A stretch of DNA of 45,539 nt from a virus. Positions 1 through 45,539 of the stretch are shown here, in pieces. The stretch covers positions 1-45,539 of IMG/VR virus record IMGVR_UViG_3300046820_000915. One strand, given 5' to 3'. The translations under genes and the position numbers were made by a program. Positions within the stretch are counted from its first letter, which is position 1. The number at the start of each line of letters is the position of its first letter. The notes beneath the pieces are model-generated. The model did not search any database. It saw nothing but the letters and a program-made list of their open reading frames with translations, and had not been told where the DNA came from.

Positions 1-774
1 CTTTTCTTTTATTTGTCGAATTCTTTCTTTTGTTAGTGAATACTTTTCACCTATTGCTTCAAGTGTCATTGGTTCACAATCTGTGTTAACACCAAAATAG
101 CTTTCGATTATCATTCGCTCTCTTTCATCCAAAACACCAAGAGTTTTATTAAGTTCTACTTTAACTTTTTCGTCAACTTCCGCTTGGTCGTTGTCTATTG
201 TTTCACAAGCAATCAATTCAATTAGCTCATCACCTTCTTCGTTAATCATTTGGTTTAATGACGCAGCTTTAGGGTAACTTAAAATTGACATTGATTGGTT
301 TTCGCTATCAAAAATCTCACCGTAAACTGGTTCTCTTTCATTGTCATTTTCAAACTTTGAAATCTCCTTTTTAAGTTTAGAAATCTTATTGATAACATTT
401 GCTGGTAATCTAACAACTCTAGCATTGTCATTAAGACTTTGAATAATTGATTGTTTAACCCACCAAACAGCATATGAAATAAACCTAAACCCTCTTTTGT
501 GGTCAAATCTGTGTGCTGCTTTTATTAGACCGTAATTACCTTCACTAATCAAATCAGCTAATAATAACCCTTGTCCTTGATATTCTTTGGCAATTGAAAC
601 AACAAATTTTAAATTAGCATTAACTAATTCTTCAATTGCTGATTCGTCACCATTCTTTATTCTTTTAGCTAATTTAACTTCCTCAGCGGGGGTTAAAATA
701 ACTGATTTTCTTACGTCTTTAAAATATTTTGCGATGCTATCATCAGTTTCAAAATTTACAAATTTTCTGTTCAT
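1..774 (-). CDS. Sigma-70 family RNA polymerase sigma factor (C-terminus beyond window edge)
   Basis: The minus-strand frame reads from an ATG at 774 to base 1 without a stop, giving 258 residues of an unfinished protein. Residues 28-125 match primary-sigma regions 1.2-2.4: LTPAEEVKLAKRIKNGD, then NLKFVVSIAKEYQGQGL, LISEGNYGLIKAAHRFD and GFRFISYAVWWVKQSI. Region 3 follows. The last visible residues (about 236-258, MTLEAIGEKYSLTKERIRQI) are the region 4.2 helix-turn-helix that contacts the -35/-33 element. Region 1.1 is absent, as in bacteroidotal SigA-type factors. It should direct RNA polymerase to promoters in the host cytoplasm. Its position beside the gp46/gp47 genes recalls T4 gene 55 (late sigma), but it looks far more like a host primary sigma than gp55 does. 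The family is certain; a role in late transcription is inferred. Confidence 0.93.
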   Translation of the reverse strand, partial: MNRKFVNFETDDSIAKYFKDVRKSVILTPAEEVKLAKRIKNGDESAIEELVNANLKFVVSIAKEYQGQGLLLADLISEGNYGLIKAAHRFDHKRGFRFISYAVWWVKQSIIQSLNDNARVVRLPANVINKISKLKKEISKFENDNEREPVYGEIFDSENQSMSILSYPKAASLNQMINEEGDELIELIACETIDNDQAEVDEKVKVELNKTLGVLDERERMIIESYFGVNTDCEPMTLEAIGEKYSLTKERIRQIKEK

Positions 775-817
775 TAAGCTGTTTCATTCTTTTCTTTTTT
801 CGTTATGTTTAACAATG

Positions 818-848
818 TAAATATACGACAAAACCCCATAAAAGTCAA
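818..848 (-). promoter_or_regulatory. Bacteroidota-type promoter upstream of the sigma-factor gene
   Basis: On the minus strand TTGAC (TTG at 846-848) is followed after 20 bp by TATATTTA (818-825). This matches the TTG / TAnnTTTG consensus except for the final base. It lies about 45 bp upstream of the sigma-factor ATG, in the 87-bp gap after the preceding gene. Confidence 0.6.
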
Positions 849-861
849 GTGTTTTAGCCAC

Positions 862-1392
862 TTATTTTGCTAAAAGAGGTAATATTTTTTTGTCATTTTC
901 AGTCAGATTTTCAACACCATTATCCATTATTTGGTTCATCAATTCTTCCTTTTCACTTTTTGTCATTTTTTCAATATCGGTCTCGGTGAGTTCTTTTTCT
1001 TCTTCAACAATTACCGCATCTTGAACTTCTTCTGTTATTTTATTTTTAATGGGTTTGTCTGGGCTAGTCATAGCTCTTAAAAATTCAAACGTCTTTGAAT
1101 CTAAATGCTCTTCCGTAGTTTGACCTAAAAAACCAAACAGGCCTTCGTGAACATCTTTTTTAGTGATTAAAAAACCAGAACTATCTGGGTTTAACTCAAA
1201 CACTAGAAAACTTCTGTTGTTCAACGTGAACCAAGCTGAAATTTCTTTTACATCAACAAATGTTGTAAAAGTTGCAATTACTATACCCTTTGCATCGAGT
1301 ATATTTGGTTTTGTGTCACTAATCTTTTCAATTTCTTTAAAGACTCCTTCGGTATTACCCATGATAATAACACAATAATTTTTAAACTTCAT
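862..1392 (-). CDS. Protein of unknown function with acidic C-terminal tail
   Basis: This 176-residue protein is not recognised. The first ~110 residues look globular, with alternating hydrophobic strands (YCVIIMG, GIVIATFTTFV, SFLVFEL, GFLITKKD). The remaining third is rich in Glu and Lys and probably helical. No catalytic motif or membrane segment is visible. It sits between the gp46-like gene and the sigma-factor gene and has its own well-matched host-type promoter, with an ATG 15 bp after the -7 box. That suggests early, independent expression. A role in transcription or recombination would be guesswork from position. Confidence 0.8.
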   Translation of the reverse strand: MKFKNYCVIIMGNTEGVFKEIEKISDTKPNILDAKGIVIATFTTFVDVKEISAWFTLNNRSFLVFELNPDSSGFLITKKDVHEGLFGFLGQTTEEHLDSKTFEFLRAMTSPDKPIKNKITEEVQDAVIVEEEKELTETDIEKMTKSEKEELMNQIMDNGVENLTENDKKILPLLAK

Positions 1393-1407
1393 ATGTTTTA
1401 TTTTTTA

Positions 1408-1438
1408 CAAAGGTACGACTTTTTATTCATAATACCAA
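1408..1438 (-). promoter_or_regulatory. Bacteroidota-type promoter, TTG-N20-TACCTTTG
   Basis: On the minus strand TTG (1436-1438) is followed after 20 bp by TACCTTTG (1408-1415), an exact match to TAnnTTTG. The ATG of the 176-residue protein is at 1392, so the expected leader is only about 10 nt. Confidence 0.72.
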
Positions 1439-3808
1439 CTATTTTACAGTGATTTTTGATAAATTATCGTTTTTAATAACTGTAACCACATTGTCTCCCC
1501 AATCTTTTACCAAGTCGTTGTGGGTAATAAAGAAAACAATATCGTACATATCTTTTATTTTATCAAAGAGTGTTTTCAATTTCTCTAGGTTTTCTGGAGC
1601 TACTTTACCCAAAACTTCATCAAATGTAATGAAGTTAGGCATTGGTAATGTAGAGATTTTACCCAATACACCTCTCAACGCTAAACTGGAAGCCGTTTTC
1701 TCAAAACCACTACCAGATTTTAGCATCTTAGATACTTCATCTTTATTGATTAGAAATTGTACATCATTCTTATCATCCATAAATATCTCGATTTCAAAAT
1801 CACAAACATCTTCTAGTAATCTTTGTACTTCTGAATTAATGATTGGTAACACGGAACGCAACACTAGTTTGCTAATACCCTTTTTACCAACTAACTCAAT
1901 ATAAATTTTGAAAATTTTATCTACTTCTTCTTCTTTCTTGATAGTTTCGATTAATTTTGTCTTTGTAGCAATACTAACCCTATTGTTTTTAGTGTCTGTT
2001 TCTACTCTTTCTATTTTTGTGATTGTGTCATCTTTTGCCACCTCGCAAACTGCTAATTTAGTTTTAACGTTGATGATTTGACTCTCAACTCTTTTGTTAA
2101 ACTCAATAGCGTCTAAATTAAGCTTGTATTTCTTTAAATCGTTCTTCTTAGCCACGATATCGTTTCTTAGGGTGCCAAGTTCCACTTCACCTCTATCAAC
2201 GTCTAATTCAAGCTTATTTTTACTATCAACGAGTTTCTTTGTTTCATTTAGAGCAGAAATGTCTGTGGTTAACGTTTCTAATTCTTTGTCAATATTTGAA
2301 ACCTCTTGTCTTATTTTTTCAATTTCCAATTCATGTTTAGCAATGTGTGCTGAATTATCAACATCATCTAGTTTTCTATTACATGATTGGCAGATACCCC
2401 CAGCTATTAATCCGCTAACAACTTTGGCTAATCTAGCCATCTCAGCTTCTTTTAGTGCTTTGTCAGTTGTGTTAGTGTTGAATGATTTGGTCAACGCATG
2501 GTGTTTATCTTCATCAAAATTTATATCACCTATTTTGGTTATCTTAACTTTTAAATCATCGATACTAGTTTTAATACCAACACCCTTTTCGGTAAGTGTT
2601 TCAATCTCACCTTCTAATTTTGATGGGTTTAATTCAGAAATTGTCACATCAATCTTTTCTTTGCTATTGATTAATGCTTCCTTTTCGTCTGTTAGTTCTT
2701 TTATTTCTGTTTTGGTGTTTTCAAGTTTTTCTTTAAGAGATACCTCTAATTCTTCACCTTGTACCACCTTTTCCTCGTGTTCTACAATTTCTTCAGCCAA
2801 TGTAATAACATCGAACTCATTAGATTTTTTCTTTCTAGCAAATTCATTATACATAGCCCTAGCAGCGGCCTCTTTCAACTCTAGAATCTCTAAACCGATA
2901 AGTCTAGTTAAAACTTTACCAGATTCACTAGTAGTCAAACCAATTAAATCATCTAGGTTCTTTTCAGTGGCCAAAACTAACATTTCAAAGTCTTTCTCGC
3001 TTCCGATAGTTTCTTTTAATTTTTTGGTTGTTTGTTTAGCATCTTCTTCGTTCAATTCTTCTTCCTCACCATCTGGTAGGATTCTGTAGTAATTAACTTT
3101 GTTAACAACAGTCCACCCACCATCTTTTTTAGCAGAACGTCTCATTTTTCGTTCAATAATTGTTTCTTCGTTTTCGATTTCAATCATACCACGAACAACC
3201 AACTCATTCTTACCGCTAAAGGTGTTGAAAATTTCTTCATTCTTATCAGTCTTGGTTGTTGTCCCGTGTAATAAGAATTTAATCGCATCAATAGTAAGTG
3301 TAGTTTTACCACCTTGATTTGCTGGGATAGAGTTTACAACTGTTAGCCCTTTTAATTTACTAAAAGGAACATAGTTGTTTTCACCAAAAGATAAAAAGTT
3401 ATCAATCATAACCCACTTTATCGACCAGCTTCTGTGTTGTGCGTGTGTTAAGTCAACATTCAATTCACCATTTACCTTGTCATCTAGGGCTACGATACGG
3501 TTAAAATCAACACTCTTATTGTCTCTGGTGATTAACTCCTTCATAAGGGCTCTTTGGTAGTTAACATCCATGATATTTTCAATACCAGCACCTGTGATTT
3601 CTATCGCATCTCCTTTGGAGTTAAACTTTACTGGTCTATAAATAACGTTGATGTTATTCTTATTAACACCATATTTGCTGGCAAAATAATTTCTTATTTT
3701 GGTTTTACCCTCTTTGCTGTAGTTGTGTGGTTGGTCATCCCAATACACTTTAATCTTAGCGTAAGGTGAAATCAATGTACTGTTTGGTGTATCTGTATTA
3801 TTCGCCAT
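1439..3808 (-). CDS. gp46/SbcC/Rad50-like recombination nuclease ATPase subunit
   Basis: A 789-residue SMC-type ATPase that should pair with the gp47-like nuclease encoded upstream to resect DNA ends for recombination-dependent replication. Visible features, in order: an unusual ~130-residue N-terminal extension; the start of the ATPase head at SIKWVMIDNFLSFGE (129-143), which lines up with the gp46 N-terminus; a degenerate Walker A, PANQGGKTT (162-170); long Glu/Lys-rich coiled coils; a zinc hook CQSC (473-476); a signature-like SGSGFEK (698-704) in place of LSGGE; Walker B ITFDEVL with D730-E731; and the H-loop THN (762-764). T4 gp46 is about 560 residues, so the extra length is mostly the N-terminal domain and coiled coil. 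The start overlaps the preceding gene by 11 bp. The family is certain; the extension's function is unknown. Confidence 0.93.
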   Translation of the reverse strand: MANNTDTPNSTLISPYAKIKVYWDDQPHNYSKEGKTKIRNYFASKYGVNKNNINVIYRPVKFNSKGDAIEITGAGIENIMDVNYQRALMKELITRDNKSVDFNRIVALDDKVNGELNVDLTHAQHRSWSIKWVMIDNFLSFGENNYVPFSKLKGLTVVNSIPANQGGKTTLTIDAIKFLLHGTTTKTDKNEEIFNTFSGKNELVVRGMIEIENEETIIERKMRRSAKKDGGWTVVNKVNYYRILPDGEEEELNEEDAKQTTKKLKETIGSEKDFEMLVLATEKNLDDLIGLTTSESGKVLTRLIGLEILELKEAAARAMYNEFARKKKSNEFDVITLAEEIVEHEEKVVQGEELEVSLKEKLENTKTEIKELTDEKEALINSKEKIDVTISELNPSKLEGEIETLTEKGVGIKTSIDDLKVKITKIGDINFDEDKHHALTKSFNTNTTDKALKEAEMARLAKVVSGLIAGGICQSCNRKLDDVDNSAHIAKHELEIEKIRQEVSNIDKELETLTTDISALNETKKLVDSKNKLELDVDRGEVELGTLRNDIVAKKNDLKKYKLNLDAIEFNKRVESQIINVKTKLAVCEVAKDDTITKIERVETDTKNNRVSIATKTKLIETIKKEEEVDKIFKIYIELVGKKGISKLVLRSVLPIINSEVQRLLEDVCDFEIEIFMDDKNDVQFLINKDEVSKMLKSGSGFEKTASSLALRGVLGKISTLPMPNFITFDEVLGKVAPENLEKLKTLFDKIKDMYDIVFFITHNDLVKDWGDNVVTVIKNDNLSKITVK

Positions 3809-4229
3809 ATATATCCGTTTTCTTTTTGTTTTTTTCTAATTCTAATTCTTTTTCAAGGTTCTTTACCTTATCCATTAATTCTAACATTTCTTTTGTCATG
3901 TTAGATTGGTCCATATCGTGAATTTCTTTCAGTTTTTGAAGTCTTTCAATTTCGTCTGTTAATTTTTTTGTTTCTGAGTCGTCAGTAACGTAAACTTCTT
4001 TTTCTACTGGTACTTCGACAATCTTCTCAACAATCTTCTCAACGGGTACTTCAACAATCTTCTCAACAATTTTTTCTACTATCTTTTCATTTGCTGCTGG
4101 TGTTGCCCCAAACTTTTCAACGGTAAAACCTTGTTTTAAAAGCTTCATTGTAAAATCGTCAATATTGGTGATGCTGTTAACTCTACAGTAATCCCAAATC
4201 TCATCTTTAAGTGTTTTCGATATCTCCAT
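3798..4229 (-). CDS. Small coiled-coil protein with (VEKIVE)-type repeats
   Basis: This 143-residue protein is of unknown function. Residues 1-45 look like a small helical domain (KDEIWDYCRVNS, DDFTMKLLKQGFTV). Next comes a short tandem repeat built from VEKIVEKIVEVPVEK units (about 48-82), then a Glu/Lys-rich helix predicted to be coiled coil to the end. The gene overlaps both neighbours: its start lies inside the 77-residue gene upstream and its end runs 11 bp into the gp46-like start. It is therefore probably translationally coupled within the gp47-gp46 operon. It could be a structural or adaptor factor for that complex, but nothing in the sequence proves this. Confidence 0.78.
   Translation of the reverse strand: MEISKTLKDEIWDYCRVNSITNIDDFTMKLLKQGFTVEKFGATPAANEKIVEKIVEKIVEVPVEKIVEKIVEVPVEKEVYVTDDSETKKLTDEIERLQKLKEIHDMDQSNMTKEMLELMDKVKNLEKELELEKNKKKTDIYGE
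4001..4088. repeat. Short in-frame tandem repeat encoding VEKIVE units
   Basis: Near-identical 12- and 15-bp units (minus strand GTTGAGAAGATT and relatives) recur in tandem. They encode alternating VEK-IVEKIVEVPVEK segments in the small coiled-coil gene. Unit number could vary by slippage or recombination. Confidence 0.7.
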
Positions 4230-4440
4230 CTAATAAAATATTTTTAACATCTTTATCTGTTTGATGAAGGAATTGTACCTCTCCATTGTTTTCATCAACA
4301 TAAACTGTCATAACCTCATTATTAGTCATAACGAATGTGTTACCATCTGAGGCTAATCCAAATTCACCGTTAACCACGTTAAACTCATCCATAGCTTCTG
4401 GAATGCTATTGATGAACATTTTTAATTCTCCTAGTGTCAT
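4207..4440 (-). CDS. Small protein of unknown function
   Basis: A 77-residue protein that starts MTLGELKMFINSIPEAMDEF and continues with short beta strands (TFVMTNNEVMTVYVD, EVQFLHQT). The opening resembles short phage proteins that begin with a 'LGEL..FI..IPE..DE' helix, but no function is known to me. Its ATG overlaps the stop of the gp47-like gene (ATGA) and its 3' end overlaps the following gene. It sits in a chain of overlapping genes from gp47 to gp46, indicating one transcript and coupled translation. Confidence 0.75.
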   Translation of the reverse strand: MTLGELKMFINSIPEAMDEFNVVNGEFGLASDGNTFVMTNNEVMTVYVDENNGEVQFLHQTDKDVKNILLDGDIENT

Positions 4441-5249
4441 AAGTTTGTTATTTTTTCTGTTCCGTTCTCAATATCTTCCATAGATTTGATTCTAAATTGG
4501 TAATATGGAGATTTATTTTCTACATCGTGCTCTGTGAATGTTCTTGCCTCAACATCCCATAATAAGAACCCGTGCTTTGTTATGTTTTCACCAAAATTTT
4601 GTTGAATTAATGATGAAGGGTATGCGATGATTATGCCTTTATGGTTGAATACTTGGCGTTTATGTATATCGCCTAGCATTACCATATCGCAACCTTCAAA
4701 GATATCTAGGTCAGCACCATGGTCAATTTCGTAACCAATATCGGTTTTTGCATTAATCAGTGCAGCGTGGTATAACCCGATGTAGGTTTTGTCGTCACCG
4801 AACTGTACTCTAGCACCTTCAATGTTTGGTCTAGCGTTTTCTTCAAAGATTGAATAAACGCACCAAACTACATCGCCATCTAAATAACACTTTGATTCTT
4901 TAAAGTAGTTGATGTCTTTATCTGGTAGAAATTGAACCATTGGTGTGATTGAATCCATACGGTCTTTATTGTTTTCCAATAAATCGTGATTACCAGCAAT
5001 AAGGATTACTGGTGCTATCTCATCTAACTTTCTTAGAAACCATGTTCCAAGCATAAGTTGTTCGTTTGAAATAACAATCTTTTGGTGAACCAAGTCACCA
5101 GCGATTACAATTCTGATTTCTTCTCTTTTGTAATCAACCAAAAGGTCTGTCAAATCTTTAATAAGGGATTTGAAGACATCTTGGTATTCGTCATGCATTC
5201 TAAATGTTCTGATGTGAATATCAGCTAAATGTACTATCTTTTTTATCAT
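4437..5249 (-). CDS. gp47/SbcD/Mre11-like metallophosphoesterase nuclease subunit
   Basis: A 270-residue calcineurin-like phosphoesterase, the expected nuclease partner of the gp46-like ATPase in DNA-end processing. Metal-ligand motifs appear in order: D10-I-H12 (LADIHIR), G51-D52 (AGDLVH), G86-N87-H88-D89, H161 (LYHAA) and GDIH (193-196). The last motif is usually GHxH, so a metal-binding His appears replaced by Asp194. At 270 residues it is shorter than T4 gp47 (339) and ends soon after the phosphoesterase core, with little C-terminal capping or ATPase-contact region. Its stop overlaps the next ATG. The family is well supported; altered metal use is a possibility to test. Confidence 0.92.
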   Translation of the reverse strand: MIKKIVHLADIHIRTFRMHDEYQDVFKSLIKDLTDLLVDYKREEIRIVIAGDLVHQKIVISNEQLMLGTWFLRKLDEIAPVILIAGNHDLLENNKDRMDSITPMVQFLPDKDINYFKESKCYLDGDVVWCVYSIFEENARPNIEGARVQFGDDKTYIGLYHAALINAKTDIGYEIDHGADLDIFEGCDMVMLGDIHKRQVFNHKGIIIAYPSSLIQQNFGENITKHGFLLWDVEARTFTEHDVENKSPYYQFRIKSMEDIENGTEKITNL

Positions 5250-5250
5250 G

Positions 5251-6033
5251 TTATGCGTTTTTCATTATGTTATAGTAGTGCATGTCGATTAGTTTTTTAG
5301 CTTCATGTTTCAAATACATAATGTGTATCTTCTCAAAACTTTCTTTAATCTTATCCCAATACAATACAACGATTTGGCGACATTTACGCTTAGGAAATTC
5401 TAATTCGTACATGTAAGCATAAACGCTTAATTGTAAGGTATAAATCGACCATTGACATGCTTGTAAATGGTCAAATGGTTTATGTAGTGTTTCAAAACCA
5501 TAAGGATTATAAAAATTGAAGACTCTGTTTGTTTTGTGGTCAAGTACATCAAAGAATACATCATCGATATCGATAATTAAATCGGACATACCAGCCAATT
5601 CATATTGTTCAGCAAAAAGAATCCTTTCTGGCCAAACTGCTTGACCTTCATCAATTTCTAGTGCGTTATAACCATCAATAACTTTTTGTTCAAACTGACC
5701 TTCTGGTGTGTCATCTGGATAGTACCATTTATTGGCCAATAAATAACGTTCAACGATGTCATGGACTTTGGTGCCGTATTCATTGGCTTCATCATTTAAT
5801 AATTGCCAGTAATCGATAATTTGTTGTTGGGTCATGCCGATATACCTTTCTTGTTTAACAGTGTCTAATTGGTTCACAATAGCCGCTGATACTCCTTCCA
5901 CATCAAAGTGTGGTTCGATTGATGAAAGTGTCGTGGTAACTGATTTATACTTCTTACCAGTTTCTCTGTGAATATATTTGTGCTCTATCGGTTCTAAGTA
6001 AACGGGCCCAACCCATAATTTTGCTTTACTCAT
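5251..6033 (-). CDS. PD-(D/E)XK superfamily exonuclease (RecB/Cas4-like fold)
   Basis: A 260-residue protein with the RecB-type nuclease pattern: G87-TKVH91-DIVE95 (motif I), E142...GMSD151 (motif II), D165-H-K167-T (motif III), and a following helix QACQWSIYTLQLSVYAYMYE carrying the motif-IV Gln/Tyr. Members cut DNA using Mg2+ bound by these acidic residues. No helicase domain or Fe-S cysteine cluster is present, so it is a stand-alone nuclease. The ATG at 6033 (MSKAKLWVG) is preferred over a longer in-frame start, because a host-type promoter lies at 6048-6078 and the upstream residues are low-complexity. It begins the operon that continues into gp47 two bases later, so a shared role in end processing or host DNA degradation is plausible. 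Confidence 0.85.
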   Translation of the reverse strand: MSKAKLWVGPVYLEPIEHKYIHRETGKKYKSVTTTLSSIEPHFDVEGVSAAIVNQLDTVKQERYIGMTQQQIIDYWQLLNDEANEYGTKVHDIVERYLLANKWYYPDDTPEGQFEQKVIDGYNALEIDEGQAVWPERILFAEQYELAGMSDLIIDIDDVFFDVLDHKTNRVFNFYNPYGFETLHKPFDHLQACQWSIYTLQLSVYAYMYELEFPKRKCRQIVVLYWDKIKESFEKIHIMYLKHEAKKLIDMHYYNIMKNA

Positions 6034-6047
6034 AATTTCTTTTCTTG

Positions 6048-6078
6048 CAAAGATACGAATTTTTATCTTATATTGCAA
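6048..6078 (-). promoter_or_regulatory. Bacteroidota-type promoter for the exonuclease-gp47-gp46 operon
   Basis: On the minus strand TTGCA... (TTG at 6076-6078) is followed after 20 bp by TATCTTTG (6048-6055), an exact TAnnTTTG match. The exonuclease ATG lies 15 bp downstream. The promoter abuts the upstream region of the divergent plus-strand gene. Confidence 0.75.
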
Positions 6079-6079
6079 G

Positions 6080-6088
6080 TATTTATAT
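6080..6088 (+). promoter_or_regulatory. TATTTATAT, possible late-type promoter motif
   Basis: TATTTATAT lies 12 bp upstream of the plus-strand ATG at 6101. It resembles the TATTTATAA motif found before several virion genes in this window. No TAnnTTTG box was found for this gene. The DNA is very AT-rich, so the call is tentative. Confidence 0.35.
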
Positions 6089-6100
6089 TAAAAGAATATA

Positions 6101-6595
6101 ATGAAAAAGTTTATAAAAAACCTATTAACTGAAGCACTTTCAATACCATCTTTAAGATTACCTAAAGATGTTGGTGTGTCACCTCAAGAAATCGAAGCGA
6201 TAAAGTCTATTGATTGGACAGATATTGGTATTGAAGACCATGGTGGTTCTGGAAACATAGCACATTTAGGTATTACCTTACCATTTGAATCAAATATTAC
6301 CGATGGGATTATTATTGACATTCAAATAATCAAAGATTCTATTTACCAAATTCATATTCACATGGGTAAAGAACTTAGAGGTTTAGGTTTGGGTTATAAA
6401 ATTTACAAAGCCTTGATAAAAGATTTAGGTCACTTATATTCTGGAAAAGGTCGTAGACTTAATCCACATGTTACAATGATATGGGATAAACTAAAAAATG
6501 ACCCAGATTTTGAATGTATTTCAAATCAAAATGGTGATTTATGTATGACCAAAGACAATCCAACTAAAGATGAACTTATTAACTTTATGGGTTAA
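6101..6595 (+). CDS. GNAT-like protein with possible T4-type capsid-targeting leader
   Basis: A 164-residue protein and the only convincing plus-strand gene in the window. Residues 88-110 (IHMGKELRGLGLGYKIYKAL) fit acetyltransferase motif A, R-G-x-G-x-G followed by a helix, where acetyl-CoA pyrophosphate binds. A beta strand precedes it (GIIIDIQII, YQIHIHM). A GNAT fold is therefore likely, although the protein is small and divergent and its substrate is unknown. The N-terminus MKKFIKNLLTEALSI is basic and amphipathic and contains L-T-E|A, fitting the gp21 prohead-protease rule (L/I-x-E|A). It resembles T4 capsid-targeting leaders of the MKTYQEFIAEA type. This suggests packaging in the capsid and delivery into the host with the DNA. 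Its 3' end overlaps the convergent primase gene by 4 bp. Confidence 0.75.
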   Translation: MKKFIKNLLTEALSIPSLRLPKDVGVSPQEIEAIKSIDWTDIGIEDHGGSGNIAHLGITLPFESNITDGIIIDIQIIKDSIYQIHIHMGKELRGLGLGYKIYKALIKDLGHLYSGKGRRLNPHVTMIWDKLKNDPDFECISNQNGDLCMTKDNPTKDELINFMG

Positions 6596-7548
6596 TAAAT
6601 TTCGTTATCGTTTGGTTTAAAAGCACCCATTAATAATTTAACTATACCACCACTACCTAATTTTTCAAATATCTTTGATGGGTCATACCCAGATGGTGGT
6701 TTAACTAGTCTAATTCTATCTCTAAGGTTTCCGAAATTAAGTTCTCGGTATAAAATCTTAGCATCTTCATACGCATCATCATCTAAAACAATTACAATTA
6801 AGCTTTGTGCTTTATCATGTAATTGGTCTAATAAGATATTGGTCATGTATTTACCTAATAAAGGTATTGAGTTAGGTGTTACTATGTGGTCAGTCACACC
6901 TTCTACCAAGTAAATCGTTGAATCAAAATTTATCTTGCACTCGTTGAATATGATTTCTTGTTTTTCAGCGGTAGGGTTGATGTATTTTAATTTGTTGTAT
7001 TCTCTATCAAACCATCTAGCTATAAAGTAATTTAGTTTCCCTTCTGAGTCATAAGATGGAATGATTATCCTATTAAAGAATGGGCCACGATATGTGTAAC
7101 CGATTTCATATTCTTTTATTATATCATCTGTAATCCCACGCTCTCTAAGGTATTTCAAGGCTATATTGGCCTTGTAATCTTTATCAGTACATTCAGATAA
7201 CTTTTTGTAACCCTCTGGTAGTGTTACTATCACTTCCACATGTTCTTTTTCAACAATTAGGTCAGCATCTGGTTTTACTAGTAAATAATCTCGGATATTT
7301 TTTGGTGAAGCGTATTTCTTTAATAACTTCATGACTGGCCCATGCATGTGGTTAGTGTCTTGACACGCCCAACATTTGAAAACACCTCTATTGTAGTTGA
7401 TTTCTAGATTACCTTTGCCATCACCGTCTGGTAGATTCTGTTCAGCAGAACACGCTGGACAATCGAAAGCGATTTGACCAGAGTCTTCATTATGTTTCCT
7501 AGCATCTCCTAAAAAACTTTCAAGTATGTTCACTAATAACATTGCCAT
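6592..7548 (-). CDS. DnaG-type DNA primase
   Basis: A 318-residue primase that should make RNA primers for lagging-strand synthesis with the DnaB-like helicase. The N-terminal zinc ribbon has C30-PA-C33 and C59-WA-C62. A DnaG core follows (GYTYRGPFFNRIIIPSYD, IARWFDREYNKLKYINP). The TOPRIM motifs are E216 (YLVEGVTD) and D256-D-D258 (VLDDDAYEDA), the Mg2+ ligands. It is about half the length of bacterial DnaG (~600) and lacks the C-terminal helicase-binding domain, as is common in phage primases. The first ATG is kept because a promoter -7 box ends 5 bp upstream, which would give a leaderless or nearly leaderless mRNA; a second in-frame ATG is two codons later. Confidence 0.93.
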   Translation of the reverse strand: MAMLLVNILESFLGDARKHNEDSGQIAFDCPACSAEQNLPDGDGKGNLEINYNRGVFKCWACQDTNHMHGPVMKLLKKYASPKNIRDYLLVKPDADLIVEKEHVEVIVTLPEGYKKLSECTDKDYKANIALKYLRERGITDDIIKEYEIGYTYRGPFFNRIIIPSYDSEGKLNYFIARWFDREYNKLKYINPTAEKQEIIFNECKINFDSTIYLVEGVTDHIVTPNSIPLLGKYMTNILLDQLHDKAQSLIVIVLDDDAYEDAKILYRELNFGNLRDRIRLVKPPSGYDPSKIFEKLGSGGIVKLLMGAFKPNDNEIY

Positions 7549-7553
7549 AATGA

Positions 7554-7584
7554 CAAAGGTACGAAATTAGTTCCGAATATCCAA
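7554..7584 (-). promoter_or_regulatory. Bacteroidota-type promoter immediately upstream of the primase
   Basis: On the minus strand TTG (7582-7584) is followed after 20 bp by TACCTTTG (7554-7561), an exact match. Only 5 bp separate the box from the primase ATG, so the predicted transcript start falls at or next to the start codon. Confidence 0.72.
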
Positions 7585-7605
7585 ATTTATTTTAATAAGA
7601 TTTAG

Positions 7606-8253
7606 TTAGACCTTCCAAACTCCAATTTTATTCATATACCCACGTGCAGCTGTATAAGCATCTGAGGTATCGAACGTTTCTTTTTTGAGTTTGTTGTTTT
7701 TGTCGTAAAACCAAGTGACTTGTGGTTCCAATTCAGCTACTTTCTCCCATAGAACATATTTCTTGTCAATATCAAAAGGATAGTCACCAAATAAAACAGG
7801 TAGGTTTTTAGCTATTTGTTTTTCTAAAAGTGGTGTGCCGTCTTTTTTAGTCTTTCTAACAGCCATTAATTCTGGGAAGGCATACTTACGAGCATCGTAA
7901 GAAGAAATGAATTCTGGGACAACCCCAACCGTATCATAAACTGATTTGGAAATCATACCGTTAAAGCGTAAAAGAGTCGCTATGGTATAAACGTTATTTG
8001 ATTGTAATAAAGGTTCTTCAATTACAACTCTAGTGATGCCCATATCAGAATAATTAGAAAGAAATTCGTTTTCAAAGATTTCAACCTTACGAAACAATTC
8101 TTCCATTTTATTTTCTGGTTTTGGTTTTACCTTTGGTGATACGTGGTGTAATAATTTTAATTCACCCTTGTCACCCATATCCTCGAATAAAGCGATTCCA
8201 ATAGTAGATGTAGATACGTCTAAAGCTAATAAAAATTCTGGTTCTTTTGCCAT
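7606..8253 (-). CDS. RuvC-like Holliday-junction resolvase (RNase H fold)
   Basis: A 215-residue protein with the RuvC/RNase H-fold acidic pattern. D12 is in the first strand (LLALDVSTSTIGIALFE), E79-E80 at the end of strand 4 (RVVIEEPLL), and D195/D198 in the last helix (FDTSDAYTAARGYM). Such enzymes cleave four-way DNA junctions with two Mg2+ ions. In a T4-like phage this would resolve branched replicative DNA before packaging, the job done in T4 by the unrelated endonuclease VII (gp49). A middle insertion (about 125-185) is longer than in bacterial RuvC. It sits between the primase and tail-fibre genes. Family confidence is good; the exact substrate (junctions or other branched DNA) is inferred. 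Confidence 0.85.
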   Translation of the reverse strand: MAKEPEFLLALDVSTSTIGIALFEDMGDKGELKLLHHVSPKVKPKPENKMEELFRKVEIFENEFLSNYSDMGITRVVIEEPLLQSNNVYTIATLLRFNGMISKSVYDTVGVVPEFISSYDARKYAFPELMAVRKTKKDGTPLLEKQIAKNLPVLFGDYPFDIDKKYVLWEKVAELEPQVTWFYDKNNKLKKETFDTSDAYTAARGYMNKIGVWKV

Positions 8254-8302
8254 AATATAGTTTTTATCACTAATCTAACGTATCTACTACAAAAATAAAG
8301 TC

Positions 8303-9505
8303 TTAAATGGTTATTTTTATACCTAAAGCTAAAAATTCATTAACGTTTTTACTGATTTGTTTGTCTGTCTTAGCGACAGCAATAAGATTACCCATATCGT
8401 CATACAAACCAACTTCACTAATTCTAGGGATATCACCCACATCAAAACTAGGGTTAGTTGTTGAACCGAATTCACCTCTATCAGCAATACATGTGATACT
8501 TTGGTAAACGTTTGTTGAAACGCTATTAAAGCTAACAGTTGTTGCAGTTGAGGCCGATGGTGTAAAGTTATTTACAATCGTTGGGTCGGTAATCACTACA
8601 AACCCCTTATCTAAATAAGCCATACCAACCAATGTATCGGCAGTAACACCTAAATTAGAGTTTGTTTGGAAATTGTATGTTTGTTTTTGATTTAATGAGA
8701 ATGGTTTATCAGTATTATAACCAGTAGCCCAGCTCAATGATAAATCACCACCGTTTGGTGTAAGGATATCATCAGAAACCAAAGCGGAAACGTTTGAACC
8801 GAAAATATTTGTTTGTGGTGCTGTATCAGCAATCAATGTGTCTAAGGTCGTCACTTTTGATGAACCGCCTTGATAAGTAGAATAGATAGTATACGTACCA
8901 GCAGATGTTGGTAATGAAATCCTAACTGTTTTACCATCAATACACTCACCGTAGCTAGTATTTTGTAAAGCAATCACTAATATTTTACTAGTTGATAAAC
9001 CACTAAGAGCGGTATCTGAAAACCCACCATTACTATATGTAGTCCCAGTATAAATACTATCACCGTTTGAATTCAATGGTAAACCAAAAGAATAGTATAA
9101 GTTAACCAACGGGTCAGTGGTGATGTCGTCTCTATTAACAACATTTTGTTTTATGTTTGAACCACTTATCGATGTAAAACCATTTGCTAATACTTCAGAT
9201 AAAATATTAACTGATTGAGAAGCAACTGGTTTAGTTAATAAACCGCTAGTATTAACAATCAACACGCTTTTTAACCCGATAGATTGTGTTGTACTATTAC
9301 TAACAGTACTATTAGGTCCTATGTCACCACTAGTGCTAGGAACTTGGCCTGTTAACAAAGTTAAAGACGTATTGTAATTAGCATCTGAATCACCAAGACT
9401 AAAAGTTTTGATTAATGCATTATTTGTTGAAACAAGCTTTTGTCTACCAATCGGTGTCAATTTAGCTGTTAATGATAGTGTCGTTGCAGAGTTATTATAT
9501 CCCAT
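8303..9505 (-). CDS. Tail-collar-fibre-like virion protein A
   Basis: This 400-residue protein has terminal signatures of phage tail-collar fibre proteins. Near the N-terminus is KLTPIGRQKLVSTN...FSLGDSDANYN (15-44), matching the family's 'K.T..G...L......F..GD' pattern. Near the C-terminus is ISEVGLYDDMGNLIAVAKTDK (about 364-384), matching 'I.E.GlyD..GnLIAV'. The middle is Ser/Thr/Asn-rich and beta-rich. The gene is coupled to its larger paralogue by a TAATG junction and is the last gene of the virion cluster. It is probably a baseplate or fibre component taking part in receptor binding or fibre attachment. Confidence 0.78.
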   Translation of the reverse strand: MGYNNSATTLSLTAKLTPIGRQKLVSTNNALIKTFSLGDSDANYNTSLTLLTGQVPSTSGDIGPNSTVSNSTTQSIGLKSVLIVNTSGLLTKPVASQSVNILSEVLANGFTSISGSNIKQNVVNRDDITTDPLVNLYYSFGLPLNSNGDSIYTGTTYSNGGFSDTALSGLSTSKILVIALQNTSYGECIDGKTVRISLPTSAGTYTIYSTYQGGSSKVTTLDTLIADTAPQTNIFGSNVSALVSDDILTPNGGDLSLSWATGYNTDKPFSLNQKQTYNFQTNSNLGVTADTLVGMAYLDKGFVVITDPTIVNNFTPSASTATTVSFNSVSTNVYQSITCIADRGEFGSTTNPSFDVGDIPRISEVGLYDDMGNLIAVAKTDKQISKNVNEFLALGIKITI

Positions 9506-11646
9506 TAGAAATCCATTGAAAGTTCAAGCATTATTGTATTACCACCAGCCGAAGCCAAAGGTACTGGGTTAGATAATTTACCGATACAAACAAGATTTTT
9601 ATCTGTATCATAAATACCAACTTCAGTTACTTTAATATTAGGTGGGTTTGTTGACAAATCTTTACTTCTGGTAGGGTTTGTAGTTGCGTTGTATTGATTA
9701 CTATTCAAACTAATATCAAAGATTGTTTTGTATATTGTCGCACCAATATATGTCGTTAAATTCCCGTAAAAGAATTTCTCGTCACCAAATTGAAGATTTT
9801 GTGGTTGTGTATTAGCTGGTAGGTTTAGTAAATCAATAATACTAAACGTTGTCGCAGTTGAATCTTTTATTAAGTCAATAACAAACCCAGTTGTTGTTGG
9901 TACTTGAATTTCCAATAATTTAGGGTCAATCGATTCGCCAGCGATACCAGTAATTGCTGGAGATGTGAAATCATAAGTTTTCCATGCTCCTGGGTCTGGA
10001 CGGTCTGTTGGGTCTTGTACGATTTGATAAACCAATTTGAATTTATCAGCATAGAAACCATAACCATCATAACCAGATTCTAATTTACGCATATATGGTA
10101 ATAAATCAGTTTCTAACAATTTAAACGCAACGTCTTTAGCAGATGATGTGTTGTTAGTTATTTTGATGTATTTTTGACATGATAAACTAGATGTCAACCC
10201 TGTTGTAAATGTATTTTCAAGACTATAAGTTAAATACATCGTATCATTGATATCCAAAATTCCAGTAGACGTACCACCAGTAGGTGATTGCAATACAGCT
10301 GATAATTCTGGAAGTGTCCAGTTTCTATTTGATTTGTAAGATGAAGCGGCAACAATTTCATCATCATGTATTACAACAGTTTTTAATTGCGGGTAGATTC
10401 TACCAACAACTTGTGCAGTTGTAGCTGATGAGATAAGTGTAGTATCTTCGAATAATTCAATATATTCTAAATCTGTATTTGGGTGAACCATAGTTGCACC
10501 AGTGGCAATAAATGTCATACCCATAGTCGTACCACTTCCAGTTGTTCCAACTCTTCTGTGATACATTAAATCTGGTAAGAAAAGTTTCAAATATTTACCA
10601 GCAGCGGTATCAGTATAGAAAAACTCACCATATAAGTTAGAAATAGTATTGTTTGTGTAGTGAATGATTGAAATAGATTTATTTACATCATCTGGGTAAC
10701 TATTTCCTGGCCCATTACAATTGAATGATAATGTAGTTGCTGTAGTTTGACAAACGTAATCCATGTAAGGATACTTAGTACCTAAGTATCTATATGACCC
10801 GAATTTAGTGTAGTCTTCGTATAAGTTTGTTGTGGTTAAACCAGTAACCCCAGCAAGATTTTCACACCAAACATTACTCATGTTCCAAACTGGAACGTCA
10901 TGACATGTTACGTTGATATTTGAATCAAAAGATAAAGTCCCAGAATCCCAATAAGCAACTGTGCTTCCTGTTGCGATGCTTTCGTAAACTTCACCGCCTC
11001 TATAAATAAAGACTTGAGATAAAGCAGTTTGTGCTGACAAATTAGGTAGATTTCTATCTAAGTCAACGCTACCAGTGTTAACTGTTTGAACTTTATACCA
11101 AAGATTTGGCATTGCTCTAGTGTTTTCATTATCTATAACGTTACCTAGAGTGTCGTTCGCTAATTTAATCATCAACACATCACCAACAGAAATTGAAGAT
11201 GTAGAAATAGTTAGGTTTGTACCACCAGTTAATATTGAGTTAGATATGTCCGTAAAATAAGGAGTATATGTGTTACCAGTAAGTGTTGTGAATACACCAC
11301 CAGTTTGACTAAAGAACCCTCTTTCAAGTGCTTCATTATTTACAACAGCTTTTACTACGTTTAATACCGAACCATTTACTGGTTGGAATGGGTCAGCCGT
11401 ATTACCTTGTGTAATGAATGATTTGATGTTAGGTTGTCTATCAAACGGTCTAAAAACAGCACTAGTCGCTGAAAGTGTTACGTCATTAGGGTTTGTATCT
11501 ACTATAGCCTCTCTATTGTAGTTTATTTCAGAATCACCAATAGCCCAGAAGCTAAAATTTAACTTCCCTTGTGCTAATTGTTCTCTTCCTTTTTGTGTTA
11601 ACTTGATGCTAACAAACGGACTTGTGCTTTTAATTATGTAACTCAT
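9505..11646 (-). CDS. Tail-collar-fibre-like virion protein B (paralogue of A)
   Basis: A 713-residue protein sharing the frame of the 400-residue gene downstream. The N-terminus is VSIKLTQKGREQLAQGKLNF then WAIGDSEINYN; near the C-terminus is VTEVGIYDTDKNLVCIGKLS. The large central region (about 60-640) is beta-rich, rich in Thr, Asn and Tyr, and unlike the corresponding part of its paralogue. That is the expected pattern when ends are kept for assembly and the exposed middle diversifies. The stop overlaps the next ATG (TAATG), and two TATTTATAA motifs lie upstream of its start. It is likely a baseplate-associated or fibre subunit; the exact position in the virion is not known. Confidence 0.78.
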   Translation of the reverse strand: MSYIIKSTSPFVSIKLTQKGREQLAQGKLNFSFWAIGDSEINYNREAIVDTNPNDVTLSATSAVFRPFDRQPNIKSFITQGNTADPFQPVNGSVLNVVKAVVNNEALERGFFSQTGGVFTTLTGNTYTPYFTDISNSILTGGTNLTISTSSISVGDVLMIKLANDTLGNVIDNENTRAMPNLWYKVQTVNTGSVDLDRNLPNLSAQTALSQVFIYRGGEVYESIATGSTVAYWDSGTLSFDSNINVTCHDVPVWNMSNVWCENLAGVTGLTTTNLYEDYTKFGSYRYLGTKYPYMDYVCQTTATTLSFNCNGPGNSYPDDVNKSISIIHYTNNTISNLYGEFFYTDTAAGKYLKLFLPDLMYHRRVGTTGSGTTMGMTFIATGATMVHPNTDLEYIELFEDTTLISSATTAQVVGRIYPQLKTVVIHDDEIVAASSYKSNRNWTLPELSAVLQSPTGGTSTGILDINDTMYLTYSLENTFTTGLTSSLSCQKYIKITNNTSSAKDVAFKLLETDLLPYMRKLESGYDGYGFYADKFKLVYQIVQDPTDRPDPGAWKTYDFTSPAITGIAGESIDPKLLEIQVPTTTGFVIDLIKDSTATTFSIIDLLNLPANTQPQNLQFGDEKFFYGNLTTYIGATIYKTIFDISLNSNQYNATTNPTRSKDLSTNPPNIKVTEVGIYDTDKNLVCIGKLSNPVPLASAGGNTIMLELSMDF

Positions 11647-11649
11647 TTG

Positions 11650-11685
11650 TTATAAATATGTTTTTCTTTATTTTAGTTATAAATA
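11650..11685 (-). promoter_or_regulatory. Two TATTTATAA motifs, possible late promoter
   Basis: On the minus strand TATTTATAA occurs twice before the collar-like gene: at 11677-11685, about 31 bp upstream of the ATG and followed by CTAAAATAAAG, and at 11650-11658, close to the ATG. The distal copy has promoter-like spacing. It resembles the T4 late box TATAAATA (here TATAACTA). Confidence 0.42.
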
Positions 11686-11702
11686 TCTAATAGTAAATAA
11701 TA

Positions 11703-13133
11703 TTAGTATGAATTTATAGAATTATTTTGAATTACTACTGGTATGGTTTCGCTATATACTGTCGAATTTAGATTATCCCCACAAATTGTTGTGTAATTCT
11801 TTTCATTTTTTACCCTATAATATAATTGGGTACCTACACTACCACTGGCTGTAAATGATTGGTTATAATACGTGTTACCCACAACATAGTCTGTAGTTCC
11901 TGTATAATAGAAACTAGAAAATAAATCATTTGTACTAACTTCTAGAGTAAAGAAACCATTTAATTCTGTCGGTGGGTTGGTGATTTTCCATGTTACCAAT
12001 GGTGTGTTTGTATTCAATCCATTAACTACACTAATAATCGGATAATAAACCAATGTGATTATATCATCTACCATCAAATTACCCTCTAATATTATTCTTT
12101 TTTCATTGGTTATTGATTGGTAGTAATCAATCCCACTAGCTAATGTAGCACCGTTAACCATAACAATAATCGTATCGCTACTAATGGGTGTTACAGAAGT
12201 GTATAATTCGTATTTTGATGTTCCCGTGTTGTAGTATACAAGATTTGAACCTTGTGCGTCTGATGCACCACTAATAATTGGTGTTGTAATGTGAATATTA
12301 TCACCAACCAAGTTATTACCACCACTACTGGTATAAATAACCGTAATTATATCATCAATAGCTGTTTCACCGCTTAAAGTAACAACTTGACCGCTAAAAG
12401 TGTAATCTAAGCCTTGTGCCAACACTAAACCGTTAAGCGTCAATATAAAATCACCGACATAATTGTTTGTTATAACAATTTCTGTTAAGTTTGGTTCTGG
12501 TAAGATAACTTGTTGAACCAATTTGTTGATTGGGGCACTGTTACTGAAATTACCAACAAAAATTGGGGTATCAGCTTGTTTAATCGCAATGAAATAATAA
12601 TCTAGATTATTGTCATAGATACCATATGTTGAACCACCAATATAGGTTGATGTGTCAATTGTTTTACCTAATTTACCTAAGTAATCAGTACAAACACCAA
12701 ATTGGTAGTAACCTTTGATTATATATTCACCGTCAAGTGTTAATCCACTAGTTTCTAGAAATTGGGTTGTTGTATTGGTAGCACTAAAACTTGGATAATC
12801 AATCGAATTTGATGTGAATACTGGTGTTGAACTAAAACCACTAAAAACTGGATTGTATTTATAAACACCGAACTTAAATAATGCGTTTGTATCTACAAAC
12901 GTACTAGTATTACCTGTAAAGTTAAAATCTAATTGAATTGTTTGAGAATCGGCAGAAATAACATATGAAGTACCACTAGTTGCTCCTGTACAATCTAATT
13001 TAGATGCACCACTTACGCTAAATAAAGGGTTTTCAAATACACAAATGTCAGAACTCATATTAACATTTAAAATGTCTTTATTTCTGACAGCTGAGTTTTG
13101 ATTTTGTATGTATATTCTTTCTTGATATCTCAT
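11703..13133 (-). CDS. Beta-sandwich tail-fibre-like protein
   Basis: A 476-residue Ser/Thr/Asn-rich virion-type protein. Two diverged copies of a fibre beta-sandwich unit are visible at about 222-275 and 315-370. Each reads 'v.NG..L..G.DY......v.L.g......DiItviY': FILTLNGLVLAQGLDYTF and IIVMVNGATLASGIDYY. This unit is common in phage fibre and appendage proteins. No enzyme motif is evident. Translation is coupled to the preceding small gene through TAATG, and it lies directly downstream of the SHAEG-repeat fibre. It may be a second adhesin or a connector; the assignment rests on composition, repeats and context. Confidence 0.72.
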   Translation of the reverse strand: MRYQERIYIQNQNSAVRNKDILNVNMSSDICVFENPLFSVSGASKLDCTGATSGTSYVISADSQTIQLDFNFTGNTSTFVDTNALFKFGVYKYNPVFSGFSSTPVFTSNSIDYPSFSATNTTTQFLETSGLTLDGEYIIKGYYQFGVCTDYLGKLGKTIDTSTYIGGSTYGIYDNNLDYYFIAIKQADTPIFVGNFSNSAPINKLVQQVILPEPNLTEIVITNNYVGDFILTLNGLVLAQGLDYTFSGQVVTLSGETAIDDIITVIYTSSGGNNLVGDNIHITTPIISGASDAQGSNLVYYNTGTSKYELYTSVTPISSDTIIVMVNGATLASGIDYYQSITNEKRIILEGNLMVDDIITLVYYPIISVVNGLNTNTPLVTWKITNPPTELNGFFTLEVSTNDLFSSFYYTGTTDYVVGNTYYNQSFTASGSVGTQLYYRVKNEKNYTTICGDNLNSTVYSETIPVVIQNNSINSY

Positions 13134-13375
13134 TAGTAACTAATTTCTAGTGTAACCATTGTTTTGTTATAAGTATCTTTTAACCCAAAAGATAAAGGTA
13201 TTTGTAAGGCTGCGGTTTCTTCTGCTCTAGTTAGATTTTGCAAAAAAGCCATAAAACCATTTAGGTTTATATAGTCTTCTTGTTGTATTTCACCATAAAC
13301 ACTAGAAACGTAATGTATACTATCTATTATATTTGGATAAACTTCCCCTTGTATGTTTTTTAATAATTGTGACAT
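13133..13375 (-). CDS. Small protein of unknown function between fibre genes
   Basis: An 80-residue protein that is not recognised. It begins MSQLLKNIQGEVYPNIIDSI and contains a hydrophobic helix INLNGFMAFLQNL and a C-terminal strand MVTLEISY. Only 4 bp follow the SHAEG-repeat gene, and a TAATG overlap precedes the next one, so it is certainly co-translated with fibre genes. Size and place would suit a fibre-assembly chaperone or a short adaptor, but no sequence evidence confirms it. Confidence 0.72.
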   Translation of the reverse strand: MSQLLKNIQGEVYPNIIDSIHYVSSVYGEIQQEDYINLNGFMAFLQNLTRAEETAALQIPLSFGLKDTYNKTMVTLEISY

Positions 13376-13379
13376 AATA

Positions 13380-16300
13380 TTATGGTTTTCTATATACTGT
13401 TCTACCAGTTTTTAACAAATAAAGACCACCAGATGGCATCGTTGTATCAGCATCAGCTTGAGCATCGTTATCATATGGTCCGTATGTTTTAATACTTAAC
13501 CTGTCAACATATGTTGAGTTTGAAACCAATCCAGTTATACTAGCACCCAACACTACAGTATTTGTACCACCAGCTGTTGAACCTTGACCGTGAACAAATG
13601 ATGTTTGTCCAGATGCAATAGAGTTAACACCTCCAGCATGTGATGCTGGACCAGAAGCGGTAGTTTGGCTATTTTGAGCGTGTGAGCTATCACCATATGC
13701 TTTTGTACCAGAACCTTCAGCGTGAGCTGTTGCACCAGAAGCAATTGTACCAGAACCTTCGGCATGTGAACCTTGACCACTAGCTGTTGTTTGGTCATTT
13801 TGAGCATGTGAATATGTACCAGACGCAATAGTTAATATACCTTCAGCGTGTGACCTATTACCGCTAGCTCTTGTTCCATCACCTTCGGCATGCGATACAT
13901 TACCTGTTGCGTATGTTTGAATACCTTCAGCATGTGATGACCATCCAACTGCTGTACCACCAGAAACATTAAATTGTGCTGAACCACCCTCAGCATGCGA
14001 ACTATCACCTTGAGCTAACGATTTGTATCCTTCAGCGTGTGATGTTGCACCAGATGCTATTGTTAAAGTACCTTCAGCGTGTGAATTAGTACCAATTGCT
14101 TTTGTAATTACCCCTTCAGCATGTGAATAAATACCTGTGGCTGATGTACCAGACCCTTCAGCGTGAGAAGCAACGTTAGTTGCGGTTGTGTTATAACCCT
14201 CAGCGTGAGAGTAGTTTCCTACTGCTGTGGTTCCAGAACCTTCAGCATGTGATGCTCTACCAGTTGCTATGGTTAAAATACCTTCAGCATGTGAACCACT
14301 TCCGATAGCTGTACCACCACTTATCCATAGATTTGGAACACCTAAAATAAAATCACCACCTTCGGCATGTGAACCATTTCCTCGTGCTAACGAGTAAATA
14401 CCTTCGGCATGTGAAGCGTATCCAACTGTCATTGAACCACCACCTTCAGCATGTGAATTATCACCACCAGCTATCGAACCACCACCTTCAGCGTGTGATG
14501 TTGAACCACTTGCTTTTGTACCATACCCTTCGGCATGTGATTGGAAACCGCTAGCAAGTGTTTGGGAGCCTTCGGCATGTGCTGCAAATGTTGTTGCTGT
14601 TGTAAACCACCCTTCAGCGTGTGTATACTCATCTAATGCTTTGGTTCCCGCTCCTTCAGCATGTGAGGCACTGCCGCTAGCCAATGTGTCTTGACCTTCA
14701 GCATGAGCTGCAAATGTTGTTGCTGACGTAGCATAGCCTTCAGCGTGAGTTGCTACGTCTTGGGTAATTGTTAAAACACCTTCGGCATGTGAACCATCAC
14801 CAAATGCAGTACCACCAGAGAAAAGTAAACCAGCTTTTGAATTAAAGAACCCACCTTCAGCATGTGAGTATTGACCACTAGCAAGTGTCATTAATCCTTC
14901 AGCATGTGAGGCTTGGCCAAATGCAATCGAGTTGTAACCTTCAACGTGAGCCGCAATACCATTAGCTGTCGTCCCAGAACCTTCAGAGTGTGAGTAAAGA
15001 CCTAACGCCTTTGTTATTAGCCCTTCGGCATGTGATGCTTGACCAGATGCAATAGTGTATTGACCCTCAGCGTGTGCGTAACTGCTACTAGCTAAGGTTG
15101 AAAAACCTTCAGCATGAGCTGCCTGTGTAGTTGCTGATGTAGCTCTACCCTCAGCATGAGCACCGATGTTTGTTGCGTATGTATTAATACCTTCAGCGTG
15201 TGACCCTTCACCAGATGCAGTACCACCGCTTAGTAATAAAGTAGCGGCACCACCTTCAGCATGTGAGTAATCACCTTTAGCTAATGATTTGTATCCTTGA
15301 GAATGGGAACCTTGGCCACTAGCAATCGTAAAAAACCCTTCAGCGTGCGAAGCATCACTAGAAGCTATTGTATTTTGACCTTCGGAGTGTGAACCTCTAC
15401 CACTAGCCAATGTAGTGTTACCTTCGGCTACTGAATTTGCAGCGATTGCACTACTGTTGCTACCACTCAACACAGCGGTTGCTGCGGCAGTACCAGCAGT
15501 CCAAACCATCGCAACAGTTGTTGGTGCGGTACCAGATAAAGTACTGGCAGCTCTAAATTTTACAGTACCGTCAGTTGCTCTAACCAAAACTTGTGTTAAG
15601 GCGTTGTCATTTGATGGTGCATAATTAAGATTCAAATATGGAACGTAAACTGTGTCAGCTGTATTACCTGTAATATTTTGACCACCCAAAACAGCAGAAC
15701 GAGCTCCACCAGCTATAGAGTTAAATGAATGTGCGAATGAAGTGTCTCCAGAAGCTATAGTTTTACCACCACCAGCATGTGATGCAACACCAGATGCTGT
15801 CGTTCCAGAACCTTCAGCGTGTGCAAAAATAGCACTGGCTAATGTGTTTTGACCTTGAGCATGGGTATAAAGTGTTGTTGCTGATGTACCTTGACCCTCG
15901 GCATGTGAGGCATCACCAGAAGCAAGGGTTGCTAATCCTTCAGCATGTGATGCGATACCGCTAGCTGTACCACCTTTTATTGAAGATAACGAATAACCAC
16001 CTTCAGCGTGTGAACCATAATTACTTGCAACCGATTTAAAGCCTTCAGCATGTGAATCTTGACCACTAGCTATTGTTGTATTGCCTTCAGCATGTGATTG
16101 AGCACCGCTAGCTAAAGTAAACCACCCTTCAGAGTGAGCCGCTTGAGTTGTTGCTGATGTTTGTAACCCCTCAGCATGTGATGTTGAACCAGATGCCAAT
16201 GTACCAGCACCTTCAGCGTGTGATGATATACCAGATGCTGTTGTACCAGACCCTTCGGCATGTGATTGAGAACCACTAGCCAATGTTCTATAACCTTCAG

Positions 16301-16994
16301 CATGTGAGTAATTTGTAGTTGCTGATGTGCCGTAACCTTCGGTATGTGAAACACTACCACTTGCTAGTGTTTGATAACCTTCGGCATGAGCACCAGAGTT
16401 TGTTGCTGATGTACCAAAGCCTTCAGCGTGTGAAAAATCACCACTAGCTAATGTTTTAGCACCTTCAGCATGAGCTGCAAAGGTTGTTGCCGATGTTGCA
16501 TTATATCTTGATTTAAAAGTATCGTAATAACCACCCTCGGCATGTGAACCTTCACCAATTGATATATTCTTGATACCTTCAACATGGCTTCCTCTACCTT
16601 GTGCCGTTGTTAAATAACCTTCGGCATGTGAATATAAACCACTAGCAATCGTTTCACGACCCTCAGCGTGAGCGGCCATTTCAGACGCTGTTGTTTTACT
16701 ACCCTCAGCGTGTGAATAATCACCACTAGCTGTTGTGTTATTACCTTCGGCAACAGAGTAATTTCCAGTTGAGTCCAATCCAGAGTCATTCAAAGCTTTT
16801 ATTGATTGATATCCAGTAGAACCAGAAACCCAATAAAGGTCAGCGGTTGAAACATTTAATAAATCAACTATTTGTTGTATGGTTGCTTTATATGAACTAC
16901 CATTTGGGTCTTGTGATTGGTCATTAACCAAAACAACGTGTAATAGGTCGGTTAATGCGATTGACGGTGCTATCGTTCTACTTGTTAATTTCAT
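13380..16994 (-). CDS. Giant YadA-head-like SHAEG-repeat fibre protein
   Basis: This 1204-residue protein is built almost wholly from about 60 degenerate ~14-residue repeats of the type SHAEGxxTxASGxx. This is the pattern of YadA/Hep_Hag head repeats, which form trimeric left-handed beta-rolls in bacterial adhesins. Residues 1-85 form a non-repeat cap (MKLTSRTIAPSIALTDLLHVV...), probably for attachment. A non-repeat segment (about 420-525) splits the array. Every ~120-180 residues a unit is lengthened by a loop ending in 'GGTAxGxxSHAEG'. The C-terminal ~45 residues are non-repeat, ending GLYLLKTGRTVYRKP. There is no signal peptide or outer-membrane anchor, so it is a phage fibre rather than an autotransporter. 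It is likely a host-recognition fibre. Confidence 0.85.
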   Translation of the reverse strand: MKLTSRTIAPSIALTDLLHVVLVNDQSQDPNGSSYKATIQQIVDLLNVSTADLYWVSGSTGYQSIKALNDSGLDSTGNYSVAEGNNTTASGDYSHAEGSKTTASEMAAHAEGRETIASGLYSHAEGYLTTAQGRGSHVEGIKNISIGEGSHAEGGYYDTFKSRYNATSATTFAAHAEGAKTLASGDFSHAEGFGTSATNSGAHAEGYQTLASGSVSHTEGYGTSATTNYSHAEGYRTLASGSQSHAEGSGTTASGISSHAEGAGTLASGSTSHAEGLQTSATTQAAHSEGWFTLASGAQSHAEGNTTIASGQDSHAEGFKSVASNYGSHAEGGYSLSSIKGGTASGIASHAEGLATLASGDASHAEGQGTSATTLYTHAQGQNTLASAIFAHAEGSGTTASGVASHAGGGKTIASGDTSFAHSFNSIAGGARSAVLGGQNITGNTADTVYVPYLNLNYAPSNDNALTQVLVRATDGTVKFRAASTLSGTAPTTVAMVWTAGTAAATAVLSGSNSSAIAANSVAEGNTTLASGRGSHSEGQNTIASSDASHAEGFFTIASGQGSHSQGYKSLAKGDYSHAEGGAATLLLSGGTASGEGSHAEGINTYATNIGAHAEGRATSATTQAAHAEGFSTLASSSYAHAEGQYTIASGQASHAEGLITKALGLYSHSEGSGTTANGIAAHVEGYNSIAFGQASHAEGLMTLASGQYSHAEGGFFNSKAGLLFSGGTAFGDGSHAEGVLTITQDVATHAEGYATSATTFAAHAEGQDTLASGSASHAEGAGTKALDEYTHAEGWFTTATTFAAHAEGSQTLASGFQSHAEGYGTKASGSTSHAEGGGSIAGGDNSHAEGGGSMTVGYASHAEGIYSLARGNGSHAEGGDFILGVPNLWISGGTAIGSGSHAEGILTIATGRASHAEGSGTTAVGNYSHAEGYNTTATNVASHAEGSGTSATGIYSHAEGVITKAIGTNSHAEGTLTIASGATSHAEGYKSLAQGDSSHAEGGSAQFNVSGGTAVGWSSHAEGIQTYATGNVSHAEGDGTRASGNRSHAEGILTIASGTYSHAQNDQTTASGQGSHAEGSGTIASGATAHAEGSGTKAYGDSSHAQNSQTTASGPASHAGGVNSIASGQTSFVHGQGSTAGGTNTVVLGASITGLVSNSTYVDRLSIKTYGPYDNDAQADADTTMPSGGLYLLKTGRTVYRKP
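13600..16750. repeat. Array of ~42-bp coding repeats (SHAEG units)
   Basis: Tandem degenerate ~42-bp units run on the minus strand, each including a TCACATGCxGAAGG-like core. They are interrupted at about 15430-15730 by unique sequence. Units are shortened or lengthened in places (loop units near 13965, 14335, 14830, 15235, 15980 and 16515). Codon-level divergence between units shows old, diversified duplication, with clear potential for recombination between copies. Confidence 0.85.
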
Positions 16995-17003
16995 CTTTTT
17001 TCT

Positions 17004-17017
17004 TTTATTTATAAATA
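17004..17017 (-). promoter_or_regulatory. TATTTATAAATAAA, possible late promoter for the SHAEG fibre gene
   Basis: On the minus strand TATTTATAAATAAA lies 9 bp upstream of the ATG at 16994 and contains an exact T4-type late box, TATAAATA. It is the best example in the window of the motif seen before several virion genes. The short distance to the ATG would give a very short leader. Confidence 0.45.
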
Positions 17018-17079
17018 TATTATGGTCATGAAATAAAACTTATTTATTCACATAAAACCTTAACTTAACTATTATAATT

Positions 17080-17661
17080 CTATATATATAACGCTGAACA
17101 AAACCAAGATGAAAATCCATCCAATGTTGTACCGTAAACATTATCACCATCACAGTATATAACAACTCCGAAATCCATAAGTTGTACGAAATAATTATAC
17201 GCTGTAGTTTGGTCATATTGTGATAAAATATCAGCAATTATACATATGTTTGTTGAGTCTTGTACTGTTGAGTATTCAATAAGTCCAGACTCAATAGGGT
17301 CACAACCTATCACATCGGTTAAATTAGTTATAACGCAATCATTAAAACCATCGCAACATTGGTTTTCAACTGGAATACCTACCTCAATAAAATTAGAGTA
17401 ATCGCTAACGGATGCAACATAATTAATACAACATGTTTGATTAAGTATACACCCATTTTCATTCCATGTATTATAGTATCTCCAGAACCTAACGTTACTA
17501 CTAATAAACGAAACATCACTACAATCTGGACAACAATAAACAGAGGTGCTACCAGTGAAACCACTGGTCATAGCCTCTATCAAAAATGCACCAGGATTTG
17601 CATTCATATAGTTGAATACTTTCGTTAAATAACCTTCATACGGGTTTTTATTACATGCCAT
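17080..17661 (-). CDS. Cysteine-rich protein, short paralogue of the 1100-residue virion protein
   Basis: A 193-residue protein with many cysteines, including CCPDC (43-47), TCC and QCC. It aligns along its length with the C-terminal ~190 residues of the next upstream gene: CCPDC in both, then D/E-x-GL-I/V-E-Y/H-ST (IESGLIEYSTVQDSTNICIIAD versus NGLVEHSTLKNDTALCVLAD), then LMDFGVVIYCDGDN versus IQTYGLVISCKNGN. It is therefore a partial duplication kept as a separate gene. No enzyme motif is seen. Context is structural. The cysteine pairs could form disulfides in the mature virion or bind metal; which of these is unresolved. Confidence 0.75.
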   Translation of the reverse strand: MACNKNPYEGYLTKVFNYMNANPGAFLIEAMTSGFTGSTSVYCCPDCSDVSFISSNVRFWRYYNTWNENGCILNQTCCINYVASVSDYSNFIEVGIPVENQCCDGFNDCVITNLTDVIGCDPIESGLIEYSTVQDSTNICIIADILSQYDQTTAYNYFVQLMDFGVVIYCDGDNVYGTTLDGFSSWFCSALYI

Positions 17662-17683
17662 AGTTTTTTAATTTATTTTTTTT

Positions 17684-20600
17684 TTATTTACGTACTTTAA
17701 TTGGTTTAGCTGGTTTAAGAGAATTGTCAAGTTTCAATAACCTTAAATAAGTTTCAATACCCGTAAATCTTATGTTTCCATTTTTACATGAAATAACCAA
17801 CCCATAGGTTTGTATTAGTTGCATTAAATTTGTATTAAACACACTGTCGTAAGACGATAATGAATCAGCTAAAACACATAGTGCGGTATCATTCTTTAGC
17901 GTTGAGTGTTCTACCAAGCCATTATCCATAATTGTTTCAAAATCTACTACTGATTCAAATTCTGGTAAACATTCTATAAAGTTATCATTTTCACAACCAA
18001 CACCAACACTGTAATCTTTATAGTATTGTCTTGGTGGTAATAAAGAACCTAGACTAGTTGATAAATAATCGTAACCCATATCACCCGTGGCATAATTAAA
18101 ACAACATAAATTAACACCCAATGCTTCTACTAATTTAGCATAATCAACGAATCCCTTGTTAGATGCTAATATATATGGTTCGCAATCTGGGCAACAGAAA
18201 TCACAATTAGGTAATATTAATCCGTTTATCAATAACGACTCTATATTTTCACAATTCGCAGCATAGTCGATAAAGAATTTCATTGGGTTTATACATTCTT
18301 TTGGTGGTGCTTCGGCACATAAGTTTCCATAAGGGAAATTAACATCAATAACATCGTCCATGATAACACTTCCAATAAATTCTGACCCCCAGTTCAACTG
18401 TGCTAAACATAATTCATTACATACTGAATAAGTTGGTTTGGTTTTTAGTTCACCGTCATTTTCTTGTGTAATGATAGATGTGATAACTTCAACATCCATA
18501 CATTGACCAGAAATGCCATTTATCGGACTCAATACATTTAAACATTGATATGGATTGCCACAGAACAATGATGAATATGATTTGTATTTGAATTTTTGTT
18601 GGTCGAATATTGTATTTGTATAAATTCTAACACTACCCCAAATAGTTGTTGCTGGAATAACTTGCTCGATGATATCAACCCAATAGTTACCAACCAAATT
18701 GGCAAATTGTTCCATTGTATAATAATCAAAGGCCGAACTAGTTGTATCACAGTATAAATAACTACGTAGATATCTTTCGTATAACGCTCTAAGTGTTGGG
18801 TACGCAGAAATTGTTTTTCTATTTTTTACGTTGATTAATTCAGAAACCATAAGGTTTTGAAAATCTTCAATTGTTTTGATAGTGGAAATGTCGGTTGTTA
18901 GTAAAGACGTAAAATCTATCTTATCATCACCACAACAAATTGATGCTGAGTAATTGTTGTTATCAACAAATACACCATCCATAAATTCATAAACATATTC
19001 GTCTTCAAAGTTAAAACATTCATCATCTTGGAAGGTTTTGTTACCACATTCTAAACATGGGTCACAAATTGTAACTCCTGTTAATAAACAAGGGTTATCT
19101 GATAAATAACACCAAACGTCTGTTTCAACACCTTGTGCCATATTCATATCCAAATCAATCTCTTTTGTGTTGATGATTAATCGCTCATCATTAACATCGT
19201 AGTCGGTTTGACGGATAGGATTATTACCTAAGTTATTTCTAATATCAAATTCTCTATTAACAAATGATGTATTATTTAACCATGATTTTTTATTGTCAAC
19301 AATTCTAGTTAGGTTAAATCCAGGTGATTGCGTTAAAAATATGTTAGTACCGTCAACACTAGTACAAACCTTTGTTAAAGCTATTTGGTCAATCAATACA
19401 CAGAAATTACCACATGAACTATTAACCTTAAGACTTATTTTTATCTTTTTATTCGCTATCATTTGGATTGTATCAGCATCGTTAATAACTTCATTATAAT
19501 GTAGCCATTGTGAGCCTAAAATGTTTGCTGAAAGAGAATTATTAAAATCTTGTACCGAAACTAACCCAGAATTATTAAATAATTCAGTTATGAAATAATC
19601 TTTGATTTTCCCACATTCAGATACATTATTTTCTGGATTATGATATGTCTCAGCTTGTGTTTCATTTAAAAACTCTGGGTAATACAACGCTGTACATCCA
19701 GTAGCCCATGTTTCAGAACTGTTAGGTTCACCACAAACAAAGAAACCGCTATTATCACCATGTGTTGTTAAATAACTATATAAGTTACCAGCACCTATTG
19801 CTGGAAATAAATGATATTCATGTGCGGGTGTTAAATCACCGTTAGGTTCAACAACATCGATTGTCATAGATACATCTAGTGTTTCTAAAATACCAATTGG
19901 TGACTCGCATAACCCAACGGCATCACCTTTAGCTGTTTGTGCATTTGTTAACTGCGTTTGCAATTCTGCTAATTTAGTCTCACACTCCGCTTGTAGTTTT
20001 AATATTGCATCAATTTGATTTTTAACATTTGTTTTTGCCCCAAATGGTGTTACACACTCAATGAATAAAAGAGTGTTTGAAGTTGCTATATAATTATTGT
20101 TTAAATCAGATAATCGACCTACATCATCGCATGTATATGATTTTGGGTCGCCAGCAATAAATTGTTGATATCTGTTTGTTCCTAAAATGTTTTCCCATTC
20201 TTTTAGTCCATCTGGTTCTGTTAAACAAAACGTTACTGATGTAGTTTTTGTTGGTGAACTCAAAACAGTTGCACTGTTAGGGTATGAAAACGGTGCTAAA
20301 CCACCACCAAAACCAGTATTTTTAAATGGTAGGTCTTGTGTTGGTGTTATTTTTATTGCGGTTGTTGGTAGTGGTGTGTCGATAATTCTAGGGTCGGTAC
20401 TAGGTATTGGGAATGCCTCACACGTTATTGAATATTTTAGATTATTAAATTCTTTTAAAAGGTAGTCTAATTGTGAGCTGATTTCTTCACATATAACGCT
20501 TTGCTCCGCAATTTTATTTTGTAATGATGTTATTTCTTTAGCTATCGATGGGTCTAACTTTTTAACTGGTGACATAATAGCACCAAGTGTATCACAATCA

Positions 20601-20986
20601 AATTTAAAAAGATAATCAAAATCAACAACCAATGAACATGTTTCATCGTTTTCATAATAAAAAATAGTACCGTCATTACCTTTAGGGTTCAACACGATTT
20701 TAAATGGTTTATCCACCCCACAACCTTCACTAGTAGCTTGTGACCATCTACATTTTTGTGCATCTAAGTCATAAAAATAGTTTTCGTTTTTTATTTTCTT
20801 TAATACCTCACAACAAGATTTCGTCACTACATACGGTGTTTGTATATTATTGCTATTTGGCATATATACGGATATTGTACCGTCTGAATTTTTAATCAAA
20901 CCGTTGGTAGAGAAAACTTTTTCCCAGAATTTTTTGCATTCTGCTGTAATCTGTTCTGGGCTAATACCAGTAAACACTTGTGCCAT
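17684..20986 (-). CDS. Large cysteine-rich virion protein of unknown function
   Basis: An 1100-residue protein that is not recognised. Two short coiled-coil segments are visible (about 140-180, KEITSLQNKIAEQ...SQLDYLLKEFNNL; about 330-355, AECETKLAELQTQLTNAQTAKG). Cysteines are numerous throughout and often paired (SCC, CCG, CCPDC, LCC). The C-terminal ~190 residues (from about 900) are the duplicated domain found alone in the neighbouring gene. There is no signal peptide or transmembrane segment, so any disulfides would form after lysis or outside the host cytoplasm. Position among baseplate and fibre genes and size suggest a baseplate-peripheral or fibre component. Confidence 0.75.
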   Translation of the reverse strand: MAQVFTGISPEQITAECKKFWEKVFSTNGLIKNSDGTISVYMPNSNNIQTPYVVTKSCCEVLKKIKNENYFYDLDAQKCRWSQATSEGCGVDKPFKIVLNPKGNDGTIFYYENDETCSLVVDFDYLFKFDCDTLGAIMSPVKKLDPSIAKEITSLQNKIAEQSVICEEISSQLDYLLKEFNNLKYSITCEAFPIPSTDPRIIDTPLPTTAIKITPTQDLPFKNTGFGGGLAPFSYPNSATVLSSPTKTTSVTFCLTEPDGLKEWENILGTNRYQQFIAGDPKSYTCDDVGRLSDLNNNYIATSNTLLFIECVTPFGAKTNVKNQIDAILKLQAECETKLAELQTQLTNAQTAKGDAVGLCESPIGILETLDVSMTIDVVEPNGDLTPAHEYHLFPAIGAGNLYSYLTTHGDNSGFFVCGEPNSSETWATGCTALYYPEFLNETQAETYHNPENNVSECGKIKDYFITELFNNSGLVSVQDFNNSLSANILGSQWLHYNEVINDADTIQMIANKKIKISLKVNSSCGNFCVLIDQIALTKVCTSVDGTNIFLTQSPGFNLTRIVDNKKSWLNNTSFVNREFDIRNNLGNNPIRQTDYDVNDERLIINTKEIDLDMNMAQGVETDVWCYLSDNPCLLTGVTICDPCLECGNKTFQDDECFNFEDEYVYEFMDGVFVDNNNYSASICCGDDKIDFTSLLTTDISTIKTIEDFQNLMVSELINVKNRKTISAYPTLRALYERYLRSYLYCDTTSSAFDYYTMEQFANLVGNYWVDIIEQVIPATTIWGSVRIYTNTIFDQQKFKYKSYSSLFCGNPYQCLNVLSPINGISGQCMDVEVITSIITQENDGELKTKPTYSVCNELCLAQLNWGSEFIGSVIMDDVIDVNFPYGNLCAEAPPKECINPMKFFIDYAANCENIESLLINGLILPNCDFCCPDCEPYILASNKGFVDYAKLVEALGVNLCCFNYATGDMGYDYLSTSLGSLLPPRQYYKDYSVGVGCENDNFIECLPEFESVVDFETIMDNGLVEHSTLKNDTALCVLADSLSSYDSVFNTNLMQLIQTYGLVISCKNGNIRFTGIETYLRLLKLDNSLKPAKPIKVRK

Positions 20987-20998
20987 ATTTTTATTTTA

Positions 20999-21007
20999 TT
21001 ATAAGTA
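20999..21007 (-). promoter_or_regulatory. TACTTATAA motif, possible late promoter
   Basis: On the minus strand TACTTATAATAAAATAAA lies 12 bp before the ATG of the 1100-residue protein. It differs at one base from TATTTATAA, and the same A-rich spacer follows. Tentative because of the AT-rich context. Confidence 0.35.
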
Positions 21008-21024
21008 TTTGTTTAATCTTTAAT

Positions 21025-24000
21025 TTAACAATTAGGTAGTGTATTAAAATTAATTATGTTTTGTACAACACCATTTGCTATTTGTAATACATAACTGTTA
21101 TTTGCAATTAAGCCAGTGTTCACCGTACTACTAGTGGTATATACCGTTATAGAGTAGTTTCCATTTAATGTTGTGTAAGGTGTTGCACCATTTGTGTTAC
21201 TCATATATAATTGAGTCCCATTTGCAATCGATTCAAAGCTCCATGGTTGTGGGTTTGGTCCAACTATACCGCTATTTTGGAACATTGTTGGATAATTAAG
21301 CGTTGTACACTTAACTTGTTGTGTTGTAAGGGTATTCAATGGATACGTTACAAAACTACCACCTTTAATAGGATATGTTACTTCAGAGAAAATTCTATAG
21401 CTTATGCTAGGTGCTGTTTTTACTGGAAAGTTTAAATTACAACAATCTTTTTTATCAGCTCTCATCTTAAAGAAATTCATTAATACATCAAAATTTTGTA
21501 ACCCATAAGTTGTTAATTTACAACCAATACCCACTTCTCCAGTATACGGGTCAATAGTATTAGGTACGGGTGTTGTCCAGTTTGGTGGACAATGTGAACC
21601 ATCTGGTGTTACAACTTTTTTGACACCAGAACCATATAACGTGGTAAATTCACAAAACGGTGTTGCTGTTGGTGAACCAACAGGTAAATCAATAGGTTTT
21701 GAGTTCAAATACCAATTACATGATATATTGCAACCACATCTTGGGGAATGACAACACGCATAACCACTACTAACAACGTTTGTTTTAGGGTCAACATAGT
21801 CAGTGTATACTGGTGAACCACCTAACGCCTTACAACATTCTCTATCTGTGAAAATTGAAGTTAAAATAACATTGTTACCATTAAAAGTGTATACTGTACC
21901 ATCTTGATTATATTGATAGTACTGGAACACATAGTAACCAGTTTCTTGGTCTTTTTTAGGTTCAAATCCTAACGTACTACATGGTTTTGGTACGGGTGCT
22001 GTTATTTTTTTAACACAAACACTTAAAGAGTCATCACTACCAGCACAAGGGCAACCACATGCCGATAAGAAATCTGTTGGCATTGGGTCTGGTACTATTT
22101 CACTAGTTACAACAACACAGTCGCTTAAATCTGTTCCGTCATTGTTAACTACGTCTACATAGGTGTTACCAGTATAATCTGTTATTTGACCTAAGTTATA
22201 GTTTATAAATAAATTTGTTGACCCAGACATAATTGTTTCTCCGCTAATTGTCACAGCTGAGAAATTTGGTATAAGCGTTCTAAGTTGGTTGATGTATTTG
22301 TATCCACCGTCATAAGGCCCTACGTGTGGGTTGTTTCCAGTTAAAATATCAATAACAGAATTGGCACCACCTGTTTCTCTATACCAAAGACCATTGTTTT
22401 GGAAGTACATATCTGGGGTGTCAGCGAAGAATCTAGGATAACCATCACTATCGATTGGATATTTTGATAAATCAGTTTCTAAACCATTTAACTCTAATGC
22501 TTGATACATTAACATTGTGTCTATTGGGCCATCGGCTCTGTATATGTATTCATTAAATTCTACAAGGCCTTGAGGGGTACCTATAAATCTTAGCAAAAAT
22601 TCTACTGATTTTCTAGCACCTTTTGATTTCCATATCCATGGTGAGTTAAGGATTAATCTTCTCCATAATTCGACATCCGCTTCAGCTGCTGTAAGTCCAA
22701 CACTTTGACCAGAATATTCTGAATTTGTTGTTTTAACGTAGTTTGAAAGAAGGTCATTCTCCATCACAGATGAAATCAAATCCCAACCTAATACTCTAGC
22801 TAAATCTTTTAAATAATTGTCTGGTGTGTTATCTTTTTTATCGTAACTAACAGTATGTGCGAATGAAATACCTAAAATAAATTTATTTATTTCGTCAAAT
22901 TCTCTACCATATATGTTAAGTGTTTTATTAACTTTTTGACCAGAAGTGTCCAAGTGTTCTTCAGCTAAATGAACTGGTGTTGTATCAAAAGCAGATATTG
23001 ATTCAGAAACCAAAAACCTATTCATTAGGTTACTAATATATAAATCGTTGTTGTCAGAAATAGTTAATAGTTCTGAAACATAAGACACATAATCACTACT
23101 ATTAAAATCAATATTATAACCATCTGAAACTGGCCAAGTAATTGTTTTATCAACATACGAAATAACACCCGTTTCACCTTTGATTGGGTAATTGAATGTC
23201 GCTGTATATAACGGAGAAACCATTCTGTTTAACAAGTAAGCTTCAAACTCATCCAACCCGTTAAAAAATTCGTCTCCTTTTGTTTTGTTTGGTTTAATGT
23301 GGTAGCTAGTTGTTGTTGGTTTACCAGAGAACACGTCACCTTTAACATTTAAGTAAATGTAATCATTTGTAAGATTTGTAGACCCAGTAAAACCAACAAC
23401 ATCATATTCCAATCCATCTAACAAAATAACGTATGATGGGTAGTTTACTGTGATGTTTCTTAAATCATTTGTTTCATTAAATGTGTCAGCTATACTTCCA
23501 TTTGTTAAATAATTCAAATTAAAATTATTGATTATTAATGTTGTATCAACTTTGAAATTTGACGTGTCAGAAACTATATCGTAAGTGTAGTTGGTGAACG
23601 TGTTTGCGATAATAGATTGCCCAATTTCAGAAGTGTAAAAAGGTGTTAAATATAATGATGCTGGCCAATTTGTGATGATGTTTTCTAATGAAACTCTAAC
23701 GAATTCACTTAATGACCCAAACAACGCATAGTATTTTAATTTAGATTTGTCTAAATTAAGATATACACCAGCATTATTTTGTAATAAAATTTTTGTTTGT
23801 TCAACCGTTAAATCTAAGTCATTTAAAGAGATAAAATCAGAAAAACTACTAGTTAAGAAGTTTTTATTAGTTTTAGGGTCCATATTGGTAGTAATGGAAA
23901 AGTTACCCATTGTAAATAATGGGGTACCGCCATCACTAGCTAATTGGACACCAACTAAATCTGGGCTAAAATTTCTATATTCTATGTTGCCATTATAAAC

Positions 24001-24042
24001 TTCTTTTTTTACATAGCCAGCTACCTTAATGTTATCGCTCAT
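21025..24042 (-). CDS. Large baseplate/tail protein of unknown exact role
   Basis: A 1005-residue virion-type protein without a function I can name. The N-terminal two thirds is mixed alpha/beta. It includes a well-formed helical region (ELWRRLILNSPWIWKSKGAR then KSVEFLLRFIGTPQGLVEF, about 455-493) that looks like a conserved core. From about 650 it becomes cysteine-rich (CGCPC, ECC, ACCHSPRCGCNISC), resembling the two cysteine-rich genes downstream in composition. Size and place between gp6 and the fibres are comparable to large T4 wedge proteins such as gp7 or gp10, but no residue-level match supports naming it so. It starts 8 bp after the preceding gene. Confidence 0.75.
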   Translation of the reverse strand: MSDNIKVAGYVKKEVYNGNIEYRNFSPDLVGVQLASDGGTPLFTMGNFSITTNMDPKTNKNFLTSSFSDFISLNDLDLTVEQTKILLQNNAGVYLNLDKSKLKYYALFGSLSEFVRVSLENIITNWPASLYLTPFYTSEIGQSIIANTFTNYTYDIVSDTSNFKVDTTLIINNFNLNYLTNGSIADTFNETNDLRNITVNYPSYVILLDGLEYDVVGFTGSTNLTNDYIYLNVKGDVFSGKPTTTSYHIKPNKTKGDEFFNGLDEFEAYLLNRMVSPLYTATFNYPIKGETGVISYVDKTITWPVSDGYNIDFNSSDYVSYVSELLTISDNNDLYISNLMNRFLVSESISAFDTTPVHLAEEHLDTSGQKVNKTLNIYGREFDEINKFILGISFAHTVSYDKKDNTPDNYLKDLARVLGWDLISSVMENDLLSNYVKTTNSEYSGQSVGLTAAEADVELWRRLILNSPWIWKSKGARKSVEFLLRFIGTPQGLVEFNEYIYRADGPIDTMLMYQALELNGLETDLSKYPIDSDGYPRFFADTPDMYFQNNGLWYRETGGANSVIDILTGNNPHVGPYDGGYKYINQLRTLIPNFSAVTISGETIMSGSTNLFINYNLGQITDYTGNTYVDVVNNDGTDLSDCVVVTSEIVPDPMPTDFLSACGCPCAGSDDSLSVCVKKITAPVPKPCSTLGFEPKKDQETGYYVFQYYQYNQDGTVYTFNGNNVILTSIFTDRECCKALGGSPVYTDYVDPKTNVVSSGYACCHSPRCGCNISCNWYLNSKPIDLPVGSPTATPFCEFTTLYGSGVKKVVTPDGSHCPPNWTTPVPNTIDPYTGEVGIGCKLTTYGLQNFDVLMNFFKMRADKKDCCNLNFPVKTAPSISYRIFSEVTYPIKGGSFVTYPLNTLTTQQVKCTTLNYPTMFQNSGIVGPNPQPWSFESIANGTQLYMSNTNGATPYTTLNGNYSITVYTTSSTVNTGLIANNSYVLQIANGVVQNIINFNTLPNC

Positions 24043-24050
24043 TTTTTATC

Positions 24051-24986
24051 TTAGATTGTTGTTATATTATTAAATGCTTTAGCGAAATCAATACTAGTTT
24101 TTTCTTCTCTAATCTCAAATAATGGTTTACCAGTAAATTTATCTTTGATTTCGTATAAGTTGTATTGTTTGTAAATTTCATTACTAAAGTTGTAAATAGT
24201 GTATACACCATCTTCAAGTGACTTGCTTTGGTTACCAAATAATGCAAATGCAAGTGTTTCAATGTCATGTTGAACCATTTCTACCTCAATCATGATTGGG
24301 TTGAAGAATGTGTTTGTAATTATAACTTGTTGATTTGGTTGTCCAATAAATGGCAACGCATTTGGTTTAACATTTGAAGCACTCGCTGGAGATACAGTAC
24401 AAAAAGTAAGAGTAGAGTTATCGTTAAATCTATAACGGATAGCTTTTTGATTAGAATTAGTAAGGTTTTGATTTACTGGTTCTGCTCTATTGTTTGATGT
24501 GATTACTCTGAAGAAATTGTTTAATTTAGCATCGTTAGCACTAGTAGTTGTGTTTAAATACTCAACTCTATATCCAACTAAACCATCGTTTTCAAACTTA
24601 CTAAGAAAGTTAGCTGGTACACTTGAAAGGTCGAATAAAAGACCTTTTGTATCTGGAAATGCCGATAAAACTCCAACGTCAACAATTTTTGTTCTAATTT
24701 CAACTGGTTTAATCATAATAGTATAAAACCCCTTAGCACCAAAAGTACTTGAAGGTAATTTTAGTGTATACATACCACCAAATATTTGAAAATTAGACGC
24801 AGATAACCCAGATTGTATTTTATTTTCAATCGGTGTGTCTATTTTTATTAATACTTGTGTAGGGTCTAATTTTGTTAGTTTTGAGTCACCAATTTTATCC
24901 CTAGATGGTGTATAATGATAAAAAATCTCTACGTCATCTGGTGAAATATCTGCTGGTCTTACTATACCGTATGTTCCTGTTGCCAT
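24051..24986 (-). CDS. Putative tail/baseplate protein
   Basis: A 311-residue beta-rich protein, function unknown. A central stretch GGMYTLKLPSSTFGAKGFYTI, followed about 30 residues later by LLFDLS, matches a stretch of the next upstream gene (DKYTLRLPSSSAS ... VNFDVS). The two probably descend from one ancestor. No signal peptide, membrane segment or catalytic motif is seen. It lies 8 bp before the 1005-residue gene within the minus-strand virion cluster, and a 50-bp AT-rich gap precedes it. Confidence 0.7.
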   Translation of the reverse strand: MATGTYGIVRPADISPDDVEIFYHYTPSRDKIGDSKLTKLDPTQVLIKIDTPIENKIQSGLSASNFQIFGGMYTLKLPSSTFGAKGFYTIMIKPVEIRTKIVDVGVLSAFPDTKGLLFDLSSVPANFLSKFENDGLVGYRVEYLNTTTSANDAKLNNFFRVITSNNRAEPVNQNLTNSNQKAIRYRFNDNSTLTFCTVSPASASNVKPNALPFIGQPNQQVIITNTFFNPIMIEVEMVQHDIETLAFALFGNQSKSLEDGVYTIYNFSNEIYKQYNLYEIKDKFTGKPLFEIREEKTSIDFAKAFNNITTI

Positions 24987-25036
24987 TCTTTTTAATTTTT
25001 ATTTAATATAATCTTTTTTTTGAAAAAGTATAATTT

Positions 25037-25912
25037 TTATTGTTTATTTAATTTATAATACCCATTTCCGTATCTAGATAATTCACCTAAATTACCTATT
25101 TCTGATAGTCTTAAGTGGTAATCCATAACACCAGTTATACCTCTATCTATAAATACATCGCTTTCAACTTCTGGTGGGGAAATAATACCAAATAAATATT
25201 CTTCTTTTACCAGAGCAGATAAAGATGTGTTTGTTTGGTTCCACCCCTCACCAATATATCTAAATTCAGTCACTGGGATTCTGGCATTGTTTCCATCAAT
25301 TAATATTTGTCTAGTTGACCCAGTGTAATCTTTATACTGTAGACCAAAGACTTGGTTGTTAGTACCTAACGATGAGTTATTTTCCGTATCAAAAACGTAT
25401 ATTCTTGGTTCAAGCATTGATTTGATTCTATCTACACCGATAACTGTCACATTATTATAATTTTGATAAGTTTGCTTTGATACATCGAAATTAACCCTGT
25501 ATGGGTCTGTTTTTTTATAAGACCTAACGTCTTCTAACTTAGAATCGGTATTTCCTGTTATCACTAAGTTACCAAAAGCGTAATAAGTTGATGCACTACT
25601 TGAAGGTAGCCTTAGTGTGTATTTATCAGTTCCAAATAATGTTGGTAATGCTGATGGTGTGGAACCAACCATAAAATCAAAAGTATAACCCAAATCGTTT
25701 AATTTATCTATTAAAATAGAATAATCTACGGGTGTTGCGTTTTTTGTTTTAGGGATATAATCGATATCGTTAAATATACCCATATCATCCATATTTTGAG
25801 TTAGCATAACATTCAAATAAAAAGTTGTTGCGGTTAATTTACCCCAATTTTTACTTCCATTCATCCTGTCGGTGCTATCTTCTAAGAAAATTTGTCTTTT
25901 TATTGTTTCCAT
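25037..25912 (-). CDS. Putative tail/baseplate protein, paralogue of neighbour
   Basis: A 291-residue protein of unknown function. Residues about 96-103 (YTLRLPSS), and VNFDVS about 40 residues later, match the downstream 311-residue protein in order and spacing. Its start codon overlaps the stop of the preceding gene (TAATG), so it is translated together with it. Composition is soluble and beta-rich, typical of virion subunits. A subunit of the baseplate periphery is the likeliest role on context alone. Confidence 0.7.
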   Translation of the reverse strand: METIKRQIFLEDSTDRMNGSKNWGKLTATTFYLNVMLTQNMDDMGIFNDIDYIPKTKNATPVDYSILIDKLNDLGYTFDFMVGSTPSALPTLFGTDKYTLRLPSSSASTYYAFGNLVITGNTDSKLEDVRSYKKTDPYRVNFDVSKQTYQNYNNVTVIGVDRIKSMLEPRIYVFDTENNSSLGTNNQVFGLQYKDYTGSTRQILIDGNNARIPVTEFRYIGEGWNQTNTSLSALVKEEYLFGIISPPEVESDVFIDRGITGVMDYHLRLSEIGNLGELSRYGNGYYKLNKQ

Positions 25913-26766
25913 TATGTTGCTTTTATTTGATATAGTTTAACGGTTTCTGTATTTGATGCGTAGGTTACATTGTTTGGACCACTACTTCCAGTATTACCGT
26001 GATAAGTGTTGTCAATTTCATAATAATACCCAGTAGTTGTTCTAAATAGCTTGTATCTAGTATATAGTTCGTGAACTAATTTATCAATTGACTGTGCGGT
26101 GTTTTTAACCATTAAATTTAATGATTTACCACTCTTAGCGTTTTTAAGGCTAGCTCTCATATATAGGTATTTGTAATCACCAATCGCTAATCCCTCCTTA
26201 TAATCGTATAAGTGATACCCTTCAGCTAAACCCCTAGGATTTAGGATTGGATTTTCAACCACAAAATTAATTGGGATTTGATTCGCTGGTTTTGGTTGGC
26301 CAGGTACTCCATTCGTAGCACTAATTGGTAAAAAATCACTGGTATTCAAATTAGAAAAAAGAGTCAAGTTTGTAATTAATTTTTGAGTCAAAGGGTTGTC
26401 CGTATCATAAAATGACAAATTAAGAAATGTTTGTTTAAAGCTGTTTTTTCTAAATTTTATATCATCGTCAGTAAAACCTATATTTCCATAAAAATCAACA
26501 TAATTACCTGTTGCATCAAACATCTTAACGTCATAAATAATTTTGTCGACATGATTATTTGATAAGTCTATCGGTAAGAATCTAACCTTATCGTTATCTA
26601 CTATTGGGTTGATTGAATTTTCAACTTCTTCGGATACAAACACTCGGTCAATTAATTCTGCTTGGTCTACAGTTTGAAAATCCATATCAATAGGAAAAGT
26701 AATAGTGGTGGCTGTTGTGCCACCACTAAAAGCTGAAAGATTTATTTTAAATTTATTAACAAACAT
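25912..26766 (-). CDS. Putative tail/baseplate protein
   Basis: A 284-residue protein, not recognised. It opens with a strand-rich segment (NKFKINLSAFSGGTTATTITFPIDMDF), has mixed alpha/beta content (SIDKLVHELYTRYKLFRTTTGYYYE) and ends in a strand (TVKLYQIKAT). It overlaps the preceding gene by 11 bp and the following one by a TAATG junction, placing it in one translation chain with both. No domain can be named. Confidence 0.7.
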   Translation of the reverse strand: MFVNKFKINLSAFSGGTTATTITFPIDMDFQTVDQAELIDRVFVSEEVENSINPIVDNDKVRFLPIDLSNNHVDKIIYDVKMFDATGNYVDFYGNIGFTDDDIKFRKNSFKQTFLNLSFYDTDNPLTQKLITNLTLFSNLNTSDFLPISATNGVPGQPKPANQIPINFVVENPILNPRGLAEGYHLYDYKEGLAIGDYKYLYMRASLKNAKSGKSLNLMVKNTAQSIDKLVHELYTRYKLFRTTTGYYYEIDNTYHGNTGSSGPNNVTYASNTETVKLYQIKAT

Positions 26767-28582
26767 CTGAGTCGGCTGATTTTACTATGAATTTATCCGT
26801 TATTCTATCACCCACTGGGTCTGCTGGGAATTTACCATAGTAAAGCCCCCAAAGTGAGTATTGGTCCTGTCTTCTAACATGAAAACAATAGTTTTGATAC
26901 ATATAATGTGCCCCATTTAAGAATGGATAATCAAGTGGTTTTTCATCACTTTCATTAAACCCAATATCTATCAAATCTCTCCATAAATATCTATCATCAC
27001 CTAAATTAATAGCATAACTTGGTAACCCTTCAGTAAATTTATCACCTTCTTCAATGTAGCTAGAAAACTCTCTTATTTTTATCAAGTTATGTGCATGATA
27101 GAAATAACCTTCTTGTCTTGGACCCAAGGTAATTGTTGTATTCGTTGGTTGTGTTGCTGGTGGAACTGGTAAACCACTTACGTAAGTTAATGATGGTCCA
27201 GTTTCTCTGTTTATCGTGTTGAATCTATGTGACACCACCGATAAAACGGTTTCTTTTAATTCACTAAGATTGTATTCAACCAAGTCACCATAGAAATCAT
27301 TATTATTAGCAATACCATTATTATTATTTATTGACACGTTGCTTTCTAATGGTACATGTGTTGGAAATGGTAATGCACCACCATTATGAATCTTATTAAT
27401 GGCTGGAATATCTTTTAAATAAACATTAATGTTACTAGTGTTTAACCTAGACATGTATGGTGTTTCAATACCAGACGAAACCTTACCAAATAAACCGTTA
27501 CTGTTTGTTTTTATCGTAGTTAAATATAATTCACTAAGTGGTCGACCTAAATTATCTTTTAGACCGCTAACATCGATATCTTCATTGAATACGAACTGAA
27601 CTATTTGGTCGTTAAAAAAGTTTTCACTGAAACCCGCTTGATATGTCTCGTAATCATCGGTTTCAATAAGTGGTGCTGTTTTAGTTTTAATCTTTCTGAA
27701 TTTTCTAAAATAATATTCAGATTCAACACCATTAACAATCCTGTTAATTCTAGAATTACTGTTTAGTGTTCCAGTGTTAGGTGCGTCAATTACAAAATAA
27801 TAGCCTTTGTAATCACCATTATCTAATCCAGTTCTAACAACCGTGTGATAACCATTATAACCAGTCGTCCCAGTTATTTTAACCGTATCACCAACAACTA
27901 AATTATGTAAACAAGGCATACCAATAGCTGTCATAGGTCTAGTCGATACTTCGGCTGGTATTGCTTCTACTATCAATAAACCATTTGTTGTCCCTGTTAC
28001 CAATTTATGTGTCTTGTCGCTATCTGCTGGGTATGTTATAGTTAATTCCCAATTCTTAACTGGTGCTGTTTGTATACCTCCAGCATAGTATGGTAATCTA
28101 TCTGGTAGAAAAGAAAATCTTTCTCTTTTTGGTTCCATGTCAAAATAGACGCATAGAGCTTGTTTTGTGATGTCTGGGTCATAATGACCAAACCAACCAT
28201 CTTTCTCTTTTAAAAAGTAGTTTATCGCTTTTTTATACGTCAAATCACCATCATCATTAACATCGTTATCATGTGGATAAGACCAATCTAAGAAATCTAG
28301 ACTGTTAAAACTTGACCACGTGTATTTATTTGCCATAGGTATATCGTTTAAATTAAACAATGGGTTACTAACCAATGGGTTTATTGTACCTATTATTCGA
28401 TAATAGGTACAACGTTGTCTTTCAACATTAAATCTATCAGCAGCGTTTACTATTTTATTGATTTCGTTTGTTGGTAGTAATCTTTCGCTACCTTCAATAT
28501 TAACCTTTAAAAAAGTGTCAGTATTTACTGATTTTTTTGAGGTTTCAACCCCAAGTCTTTGTTTTGTTCTATCTGTACTCAT
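26756..28582 (-). CDS. Putative tail/baseplate protein
   Basis: This protein is 608 residues from the ATG at 28582 (MSTDRTKQRLGVET). A longer in-frame start at 28609 would run back into the preceding gene. The chosen ATG follows that gene's stop by 2 bp, matching the tight packing elsewhere. The protein is soluble, rich in Tyr and Asn, with aromatic segments (KYTWSSFNSLDFLDWSYPHDND, HYMYQNYCFHVRRQDQYSLWGLYYG). No family is recognised. Position places it with virion structural genes between gp6 and the fibres. Confidence 0.72.
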   Translation of the reverse strand: MSTDRTKQRLGVETSKKSVNTDTFLKVNIEGSERLLPTNEINKIVNAADRFNVERQRCTYYRIIGTINPLVSNPLFNLNDIPMANKYTWSSFNSLDFLDWSYPHDNDVNDDGDLTYKKAINYFLKEKDGWFGHYDPDITKQALCVYFDMEPKRERFSFLPDRLPYYAGGIQTAPVKNWELTITYPADSDKTHKLVTGTTNGLLIVEAIPAEVSTRPMTAIGMPCLHNLVVGDTVKITGTTGYNGYHTVVRTGLDNGDYKGYYFVIDAPNTGTLNSNSRINRIVNGVESEYYFRKFRKIKTKTAPLIETDDYETYQAGFSENFFNDQIVQFVFNEDIDVSGLKDNLGRPLSELYLTTIKTNSNGLFGKVSSGIETPYMSRLNTSNINVYLKDIPAINKIHNGGALPFPTHVPLESNVSINNNNGIANNNDFYGDLVEYNLSELKETVLSVVSHRFNTINRETGPSLTYVSGLPVPPATQPTNTTITLGPRQEGYFYHAHNLIKIREFSSYIEEGDKFTEGLPSYAINLGDDRYLWRDLIDIGFNESDEKPLDYPFLNGAHYMYQNYCFHVRRQDQYSLWGLYYGKFPADPVGDRITDKFIVKSADSDVC

Positions 28583-28584
28583 TG

Positions 28585-31500
28585 TTATCCATTTGCTATT
28601 ACTGTACAACCAACTGTGTCTGTAACTGTTGATGTTAATGTGCTACCGAGTGGGAAGTTGAATTCGGTTAGTGGTGTTCCGTTATATATAACATATGGTG
28701 CACCAGTTTTTGTTCCGATACCACCAGATGCACCTAGACGTTTGCGTATCCAGTTTTGTCCAGCAGCTGCGTTGAAGTACGTTACATTTGTCCAAGCTGC
28801 CGCCACTGGTGATAATGGTAACGTTATTGCTGGTAGAATAAACGTAGGTGCAATACAACCAACATTATCCGTAACGTTAACTGTAATAACACACGATGTT
28901 GGCACCTGTCCACCAGGATAAGGAACCGAAGCTGTTATTTCTTGTTGGTTTGTCGTAACTATTGTTGTTTGTACAGATGATGTTAAGTTTGCTGTACCTC
29001 TAATACCCCTAACAGTATATGTAACAGTATATGGTGCTCTTTCAGTAAACCCAACCGCTAGATGACTAATATTAAATTTAAACTTAACTTGACCTTGAAC
29101 ACATTGTTTAGTATTAACAACCCCAGTTGTGTTTACTGTCAATAACGATGGTGGTAACATAATTTCTTCTAAAGCGATTTCAATTTCTTCACTGAAACAT
29201 GTTCTAGCCGCATTTGCCATTCTAAAGTTTATTGTGCTGGTAATTACACCAGCTGGTATTGTTATTATCAACGGTGTTGTCGCATTTGTATATGTGAAAA
29301 CTGTTGGGTATTGAATCCAAATAGGGTTACCCTCACTATCTTCAGCTCCGACTGTGTAATCTAAATATACAGACGCACCAGCAGCCCATGGGCTAGTTAC
29401 ATACAATGGAATTGTATGCTGATTAGGGAAACATTGTTTTTTTAATATTGCTAATGTTTCTGCTGTAATCTCCATGAATGGGTTTAATACATTAATTGTT
29501 GTTGTCGCTTGACCTATTGTTCCTAGAGAGTCAGTAACTGTTGTTACATAAGTTCCAGCTGTCAATCCAGATATGTTAAGACCATTACCGTTATAACCTA
29601 TACTAGTTGTGCTTATTTGATAAGGTTGTTGACCCCCAGTCACAGCTAAAGATAAACCACCTGTATTACCACCGTAACATAATACATCTACTTTTGTTGG
29701 TATTACATTGATTGCGGTTGCACCGTTAACTATTAAATCTGGTATAATCAATGTACCTGTTCCAGCATCTGTAACAACCATTGTATAACCGTTACCACTA
29801 GGTGTGAAACATGTATTAGGTCCAACGTCAACAGGTAGGTTATTTATAACCAAAGGAACTGAAGTAAACGTAACAGGACCAGAAACAACTCCACAGCTGC
29901 TAGAATATAAGGTGTAATCATATTGACCAGTAGAACCAGTGAAACCACCACCAATTGATGCTATTGTTATGGAACCATTTGGTAAGGCCGCTGTAGTACA
30001 GTTACTACTAACATACGCATTTGCATATAATGCTGGGGCTGGTGAAATGTTAAATGTTTGTGTCACTACATTCCCGTTAGCATCAGTACCCGTAATTGTA
30101 TATGTACCAATAGATAAATTACCAACTGTACCTGTAGGTGTTGAATTACCAGCACCAACAGTTCCTGTGTTGTTGTAACCATTAGGACCACTAATAACAT
30201 ATGTAAACGGACCTGTTCCACTTGCAAATGTAAATGTAACGGAACCGCCATTTGTAACACCAAAAGGTGGTGTAGTCGTAGTTGTTGTAATGTTAAATTC
30301 AGCGACAATTTTTGGTTGACACGTTGTAAAGAACGATTGGTTCATTTTATCTAAAGCTGTTTTACCTGGCAAGATACCAAAATAAAAATAATATGAGTGG
30401 TTTGGTTGGGCCCATGAAGTATCGGTAGATGGATAATAACCTCTAAATCTAACATAATCTGGTCCATTCTCTGTTGTAGAAACAAAGTTATATACACCAG
30501 CATTATTTAAGTTAAAGTTGCTAGTGTATGGTAACGTTAAATTCCATGTGTTAGTTGTTGAGTTTAAACCTAAGAATACATCTCTAAACCATTTTGGTCT
30601 ATCCTCGTCATCTAAATCTAAATCAGCTAAACCAATGATACCATCGATTGCTGGTCCAGTTGGTTGTCGGTCTTCATCCAATTCAACCCCAAACTCACAT
30701 ATATGTCTAATATTCAAACATTGTGTGCTATTCACGTGTAACCCTAAACAGTTAATACTAAAAAACACACCAACAGTATTACCGTCAATATCACACTGAC
30801 CAGAAACCAATACTGTTTGGTAATCATCCTTAACCTCTTGTATGTGTGGTGGTATTTTGTATGTTGATGGGATAAGGTATGGTTGTACTTTAGGTACGCC
30901 TTGCCAATCGCAATTAAATACTGCACCTAAATTAACAATGTCAGTCGCAAACATTTTTGCTCTAGCATCATGTGTTGAAGCGGCATAAAAAAATTCGTTA
31001 TTATATTTTTTAATTAAACCTTCTCTAATACCACCACTATCACGCTTATCGAATTGCTGGTCTTTACCACCACCTTTATAACAAACATCAACTAAGAAGT
31101 TTGTACGACATGCGTTATCTGGACTACCATCACCATTTCCGTCTACACCACCTTGTGCTATACCGAAATCACCACAATCGTATTCACAGAATTTTTCTAT
31201 TTTTTTCCTTTTCTTTTTGTATTTTAATAAAAAGCTGTATAATGAACCGTTTACCCAATCGTTGTAAAAATCAAATTGAAACAAGTTCATTGATGCTGCC
31301 ATTTCAAATGCAATACAATCATCTAAACCACATAAATCGGCAAACCCACCATGGCCAAAGTTATCTCCGTCATAATATGTTGGGGGTCCAGCGTTGTCAG
31401 CTAATGAATCCCATGCTTTACCGCTATCAAGACCACCTCTCTTACAACCAGGTGCAAATATATTATTTTCACCGTCATTTGGACATTTTACGTAAATACA

Positions 31501-33126
31501 TGGGACATATTTTATTTCATCTAAAATTAACCTACATGTAAACCTTAAGAACCCAAATATCCTAACCCCTAGAATCCTTCTTCTACTGGCTCGGCACAGT
31601 GGTCGCATTAAACTATTCCATGCTCTAATCAAAATATTAACTACAGATAAAACTATGTTAATGATTGGGATAATCAATGAGTTAAAAATGTATATCAAAA
31701 ACCCTAAAATTTTAATAATTAAACATATAATAAAGAATATTGGGGTAAACGAAGTGTTCACCCTGTTGTATGGGAATGGTGTTTTATCACCAACACAGTT
31801 GTCGACATCTTTTACACCAGTAATGTTTCTAGTGTGTGACCCACCGCTTGGACCTATTTGTTGATATCTAGAAATAAAATTGGATACGGAATATATCTTA
31901 TTCCAATATAAATTTCTAAAACTAGTTTTTTTGGTTTTTTCACCAAATTCATAATCAATTTCAGCTGGTACGCCAGTTGTTGGATTATGTGGTACCAAAT
32001 ACTTTGCTCTAGTTCTTAATCTACCTTCACCACCAGTTTGGTCCATACTAATTTTAAACCTAACGCTAGCTCTGGTTGGTAACCCCTTATTAGGGTCATC
32101 AGATAAAGCTAAATCACCGTTCTCATCAGTAACCATGTAATCTAAATTCATAGGGACTTGATAAGCCCATGAACCGTTTTCATCGATAACTCTACCACCT
32201 TCAATATCAAATCTTTCAATTGTGCCGTCAATGGTTTCTCTAATCATTTCAATCGTACCTTCATTTGATACTTGATTGCAAAGGTTACCCATATCTCTTC
32301 TGGGTCTACATCTTTTGTTAACACTATCTTTATCTTGGTCACCAAATATGTTACCCATAAAAATAGCACATGGTTTAATTGTGTAGTTTAAATCAATATC
32401 TACACGGCTAATACCAATTTCACATGTGTCTGTATTACCCCAGAATGGTTGTACGTTAACACCAGCGTTTGCTGATTTAACTTGAATCAATTTATCTAGA
32501 TTTGTACCGCCCAAATATTTTGTAGGTGAGTCAAAAAACTTTTTGGGTGTTCCTTGGCTGATGCTGTCGTAAGGTCTTTGTGATGCAATCCCAATATCTG
32601 AAATATCTGCGTCAACATGTACTACATATGTACCAAGTGGCACACCAAATATCATAAAATCACCAGCATAGTTAGTAGTGGTTGTAAATTTATAATATTT
32701 ACAATACACATCCAACATGTCAGTGTTGTCTAGAATTTCTCTTTTTGTTGGGAAGGTTCCGATTGGTGTGAAACAATCATTATCTGTTTCGGAAGTTTTT
32801 GGTAAAAGATTATATCTAATACCGTCACTATCTTTGTCGCTAGTAACTTGATAAGGGTATAACCCCTTTATGTTTGGGTCGTCTATGTCAACATCATCTA
32901 TCGGAATAAAGATACTTACCCTAGCGTTTGGAACACCAAATCCGCTGTTTATTATAACTCTACCAGCAACAACTCCGTAATCAGAACAAAAATTTCTATA
33001 CGCATCTTCTTGACCAATCTTTAATGAAAGAATCTCAATGAAATCAAAATCTTGTTCTAATTTAACTTTTAAATATTTATCGCCACCATTTGGGGTAGTT
33101 CTTATTCTGATAGTATTATCTGCCAT
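28585..33126 (-). CDS. 1513-residue virion protein with internal hydrophobic segment and SprB-like repeats
   Basis: A modular protein of unknown exact role. Residues about 50-175 resemble a carboxypeptidase-regulatory-like beta-sandwich (GVVAGRVIINSGFGVPNARV ... YAGDFMIFGVPLGTYVVHVD). Residues about 463-500 are strongly hydrophobic (FFIICLIIKILGFLIYIFN then SLIIPIINIVLSVVNILI), long enough for one or two membrane helices, and are followed by a basic Cys/Arg patch (RPLCRASRRRILGVR). From about 945 a Thr linker leads into SprB-like repeats: TYTITGTDANGNVVTQTF near 1000, and VLCYGGNTGGLSLAVTGGQQ with GLTAGTYVTTVTDSLG near 1145-1210. More beta domains reach the C-terminus. The gene is two bases upstream of the next one. 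It could combine host binding with membrane contact or penetration; this is inference. Confidence 0.8.
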   Translation of the reverse strand: MADNTIRIRTTPNGGDKYLKVKLEQDFDFIEILSLKIGQEDAYRNFCSDYGVVAGRVIINSGFGVPNARVSIFIPIDDVDIDDPNIKGLYPYQVTSDKDSDGIRYNLLPKTSETDNDCFTPIGTFPTKREILDNTDMLDVYCKYYKFTTTTNYAGDFMIFGVPLGTYVVHVDADISDIGIASQRPYDSISQGTPKKFFDSPTKYLGGTNLDKLIQVKSANAGVNVQPFWGNTDTCEIGISRVDIDLNYTIKPCAIFMGNIFGDQDKDSVNKRCRPRRDMGNLCNQVSNEGTIEMIRETIDGTIERFDIEGGRVIDENGSWAYQVPMNLDYMVTDENGDLALSDDPNKGLPTRASVRFKISMDQTGGEGRLRTRAKYLVPHNPTTGVPAEIDYEFGEKTKKTSFRNLYWNKIYSVSNFISRYQQIGPSGGSHTRNITGVKDVDNCVGDKTPFPYNRVNTSFTPIFFIICLIIKILGFLIYIFNSLIIPIINIVLSVVNILIRAWNSLMRPLCRASRRRILGVRIFGFLRFTCRLILDEIKYVPCIYVKCPNDGENNIFAPGCKRGGLDSGKAWDSLADNAGPPTYYDGDNFGHGGFADLCGLDDCIAFEMAASMNLFQFDFYNDWVNGSLYSFLLKYKKKRKKIEKFCEYDCGDFGIAQGGVDGNGDGSPDNACRTNFLVDVCYKGGGKDQQFDKRDSGGIREGLIKKYNNEFFYAASTHDARAKMFATDIVNLGAVFNCDWQGVPKVQPYLIPSTYKIPPHIQEVKDDYQTVLVSGQCDIDGNTVGVFFSINCLGLHVNSTQCLNIRHICEFGVELDEDRQPTGPAIDGIIGLADLDLDDEDRPKWFRDVFLGLNSTTNTWNLTLPYTSNFNLNNAGVYNFVSTTENGPDYVRFRGYYPSTDTSWAQPNHSYYFYFGILPGKTALDKMNQSFFTTCQPKIVAEFNITTTTTTPPFGVTNGGSVTFTFASGTGPFTYVISGPNGYNNTGTVGAGNSTPTGTVGNLSIGTYTITGTDANGNVVTQTFNISPAPALYANAYVSSNCTTAALPNGSITIASIGGGFTGSTGQYDYTLYSSSCGVVSGPVTFTSVPLVINNLPVDVGPNTCFTPSGNGYTMVVTDAGTGTLIIPDLIVNGATAINVIPTKVDVLCYGGNTGGLSLAVTGGQQPYQISTTSIGYNGNGLNISGLTAGTYVTTVTDSLGTIGQATTTINVLNPFMEITAETLAILKKQCFPNQHTIPLYVTSPWAAGASVYLDYTVGAEDSEGNPIWIQYPTVFTYTNATTPLIITIPAGVITSTINFRMANAARTCFSEEIEIALEEIMLPPSLLTVNTTGVVNTKQCVQGQVKFKFNISHLAVGFTERAPYTVTYTVRGIRGTANLTSSVQTTIVTTNQQEITASVPYPGGQVPTSCVITVNVTDNVGCIAPTFILPAITLPLSPVAAAWTNVTYFNAAAGQNWIRKRLGASGGIGTKTGAPYVIYNGTPLTEFNFPLGSTLTSTVTDTVGCTVIANG

Positions 33127-33131
33127 AAAAC

Positions 33132-33476
33132 TTATTTACTCTTATTTGTTATATCTTCTACATTTAACATTATGACATCATCTTCAGTTAAATCTTCATA
33201 ATCGTCTTCTTCCTCGTCTTCTTCTTCGTCTTCTTTACGTTCATTTCTGTCCGTAATATATTTGCTAACAACCGCTCTTATATCCACGTCTTTATTTAAA
33301 ACTATTGTTTCAAACATAAACCATATAATTACTAGGTTGATAATCGGTAATAAAGCAACAGCCACTAAAAACCCAATGGTTTTAGCAATATACTTAATAA
33401 TTCTATTACCTAAATTTTCATCTTTTTTAATTTCTGGAATCATAGACCCAGAACTTTTACAACTTTTACATGCCAT
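33132..33476 (-). CDS. Small acidic-tailed membrane protein with N-terminal CxxC
   Basis: A 114-residue protein. MACKSCKSSG carries a CxxC near the N-terminus. A hydrophobic stretch at about 33-58 (TIGFLVAVALLPIINLVIIWFMF) forms one long or two short membrane helices. The tail is extremely acidic (EDEEEDEEEDDYEDLTEDD, about 82-100). It sits between gp6 and the 1513-residue protein, which itself has an internal hydrophobic segment. There is no signal peptidase site. It may associate with the host inner membrane or with that neighbour during assembly or infection. Function unknown. Confidence 0.75.
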   Translation of the reverse strand: MACKSCKSSGSMIPEIKKDENLGNRIIKYIAKTIGFLVAVALLPIINLVIIWFMFETIVLNKDVDIRAVVSKYITDRNERKEDEEEDEEEDDYEDLTEDDVIMLNVEDITNKSK

Positions 33477-33520
33477 TTTTTTCGTTTTTTTTTTATTTGT
33501 TATTCACAAATATAGTTATT

Positions 33521-33544
33521 AAAAAACAATAAGGAAACCTTATT
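33521..33544 (-). terminator. Hairpin plus T-run at the end of the gp6 gene
   Basis: On the minus strand AATAAGG-ttt-CCTTATT forms a perfect 7-bp stem with a 3-base loop, followed by G and six T. It overlaps the gp6 stop codon. The stem has few G-C pairs, so termination may be partial. Confidence 0.45.
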
Positions 33545-35363
33545 ACTTAACTCTTACAACAATATCTGTTGTAGGGTATTTGATTTCAAACATGGTAGTT
33601 GGTTCACCGAAAAGTGTGTAATCTTGACCTAGGTAAATTTGTCTAGTTGTTGGGTCGGCATATATTTGTGACGTTTCGTTAAGACTATATTTACCTTGAC
33701 CTACTTTATTAAAGACTCTGACATCTAAAACGTTTAGTACCCCACCTACATTATTAATGGTTTCTAATAATGGTGACATATAAATGTTATCACCCATATC
33801 AAACTTGTTTATATCCATGTAATCTCTTACATCAGTAATCACTTGAGATATGATTTGTGATTGTGGTAATTTTTTGTCAACATATAAATCTATTTCAAAA
33901 GATAGGTTTACAATTCTACCATTTGTGACTTGAATGTAATCATTTAACATTCTATAATCAGCTAGATATGTTGAAATGTTGTCTCTAAGGGTTGTTGTCG
34001 ATTCATTGCTCAATTTTGAGCTGGAATCCAAACCTAAAACATAAATTTTAACTTTGTTTTGTTCTTCAAACACACCACATCTAAATGGTACACCAAATCT
34101 TCCAGGCATCTGTGCAATTCTAGTTTGGTAATCTTTAATCGTTACTGCTCTGTTCTGTGAAGCAAAATTATATCTAACCATGTTTCTAATCTCCTCAACA
34201 CTAGGTGTGTCTTTACCACCCAAGGCTGGGAATAGGTTGTTAACCTTTAGAGATTTTTTAACAGCTACATTTATGTTACTATCTGAACCATTAACAGACA
34301 TGTTTAAAAGACCTAATGATTTTAATGTGTTTGGCCCTAAGTTTGTGTCGGCCCCACCACCAACTCTGTATTTAACGAACATAGTTGTATTTGCGGTTGG
34401 TACAACACCTAAAGACATGTTGTTGATAAAGTTACCGATTTGATTAACCAAAGCAGTATTTGTATCGAAATCACACAAGCTACTAGTGTCTTGTGTTCCA
34501 GCACCTAGAGTTATTTTGGTAAAACCTAAATCTGTATACTCTCTAATAAACTTTTTAGTTACAGAGATATATTTTCCTGGTCTTATACCAGCATTGTCTG
34601 TTATTTTCGAGTTGTCCTCGATGAAAACTTTATCTTCAGCCAAAGCATCCACTTCAAACCATCTATTGTTTAAATTAGTGAATTCACTATAGTTTGGTTC
34701 TTTTGAGTAGTTTGTTCCTGGTAATGTTATCACTGAATCAATAGACAAAACGTTATCTTCTGGTAAAATAATTTCTAAGAATGGTTTCACGTCAGATGGC
34801 GTGATTACTCTTTTGAAGATTCTAGAATAACCGTTTACCACCATTTCTCTTTTGGTAATTGTGTAATTTATTAATGTTCCGTTTGAATTAAAATTAGGTA
34901 TGATTAATCTGTTTGGTACACCACCAACCGTAAATGGGTTACTGAAATCAATATCATCACTAGCCTCAAATATTTTACCACCACCACTAACTTGTGAACC
35001 AGCTTTAATTATTGGTGCGTATGATACGTCAAAACTATCACCTAAAACTGGAAGTGTAACACTAAAATCAACAATGGTAACACTAGGGCGTTTTCCTGGT
35101 ATTTTTAAACCAAAGGTTCTAGCCATCGATAGAACTGATTTTTTCTCTTTAGCGTAATCAATTTGTGTTTCTTGGAACATTCTATCGGTATTGGTTGATA
35201 ACATATCACCAACAGCCGCATTTAACTCTAAAAGCATCATACCCACACTCGCATCATTAAAATCATTAAAGATGTCTGGGTAATATTGTCTTACCATGTT
35301 TATTAGTTCTGCACGTATATCAGCAAAGTTTCTAGCTGTATAATTAATTCCTTGATTTGCCAT
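33543..35363 (-). CDS. Baseplate wedge protein gp6-like (baseplate J family)
   Basis: A 606-residue protein whose N-terminus matches the gp6/gpJ baseplate family: INYTARNFADIRAELINMVR, then YYPDIFNDFNDASVGMMLLELNAAVGDMLSTNTDRMFQETQID. The family pattern is 'F..I...L......P....F..as.G..liEl.A...d.l....d....E..l..A'. The C-terminal region (QSQIISQVITDVRDYMDI and MSPLLETINNVGGVLNVLDV) fits the conserved wedge domain. gp6 forms the inner dodecameric ring of the contractile-tail baseplate. It lies 6 bp after the gp25-like gene, the usual gp25-gp6 pairing of T4-like phages. Confidence 0.92.
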   Translation of the reverse strand: MANQGINYTARNFADIRAELINMVRQYYPDIFNDFNDASVGMMLLELNAAVGDMLSTNTDRMFQETQIDYAKEKKSVLSMARTFGLKIPGKRPSVTIVDFSVTLPVLGDSFDVSYAPIIKAGSQVSGGGKIFEASDDIDFSNPFTVGGVPNRLIIPNFNSNGTLINYTITKREMVVNGYSRIFKRVITPSDVKPFLEIILPEDNVLSIDSVITLPGTNYSKEPNYSEFTNLNNRWFEVDALAEDKVFIEDNSKITDNAGIRPGKYISVTKKFIREYTDLGFTKITLGAGTQDTSSLCDFDTNTALVNQIGNFINNMSLGVVPTANTTMFVKYRVGGGADTNLGPNTLKSLGLLNMSVNGSDSNINVAVKKSLKVNNLFPALGGKDTPSVEEIRNMVRYNFASQNRAVTIKDYQTRIAQMPGRFGVPFRCGVFEEQNKVKIYVLGLDSSSKLSNESTTTLRDNISTYLADYRMLNDYIQVTNGRIVNLSFEIDLYVDKKLPQSQIISQVITDVRDYMDINKFDMGDNIYMSPLLETINNVGGVLNVLDVRVFNKVGQGKYSLNETSQIYADPTTRQIYLGQDYTLFGEPTTMFEIKYPTTDIVVRVK

Positions 35364-35369
35364 TTTTTA

Positions 35370-35756
35370 TTATAGTTTTATTACTACTATATCAGCTGTT
35401 TGAAAAACAGCATCATTTATTGTGTATTTTATTGTTACAACAGCAGCGTATTCGCTCTCTGTTGATTCTTCGATAAGTATCTCATCTAATTGTAGTTGTG
35501 GTAGATAAGTTTTAACTTCTTTAGTTATTTCTTCTTTTATACCGTTTAGCGTTAATTCATCTTCTGGTTCAAATATGAATTTAAGTAAATCCGTACCAAA
35601 ATCTGGTTTATATAGTCTTTGACCTTTTCTAGTTAAAATCAAATGAAGTAAGTCAGCTTTGATAGCTTGATTATCTTGGTCATTCAAATCTAAGAAAAAA
35701 CCCTTACCACTATCTTTAAATGGGTAATTAATGTTTATGTATTTACCGTTGGCCAT
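35370..35756 (-). CDS. Baseplate wedge protein gp25-like (lysozyme-like fold)
   Basis: The protein is 128 residues from the ATG at 35756 (MANGKYININYPFKDSGKG). A longer in-frame start adds a hydrophobic low-complexity leader not expected in this family. Conserved gp25/GpW features are visible: INYPFKDSGKGFFLDLNDQDNQAIKADLLHLILTRKGQR followed by YKPDFGTDLLKFIFEP, with the family 'R.GeR...PefG..l...lFe' core. gp25 joins the sheath initiator position of the baseplate and is universal in contractile injection systems. It is followed immediately by gp6. Confidence 0.93.
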   Translation of the reverse strand: MANGKYININYPFKDSGKGFFLDLNDQDNQAIKADLLHLILTRKGQRLYKPDFGTDLLKFIFEPEDELTLNGIKEEITKEVKTYLPQLQLDEILIEESTESEYAAVVTIKYTINDAVFQTADIVVIKL

Positions 35757-35770
35757 AATTCTCTTTATTT

Positions 35771-35778
35771 CATAAATA
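35771..35778 (-). promoter_or_regulatory. TATTTATG motif, possible late promoter for the gp25-gp6 block
   Basis: On the minus strand TATTTATGAAATAAAG begins 22 bp before the gp25 ATG. It differs by one base from TATTTATAA and shares the AAATAAAG spacer seen before other virion genes. It follows the nrdA terminator, so the block needs its own promoter somewhere here. Confidence 0.4.
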
Positions 35779-35813
35779 TAATAATAAATTATTTTTATAA
35801 GTAAATATGGGAA

Positions 35814-35839
35814 ATAAAAAAAGGGGCACATGGCCCCTT
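35814..35839 (-). terminator. Rho-independent terminator after nrdA
   Basis: A perfect 7-bp stem AAGGGGC / GCCCCTT with the 5-base loop catgt (minus strand), followed by a T-rich run (TTTTTATTTC). It begins 28 bp after the nrdA stop and ends the reductase transcript before gp25. Confidence 0.85.
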
Positions 35840-35866
35840 ATTTTGTATTATTTATAAAATTTCACA

Positions 35867-38221
35867 TTAACTTGAACAACCTACGCATTCAAATTGACTT
35901 TCCGTTGGTTTCTCTACTTGTTTTTGTTTTGTCATGTCGATAGCCAAGTGTTTAGCTTTATTGTCAACCGATTCACTTCTTAAGTAGTATTGCCCTGTTT
36001 TAAGACCTAATTTCCAAGCCAAAGTATGTGATGTGGTTAATTTACCAACTGTCGGTGTACTAAAGAAGATATTAAGACTTTGTGATTGGTCAATAAATGG
36101 TGCTCTATCAGCTGACATCTCAATAAGTGCTTTTTGAGAGATTTCCCAAACAGTTTTGTATCTATCTTTCATTTCTTGGCTAATAACTGGAATGTTTTGA
36201 ACACTTCCGTTGTTTTTAATCAATTCGCTAAGAATTTCTCTGTTCCATAACCCTTCGGATTCTAAATCTCTAACCAAGTGTTTGTTTACCATTGCAAATT
36301 CACCACCAGTTACTCTACGAACGTATAGGTTCGATGTGAATGGTTCAAAGGCTTCGTTAGACCCAATAACACGAGCTGAACTAGCTGTTGGTGGGCAAGT
36401 TGTTACTAAAGAATTTCTAACACCATATTTTTTGATGTCTTTTCTTAATTGTGACCAATCATGCATCCCAGACAAATCTTCTTCTTTTCTTTTTCTAGTT
36501 GTTGTATTACCCAACTCATCTGTTTCAGTTACATCCCACATTTGCCATTGGAAAATTCCTTGTGAAATTGGTGAGCCCTCATAACCATCGTAAGTCAACC
36601 CAGTTTCTTTAGCTAAGTCGCATGACTCTCTTAATGCGTTGAAATAAATCGTTTCAAAGATGTCTTTGTTTAGTTGTCTAGCCTCATCAGATGTGAACAC
36701 TAATTTCATCATGGCAAAAACATCAGCCAAGCCTTGAATTCCGATGCCTAATGCTCTTTGTTCTAAACCGCCTTTTCTTCCTTCTTTTGTTGAGTACTCG
36801 TTTACCTCCAAAGCTATGTTTAGTGATTTAGTGATTGAGCGTGTCACTCTTCCAAGACCTTCAAAATCATATTTAGTCCCAGCAACAAATTTTTGAACAG
36901 GGATAGATGTCAAAGTGCAAATTGCAGTTGTTTCAGCATCCGTTACTTCCATAATCTCAGAACATAAATTACTAGAGTGAATCACACCCATGTTTTTTTG
37001 GTTTGATTTATTGTTCGCATGGTCTTTAAAACACATGTAAGGCATTCCACTTTCAATTTGTGCTTCAAGTATCTTAAGCCATAAGTCATGTGCTTTGATT
37101 TTGGTGCCAATACCTAGTTCTACGGCCTTATTATACTCTTCTTCGTATTCTTTACCATAAATCTCATAAAAAGGCTTTAAACCAGCCTTTTCGATGTCGT
37201 GCGGGCAAAATAGATGCCATTCACCATTTGATTCTACAGCTTTCATGAAATTGTCTGGAATCCAAAGAGCTGAAAATAAATCACGAGCTCTTAGTTCTTC
37301 AGCACCAACTTTTTTTCTAATATCCAAGACATCGAAAATATCTTTGTGCCATGGTTCTACATATACAGCACAAGAACCTGGTCTCTTACCTCTTTGGTTC
37401 CAAAATCTAAGTGTTTCGTTAACCACTTTTAGGTATTTTAGAATACCACCAGCTTTACCGTTAGAATTACCAACGTTACTTTCTTTTGAACGAATATTTG
37501 AAATCGCCAATCCGATACCTTCCGCTTTAGAAGACGAGATAGCAATTCTACCTAGAATGTTTAACAACCCTTCAGTTGAATCGTCTGGTACGATAGATAA
37601 GTTACACGAAGCAATCTGACCTATTGTTGTACCAATGTTCATTTTCAATGGTGTTGCTGGGCTTTCTTGTTGGTAACTTAAATCGTTGTACTTTTCAATA
37701 AAATCTTCTGGTGCATCAGTTGTCATAAGGGCAACTCTAACATACATTTGTTGTGGTCTTTCTAAGATTGTACCTTCAGATGATTTCAAAAGATAAATGT
37801 CTTTAAGTGAACACCACCCAAAGTAATCAAAATGAAAATCTCTTTTATAATCAATAGTTGACTCGATAAGGTCGATATTCTCTTTAATTTTGTTGTAGTA
37901 AGCGTCATTTAATAAACCAGCGTTATACATTTTCTTAGCAGCTTTCATGAAAGAATCTTCAGTTTCTTTATGTAGCTTTGTTATCGAAATATTTGCAGCT
38001 AACTTTGAGTAATCTGGGTGATTCATTGCTAGTGATTCAGCAACAACAGAAATCAAGTCATCTAACTCGTTTGTTGTCATGTCATCAGCAATACCCTGTG
38101 TTACTTTAATGAAAACCTCATCAGCGTTAACCTTTAACCCTTCTGATTGTTTTTTTATTCTAGTTAAAATTTTATTTGGATTGAAATCAATCTTACTTCC
38201 GTTTCTTTTTATTACTTGCAT
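35867..38221 (-). CDS. nrdA: Ribonucleoside-diphosphate reductase class Ia, alpha subunit
   Basis: A 784-residue large subunit that reduces NDPs to dNDPs. An N-terminal ATP cone is visible (MQVIKRNGSKIDFNPNKILT, 1-20, onward), which senses ATP/dATP in active enzymes. The catalytic loop cysteines are C206 (QIASCNLSI) and C435 (AICTLTSI), with the thiyl-radical site N418-L-C420-S-E422 (SSNLCSEI). The phosphate-binding TTCPPTASSARVIG segment is present. The C-terminal redox pair is ECVGCSS (C779, C782), which passes electrons from thioredoxin or glutaredoxin. Length agrees with E. coli NrdA (761). It lies 12 bp after nrdB and is followed by a terminator. Its place between replication and baseplate genes secures dNTP supply during infection. 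Confidence 0.97.
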   Translation of the reverse strand: MQVIKRNGSKIDFNPNKILTRIKKQSEGLKVNADEVFIKVTQGIADDMTTNELDDLISVVAESLAMNHPDYSKLAANISITKLHKETEDSFMKAAKKMYNAGLLNDAYYNKIKENIDLIESTIDYKRDFHFDYFGWCSLKDIYLLKSSEGTILERPQQMYVRVALMTTDAPEDFIEKYNDLSYQQESPATPLKMNIGTTIGQIASCNLSIVPDDSTEGLLNILGRIAISSSKAEGIGLAISNIRSKESNVGNSNGKAGGILKYLKVVNETLRFWNQRGKRPGSCAVYVEPWHKDIFDVLDIRKKVGAEELRARDLFSALWIPDNFMKAVESNGEWHLFCPHDIEKAGLKPFYEIYGKEYEEEYNKAVELGIGTKIKAHDLWLKILEAQIESGMPYMCFKDHANNKSNQKNMGVIHSSNLCSEIMEVTDAETTAICTLTSIPVQKFVAGTKYDFEGLGRVTRSITKSLNIALEVNEYSTKEGRKGGLEQRALGIGIQGLADVFAMMKLVFTSDEARQLNKDIFETIYFNALRESCDLAKETGLTYDGYEGSPISQGIFQWQMWDVTETDELGNTTTRKRKEEDLSGMHDWSQLRKDIKKYGVRNSLVTTCPPTASSARVIGSNEAFEPFTSNLYVRRVTGGEFAMVNKHLVRDLESEGLWNREILSELIKNNGSVQNIPVISQEMKDRYKTVWEISQKALIEMSADRAPFIDQSQSLNIFFSTPTVGKLTTSHTLAWKLGLKTGQYYLRSESVDNKAKHLAIDMTKQKQVEKPTESQFECVGCSS

Positions 38222-38233
38222 GTTTACCCTATT

Positions 38234-39187
38234 TTAAATTTCCTCATCAAATGAGATTGGACCACTTAGGTCTGCTGATTTATATTCCGTTGAGCGACCT
38301 TCGAAGAAGTTCTGTTTTGTTTTTAATGCGATTTGATTCATGAACTCGAATGGGTTCTTTGTGTTAAATTCTTTTTCACAGCCCAATTGACTTAATAAAC
38401 CGTCAACAACAAATTCCAAGTATTGTTTCATTAAATCAGCATTCATACCGATAAGAGATACTGGTAATGATTCGGTGATAAATTCTTTTTCAATTTCTAA
38501 TGCCGATAAGAAGATTTCACGAACTCTATCTTTTGATGGTTTTTCTACGATGTGATTATTTAACAAGTGTATTGCAAAATCAGCATGCATAGCTTCATCT
38601 CTAGAAATGAAAGCATTTGAATCACACAATCCAGGCATTAACCCCCTAGATTTAAGATAAAAAATACTACAAAATGAACCAGAGAAAAATATCCCCTCAA
38701 CCGCAACAAATGCAATCAAACGCTCAACAAAAGAATCTGATTCAATCCATCTTAACGCCCATTCAGCTTTCTTTTTTACTGGTGGCATATATTCGATAGC
38801 GTTGAAGCACTCTTGTCTTTCTTTTGTGTCTTTGATGTAAGTATCAATAAGTAAAGAATACATGTGGCTGTGAATGTTTTCCATCATAATTTGGAAACCA
38901 TAGAAAAATTTAGCCTCAGTGTATTGTACTTCATTTAAGAAGTTGATTGCTAAGTTTTCATTTACAATGCCGTCAGATGCTGCAAAGAACGCTAATACGT
39001 TTTTGATGAAATATCTTTCGTTATCATTTAATTTTGTTTCCCAATGAGCAATGTCTTTGGATAAATCAAGTTCTTCAACAGTCCACATGGCTGCTTTTTG
39101 GTCAAGGTAGTAATTCCAAAGGTCTTGGTGTTCAATCGGAAAAAGAACGAATCTGTTTGGATTACTAATTAATATTGGTTCTGTCAT
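38234..39187 (-). CDS. nrdB: Ribonucleoside-diphosphate reductase class Ia, beta subunit
   Basis: A 317-residue radical-generating subunit that carries the diiron-tyrosyl cofactor. All ligands are visible: D72 (AASDGIV), E103 and H106 ([10 protein letters not shown]), E164 (AVEGIFF), and E198 and H201 (RDEAMHADF). The radical tyrosine is Y110, seven residues after E103 as in E. coli (E115/Y122). This makes it class Ia-type rather than the Mn/Fe class Ic, which lacks the tyrosine. The C-terminus ([11 protein letters not shown]) is the expected alpha-subunit-binding tail. The gene precedes nrdA by 12 bp in one operon. Confidence 0.96.
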
Positions 39188-39214
39188 TTTGTTTTTTATT
39201 GTTATTGTTATTTG

Positions 39215-40639
39215 TTATTCAGCTGATGGAACGCTAATACCATCAAGTACTGATTTTCTGTTTTGTGCAGCATCTAGAATACTATTTAGTCTTTGTTGGT
39301 TATCAACTTCTTTGACTTGTTTGTATTCACTATTAGTTCTACCACCTTTGTTTTCACCCATATCGATTTGAATTCTAGCGTTGTCAAATCTAATGTCTTG
39401 GAATATCACACCGTCTTTACCGAAACGTGATTTAAGAATAGCCATAGTAGCTGTTCCAGCTTCTTTTTGGTCTAAACTTTTAGCAATCGACACAATAAAG
39501 TGACCGATTTGACCTTTTTTAATTGACCCGCCCATTTGGTCGGATTGTACTACTTCTGCTTTGATTGAGCTTCTGTTACCTTGTACCGCAGTCCAACCAG
39601 CCATGTCTAATTCAGACAATAAAGTTTCGAACTGTCTCATTACACTACCTTCACCAGCATTAACGTCATCAAATTTTCTTGATGGCTCAACACAGTCAAT
39701 ATAATCTAACAATACGATGTCTGGTCTAAAACCTTGTGCTATTAGTTTTCTAATGTATTGTCTAATAACTGGTATTGTTGTACCATCACTAGAAAACTTT
39801 TTAAGTTTCAGAACACCCTTTCTTTCACCAGTAGTCATTTCCTCTACCATAGCCATAATTTCCTCATGGTGTAATGATAAACTATTCAAATCATACCCAG
39901 ACCAACATGATAAGTGTTTTCTTTGTATTACTTTTGGGTTATCTTCAAAGAAGATTTGTAACACATTTTTTCCATCGGTCATAGCTGTATTAGCTAACTT
40001 TGTCATCATAGTGGTTTTACCCACTCCGAACGGTGCTAAGATAACACCTAACTCACCTTTGGATAAACCACCATCCATAATCTCGTCCAAACCTTTGATA
40101 CCTGTACGTATTGGTTTTCTAAAATCGTCAACTAATACATCTTTAATGTTATCAAAAATGTCCATACCATCGTCTTTATTATCACCATGTTCTAAAGCCT
40201 TTCTAAGAATGGCTTCACATTGCTCATAATCTTCGATGTTACCTTTGTTGATAATCTTAGATATTTCATTAACTGATTTTTTTAACTCTTGTTGTTTACA
40301 AAATTTCATTGCGATATCTTGAACTTTTATGGTATCGTTTAGATTCGCTTCTTGAACTTTGCGAAGTTGTGAGATTACATACTTTCTTTGGTACTCATCC
40401 TTAACATCTTCTAACAATCTGAACTCAAGGCTGCCAATGTCTGGGACTATATCATCCTTGACTTTGGCATCCTTAATGGTTGCAGCAATAACTCTTAAAT
40501 ACTGGTCTTCAAAGTAATTTGGGTCAACGATATCTAATATTGAGTTTGCGAATTTTCTATCCGTAAGAATTTGTGCTATTAATCTTAATTGGTAGTCAAA
40601 ACCCAAGTACCCTAAATTATTCTTATCAATTTTTGCCAT
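39215..40639 (-). CDS. Replicative DnaB-type helicase (T4 gp41-like)
   Basis: A 474-residue hexameric helicase that should unwind the fork ahead of the phage polymerase. The N-terminal helical domain (1-150) begins GYLGFDYQLRLIAQILTD. The RecA-like motor includes the linker TGIKGLDEIMDGGLSKGELG, Walker A APFGVGKTT (202-210) and Walker B PDIVLLDYIDC; the downstream segment WTAVQGNRSS holds the DnaB Gln/Asn sensor. Length matches gp41 (475). It is encoded 28 bp before nrdB in the same orientation. It should work with the primase at 6592, although that gene is 32 kb away in this window. Confidence 0.92.
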   Translation of the reverse strand: MAKIDKNNLGYLGFDYQLRLIAQILTDRKFANSILDIVDPNYFEDQYLRVIAATIKDAKVKDDIVPDIGSLEFRLLEDVKDEYQRKYVISQLRKVQEANLNDTIKVQDIAMKFCKQQELKKSVNEISKIINKGNIEDYEQCEAILRKALEHGDNKDDGMDIFDNIKDVLVDDFRKPIRTGIKGLDEIMDGGLSKGELGVILAPFGVGKTTMMTKLANTAMTDGKNVLQIFFEDNPKVIQRKHLSCWSGYDLNSLSLHHEEIMAMVEEMTTGERKGVLKLKKFSSDGTTIPVIRQYIRKLIAQGFRPDIVLLDYIDCVEPSRKFDDVNAGEGSVMRQFETLLSELDMAGWTAVQGNRSSIKAEVVQSDQMGGSIKKGQIGHFIVSIAKSLDQKEAGTATMAILKSRFGKDGVIFQDIRFDNARIQIDMGENKGGRTNSEYKQVKEVDNQQRLNSILDAAQNRKSVLDGISVPSAE

Positions 40640-40696
40640 TTTTTACTTCTCTTTTTTTTAAAACCTTTGTTATAATAAATATGTTATTGTATACAA

Positions 40697-41194
40697 TTAA
40701 AATTCAATTATTGTATAATTTTTTTGGTTTAATGACTGTCTGATTTCAGTCATAATTGACGGGATGATTTCTCTAATATCAATGTTGACTTTTGGGTTCA
40801 ACGTGAAGAAATCGTTTGGAAATTCAATTTCAGAAACAGACCTTTTGTCTACTTTGAATTCAAATTTAAAGACATCACCTTTCTTTGCTGGTGCTTTATA
40901 CGACTCATCGTTTTGAATCGAATACGGGTTGTAGTTGTCCCAAAGGTAATTTAAAGATTTTTGTTTTAAGTAATTTGGTATGATACCCATACCGCCAAAA
41001 CCACCGTTACCCATGCTTCCGATATTATCCATCATTTCTTTAAGCTCTAAAGATTTGATAGAATCCTCGTTAAAGTCGTAGATATTGAAATATCTTTGAC
41101 AGATAATGTTGTTGTTGATGTACAATACGAATTCAAATCTTTGTTCTTCGATTTTTTTCGTAATCGGTTGATTTACTTTTTCAGTTGCGTTCAT
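40697..41194 (-). CDS. Protein of unknown function in the replication cluster
   Basis: A 165-residue protein not recognised. It begins with a Lys/Glu-rich start and a strand-rich part (QRFEFVLYINNNIICQRYFNIYDF). A Gly/Met loop (GSMGNGGFGGMGI, about 59-71) follows, then a helix-rich part with aromatic residues. The end is GDVFKFEFKVDKRSVSEIEF and a helix REIIPSIMTEIRQSL. It lies between the FEN-type nuclease and the DnaB-type helicase. T4 has UvsY and gp59 loader proteins in its replication genes, and a loader or mediator role would fit, but no motif supports it. Confidence 0.75.
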   Translation of the reverse strand: MNATEKVNQPITKKIEEQRFEFVLYINNNIICQRYFNIYDFNEDSIKSLELKEMMDNIGSMGNGGFGGMGIIPNYLKQKSLNYLWDNYNPYSIQNDESYKAPAKKGDVFKFEFKVDKRSVSEIEFPNDFFTLNPKVNIDIREIIPSIMTEIRQSLNQKNYTIIEF

Positions 41195-41215
41195 GTGTTG
41201 TTTTTTTTTTTTAGT

Positions 41216-42268
41216 TTAGAAAATAAGCTTTTCTCGCTCAATTAATTTTTTAAATGGTAACAGATATTCTGGATATCTAATATCACCAATAGTTTTGTCT
41301 AACCCATCTCTTTGCATGTAGAAAAGAACATTTTTTAGGTCTCGCCCCGATGAGTCAAGGGTTCCGTCAATCAATTGTTCTAACTCTCTTACTCCGTCTT
41401 CGGTTAACATTGGTCTTTTAAGATTTACTAACTTTTCGTTTATTTCGTAAACTCTAGTCCCTTGCACACCCTCTGTTATTGAGTTGATGATGTTGTCTAA
41501 CACCATAAGAGGTTTTTGTTTGTTGTTTAATCTGTGTTCTTGTTGCTTTTTTGCATTTTCAATGATTTCGTTTAACGTTACTTTCCTTTCTCCAAATTCT
41601 GGGAATAAAGACAATAATTTTGTTTCACCAAGACCTTTGATACCTTTAATTGAGTCGCTAGTATCGCCAACCATTGTTTTAATTAATGCTGAATTCTCAT
41701 TGTGATAGCAAAAGTACGAAGAAAAATTGGTATTATCAACATAATTCTTCAAATCTAGAAAATAAACTCTAACATTGTTCTCAATTAGCTGAGCCATGTC
41801 CCTATCGTTGGTACAAATAGTTATTTTCTCGTTTTGTTTTTTTGTTAGGCAATAATACGCTATAAAGTCATCACCTTCGATAACCTCATGCTTTAATTGT
41901 CTTACGTACATTTCATTTAAGTATTCCCAAACCAGCTCACGCTGTTGTAACTCAGATTCGTCAATGGGTTGGGTCCCATTTTTGTAGTCCTTACCCCTAG
42001 CACTCTTGTATGGCTCGTAGATTTCGTACCTAAGCTTTCCGCTATAGTTTCCATCCCAGAAAACGTATACTCTATGGTATAGGTCATCAGCTAGCAACAT
42101 ACGAAGTGTTGTAAGGAATTGATAGAGGCCACCGATATGTTGGCCATTTTGATTGTATTGGTTTTTGGCTCCGAAAAACCCTGTCTTAAACAGGGCGTTT
42201 CCGTCTACCAATAAAGTATTTTGTATTTTTTCTACAACTTCACCATTTCTTGGTGGTCTTTTGTTCAT
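41216..42268 (-). CDS. 5'-3' exonuclease / RNase H (FEN family)
   Basis: A 350-residue flap-endonuclease-type enzyme that removes RNA primers and 5' flaps. Acidic clusters occur in the family order: D22 (LLVDGNALF), D72 (VFWDG), E131-x-D133-D134 (EGDDFIAYY), D155 and D157 (CTNDRDMAQ), and D202/D205 (VGDTSDSIKG). A helix-three-turn-helix follows (IKGIKGLGETKLLSLFP, about 207-223) that grips DNA. T4 rnh is 305 residues; the extra ~45 are mainly C-terminal. It is encoded in the gp32-UvsX-helicase cluster, and both neighbouring gaps are under 35 bp. Confidence 0.92.
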   Translation of the reverse strand: MNKRPPRNGEVVEKIQNTLLVDGNALFKTGFFGAKNQYNQNGQHIGGLYQFLTTLRMLLADDLYHRVYVFWDGNYSGKLRYEIYEPYKSARGKDYKNGTQPIDESELQQRELVWEYLNEMYVRQLKHEVIEGDDFIAYYCLTKKQNEKITICTNDRDMAQLIENNVRVYFLDLKNYVDNTNFSSYFCYHNENSALIKTMVGDTSDSIKGIKGLGETKLLSLFPEFGERKVTLNEIIENAKKQQEHRLNNKQKPLMVLDNIINSITEGVQGTRVYEINEKLVNLKRPMLTEDGVRELEQLIDGTLDSSGRDLKNVLFYMQRDGLDKTIGDIRYPEYLLPFKKLIEREKLIF

Positions 42269-42298
42269 ATTAGAACATTTAGAAGGTTAATATTTCGT

Positions 42299-43414
42299 TT
42301 AATCTTTTTCGTATGCATTTGTTGCCAAGTCTTCTTCTTTAACTTCAAAGTCTGAGAAGTTTGTACCTAACTTTGCATTGATGAAAGCATTGTTTTCTTT
42401 AACATATGCATTTTTTTCATCTGGGTTAACAAATCCGTGTGGTGTAGAACAGATACTACCCATTCTTTCAATACCATTTACGTGATTTTTAACACATTCG
42501 ATATCAGTTCTAACACCGAAGTTAAAACTTCTACCGCTATTAACAGCATCTAATTTCTTAGCTGATGATGTTGACTTACCACCCATGTGGAAAATCATTC
42601 TAACACCATATTTGAAACCTTCACCACCGTTATGCATGATTGTTGGTTGCCCTACAGCGTTTGGTCTTAACCAAATCTTTTGTACAGTAACGAAAGTGTT
42701 AATATACGGAGAATCTTCACGTCTAGATGCTGGGATTCTGTAATTCAAGATTGATTCGAACTCTCTTTTTAATGCACCAGCTGTCCATTGGTTGTTATTC
42801 GTATTTGAAACAGCACCTTGGTAACACCCAATAGAACCAATAGAGTCCCAAAGGAATGTAATGTTGTGAGGAAACTCACCTTTTTCTTGTTGGTCTAAGA
42901 TTTCGTTAATTAAACGTGCAATATCTTCAACAACTGGAATATATCTTTGTGGTGTGGTTTTCATTTTAGCATCTTTGTAGTCAAAGTTTTGGTATAGAGC
43001 TAGTAAATCTTTACCACCAAAGTACATAAAGTCTTCACCATCGTAATCTAAGATTTCACCAGTTTCTTCATCAACAACTTCATCGTATTTGAAACCAACT
43101 AATTTAGCGTGTTCCCAGTTAAAACTCCCTTCCGTGTCAATGATGATACAATAATCACCTAATTTTTGAGCACCAGCTAAAGTTTCGTAGATACCTGTTG
43201 ATTTACCAACGTCTGAGAAACCTCTAAATTGTGTTGTGTAACCACGTGGAACACCTGGTAGACCAACTGCGTCATGAAATGCTTTTTTAAATGGAATCCA
43301 TGATAGCTCTTTCTCTTTCACTACTTGTGCACCTAAGCCTAAATTTTTCTTAAATGCTTTATTGTCGAATGCTTTTTTTTCAATAGGTTTTTTTTCTGGT
43401 TTCTTCTGTGCCAT
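42299..43414 (-). CDS. UvsX/RecA-like recombinase
   Basis: A 371-residue RecA-family strand-exchange ATPase. A basic N-terminal arm (MAQKKPEKKPIEKKAF) is followed by a RecA-type core. Walker A is GFSDVGKST (65-73), with IIIDTEGSFNWEHA after it in the RecA 'FIDAE' position, and Walker B is ITFLWDSIGSI. A loop region (NTNNNQWTAGALKREFESIL) may correspond to the DNA-binding loops. Expected role is recombination-dependent replication with gp32-like SSB and gp46/47. It lies 30 bp before the FEN-type gene and after the gp32 terminator. No clear host-type promoter is visible in that 78-bp gap, so read-through past the terminator may contribute. Confidence 0.88.
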   Translation of the reverse strand: MAQKKPEKKPIEKKAFDNKAFKKNLGLGAQVVKEKELSWIPFKKAFHDAVGLPGVPRGYTTQFRGFSDVGKSTGIYETLAGAQKLGDYCIIIDTEGSFNWEHAKLVGFKYDEVVDEETGEILDYDGEDFMYFGGKDLLALYQNFDYKDAKMKTTPQRYIPVVEDIARLINEILDQQEKGEFPHNITFLWDSIGSIGCYQGAVSNTNNNQWTAGALKREFESILNYRIPASRREDSPYINTFVTVQKIWLRPNAVGQPTIMHNGGEGFKYGVRMIFHMGGKSTSSAKKLDAVNSGRSFNFGVRTDIECVKNHVNGIERMGSICSTPHGFVNPDEKNAYVKENNAFINAKLGTNFSDFEVKEEDLATNAYEKD

Positions 43415-43446
43415 AGTATAAATTTGTTTTTCTTGTTATTTTAGAA

Positions 43447-43477
43447 CAAAAAGGAGGCAATTCCTAACCTCCTTTTG
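43447..43477 (-). terminator. Rho-independent terminator after the gp32-like gene
   Basis: On the minus strand AAAAGGAGG (43468-43476) pairs with CCTCCTTTT (43449-43457) across a 10-base loop; a T-rich stretch follows. It sits 16 bp downstream of the gp32-like stop and separates that gene from uvsX. Confidence 0.72.
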
Positions 43478-43492
43478 TTTGTTTAGTTCTAA

Positions 43493-44395
43493 TTAGAACG
43501 GTAAATCATCATCGTCTTCATCTGATGAAGTAGTAACTGTTTCAGCTTGTGTACTTGCAGCAGCTTGTACGTTAGCTTTAACATTTTCAACACCCATTGT
43601 TAGTTCGCCTTCCAATGTTGCGTTTTCGTCCGTTCCGATAGATGCTTTGTCTACGAATGTTTTTTCGTCTTTGTCCCATACTGGAATTCCACCTCTAACG
43701 ATGATTTTCAAGTAATCATAACTTCTAACAGAGTAAACATCTTCCCATGTTCTTGCATCTTCTAACCATTCTGCTTTTTGGTCTTGGTCTTCTGAAAGAA
43801 CACTAGGGTCCAAAGAAGCTACAGCTGATACAACTGGGATTCCGTTTTGGTTTCTGTTAATTGTTAATAACAAGTCACGACCATTATCGGCATTAGTTAC
43901 ATCTTTCTTGATTGCGTTAAGAACACCGATGATTTTGTCATAGATACCCTCTTTACGGTAATCGTGGTTGAATCTCCAGAATTTAACACCTTCTTCTTCG
44001 TTCTCTCTGTCGATAACTTTTACAACGTACATCTTACGTGCATTGTATTTTTTAGCCAACTCTTTATCAGAGTCTTTTCCAGTTGCCAATAAAGCTTCAC
44101 GAGCTTCACAGAAAGGACAAGCCTCACCTTTTTCATGTTTTAAACATGGGAATGTTTTCCACTCTCCATCAACTTGCACTTTGTGTGCATGGATTTCAAC
44201 GAATGGTGTAGAACCATCAGCAGTAGGAAGTACTCTGATTTGTTTTGTTGCCGACTTAATTCCTTCTTTAATGTAAGTGTTAAAGTAGTTTTTCAAGTCA
44301 TAAACCTTAGCGGTTTCGCTTTTCACGTACTTAGGAGCGTTGTTCTTCTCGTACTGTGCTAACATTGCATCTAATGCATTTTTTTCATTACTCAT
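43493..44395 (-). CDS. gp32-like single-stranded DNA-binding protein
   Basis: A 300-residue SSB that should coat single strands and organise the replisome. A gp32-type zinc site is visible: H71-x12-C84-x8-C93-x2-C96 (T4: H64-x12-C77-x9-C87-x2-C90). It lies in an OB-fold-like core (RVLPTADGSTPFVEIHAHKV; KFWRFNHDYRKEGIYDKIIG). The C-terminus is an acidic protein-interaction tail, SSDEDDDDLPF, ending like the DDIPF tip of bacterial SSB. Length matches gp32 (301). Two strong host-type promoters in tandem and a terminator frame the gene as a single-gene unit, fitting a protein needed in stoichiometric amounts. The leader is A-rich and apparently unstructured, a possible target for autoregulation as in T4. 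Confidence 0.94.
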   Translation of the reverse strand: MSNEKNALDAMLAQYEKNNAPKYVKSETAKVYDLKNYFNTYIKEGIKSATKQIRVLPTADGSTPFVEIHAHKVQVDGEWKTFPCLKHEKGEACPFCEAREALLATGKDSDKELAKKYNARKMYVVKVIDRENEEEGVKFWRFNHDYRKEGIYDKIIGVLNAIKKDVTNADNGRDLLLTINRNQNGIPVVSAVASLDPSVLSEDQDQKAEWLEDARTWEDVYSVRSYDYLKIIVRGGIPVWDKDEKTFVDKASIGTDENATLEGELTMGVENVKANVQAAASTQAETVTTSSDEDDDDLPF

Positions 44396-44446
44396 TTTTG
44401 TTTTTGTTTATATATTTACGTTATTTATTCTCTTCTTTTGACACTA

Positions 44447-44476
44447 CAAATATACTAAATTTTCATAAAAAGTCAA
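44447..44476 (-). promoter_or_regulatory. Proximal Bacteroidota-type promoter of the gp32-like gene
   Basis: On the minus strand TTGAC (TTG at 44474-44476) is followed after 19 bp by TATATTTG (44447-44454), an exact TAnnTTTG match. The predicted leader is about 45 nt and almost free of G, ending in a run of A-rich triplets before the ATG. Confidence 0.78.
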
Positions 44477-44530
44477 GTAAAATTTAGCCTTTTTTTACGT
44501 AAAAATTATGGTGTATTCCTATATTTTGAA

Positions 44531-44561
44531 CAAAGATACGAAACGTTTTGAGTAATTGCAA
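44531..44561 (-). promoter_or_regulatory. Distal Bacteroidota-type promoter of the gp32-like gene
   Basis: On the minus strand TTGCA (TTG at 44559-44561) is followed after 20 bp by TATCTTTG (44531-44538), an exact match, 84 bp upstream of the proximal promoter. It gives a longer leader of about 130 nt. Confidence 0.75.
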
Positions 44562-44585
44562 CTTTTATAATAAAAAGTTTTTTAA

Positions 44586-44612
44586 AATAAAAAAAGGCCC
44601 TATAAAGGCCTT
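44586..44612 (-). terminator. Rho-independent terminator after the acidic protein gene
   Basis: On the minus strand a 6-bp stem AAGGCC / GGCCTT with a 7-base loop is followed by a T-rich run (TTTTTATTTT). It lies about 20 bp after the stop of the 251-residue gene and insulates the gp32 promoters. The 237-bp gap 44396-44632 holds this terminator and the two promoters and nothing else that I see. Confidence 0.8.
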
Positions 44613-44632
44613 AATTTTTTGTGTATTTTTGA

Positions 44633-45388
44633 TTAAATATCTTCTTCTTCAAAATCCTCTGGTTTAACACCAAATGATTTTTTGATTTGTGGTTCGCTAA
44701 AATCAGCATCAACATCGTCTTGTGTTAATACGTATTCTTTTGGTTTGTTGTTCATGACATCATAAGGACCTTCTTTTTCAGACCAATAGTCAGTTAATTT
44801 TTGACTATATGGAAAAGAACTTAAAGAACGCATTTCTAATTTCTCAACTGGTGTTGGGTTTCTTTTAATAATTTCGTTTTCTAATTCCTCAATCTTTGCA
44901 CTTACTTGAGCCATATTTGCAATACGAGCCTCTAAATCATTTAGCTTTTGTAAAAGCATTTCTGAATTTTGACTAGCGTTATCAGCTGCAACTTTTGCTT
45001 CTTCAGAACCTTTAACAATAGAAGTAACATCCACTTCAACTTCATCACTTGCGGGTTCTTCAATTGCTGGTTCTTCAGTTTCTGGTTCTGGTTCTGACAT
45101 GTCACCTTCTGGTGCTACGTCAGCAGCATCGCCTGTGTCTTCACCACCTTCAGCATTTGGGTCTACCCCTAAATCAGCTGCAATATTATTTGCGGCAGCT
45201 TCTGAATCAGCTGGTTCTAAATCACTAGGTACTTCATCCGCTTCTTCTAATTCTCTACCTAATAATAAAGGTTTTTCGTATTCTGGAGCCTCTTTTTCCT
45301 CATGATAAAAATCATATGTTTCCAAAAGTTTGAATCTGTTAAGTTCTTCTTTTAGTAATTCTGGGTTAAATTTAGTTTTCTTTCTCAT
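44633..45388 (-). CDS. Acidic Pro/Glu-rich protein with a central coiled coil, unknown function
   Basis: A 251-residue protein, unrecognised. A basic N-terminus with helix and aromatic end (MRKKTKFNPELLKEELNRF then KLLETYDFY, 1-28) leads into a long disordered acidic region (about 48-125, many EPE, DEAD and Gly/Ala-rich stretches). Next come a coiled coil (about 140-170, LLQKLNDLEARIANM...KIEELENEII) and a C-terminal domain with YSQKLTDYWSEKEGPYDVM, ending EDFEEEDI. Composition resembles prohead-core or scaffold-type proteins, but no match proves this. It lies 9 bp after a partial gene and ends at a terminator. Confidence 0.75.
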   Translation of the reverse strand: MRKKTKFNPELLKEELNRFKLLETYDFYHEEKEAPEYEKPLLLGRELEEADEVPSDLEPADSEAAANNIAADLGVDPNAEGGEDTGDAADVAPEGDMSEPEPETEEPAIEEPASDEVEVDVTSIVKGSEEAKVAADNASQNSEMLLQKLNDLEARIANMAQVSAKIEELENEIIKRNPTPVEKLEMRSLSSFPYSQKLTDYWSEKEGPYDVMNNKPKEYVLTQDDVDADFSEPQIKKSFGVKPEDFEEEDI

Positions 45389-45397
45389 TGTATGTGT

Positions 45398-45539
45398 TTA
45401 GAATAATAACTGTCTACCATCTTCGGTAATTATTTTTTTATTGATTCTTTCAATAAGGCTTTTATCACCTTTGATTACACAAACACCAGAACTACAATCT
45501 AAGTTTGGGTCTTGGTTCTCAGTATTTAAAAAACTATCT
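45398..45539 (-). CDS. C-terminal end of an unidentified protein (5' end outside window)
   Basis: An open minus-strand frame enters from the right edge and stops at 45398-45400, giving about 47 residues. It contains DPNLDCSSGVCVIKGDKSL and ends IERINKKIITEDGRQLLF. The frame is tightly followed (9 bp) by the acidic protein gene, and the residue pattern is plainly coding. A CxxxxC pair is visible. Too little is present to identify the family. Confidence 0.6.
   Translation of the reverse strand, partial: DSFLNTENQDPNLDCSSGVCVIKGDKSLIERINKKIITEDGRQLLF

What the first reader, a model, noticed from the sequence alone, without database searches (positions are those of the whole stretch)
6101..6595. 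Possible capsid-packaged acetyltransferase delivered with the genome
Seen: the only plus-strand gene encodes a small GNAT-like protein whose first 12 residues, MKKFIKNLLTEA, contain L-T-E|A. Known: T4 internal proteins carry a ~10-residue N-terminal targeting leader (MKTYQEFIAEA type) cut by the gp21 prohead protease after L/I-x-E, and T4 injects enzymes such as Alt (an ADP-ribosyltransferase). Inference: this protein may be packaged, processed and injected to acetylate a host target at the start of infection. A TATTTATAT motif rather than a host-type promoter precedes it, consistent with late synthesis.
Basis: partly seen in the sequence, partly recalled or inferred. Interest (0 to 1): 0.72.

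Follow-up and report, generated by a model that had tools for sequence, protein, structure and literature searches.

The report
Capsid-addressed acetyltransferase with swappable leader
An uncultured T4-like phage carries a small acetyltransferase-fold protein whose first eleven amino acids look like a removable address label for packing it inside the virus head, and the same kind of label sits on many otherwise unrelated phage proteins, so proteins that phages inject into bacteria may be readable straight from DNA sequence.

Summary
The ORF (6101-6595, +) is the only plus-strand gene of 33 called and is predicted to fold as a GNAT (AlphaFold pLDDT 83). In nine distinct family sequences the leader keeps L/I at P3, any residue at P2, Glu at P1 and Ala at P1': the gp21 cleavage rule (L/I-x-E). 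Scans for the general leader found it on 48 distinct ORFs; 45 bodies fall into 28 sequence families (ART-PolyVal, ArdC, Nudix and others). With residue 11 left free it was Glu in 44 of 47 ORFs; a scrambled control gave 0 hits. 27 of 48 leader contigs carry a gp21-type protease. The fragment itself lacks one, but a 368-kb relative (primase 78% identical) has protease and leader-GNAT. The gene sits in a slot beside the primase where different leader proteins replace each other, behind a late-type motif, while its neighbours have host-type promoters. Most likely it is a capsid-packaged, protease-trimmed, injected effector: a new variant of the T4 internal-protein system. Packaging, cleavage, injection, acetylation and target are undemonstrated.

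The parts
6101..6595 (+). Gene for the leader-bearing GNAT-fold protein, 164 aa
6101..6133 (+). Capsid-targeting-like leader MKKFIKNLLTE (11 codons); predicted cleavage after Glu11, before Ala12
   Evidence: P3 L/I, P1 Glu, P1' Ala in all 9 distinct family sequences; same leader type on unrelated ORFs; short low-confidence helix 2-11 outside the confidently folded part
6182..6589 (+). GNAT-fold domain (about residues 28-163)
   Evidence: AlphaFold model m476aa5343b98 and matches to GNAT structures
6377..6394 (+). R-G-L-G-L-G, fits the acetyl-CoA loop motif R/Q-x-x-G-x-G/A (motif recalled)
   Evidence: alignment A5
6080..6088 (+). TATTTATAT, late-type promoter motif (inferred)
6048..6055 (-). 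TATCTTTG, host-type promoter element (TAnnTTTG, Bacteroidota type, recalled) of the neighbouring exonuclease; context
5251..6033 (-). Exonuclease-like gene (phrog_298), one side of the variable slot; context
6592..7548 (-). DnaG-type primase gene, other side of the slot; overlaps the end of the GNAT gene by 4 bases; context

Best explanation
The gene makes a GNAT-fold enzyme carrying an 11-residue capsid-targeting propeptide. Late in infection it is made with the head proteins. The leader helix docks it to the prohead core, and the gp21-type prohead protease cuts after Glu11 (LLTE|A). The trimmed enzyme stays in the head with the DNA and enters the next host with it, where it probably acetylates a host (perhaps defence) target. 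It is one cargo in a swappable set: relatives use the same leader class on ADP-ribosyltransferases, an ArdC-type anti-restriction protein, Nudix hydrolases, a SprT-like metallopeptidase and many proteins of unknown function. Shown by computation: the ORF, the predicted fold, leader conservation and modularity, the slot, the promoter contrast, and the protease in relatives. Inferred: packaging, cleavage, injection, catalysis and target.
For: Leader follows L/I-x-E in all 9 distinct family sequences, P2 free (T, H, Y, R, N), P1 always E, P1' always A. The broad leader scan gave 51 stretches; pooled with a first scan of 8 this is 48 distinct ORFs, and the 45 with bodies of 40 aa or more form 28 sequence families, 19 of them single. 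A codon-scrambled control gave 0. With residue 11 left free, 44 of 47 distinct ORFs in which it can be read have Glu, coded GAA or GAG. Of 30 leader-bearing proteins scanned, 10 match a Pfam family above cut-off: ART-PolyVal 4, NUDIX 2, ArdcN, SprT-like, Pterin_4a and LRR 1 each. Peptidase_S77 in 3 of 8 plus 24 of 40 leader contigs, 12 of the 18 that are 60 kb or longer. Leader-GNAT and S77 lie on one contig in G001, G063 and G064. The Glu of T4 gp23 FLTE|A aligns with LLTE|S in the G063 major capsid protein; T4 gp24 begins MAKINELLRES. TATTTAT precedes 28 of 48 leader ORFs, TAnnTTTG 1 of 48. A homologue (L142/L143) has an ART-PolyVal domain fused in front of this GNAT.
Against: I found no virion proteomics for these phages (listings). 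S77 is absent from the window and from the contigs of L002-L004, all fragments, and from 6 of 18 leader contigs of 60 kb or more, including one of 205 kb and the 71-kb contig of the leader-GNAT L059. Some leader contigs are near-copies, so counts are not independent, and I have no base rate for S77 in random contigs. The leader is not always better kept than the body: against the window it is 67 vs 33% (L098), 67 vs 48% (L059) and 58 vs 39% (L008), but 67 vs 69-74% (L002-L004) and 50 vs 64-66% (L101, L105). The cultured Flavobacterium phage immuto has gp21 but 0 of 225 genes score as this leader class. 6 of 26 GNAT relatives show no strict L/I-x-E near the start (by eye), nor does the huge-phage relative in LR756504 as I read its start. 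In the Pterin_4a protein the Pfam match starts at residue 5, so there the leader overlaps the domain model. The GNAT has no Pfam match at E up to 1; no substrate or CoA binding is known.
Confidence: 0.75

Rival explanations
1. The N-terminus is a capsid-targeting and cleavage signal, but the protein acts in the head (core assembly, DNA condensation, modifying head proteins) and is not an injected effector.
For: T4 IPIII affects head assembly as well (PMC9026906, passages). Nothing here shows injection.
Against: Next to the primase the gene is absent or replaced by other proteins in relatives, so it is not a needed head part at that place. Some companion cargo are host-conflict domains of the kind described as injected in PMC5512222 and PMC9503650 (passages).
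Confidence: 0.12
2. The leader is a general amphipathic or translation-friendly N-terminus of these AT-rich phages with no targeting role; the L/I-x-E match is coincidence or shared descent.
For: The leader codons are A/T-rich and often follow a promoter motif closely (15 of 28 at 4 nt). Leaders may spread by recombination, so counts are not independent. L/I-x-E near the start occurs in 19-28% of genes in three related phages.
Against: The amino acids rather than the codons are kept: Glu by GAA 36 and GAG 12, Leu by several codons. Glu holds in 44 of 47 when unconstrained. In the GNAT family the protease-relevant positions are fixed while P2 varies. The bodies fall into 28 families.
Confidence: 0.08
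3. An ordinary early host-takeover or metabolic acetyltransferase expressed inside the infected cell, not in the virion.
For: It lies among replication genes rather than head genes.
Against: It has the late-type motif and no host-type element, whereas both flanking replication genes have the host-type element. It is the only gene of the window on the other strand and carries the leader.
Confidence: 0.05

Closest known systems
Phage T4 internal proteins IPI, IPII, IPIII with capsid targeting sequence (CTS)
   Same: About 10-residue N-terminal propeptide, cut by gp21 at L/I-x-E; unrelated mature bodies behind a leader; variable loci (PMC9026906 and PMC9958956 passages; leaders of IPII and IPIII checked in the T4 record). 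Ip1-3 share only the leader and block different GmrSD enzymes (PMC12373910 passages).
   Different: Leader class is MKxxIKKLLRE rather than MKTYQEFIAE; the cargo that can be named are mostly enzymes; the phages are uncultured and probably of Bacteroidota; packaging unproven.
T4 Alt (head-packaged, injected ADP-ribosyltransferase)
   Same: Enzyme delivered from the head, N-terminal propeptide cut by gp21 (PMC5694885 passages).
   Different: Alt is an ART; this is a GNAT. ART-PolyVal proteins carry leaders in relatives.
T4 gp24 N-terminal propeptide
   Same: MAKINELLRES closely resembles the new leaders such as MKTFIKKLLRES; gp24 loses an N-terminal propeptide (PMC5694885 passages).
   Different: gp24 is a capsid vertex protein, not cargo.
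GNATs of polyvalent proteins (Iyer et al. 2017, PMC5512222)
   Same: GNAT in phage proteins thought to be injected; that paper says one such GNAT typically neighbours an ART in the same polypeptide (passage), as in L142/L143.
   Different: The window's protein is a single domain with a short leader. I did not test whether it is the same GNAT family.

Membership tests
T4-type internal proteins (CTS-bearing, gp21-processed) | Short N-terminal propeptide ending in L/I-x-E | tested here: met
   LLTE|A as a sequence motif; rule kept in all 9 distinct family sequences. Removal of the propeptide not tested.
T4-type internal proteins (CTS-bearing, gp21-processed) | Same leader on otherwise unrelated proteins | tested here: met
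   48 distinct ORFs, 28 body families among the 45 long enough, diverse Pfam domains
T4-type internal proteins (CTS-bearing, gp21-processed) | gp21-type (S77) prohead protease in the same phage | tested here: inconclusive
   Not in the 45.5-kb window; present with leader-GNAT in G001, G063, G064
T4-type internal proteins (CTS-bearing, gp21-processed) | Late synthesis with head proteins | tested here: inconclusive
   Late-type motif only; no transcript data
T4-type internal proteins (CTS-bearing, gp21-processed) | Presence in the mature head and cleavage at the site | not testable with these tools
   Needs virion mass spectrometry
T4-type internal proteins (CTS-bearing, gp21-processed) | Injection with the DNA | not testable with these tools
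   Needs infection experiments
GNAT acyltransferase superfamily | GNAT fold | tested here: met
   pLDDT 83; Foldseek and VIA-align rows are nearly all acetyl- or acyltransferases, best Z 8.3 (YhhK with CoA) and 8.1 (RimL). Scores are modest: 2 of 1000 chains at Z 8 or more, Foldseek TM-scores under 0.5.
GNAT acyltransferase superfamily | Acetyl-CoA loop R/Q-x-x-G-x-G/A (motif recalled) | tested here: met
   RGLGLG in the window; R or Q in 8 of 9 distinct sequences, H in L003
GNAT acyltransferase superfamily | Match to a curated GNAT sequence model | tested here: inconclusive
   None for this family; a different slot protein, L095, reaches the Acetyltransf_1 cut-off
GNAT acyltransferase superfamily | Acetyl-CoA binding and acetyl transfer | not testable with these tools
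   Needs biochemistry
Polyvalent proteins | Two or more effector domains in one polypeptide | tested here: not met
   The window protein is a single domain; the ART-GNAT homologue L142/L143 does have two

The most novel reading that the evidence does not exclude
A whole lineage of T4-superfamily phages, probably infecting Bacteroidota, uses one 11-residue removable address label to load a swappable arsenal of injected enzymes, with dedicated exchange slots such as the one beside the primase. Hundreds of unannotated phage proteins could then be recognised as injected effectors from their first twelve residues alone, and this GNAT would be an injected acetyltransferase of that arsenal.
Probability: 0.55. 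Interest if true: 0.85.

Novelty: new variant of a known kind. Interest (0 to 1): 0.7.

Why it matters
Head-injected phage proteins are mostly of unknown function and have been recognised by their signal sequence in T-even phages (PMC12373910, passage). If this leader is a capsid address in uncultured T4-like phages, it gives a sequence rule that picks out injected effectors, including proteins with no recognisable domain, and makes predictions testable peptide by peptide. It would also extend injected cargo from ADP-ribosylation and restriction inhibition to acetylation.

Tried and rejected
Sequence libraries did not name the protein: Pfam at E up to 1 and PHROGs at E up to 0.1 gave nothing; a profile search of PDB sequences gave 0 matches. 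A first AlphaFold run with 4 sequences gave pLDDT 69; the second, with 6, gave 83.

A profile scan of bacterial and archaeal genomes for the GNAT found no relative by tblastn among 38 pattern matches, so a cellular origin could not be traced; the scan rests on two short peptide patterns.

Considered and rejected: that the leader is just a basic AT-rich start (scrambled control 0 hits; residue-11 freedom test); that the slot is unique to the GNAT (one search shows other proteins there). Not excluded: that S77 in leader contigs only reflects contig size or kinship, since I had no random-contig base rate. Primase-selected contigs gave 3 of 17 and contigs without a readable Glu at residue 11 gave 1 of 7, that one being cut before residue 11. 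Two huge-phage records with distant GNAT relatives have only S77 matches below the cut-off.

Counting choices: one search reduced 61 matches to 48 distinct ORFs by their first 60 residues; some are cut by contig ends. One search counted 48 distinct, one of them cut before residue 11, leaving 47. In one search, 3 of the 48 were dropped because their bodies are shorter than 40 aa. The 18 leader contigs of 60 kb or more were counted by hand. L098 and L099 are identical DNA over the 6969 bases held, so G063 and G064 are not independent. The 20 of 26 GNAT relatives with strict L/I-x-E near the start were read by eye, with TTG or GTG starts for six of them; the six not counted are L151, L152, L154, L156, L157, L158. 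Gene calls are a longest-ORF method of mine. Names of genes not scanned against a library (Rad50-, MRE11-like, helicase, tail genes, terminase, portal, scaffold) are by eye.

Literature: 10 searches used. I saw no paper on this leader class in their listings; (string KKLLRE with phage) gave 0. Only open-licence PMC papers are held, so this does not show that it is unpublished. Six papers were read as passages only; the rest were seen as listings.

Full report
What is there. The window is a 45.5-kb viral record, probably a fragment. It holds replication genes (primase, exonuclease and single-strand binding protein by PHROGs; recombinase by similarity to annotated records; MRE11-, Rad50- and helicase-like genes by eye) and structural genes (a baseplate wedge subunit by PHROGs; tail genes by eye). 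Of 33 genes called by a simple longest-ORF method, only the one at 6101-6595 is on the plus strand. It encodes 164 aa beginning MKKFIKNLLTEA. The frame extends only three codons upstream, so the start is firm.

Fold. Pfam and PHROGs give nothing. An AlphaFold model from six family sequences has pLDDT 83 and pTM 0.81. Residues 2-11 form a short helix of low confidence, followed by a low-confidence linker; the confident part follows. Foldseek and VIA-align rows are nearly all acetyl- or acyltransferases of the GNAT kind; the top Foldseek rows also include the acetyl-CoA-binding enzyme ICL2, whose matched C-terminal part is GNAT-like (recalled). The best Z values are 8.3 (YhhK with CoA) and 8.1 (RimL). 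These are modest: only 2 of 1000 chains reach Z 8, and Foldseek TM-scores stay under about 0.5. The loop R-G-L-G-L-G (residues 93-98) fits the acetyl-CoA motif (recalled); R or Q stands first in 8 of 9 distinct sequences, H in one.

Leader conservation. Relatives were found in viral contigs. In the nine distinct sequences of alignment A5, window included, position 9 is only L or I, position 10 is T, H, Y, R or N, position 11 is always E and position 12 always A. T4 gp21 cuts after L/I-x-E (PMC9026906, passage). Compared with the window, the leader is kept better than the body in L098 (67 vs 33%), L059 (67 vs 48%) and L008 (58 vs 39%), but not in L002-L004 (67 vs 69-74%) or L101 and L105 (50 vs 64-66%). 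What is fixed is the pattern, not the whole string. Among the 26 loci, 20 have L/I-x-E near the start and 6 do not (by eye).

The leader is modular. A DNA pattern for M-K-x-[FLI]-I-[KR]-K-L-L-R-E matched 51 stretches of viral contigs; with an earlier, differently relaxed pattern (8 stretches) this gave 48 distinct ORFs. One of them, L059, proved to be a new member of this GNAT family, found by its leader alone. The 45 ORFs with at least 40 aa behind the leader form 28 sequence families at blastp E 1e-3, 19 of them single. The same codons in scrambled order gave 0 stretches. With residue 11 left free, 58 stretches matched, and Glu stood there in 44 of 47 distinct ORFs in which it could be read. 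Glu is coded by GAA 36 and GAG 12 times, and Leu by several codons, so the protein is what is kept. Thirty leader-bearing proteins, 24 from the leader-scan contigs and 6 from G001 and G004, were scanned in Pfam. Ten match above cut-off: ART-PolyVal in four, NUDIX in two, ArdcN (with a sub-cut-off MPTase-PolyVal), SprT-like, Pterin_4a and LRR in one each; 20 do not. In the Pterin_4a protein the match begins at residue 5, inside the leader. A matrix made from the 48 leaders finds, at score 6 or more, 3 of 641 genes in G063, 4 of 195 in G001, 0 of 225 in phage immuto and 1 of 33 in the window, against 0 of 1441, 0 of 784, 0 of 673 and 0 of 196 internal Met contexts.

The protease. Peptidase_S77 (PF03420) was found in 3 of 8 and 24 of 40 leader contigs, that is in 12 of the 18 of 60 kb or more; some contigs are near-copies of each other. 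It was found in 1 of 7 contigs without a readable Glu at position 11 (that one is cut before residue 11), in 3 of 17 contigs chosen by primase similarity and not in the window, in 7 of 18 further GNAT contigs and in 1 of the first 4. Phage immuto has it, and two huge-phage records have only matches below the cut-off. Leader-GNAT and S77 share a contig in G001 (184.5 kb), G063 (368.5 kb) and G064 (274 kb); G063 and G064 have a primase 78% identical to the window's and are identical over the piece held. Against T4 gp21 the sequences of G063, G001 and immuto keep invariant His, Ser and Asp columns, as a working protease should; I did not check the Asp against the published triad. In G063 the order is terminase, portal, protease, scaffold, major capsid protein (names by eye except protease and capsid protein), then at once a leader gene, MKHTIKKLLRES. 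Its major capsid protein reads LLTE|S where T4 gp23 reads FLTE|A, in one alignment column with invariant Glu65; G001 reads LVE|S after a gap and immuto VSE|A. T4 gp24 begins MAKINELLRES, and IPII and IPIII begin MKTYQEFIAEA.

The slot. Seventeen loci with a related primase show what lies next to it. Five carry this GNAT, with leader MKKFIKDKIREA or MSQ[IL]VKKLLREA. Five, one of them cut at a contig end, carry a second, different GNAT (MKEFIKEQVRTLLFEE or MKDFIKTRLLE[GS]; L095 reaches the Acetyltransf_1 cut-off and L107 falls below it; the two are 56% identical). Two carry M[NE]IKSRLRQL[IL][FK]ES proteins and two MKDLKKIMEK proteins. Two are empty, and one has another ORF near the contig end. 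In most the exonuclease gene follows, as in the window; in L098 and L099 another gene does. All four kinds have L/I-x-E with Glu at residue 9-15 (by eye), whereas 19-28% of genes in three related phages have it at 8-18. In phage immuto primase and exonuclease genes are adjacent with nothing between. The slot thus behaves like the variable internal-protein loci of T-even phages.

Timing. TATTTAT lies within 45 nt upstream of 28 of 48 leader ORFs (mean 2.7 after shuffling). Within 40 nt it precedes 47 of 547 genes in G063, 38 of 188 in G001 and 28 of 215 in immuto; in G063 these include the terminase, the protease and baseplate and tail genes (by eye). The Bacteroidota-type element TAnnTTTG (recalled) precedes 1 of 48 leader ORFs. 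In G063, of 432 genes 43 have the first, 72 the second and none both, where about 7 would be expected by chance; in G001 3 of 180 have both. In the window TATTTAT precedes the GNAT gene and two tail-type genes (9505-11646, 13380-16994), while TAnnTTTG precedes the primase, the exonuclease and two others. The late reading is an inference.

Host. The only phage records matching the recombinase at E 1e-5 are four of one Flavobacterium phage kind, at 35% identity, and the host-type promoters are of Bacteroidota type, so a Bacteroidota host is probable but not shown.

Mechanism. The best-supported account is the T4 one: the leader docks the protein to the prohead core, the protease removes it, and the enzyme is injected. 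In T4 the first ten residues of IPIII suffice for packaging, with positions 4 and 7 important for targeting and 8 and 10 for processing (PMC9026906, passage). A homologue in L142/L143 has an ART-PolyVal domain in front of this GNAT, as reported for a GNAT of polyvalent phage proteins (PMC5512222, passage). ARTs and Nudix proteins have been proposed as head-packaged (PMC9503650, passages). What the GNAT acetylates is unknown; a defence or RNA-synthesis target is a guess from these companions.

Novelty. Leader-tagged, variable, injected internal proteins are known for T-even phages (PMC12373910, PMC9026906, passages). New here, as far as ten searches of open-licence papers can tell, are this leader class, its enzymatic cargo and the slot. 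I file it as a new variant of a known kind. Results against: no virion data, protease missing from the fragment and from some large leader contigs, no such leader in phage immuto, some GNAT relatives without the motif, and modest structural scores.

Noticed in passing
L142 and L143, 865-1983: The GNAT is fused behind an ART-PolyVal domain in one 372-aa protein; by eye a V-K-E|S sequence stands where the solo GNAT's leader cleavage site would align.
   Followed up: partly
upstream of leader ORFs in viral contigs: In 15 of 28 leader ORFs with TATTTAT the motif ends exactly 4 nt before the ATG, so late messages may be leaderless or nearly so.
   Followed up: partly
L095 3958-4347; L107, L109, L110 3954-4331: A second GNAT type with its own L/I-x-E leader occupies the same slot beside the primase.
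   Followed up: partly
L033 25061-25456; L035 11675-12139 and 25626-26867 (phage immuto): Another recurring N-terminal motif, LSEQF[KR]RMQ-x-LAGIITES, resembles the C-terminal end of the scaffold-like protein (RWQKLAGIIK); it may be a second class of core-targeting signal.
   Followed up: no
L010, L012, L013, L019 (contig G001): Proteins starting MKKRL[ND]EGFFG-x-IQEE, several with leucine-rich repeats, are scattered over the contig, some near ART-PolyVal leader genes and a gene with a HEFAH metalloprotease-like motif.
   Followed up: no
window 13380-16994: 1204-aa protein with 50 HAEG repeats, like head repeats of trimeric adhesins (recalled); probably a tail fibre.
   Followed up: partly
window 3798-4229: Short charged repeat KIVEKIVEVPVEK in a small protein between the MRE11- and Rad50-like genes.
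   Followed up: no
contigs G015, G021, G083, G088, G090, G091: Peptidase_S77 matches lie inside much longer open frames (628-822 aa), in G015 and G021 as two separated pieces, suggesting fused or intein-split prohead proteases.
   Followed up: no

Follow-up and report, generated by a model that had tools for sequence, protein, structure and literature searches.

The window, by which we mean the whole 45.5 kb stretch of viral DNA analysed, encodes on its minus strand (13380-16994) a protein of 1204 amino acids with no cysteine, as given by the ORF list and translation. The gene lies between baseplate/fibre genes and a primase gene, and the window also encodes a ribonucleotide reductase, a DnaB-like helicase and SbcCD. 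A sequence-only reading had placed the protein in a tail-fibre cluster, which is borne out by the baseplate wedge and fibre genes nearby and by the tail spike or tail fibre annotations of its relatives. The fibre, its parts and two further genes are arranged as follows:

13380..16994, minus strand: tail-fibre protein, 1204 aa, with two SHAEG arrays of beta-roll type (ORF; phrog_25468, E 5e-173; synteny with L002/L003)
16758..16994, minus strand: residues 1-79, N-terminal segment (MKLTxR...SSYKA), probable attachment domain (tblastn)
15684..16757, minus strand: array 1, residues 80-437, 25 layers (SVAEG start, 22 H-layers, SFAHS/SAVLG cap)
16476..16547, minus strand: insertion layer 1 (24 aa)
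15951..16013, minus strand: insertion layer 2 (21 aa)
15477..15683, minus strand: residues 438-506, conserved post-cap segment GQNITGxTxDTVYVPYLN and inter-array linker (caps alike in L043, L063, L104, L119 and L039)
13545..15476, minus strand: array 2, residues 507-1150, 44 layers (AVLSG/SVAEG start, 40 H-layers, SFVHG/TVVLG cap)
15204..15266, minus strand: insertion layer 3 (21 aa)
14793..14867, minus strand: insertion layer 4 (25 aa)
14295..14372, minus strand: insertion layer 5 (26 aa)
13938..14000, minus strand: insertion layer 6 (21 aa)
13383..13544, minus strand: residues 1151-1204, C-terminal segment SITG...TYVDRLSIKT...DDAQAD..MPSGGLY...KP (comparison with L002)
13133..13375, minus strand: 80-aa ORF immediately downstream of the fibre, which may be an assembly partner (69% identity in L002)
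33543..35363, minus strand: baseplate wedge protein (phrog_219/phrog_6, tblastn)

The full parse resolved 69 layers of 14 residues, split between the two tandem arrays, with one strand of the SHAEG type beginning with Ser, Ala or Thr and a second strand of the form T-x-A-[ST]-[GTN]. With layer positions numbered according to Kiessling et al. and SHAEG taken as the inner strand, His occupied position 5 in 62 of the 69 layers and Glu position 7 in 58 (otherwise Gln 4, Gly 2, His 2, Leu 2 and Ser 1), with Ala between them in 58/69 and Gly at position 8 in 66/69 (Asn 2, Ser 1). Nearly all His (64/65) and most Glu (56/63) of the protein lie inside the motif. The 56 H-x-E pairs and the 54 His-to-His distances of 14 residues compared with maxima of 12 and 11, respectively, in 10,000 shuffles, excluding chance as the source of the periodicity; higher-order periodicity among layers was limited to weak peaks at lags 4 and 10. 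Successive H-motifs are spaced by exactly 14 residues in 54 cases. The initial estimate of about 60 repeats was right, but three features had been overlooked: a cap and linker (residues 438-506) interrupt the repeats, in six layers SHAEG is followed by an insertion of 7-12 residues, which in five cases ends in GGTAxG, and the hydrophobic capping layers lack the position-5 His. The fibre is also giant in a modest sense only, since at the 4.8 Å rise per layer of beta-rolls (PMC9543794) the two arrays compute to rods of about 12 and 21 nm.

Two IMG/VR contigs, L002 and L003, are syntenic with the window, with flanking proteins 59-76% identical. Their fibre has 406 residues and about a quarter of the layers yet ends as the 1204-aa protein does (residues 1146-1204 are 78% identical to L002), indicating that the shaft has changed about threefold in length while both ends were retained and that rod length varies. 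The N-terminal segment is common to phage tail proteins in L002, L065, L034, L119, L024 and L097 (tblastn). Because the internal cap resembles those of L043, L063 and L119 and the C-terminal cap that of L002, comparison of the caps suggests that an L002-like fibre gained a head-plus-cap module. A 193-aa Cys-rich ORF with several CC motifs (17080-17661) lies between the fibre genes of the window, and the syntenic L002 has no space for it, the neighbouring genes there being about 120 bp apart. Two adjoining ORFs (8303-9505 and 9505-11646) with similar starts (KLTxxGRxxL...GDS), about 75% conserved in L002, are probably paralogous structural proteins. Next to the baseplate wedge gene is one for a ribonucleotide reductase large subunit that carries an ATP cone (35867-38221).

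Hundreds of loci in phages and Firmicutes contain SHAEG repeats, with pattern scans of one viral and one genome collection returning at least 120 matches each. The 1204-aa fibre is long but ordinary in kind, as the 171 complete ORFs among the matches listed had a median of 10 layers and two others exceeded 55 (L127 with 102 and L186 with 70). The longest among the matches listed is the viral L127 ORF from 3793 (plus strand), a SHAEG protein of 2444 residues and about 102 layers. HAEG matches in the His-rich low-complexity frame of L164 and in a ZnuA-type protein among the tails were set aside as pattern artefacts. Named relatives include the tail spike of Flavobacterium phage immuto (YP_010114582.1), whose gene occupies the equivalent position, with the fibre cluster on one side and the DnaG primase gene on the other, and the tail fibre of Verrucomicrobia phage P8625. 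Both are tail proteins with SHAEG arrays but have far fewer layers and unrelated flanking domains. Repeat and predicted fold are further shared with phrog_25468 and with viral proteins named YadA-like or LbR_YadA-like in UniProt, and in the literature searched we found no published analysis of the SHAEG core.

The AlphaFold2 (AF2) monomer model of the last layers and cap, built from a 31-sequence alignment, is a left-handed parallel beta-roll with a pLDDT of 97. Its top Foldseek matches were BpaC (7o23, E 8.8e-7), BoaA and CbpF, and VIA-align placed seven trimeric-autotransporter heads at Z 18-23, among them BpaC (Z 23.0, rmsd 2.5, 156 residues aligned), CbpF (21.6), YadA (21.2), AtaA (19.5), UspA1 (18.6) and EibD (18.2), above the ice-binding roll 3ult (15.4) and phi29 gp12 (14.7). 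Sequence searches led independently to the same relatives, as phmmer with the short 406-aa fibre retrieved BpaC at E 7e-21 together with BoaA, YadA and CbpF, and the 1204-aa query reached BpaC at E 1e-11. The proposed YadA-head-like roll is therefore supported. A Hep_Hag-type profile gave a mixed result, with Pfam YadA_head scoring 30.6 bits for the L002 relative, and others also above the 25-bit cut-off, but the 1204-aa protein matching no Pfam profile at E ≤ 1. The absence of an autotransporter anchor was correctly called, since at that threshold Pfam detected neither a YadA neck nor an anchor; of the features of type Vc trimeric autotransporters (neck, stalk, YadA anchor and extended signal peptide) none was found, in contrast with L007, where Pfam recognised the ESPR, the stalk and the anchor. 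The fibre does differ from classical T4 fibres in fold, as had been claimed, but phages are already known by annotation to use the beta-roll, the viral models of BFVD including proteins named YadA-like or LbR_YadA-like in phages and giant viruses. Giant-virus proteins with a matching fold come from Pithovirus, Klosneuvirus and Fadolivirus (BFVD).

The fibre is very probably a homotrimer, by analogy with the solved YadA-family heads, which are trimers (PMC9543794, PMC2483945), and with SHAEG proteins elsewhere whose arrays are followed by Peptidase_G2 (34 of 125 sampled tails), Peptidase_S74 (2) or YadA_stalk (1) domains. Peptidase_G2, an autocleavage domain of the intramolecular-chaperone type, follows arrays of Paenibacillus/Bacillus/Clostridia type in L205, L177, L131, L194, L182 and others. 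The closest known structure in both sequence and fold is the C-terminal head of BpaC (PDB 7o23), a Burkholderia trimeric autotransporter which likewise has a polar core with hydrophobic layers solely at its C-terminal end and is the one beta-roll for which polar residues have been reported at the axis position (PMC9543794). Its core, however, consists of Thr, Asn and Ser with water, unlike the His and Glu proposed for the fibre, and it carries a neck, stalk and anchor. The YadA head (PDB 1p9h; PF05658) shares the two-strand layers of 14 residues but has Val/Ile at core positions 5 and 7 and belongs to a membrane-anchored adhesin.

Which strand would face the three-fold axis decides where His and Glu point. 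We consider it likely that SHAEG is the inner strand, with His at position 5 and Glu at position 7, so that both face the trimer core as the sequence-only reading had expected, an assignment drawn from several sequence tests (glycine, charge and caps). Position 8 is an invariant Gly in known beta-rolls (PMC9543794), and Gly followed SHAE in 1918/1930 cases (99.4%) compared with 847/1067 (79%) after TxAS; in neck-phased bacterial adhesins, selected without a Gly requirement, it stood at position 8 in 32/38 layers and at position 1 in 13/38. Charged residues (Lys, Arg, Glu, Asp) made up 14.9% and 8.6% at the TxASG strand positions, resembling the outer positions 12 and 14 of those adhesins (7/38 and 10/38) and unlike the inner positions 5 and 7 (0/38 and 1/38). 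A 14-position log-likelihood omitting His and Glu gave inner SHAEG an advantage of 2.4 nats per layer, or 2.6 for the window layers, its Gly part being aided by the construction of the reference set. Layers flanking the arrays turn hydrophobic in the SHAEG phase (SVAEG, SFAQG, SFVHG, SVVLG), and an ungapped alignment anchored at the roll end sets SHAGG-SFVHG-TIVLG over SVAIG-SVALG-TVSVG of BpaC. Structural alignments to BpaC and UspA1 agree in putting SHAEG inside. In the former, model residue 1 falls on 7o23 residue 146, which is phase 0 if the entry numbering follows SEQRES; in the latter it falls on residue 86, four before the Gly expected if S105, the occupant of position 8 (PMC9543794), is preceded by a 15-residue layer. 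The phase was read from these two structures only, numbering and gaps being ambiguous for 1p9h, CbpF and BoaA, and an unanchored ungapped BLOSUM scan against BpaC left two registers within about 10% in score.

The opposite register, in which TxASG would supply a Thr/Ser core like that of BpaC and SHAEG would expose a His/Glu ladder to solvent on every face, is unlikely but has several observations in its favour. Pfam YadA_head sets TxASG on the SVAIG columns and SHAEG on the outer columns in all four SHAEG proteins aligned, SVAIG-like strings inside the arrays are in the TxASG phase in 56 cases as opposed to 3 in the SHAEG phase, and BpaC has Thr at position 5 and Ser/Thr/Asn at position 7. 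Large insertions, published for beta-rolls between positions 14 and 1, come after SHAEG in the fibre. In an Alcanivorax MAG trimeric autotransporter (L180, ORF from 174, plus strand), SSAYG is inner and the neck places HAE on the outer strand, opposite to what we propose for phages; the Gly after HAE is not conserved there, as expected of an outer strand. Against this register, it would bring Lys, Arg, Glu or Gln into the core of many layers, leave position 8 without Gly in 16/54 window layers and place the hydrophobic caps in the wrong phase, and a near-invariant surface His/Glu across unrelated hosts would be left unexplained.

We therefore return to inner SHAEG and propose, with a probability of about 0.7, that the fibre is a trimeric roll of the YadA-head type with an inner His-Glu network and hydrophobic end layers, acting as a spacer of variable length. 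The shaft would consist of two tandem left-handed parallel beta-rolls in which three chains wind into a rod, each layer contributing two short strands. His and Glu of the inner strand would point into the inter-chain core, stacked every 4.8 Å, where a hydrogen-bond and ion-pair network between chains would replace the usual Val/Ile core, and TxASG would face solvent. Hydrophobic layers (SVAEG, SFVHG, TVVLG) would seal each array at both ends. The rod would present its C-terminal tip and lateral insertion loops to the host, with outer strands and loops free to vary and rod length setting the reach of the tip. A role in receptor binding is suggested by gene position. That the protein is instead a virion decoration or lateral whisker with no part in host recognition would fit its small C-terminal segment and the lack of a receptor-binding domain recognised by Pfam, but we hold this to be improbable given the location in the baseplate/fibre cluster and the annotation of relatives as tail spikes or tail fibres.

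A metal-stiffened rod, also put forward at the outset, found no support. Precedents for a ladder in which Glu (and His) of three chains bind divalent cations along the axis are the HxH iron sites of T4 gp37, gp12 and R-pyocin fibres, where His from three chains meet inside a phage fibre, and T4 gp5, in which three Glu hold a hydrated Mg (PMC6116203); H-x-E also alternates as HxH does. In T4 gp37 and pyocin fibres the HxH sites act as stiffeners at single points. Those fibres, however, have another fold and one octahedral site each, and the HxH motif of T4 gp37-type metal fibres is absent from the 1204 residues here. Glu is replaced by Gln in four layers of the fibre, by Gly in others and by Gln, Gly, Ser or Ala in about 200 family layers, one site every 4.8 Å would crowd charge, and His and Glu already stand near 1:1 (41:39 in array 2), so that charge could balance without metal. 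We thus regard the metal ladder as very unlikely. The recurrent replacement of Glu by Gln is easier to reconcile with hydrogen bonding than with metal binding, and a charge-balanced His-Glu hydrogen-bond/ion-pair core appears likelier on these residue patterns.

A single-chain beta-solenoid is the least probable reading: AF2 with three sequences did give a different solenoid with a pLDDT above 90 in its middle, aligned by VIA-align to right-handed helices, and a related roll is seen in the ice-binding protein 3ult (Z 15.4), but homologues carry trimer-chaperone-type domains and the deeper 31-sequence alignment returned the YadA-type fold with high confidence. The three-sequence model, whose Foldseek matches were confined to helices of tailspike/pertactin type at E > 0.1, was rejected since the 31-sequence model disagrees with it and matches the relatives found independently by sequence. 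As one repeat thus yielded two folds, both at high pLDDT, AF2 confidence alone is insufficient for repeat proteins.

A bolder extension, which we put forward tentatively and think rather unlikely, is that SHAEG arrays make up a large class of trimeric beta-rolls that has gone unrecognised, with a continuous His-Glu ladder buried in the core over as many as about 60-100 layers; proton sharing or bound cations would hold this ladder together and make rod assembly or stiffness dependent on pH or metal. Should SHAEG prove to be the inner strand, phage and bacterial proteins in their hundreds would have a charged core of near-invariant His and Glu, and the sequence rules for the beta-roll fold would need revising. 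This would also account for the Pfam profile missing or mis-phasing SHAEG proteins, and would offer a simple protein rod of adjustable length for studying buried ion pairs.
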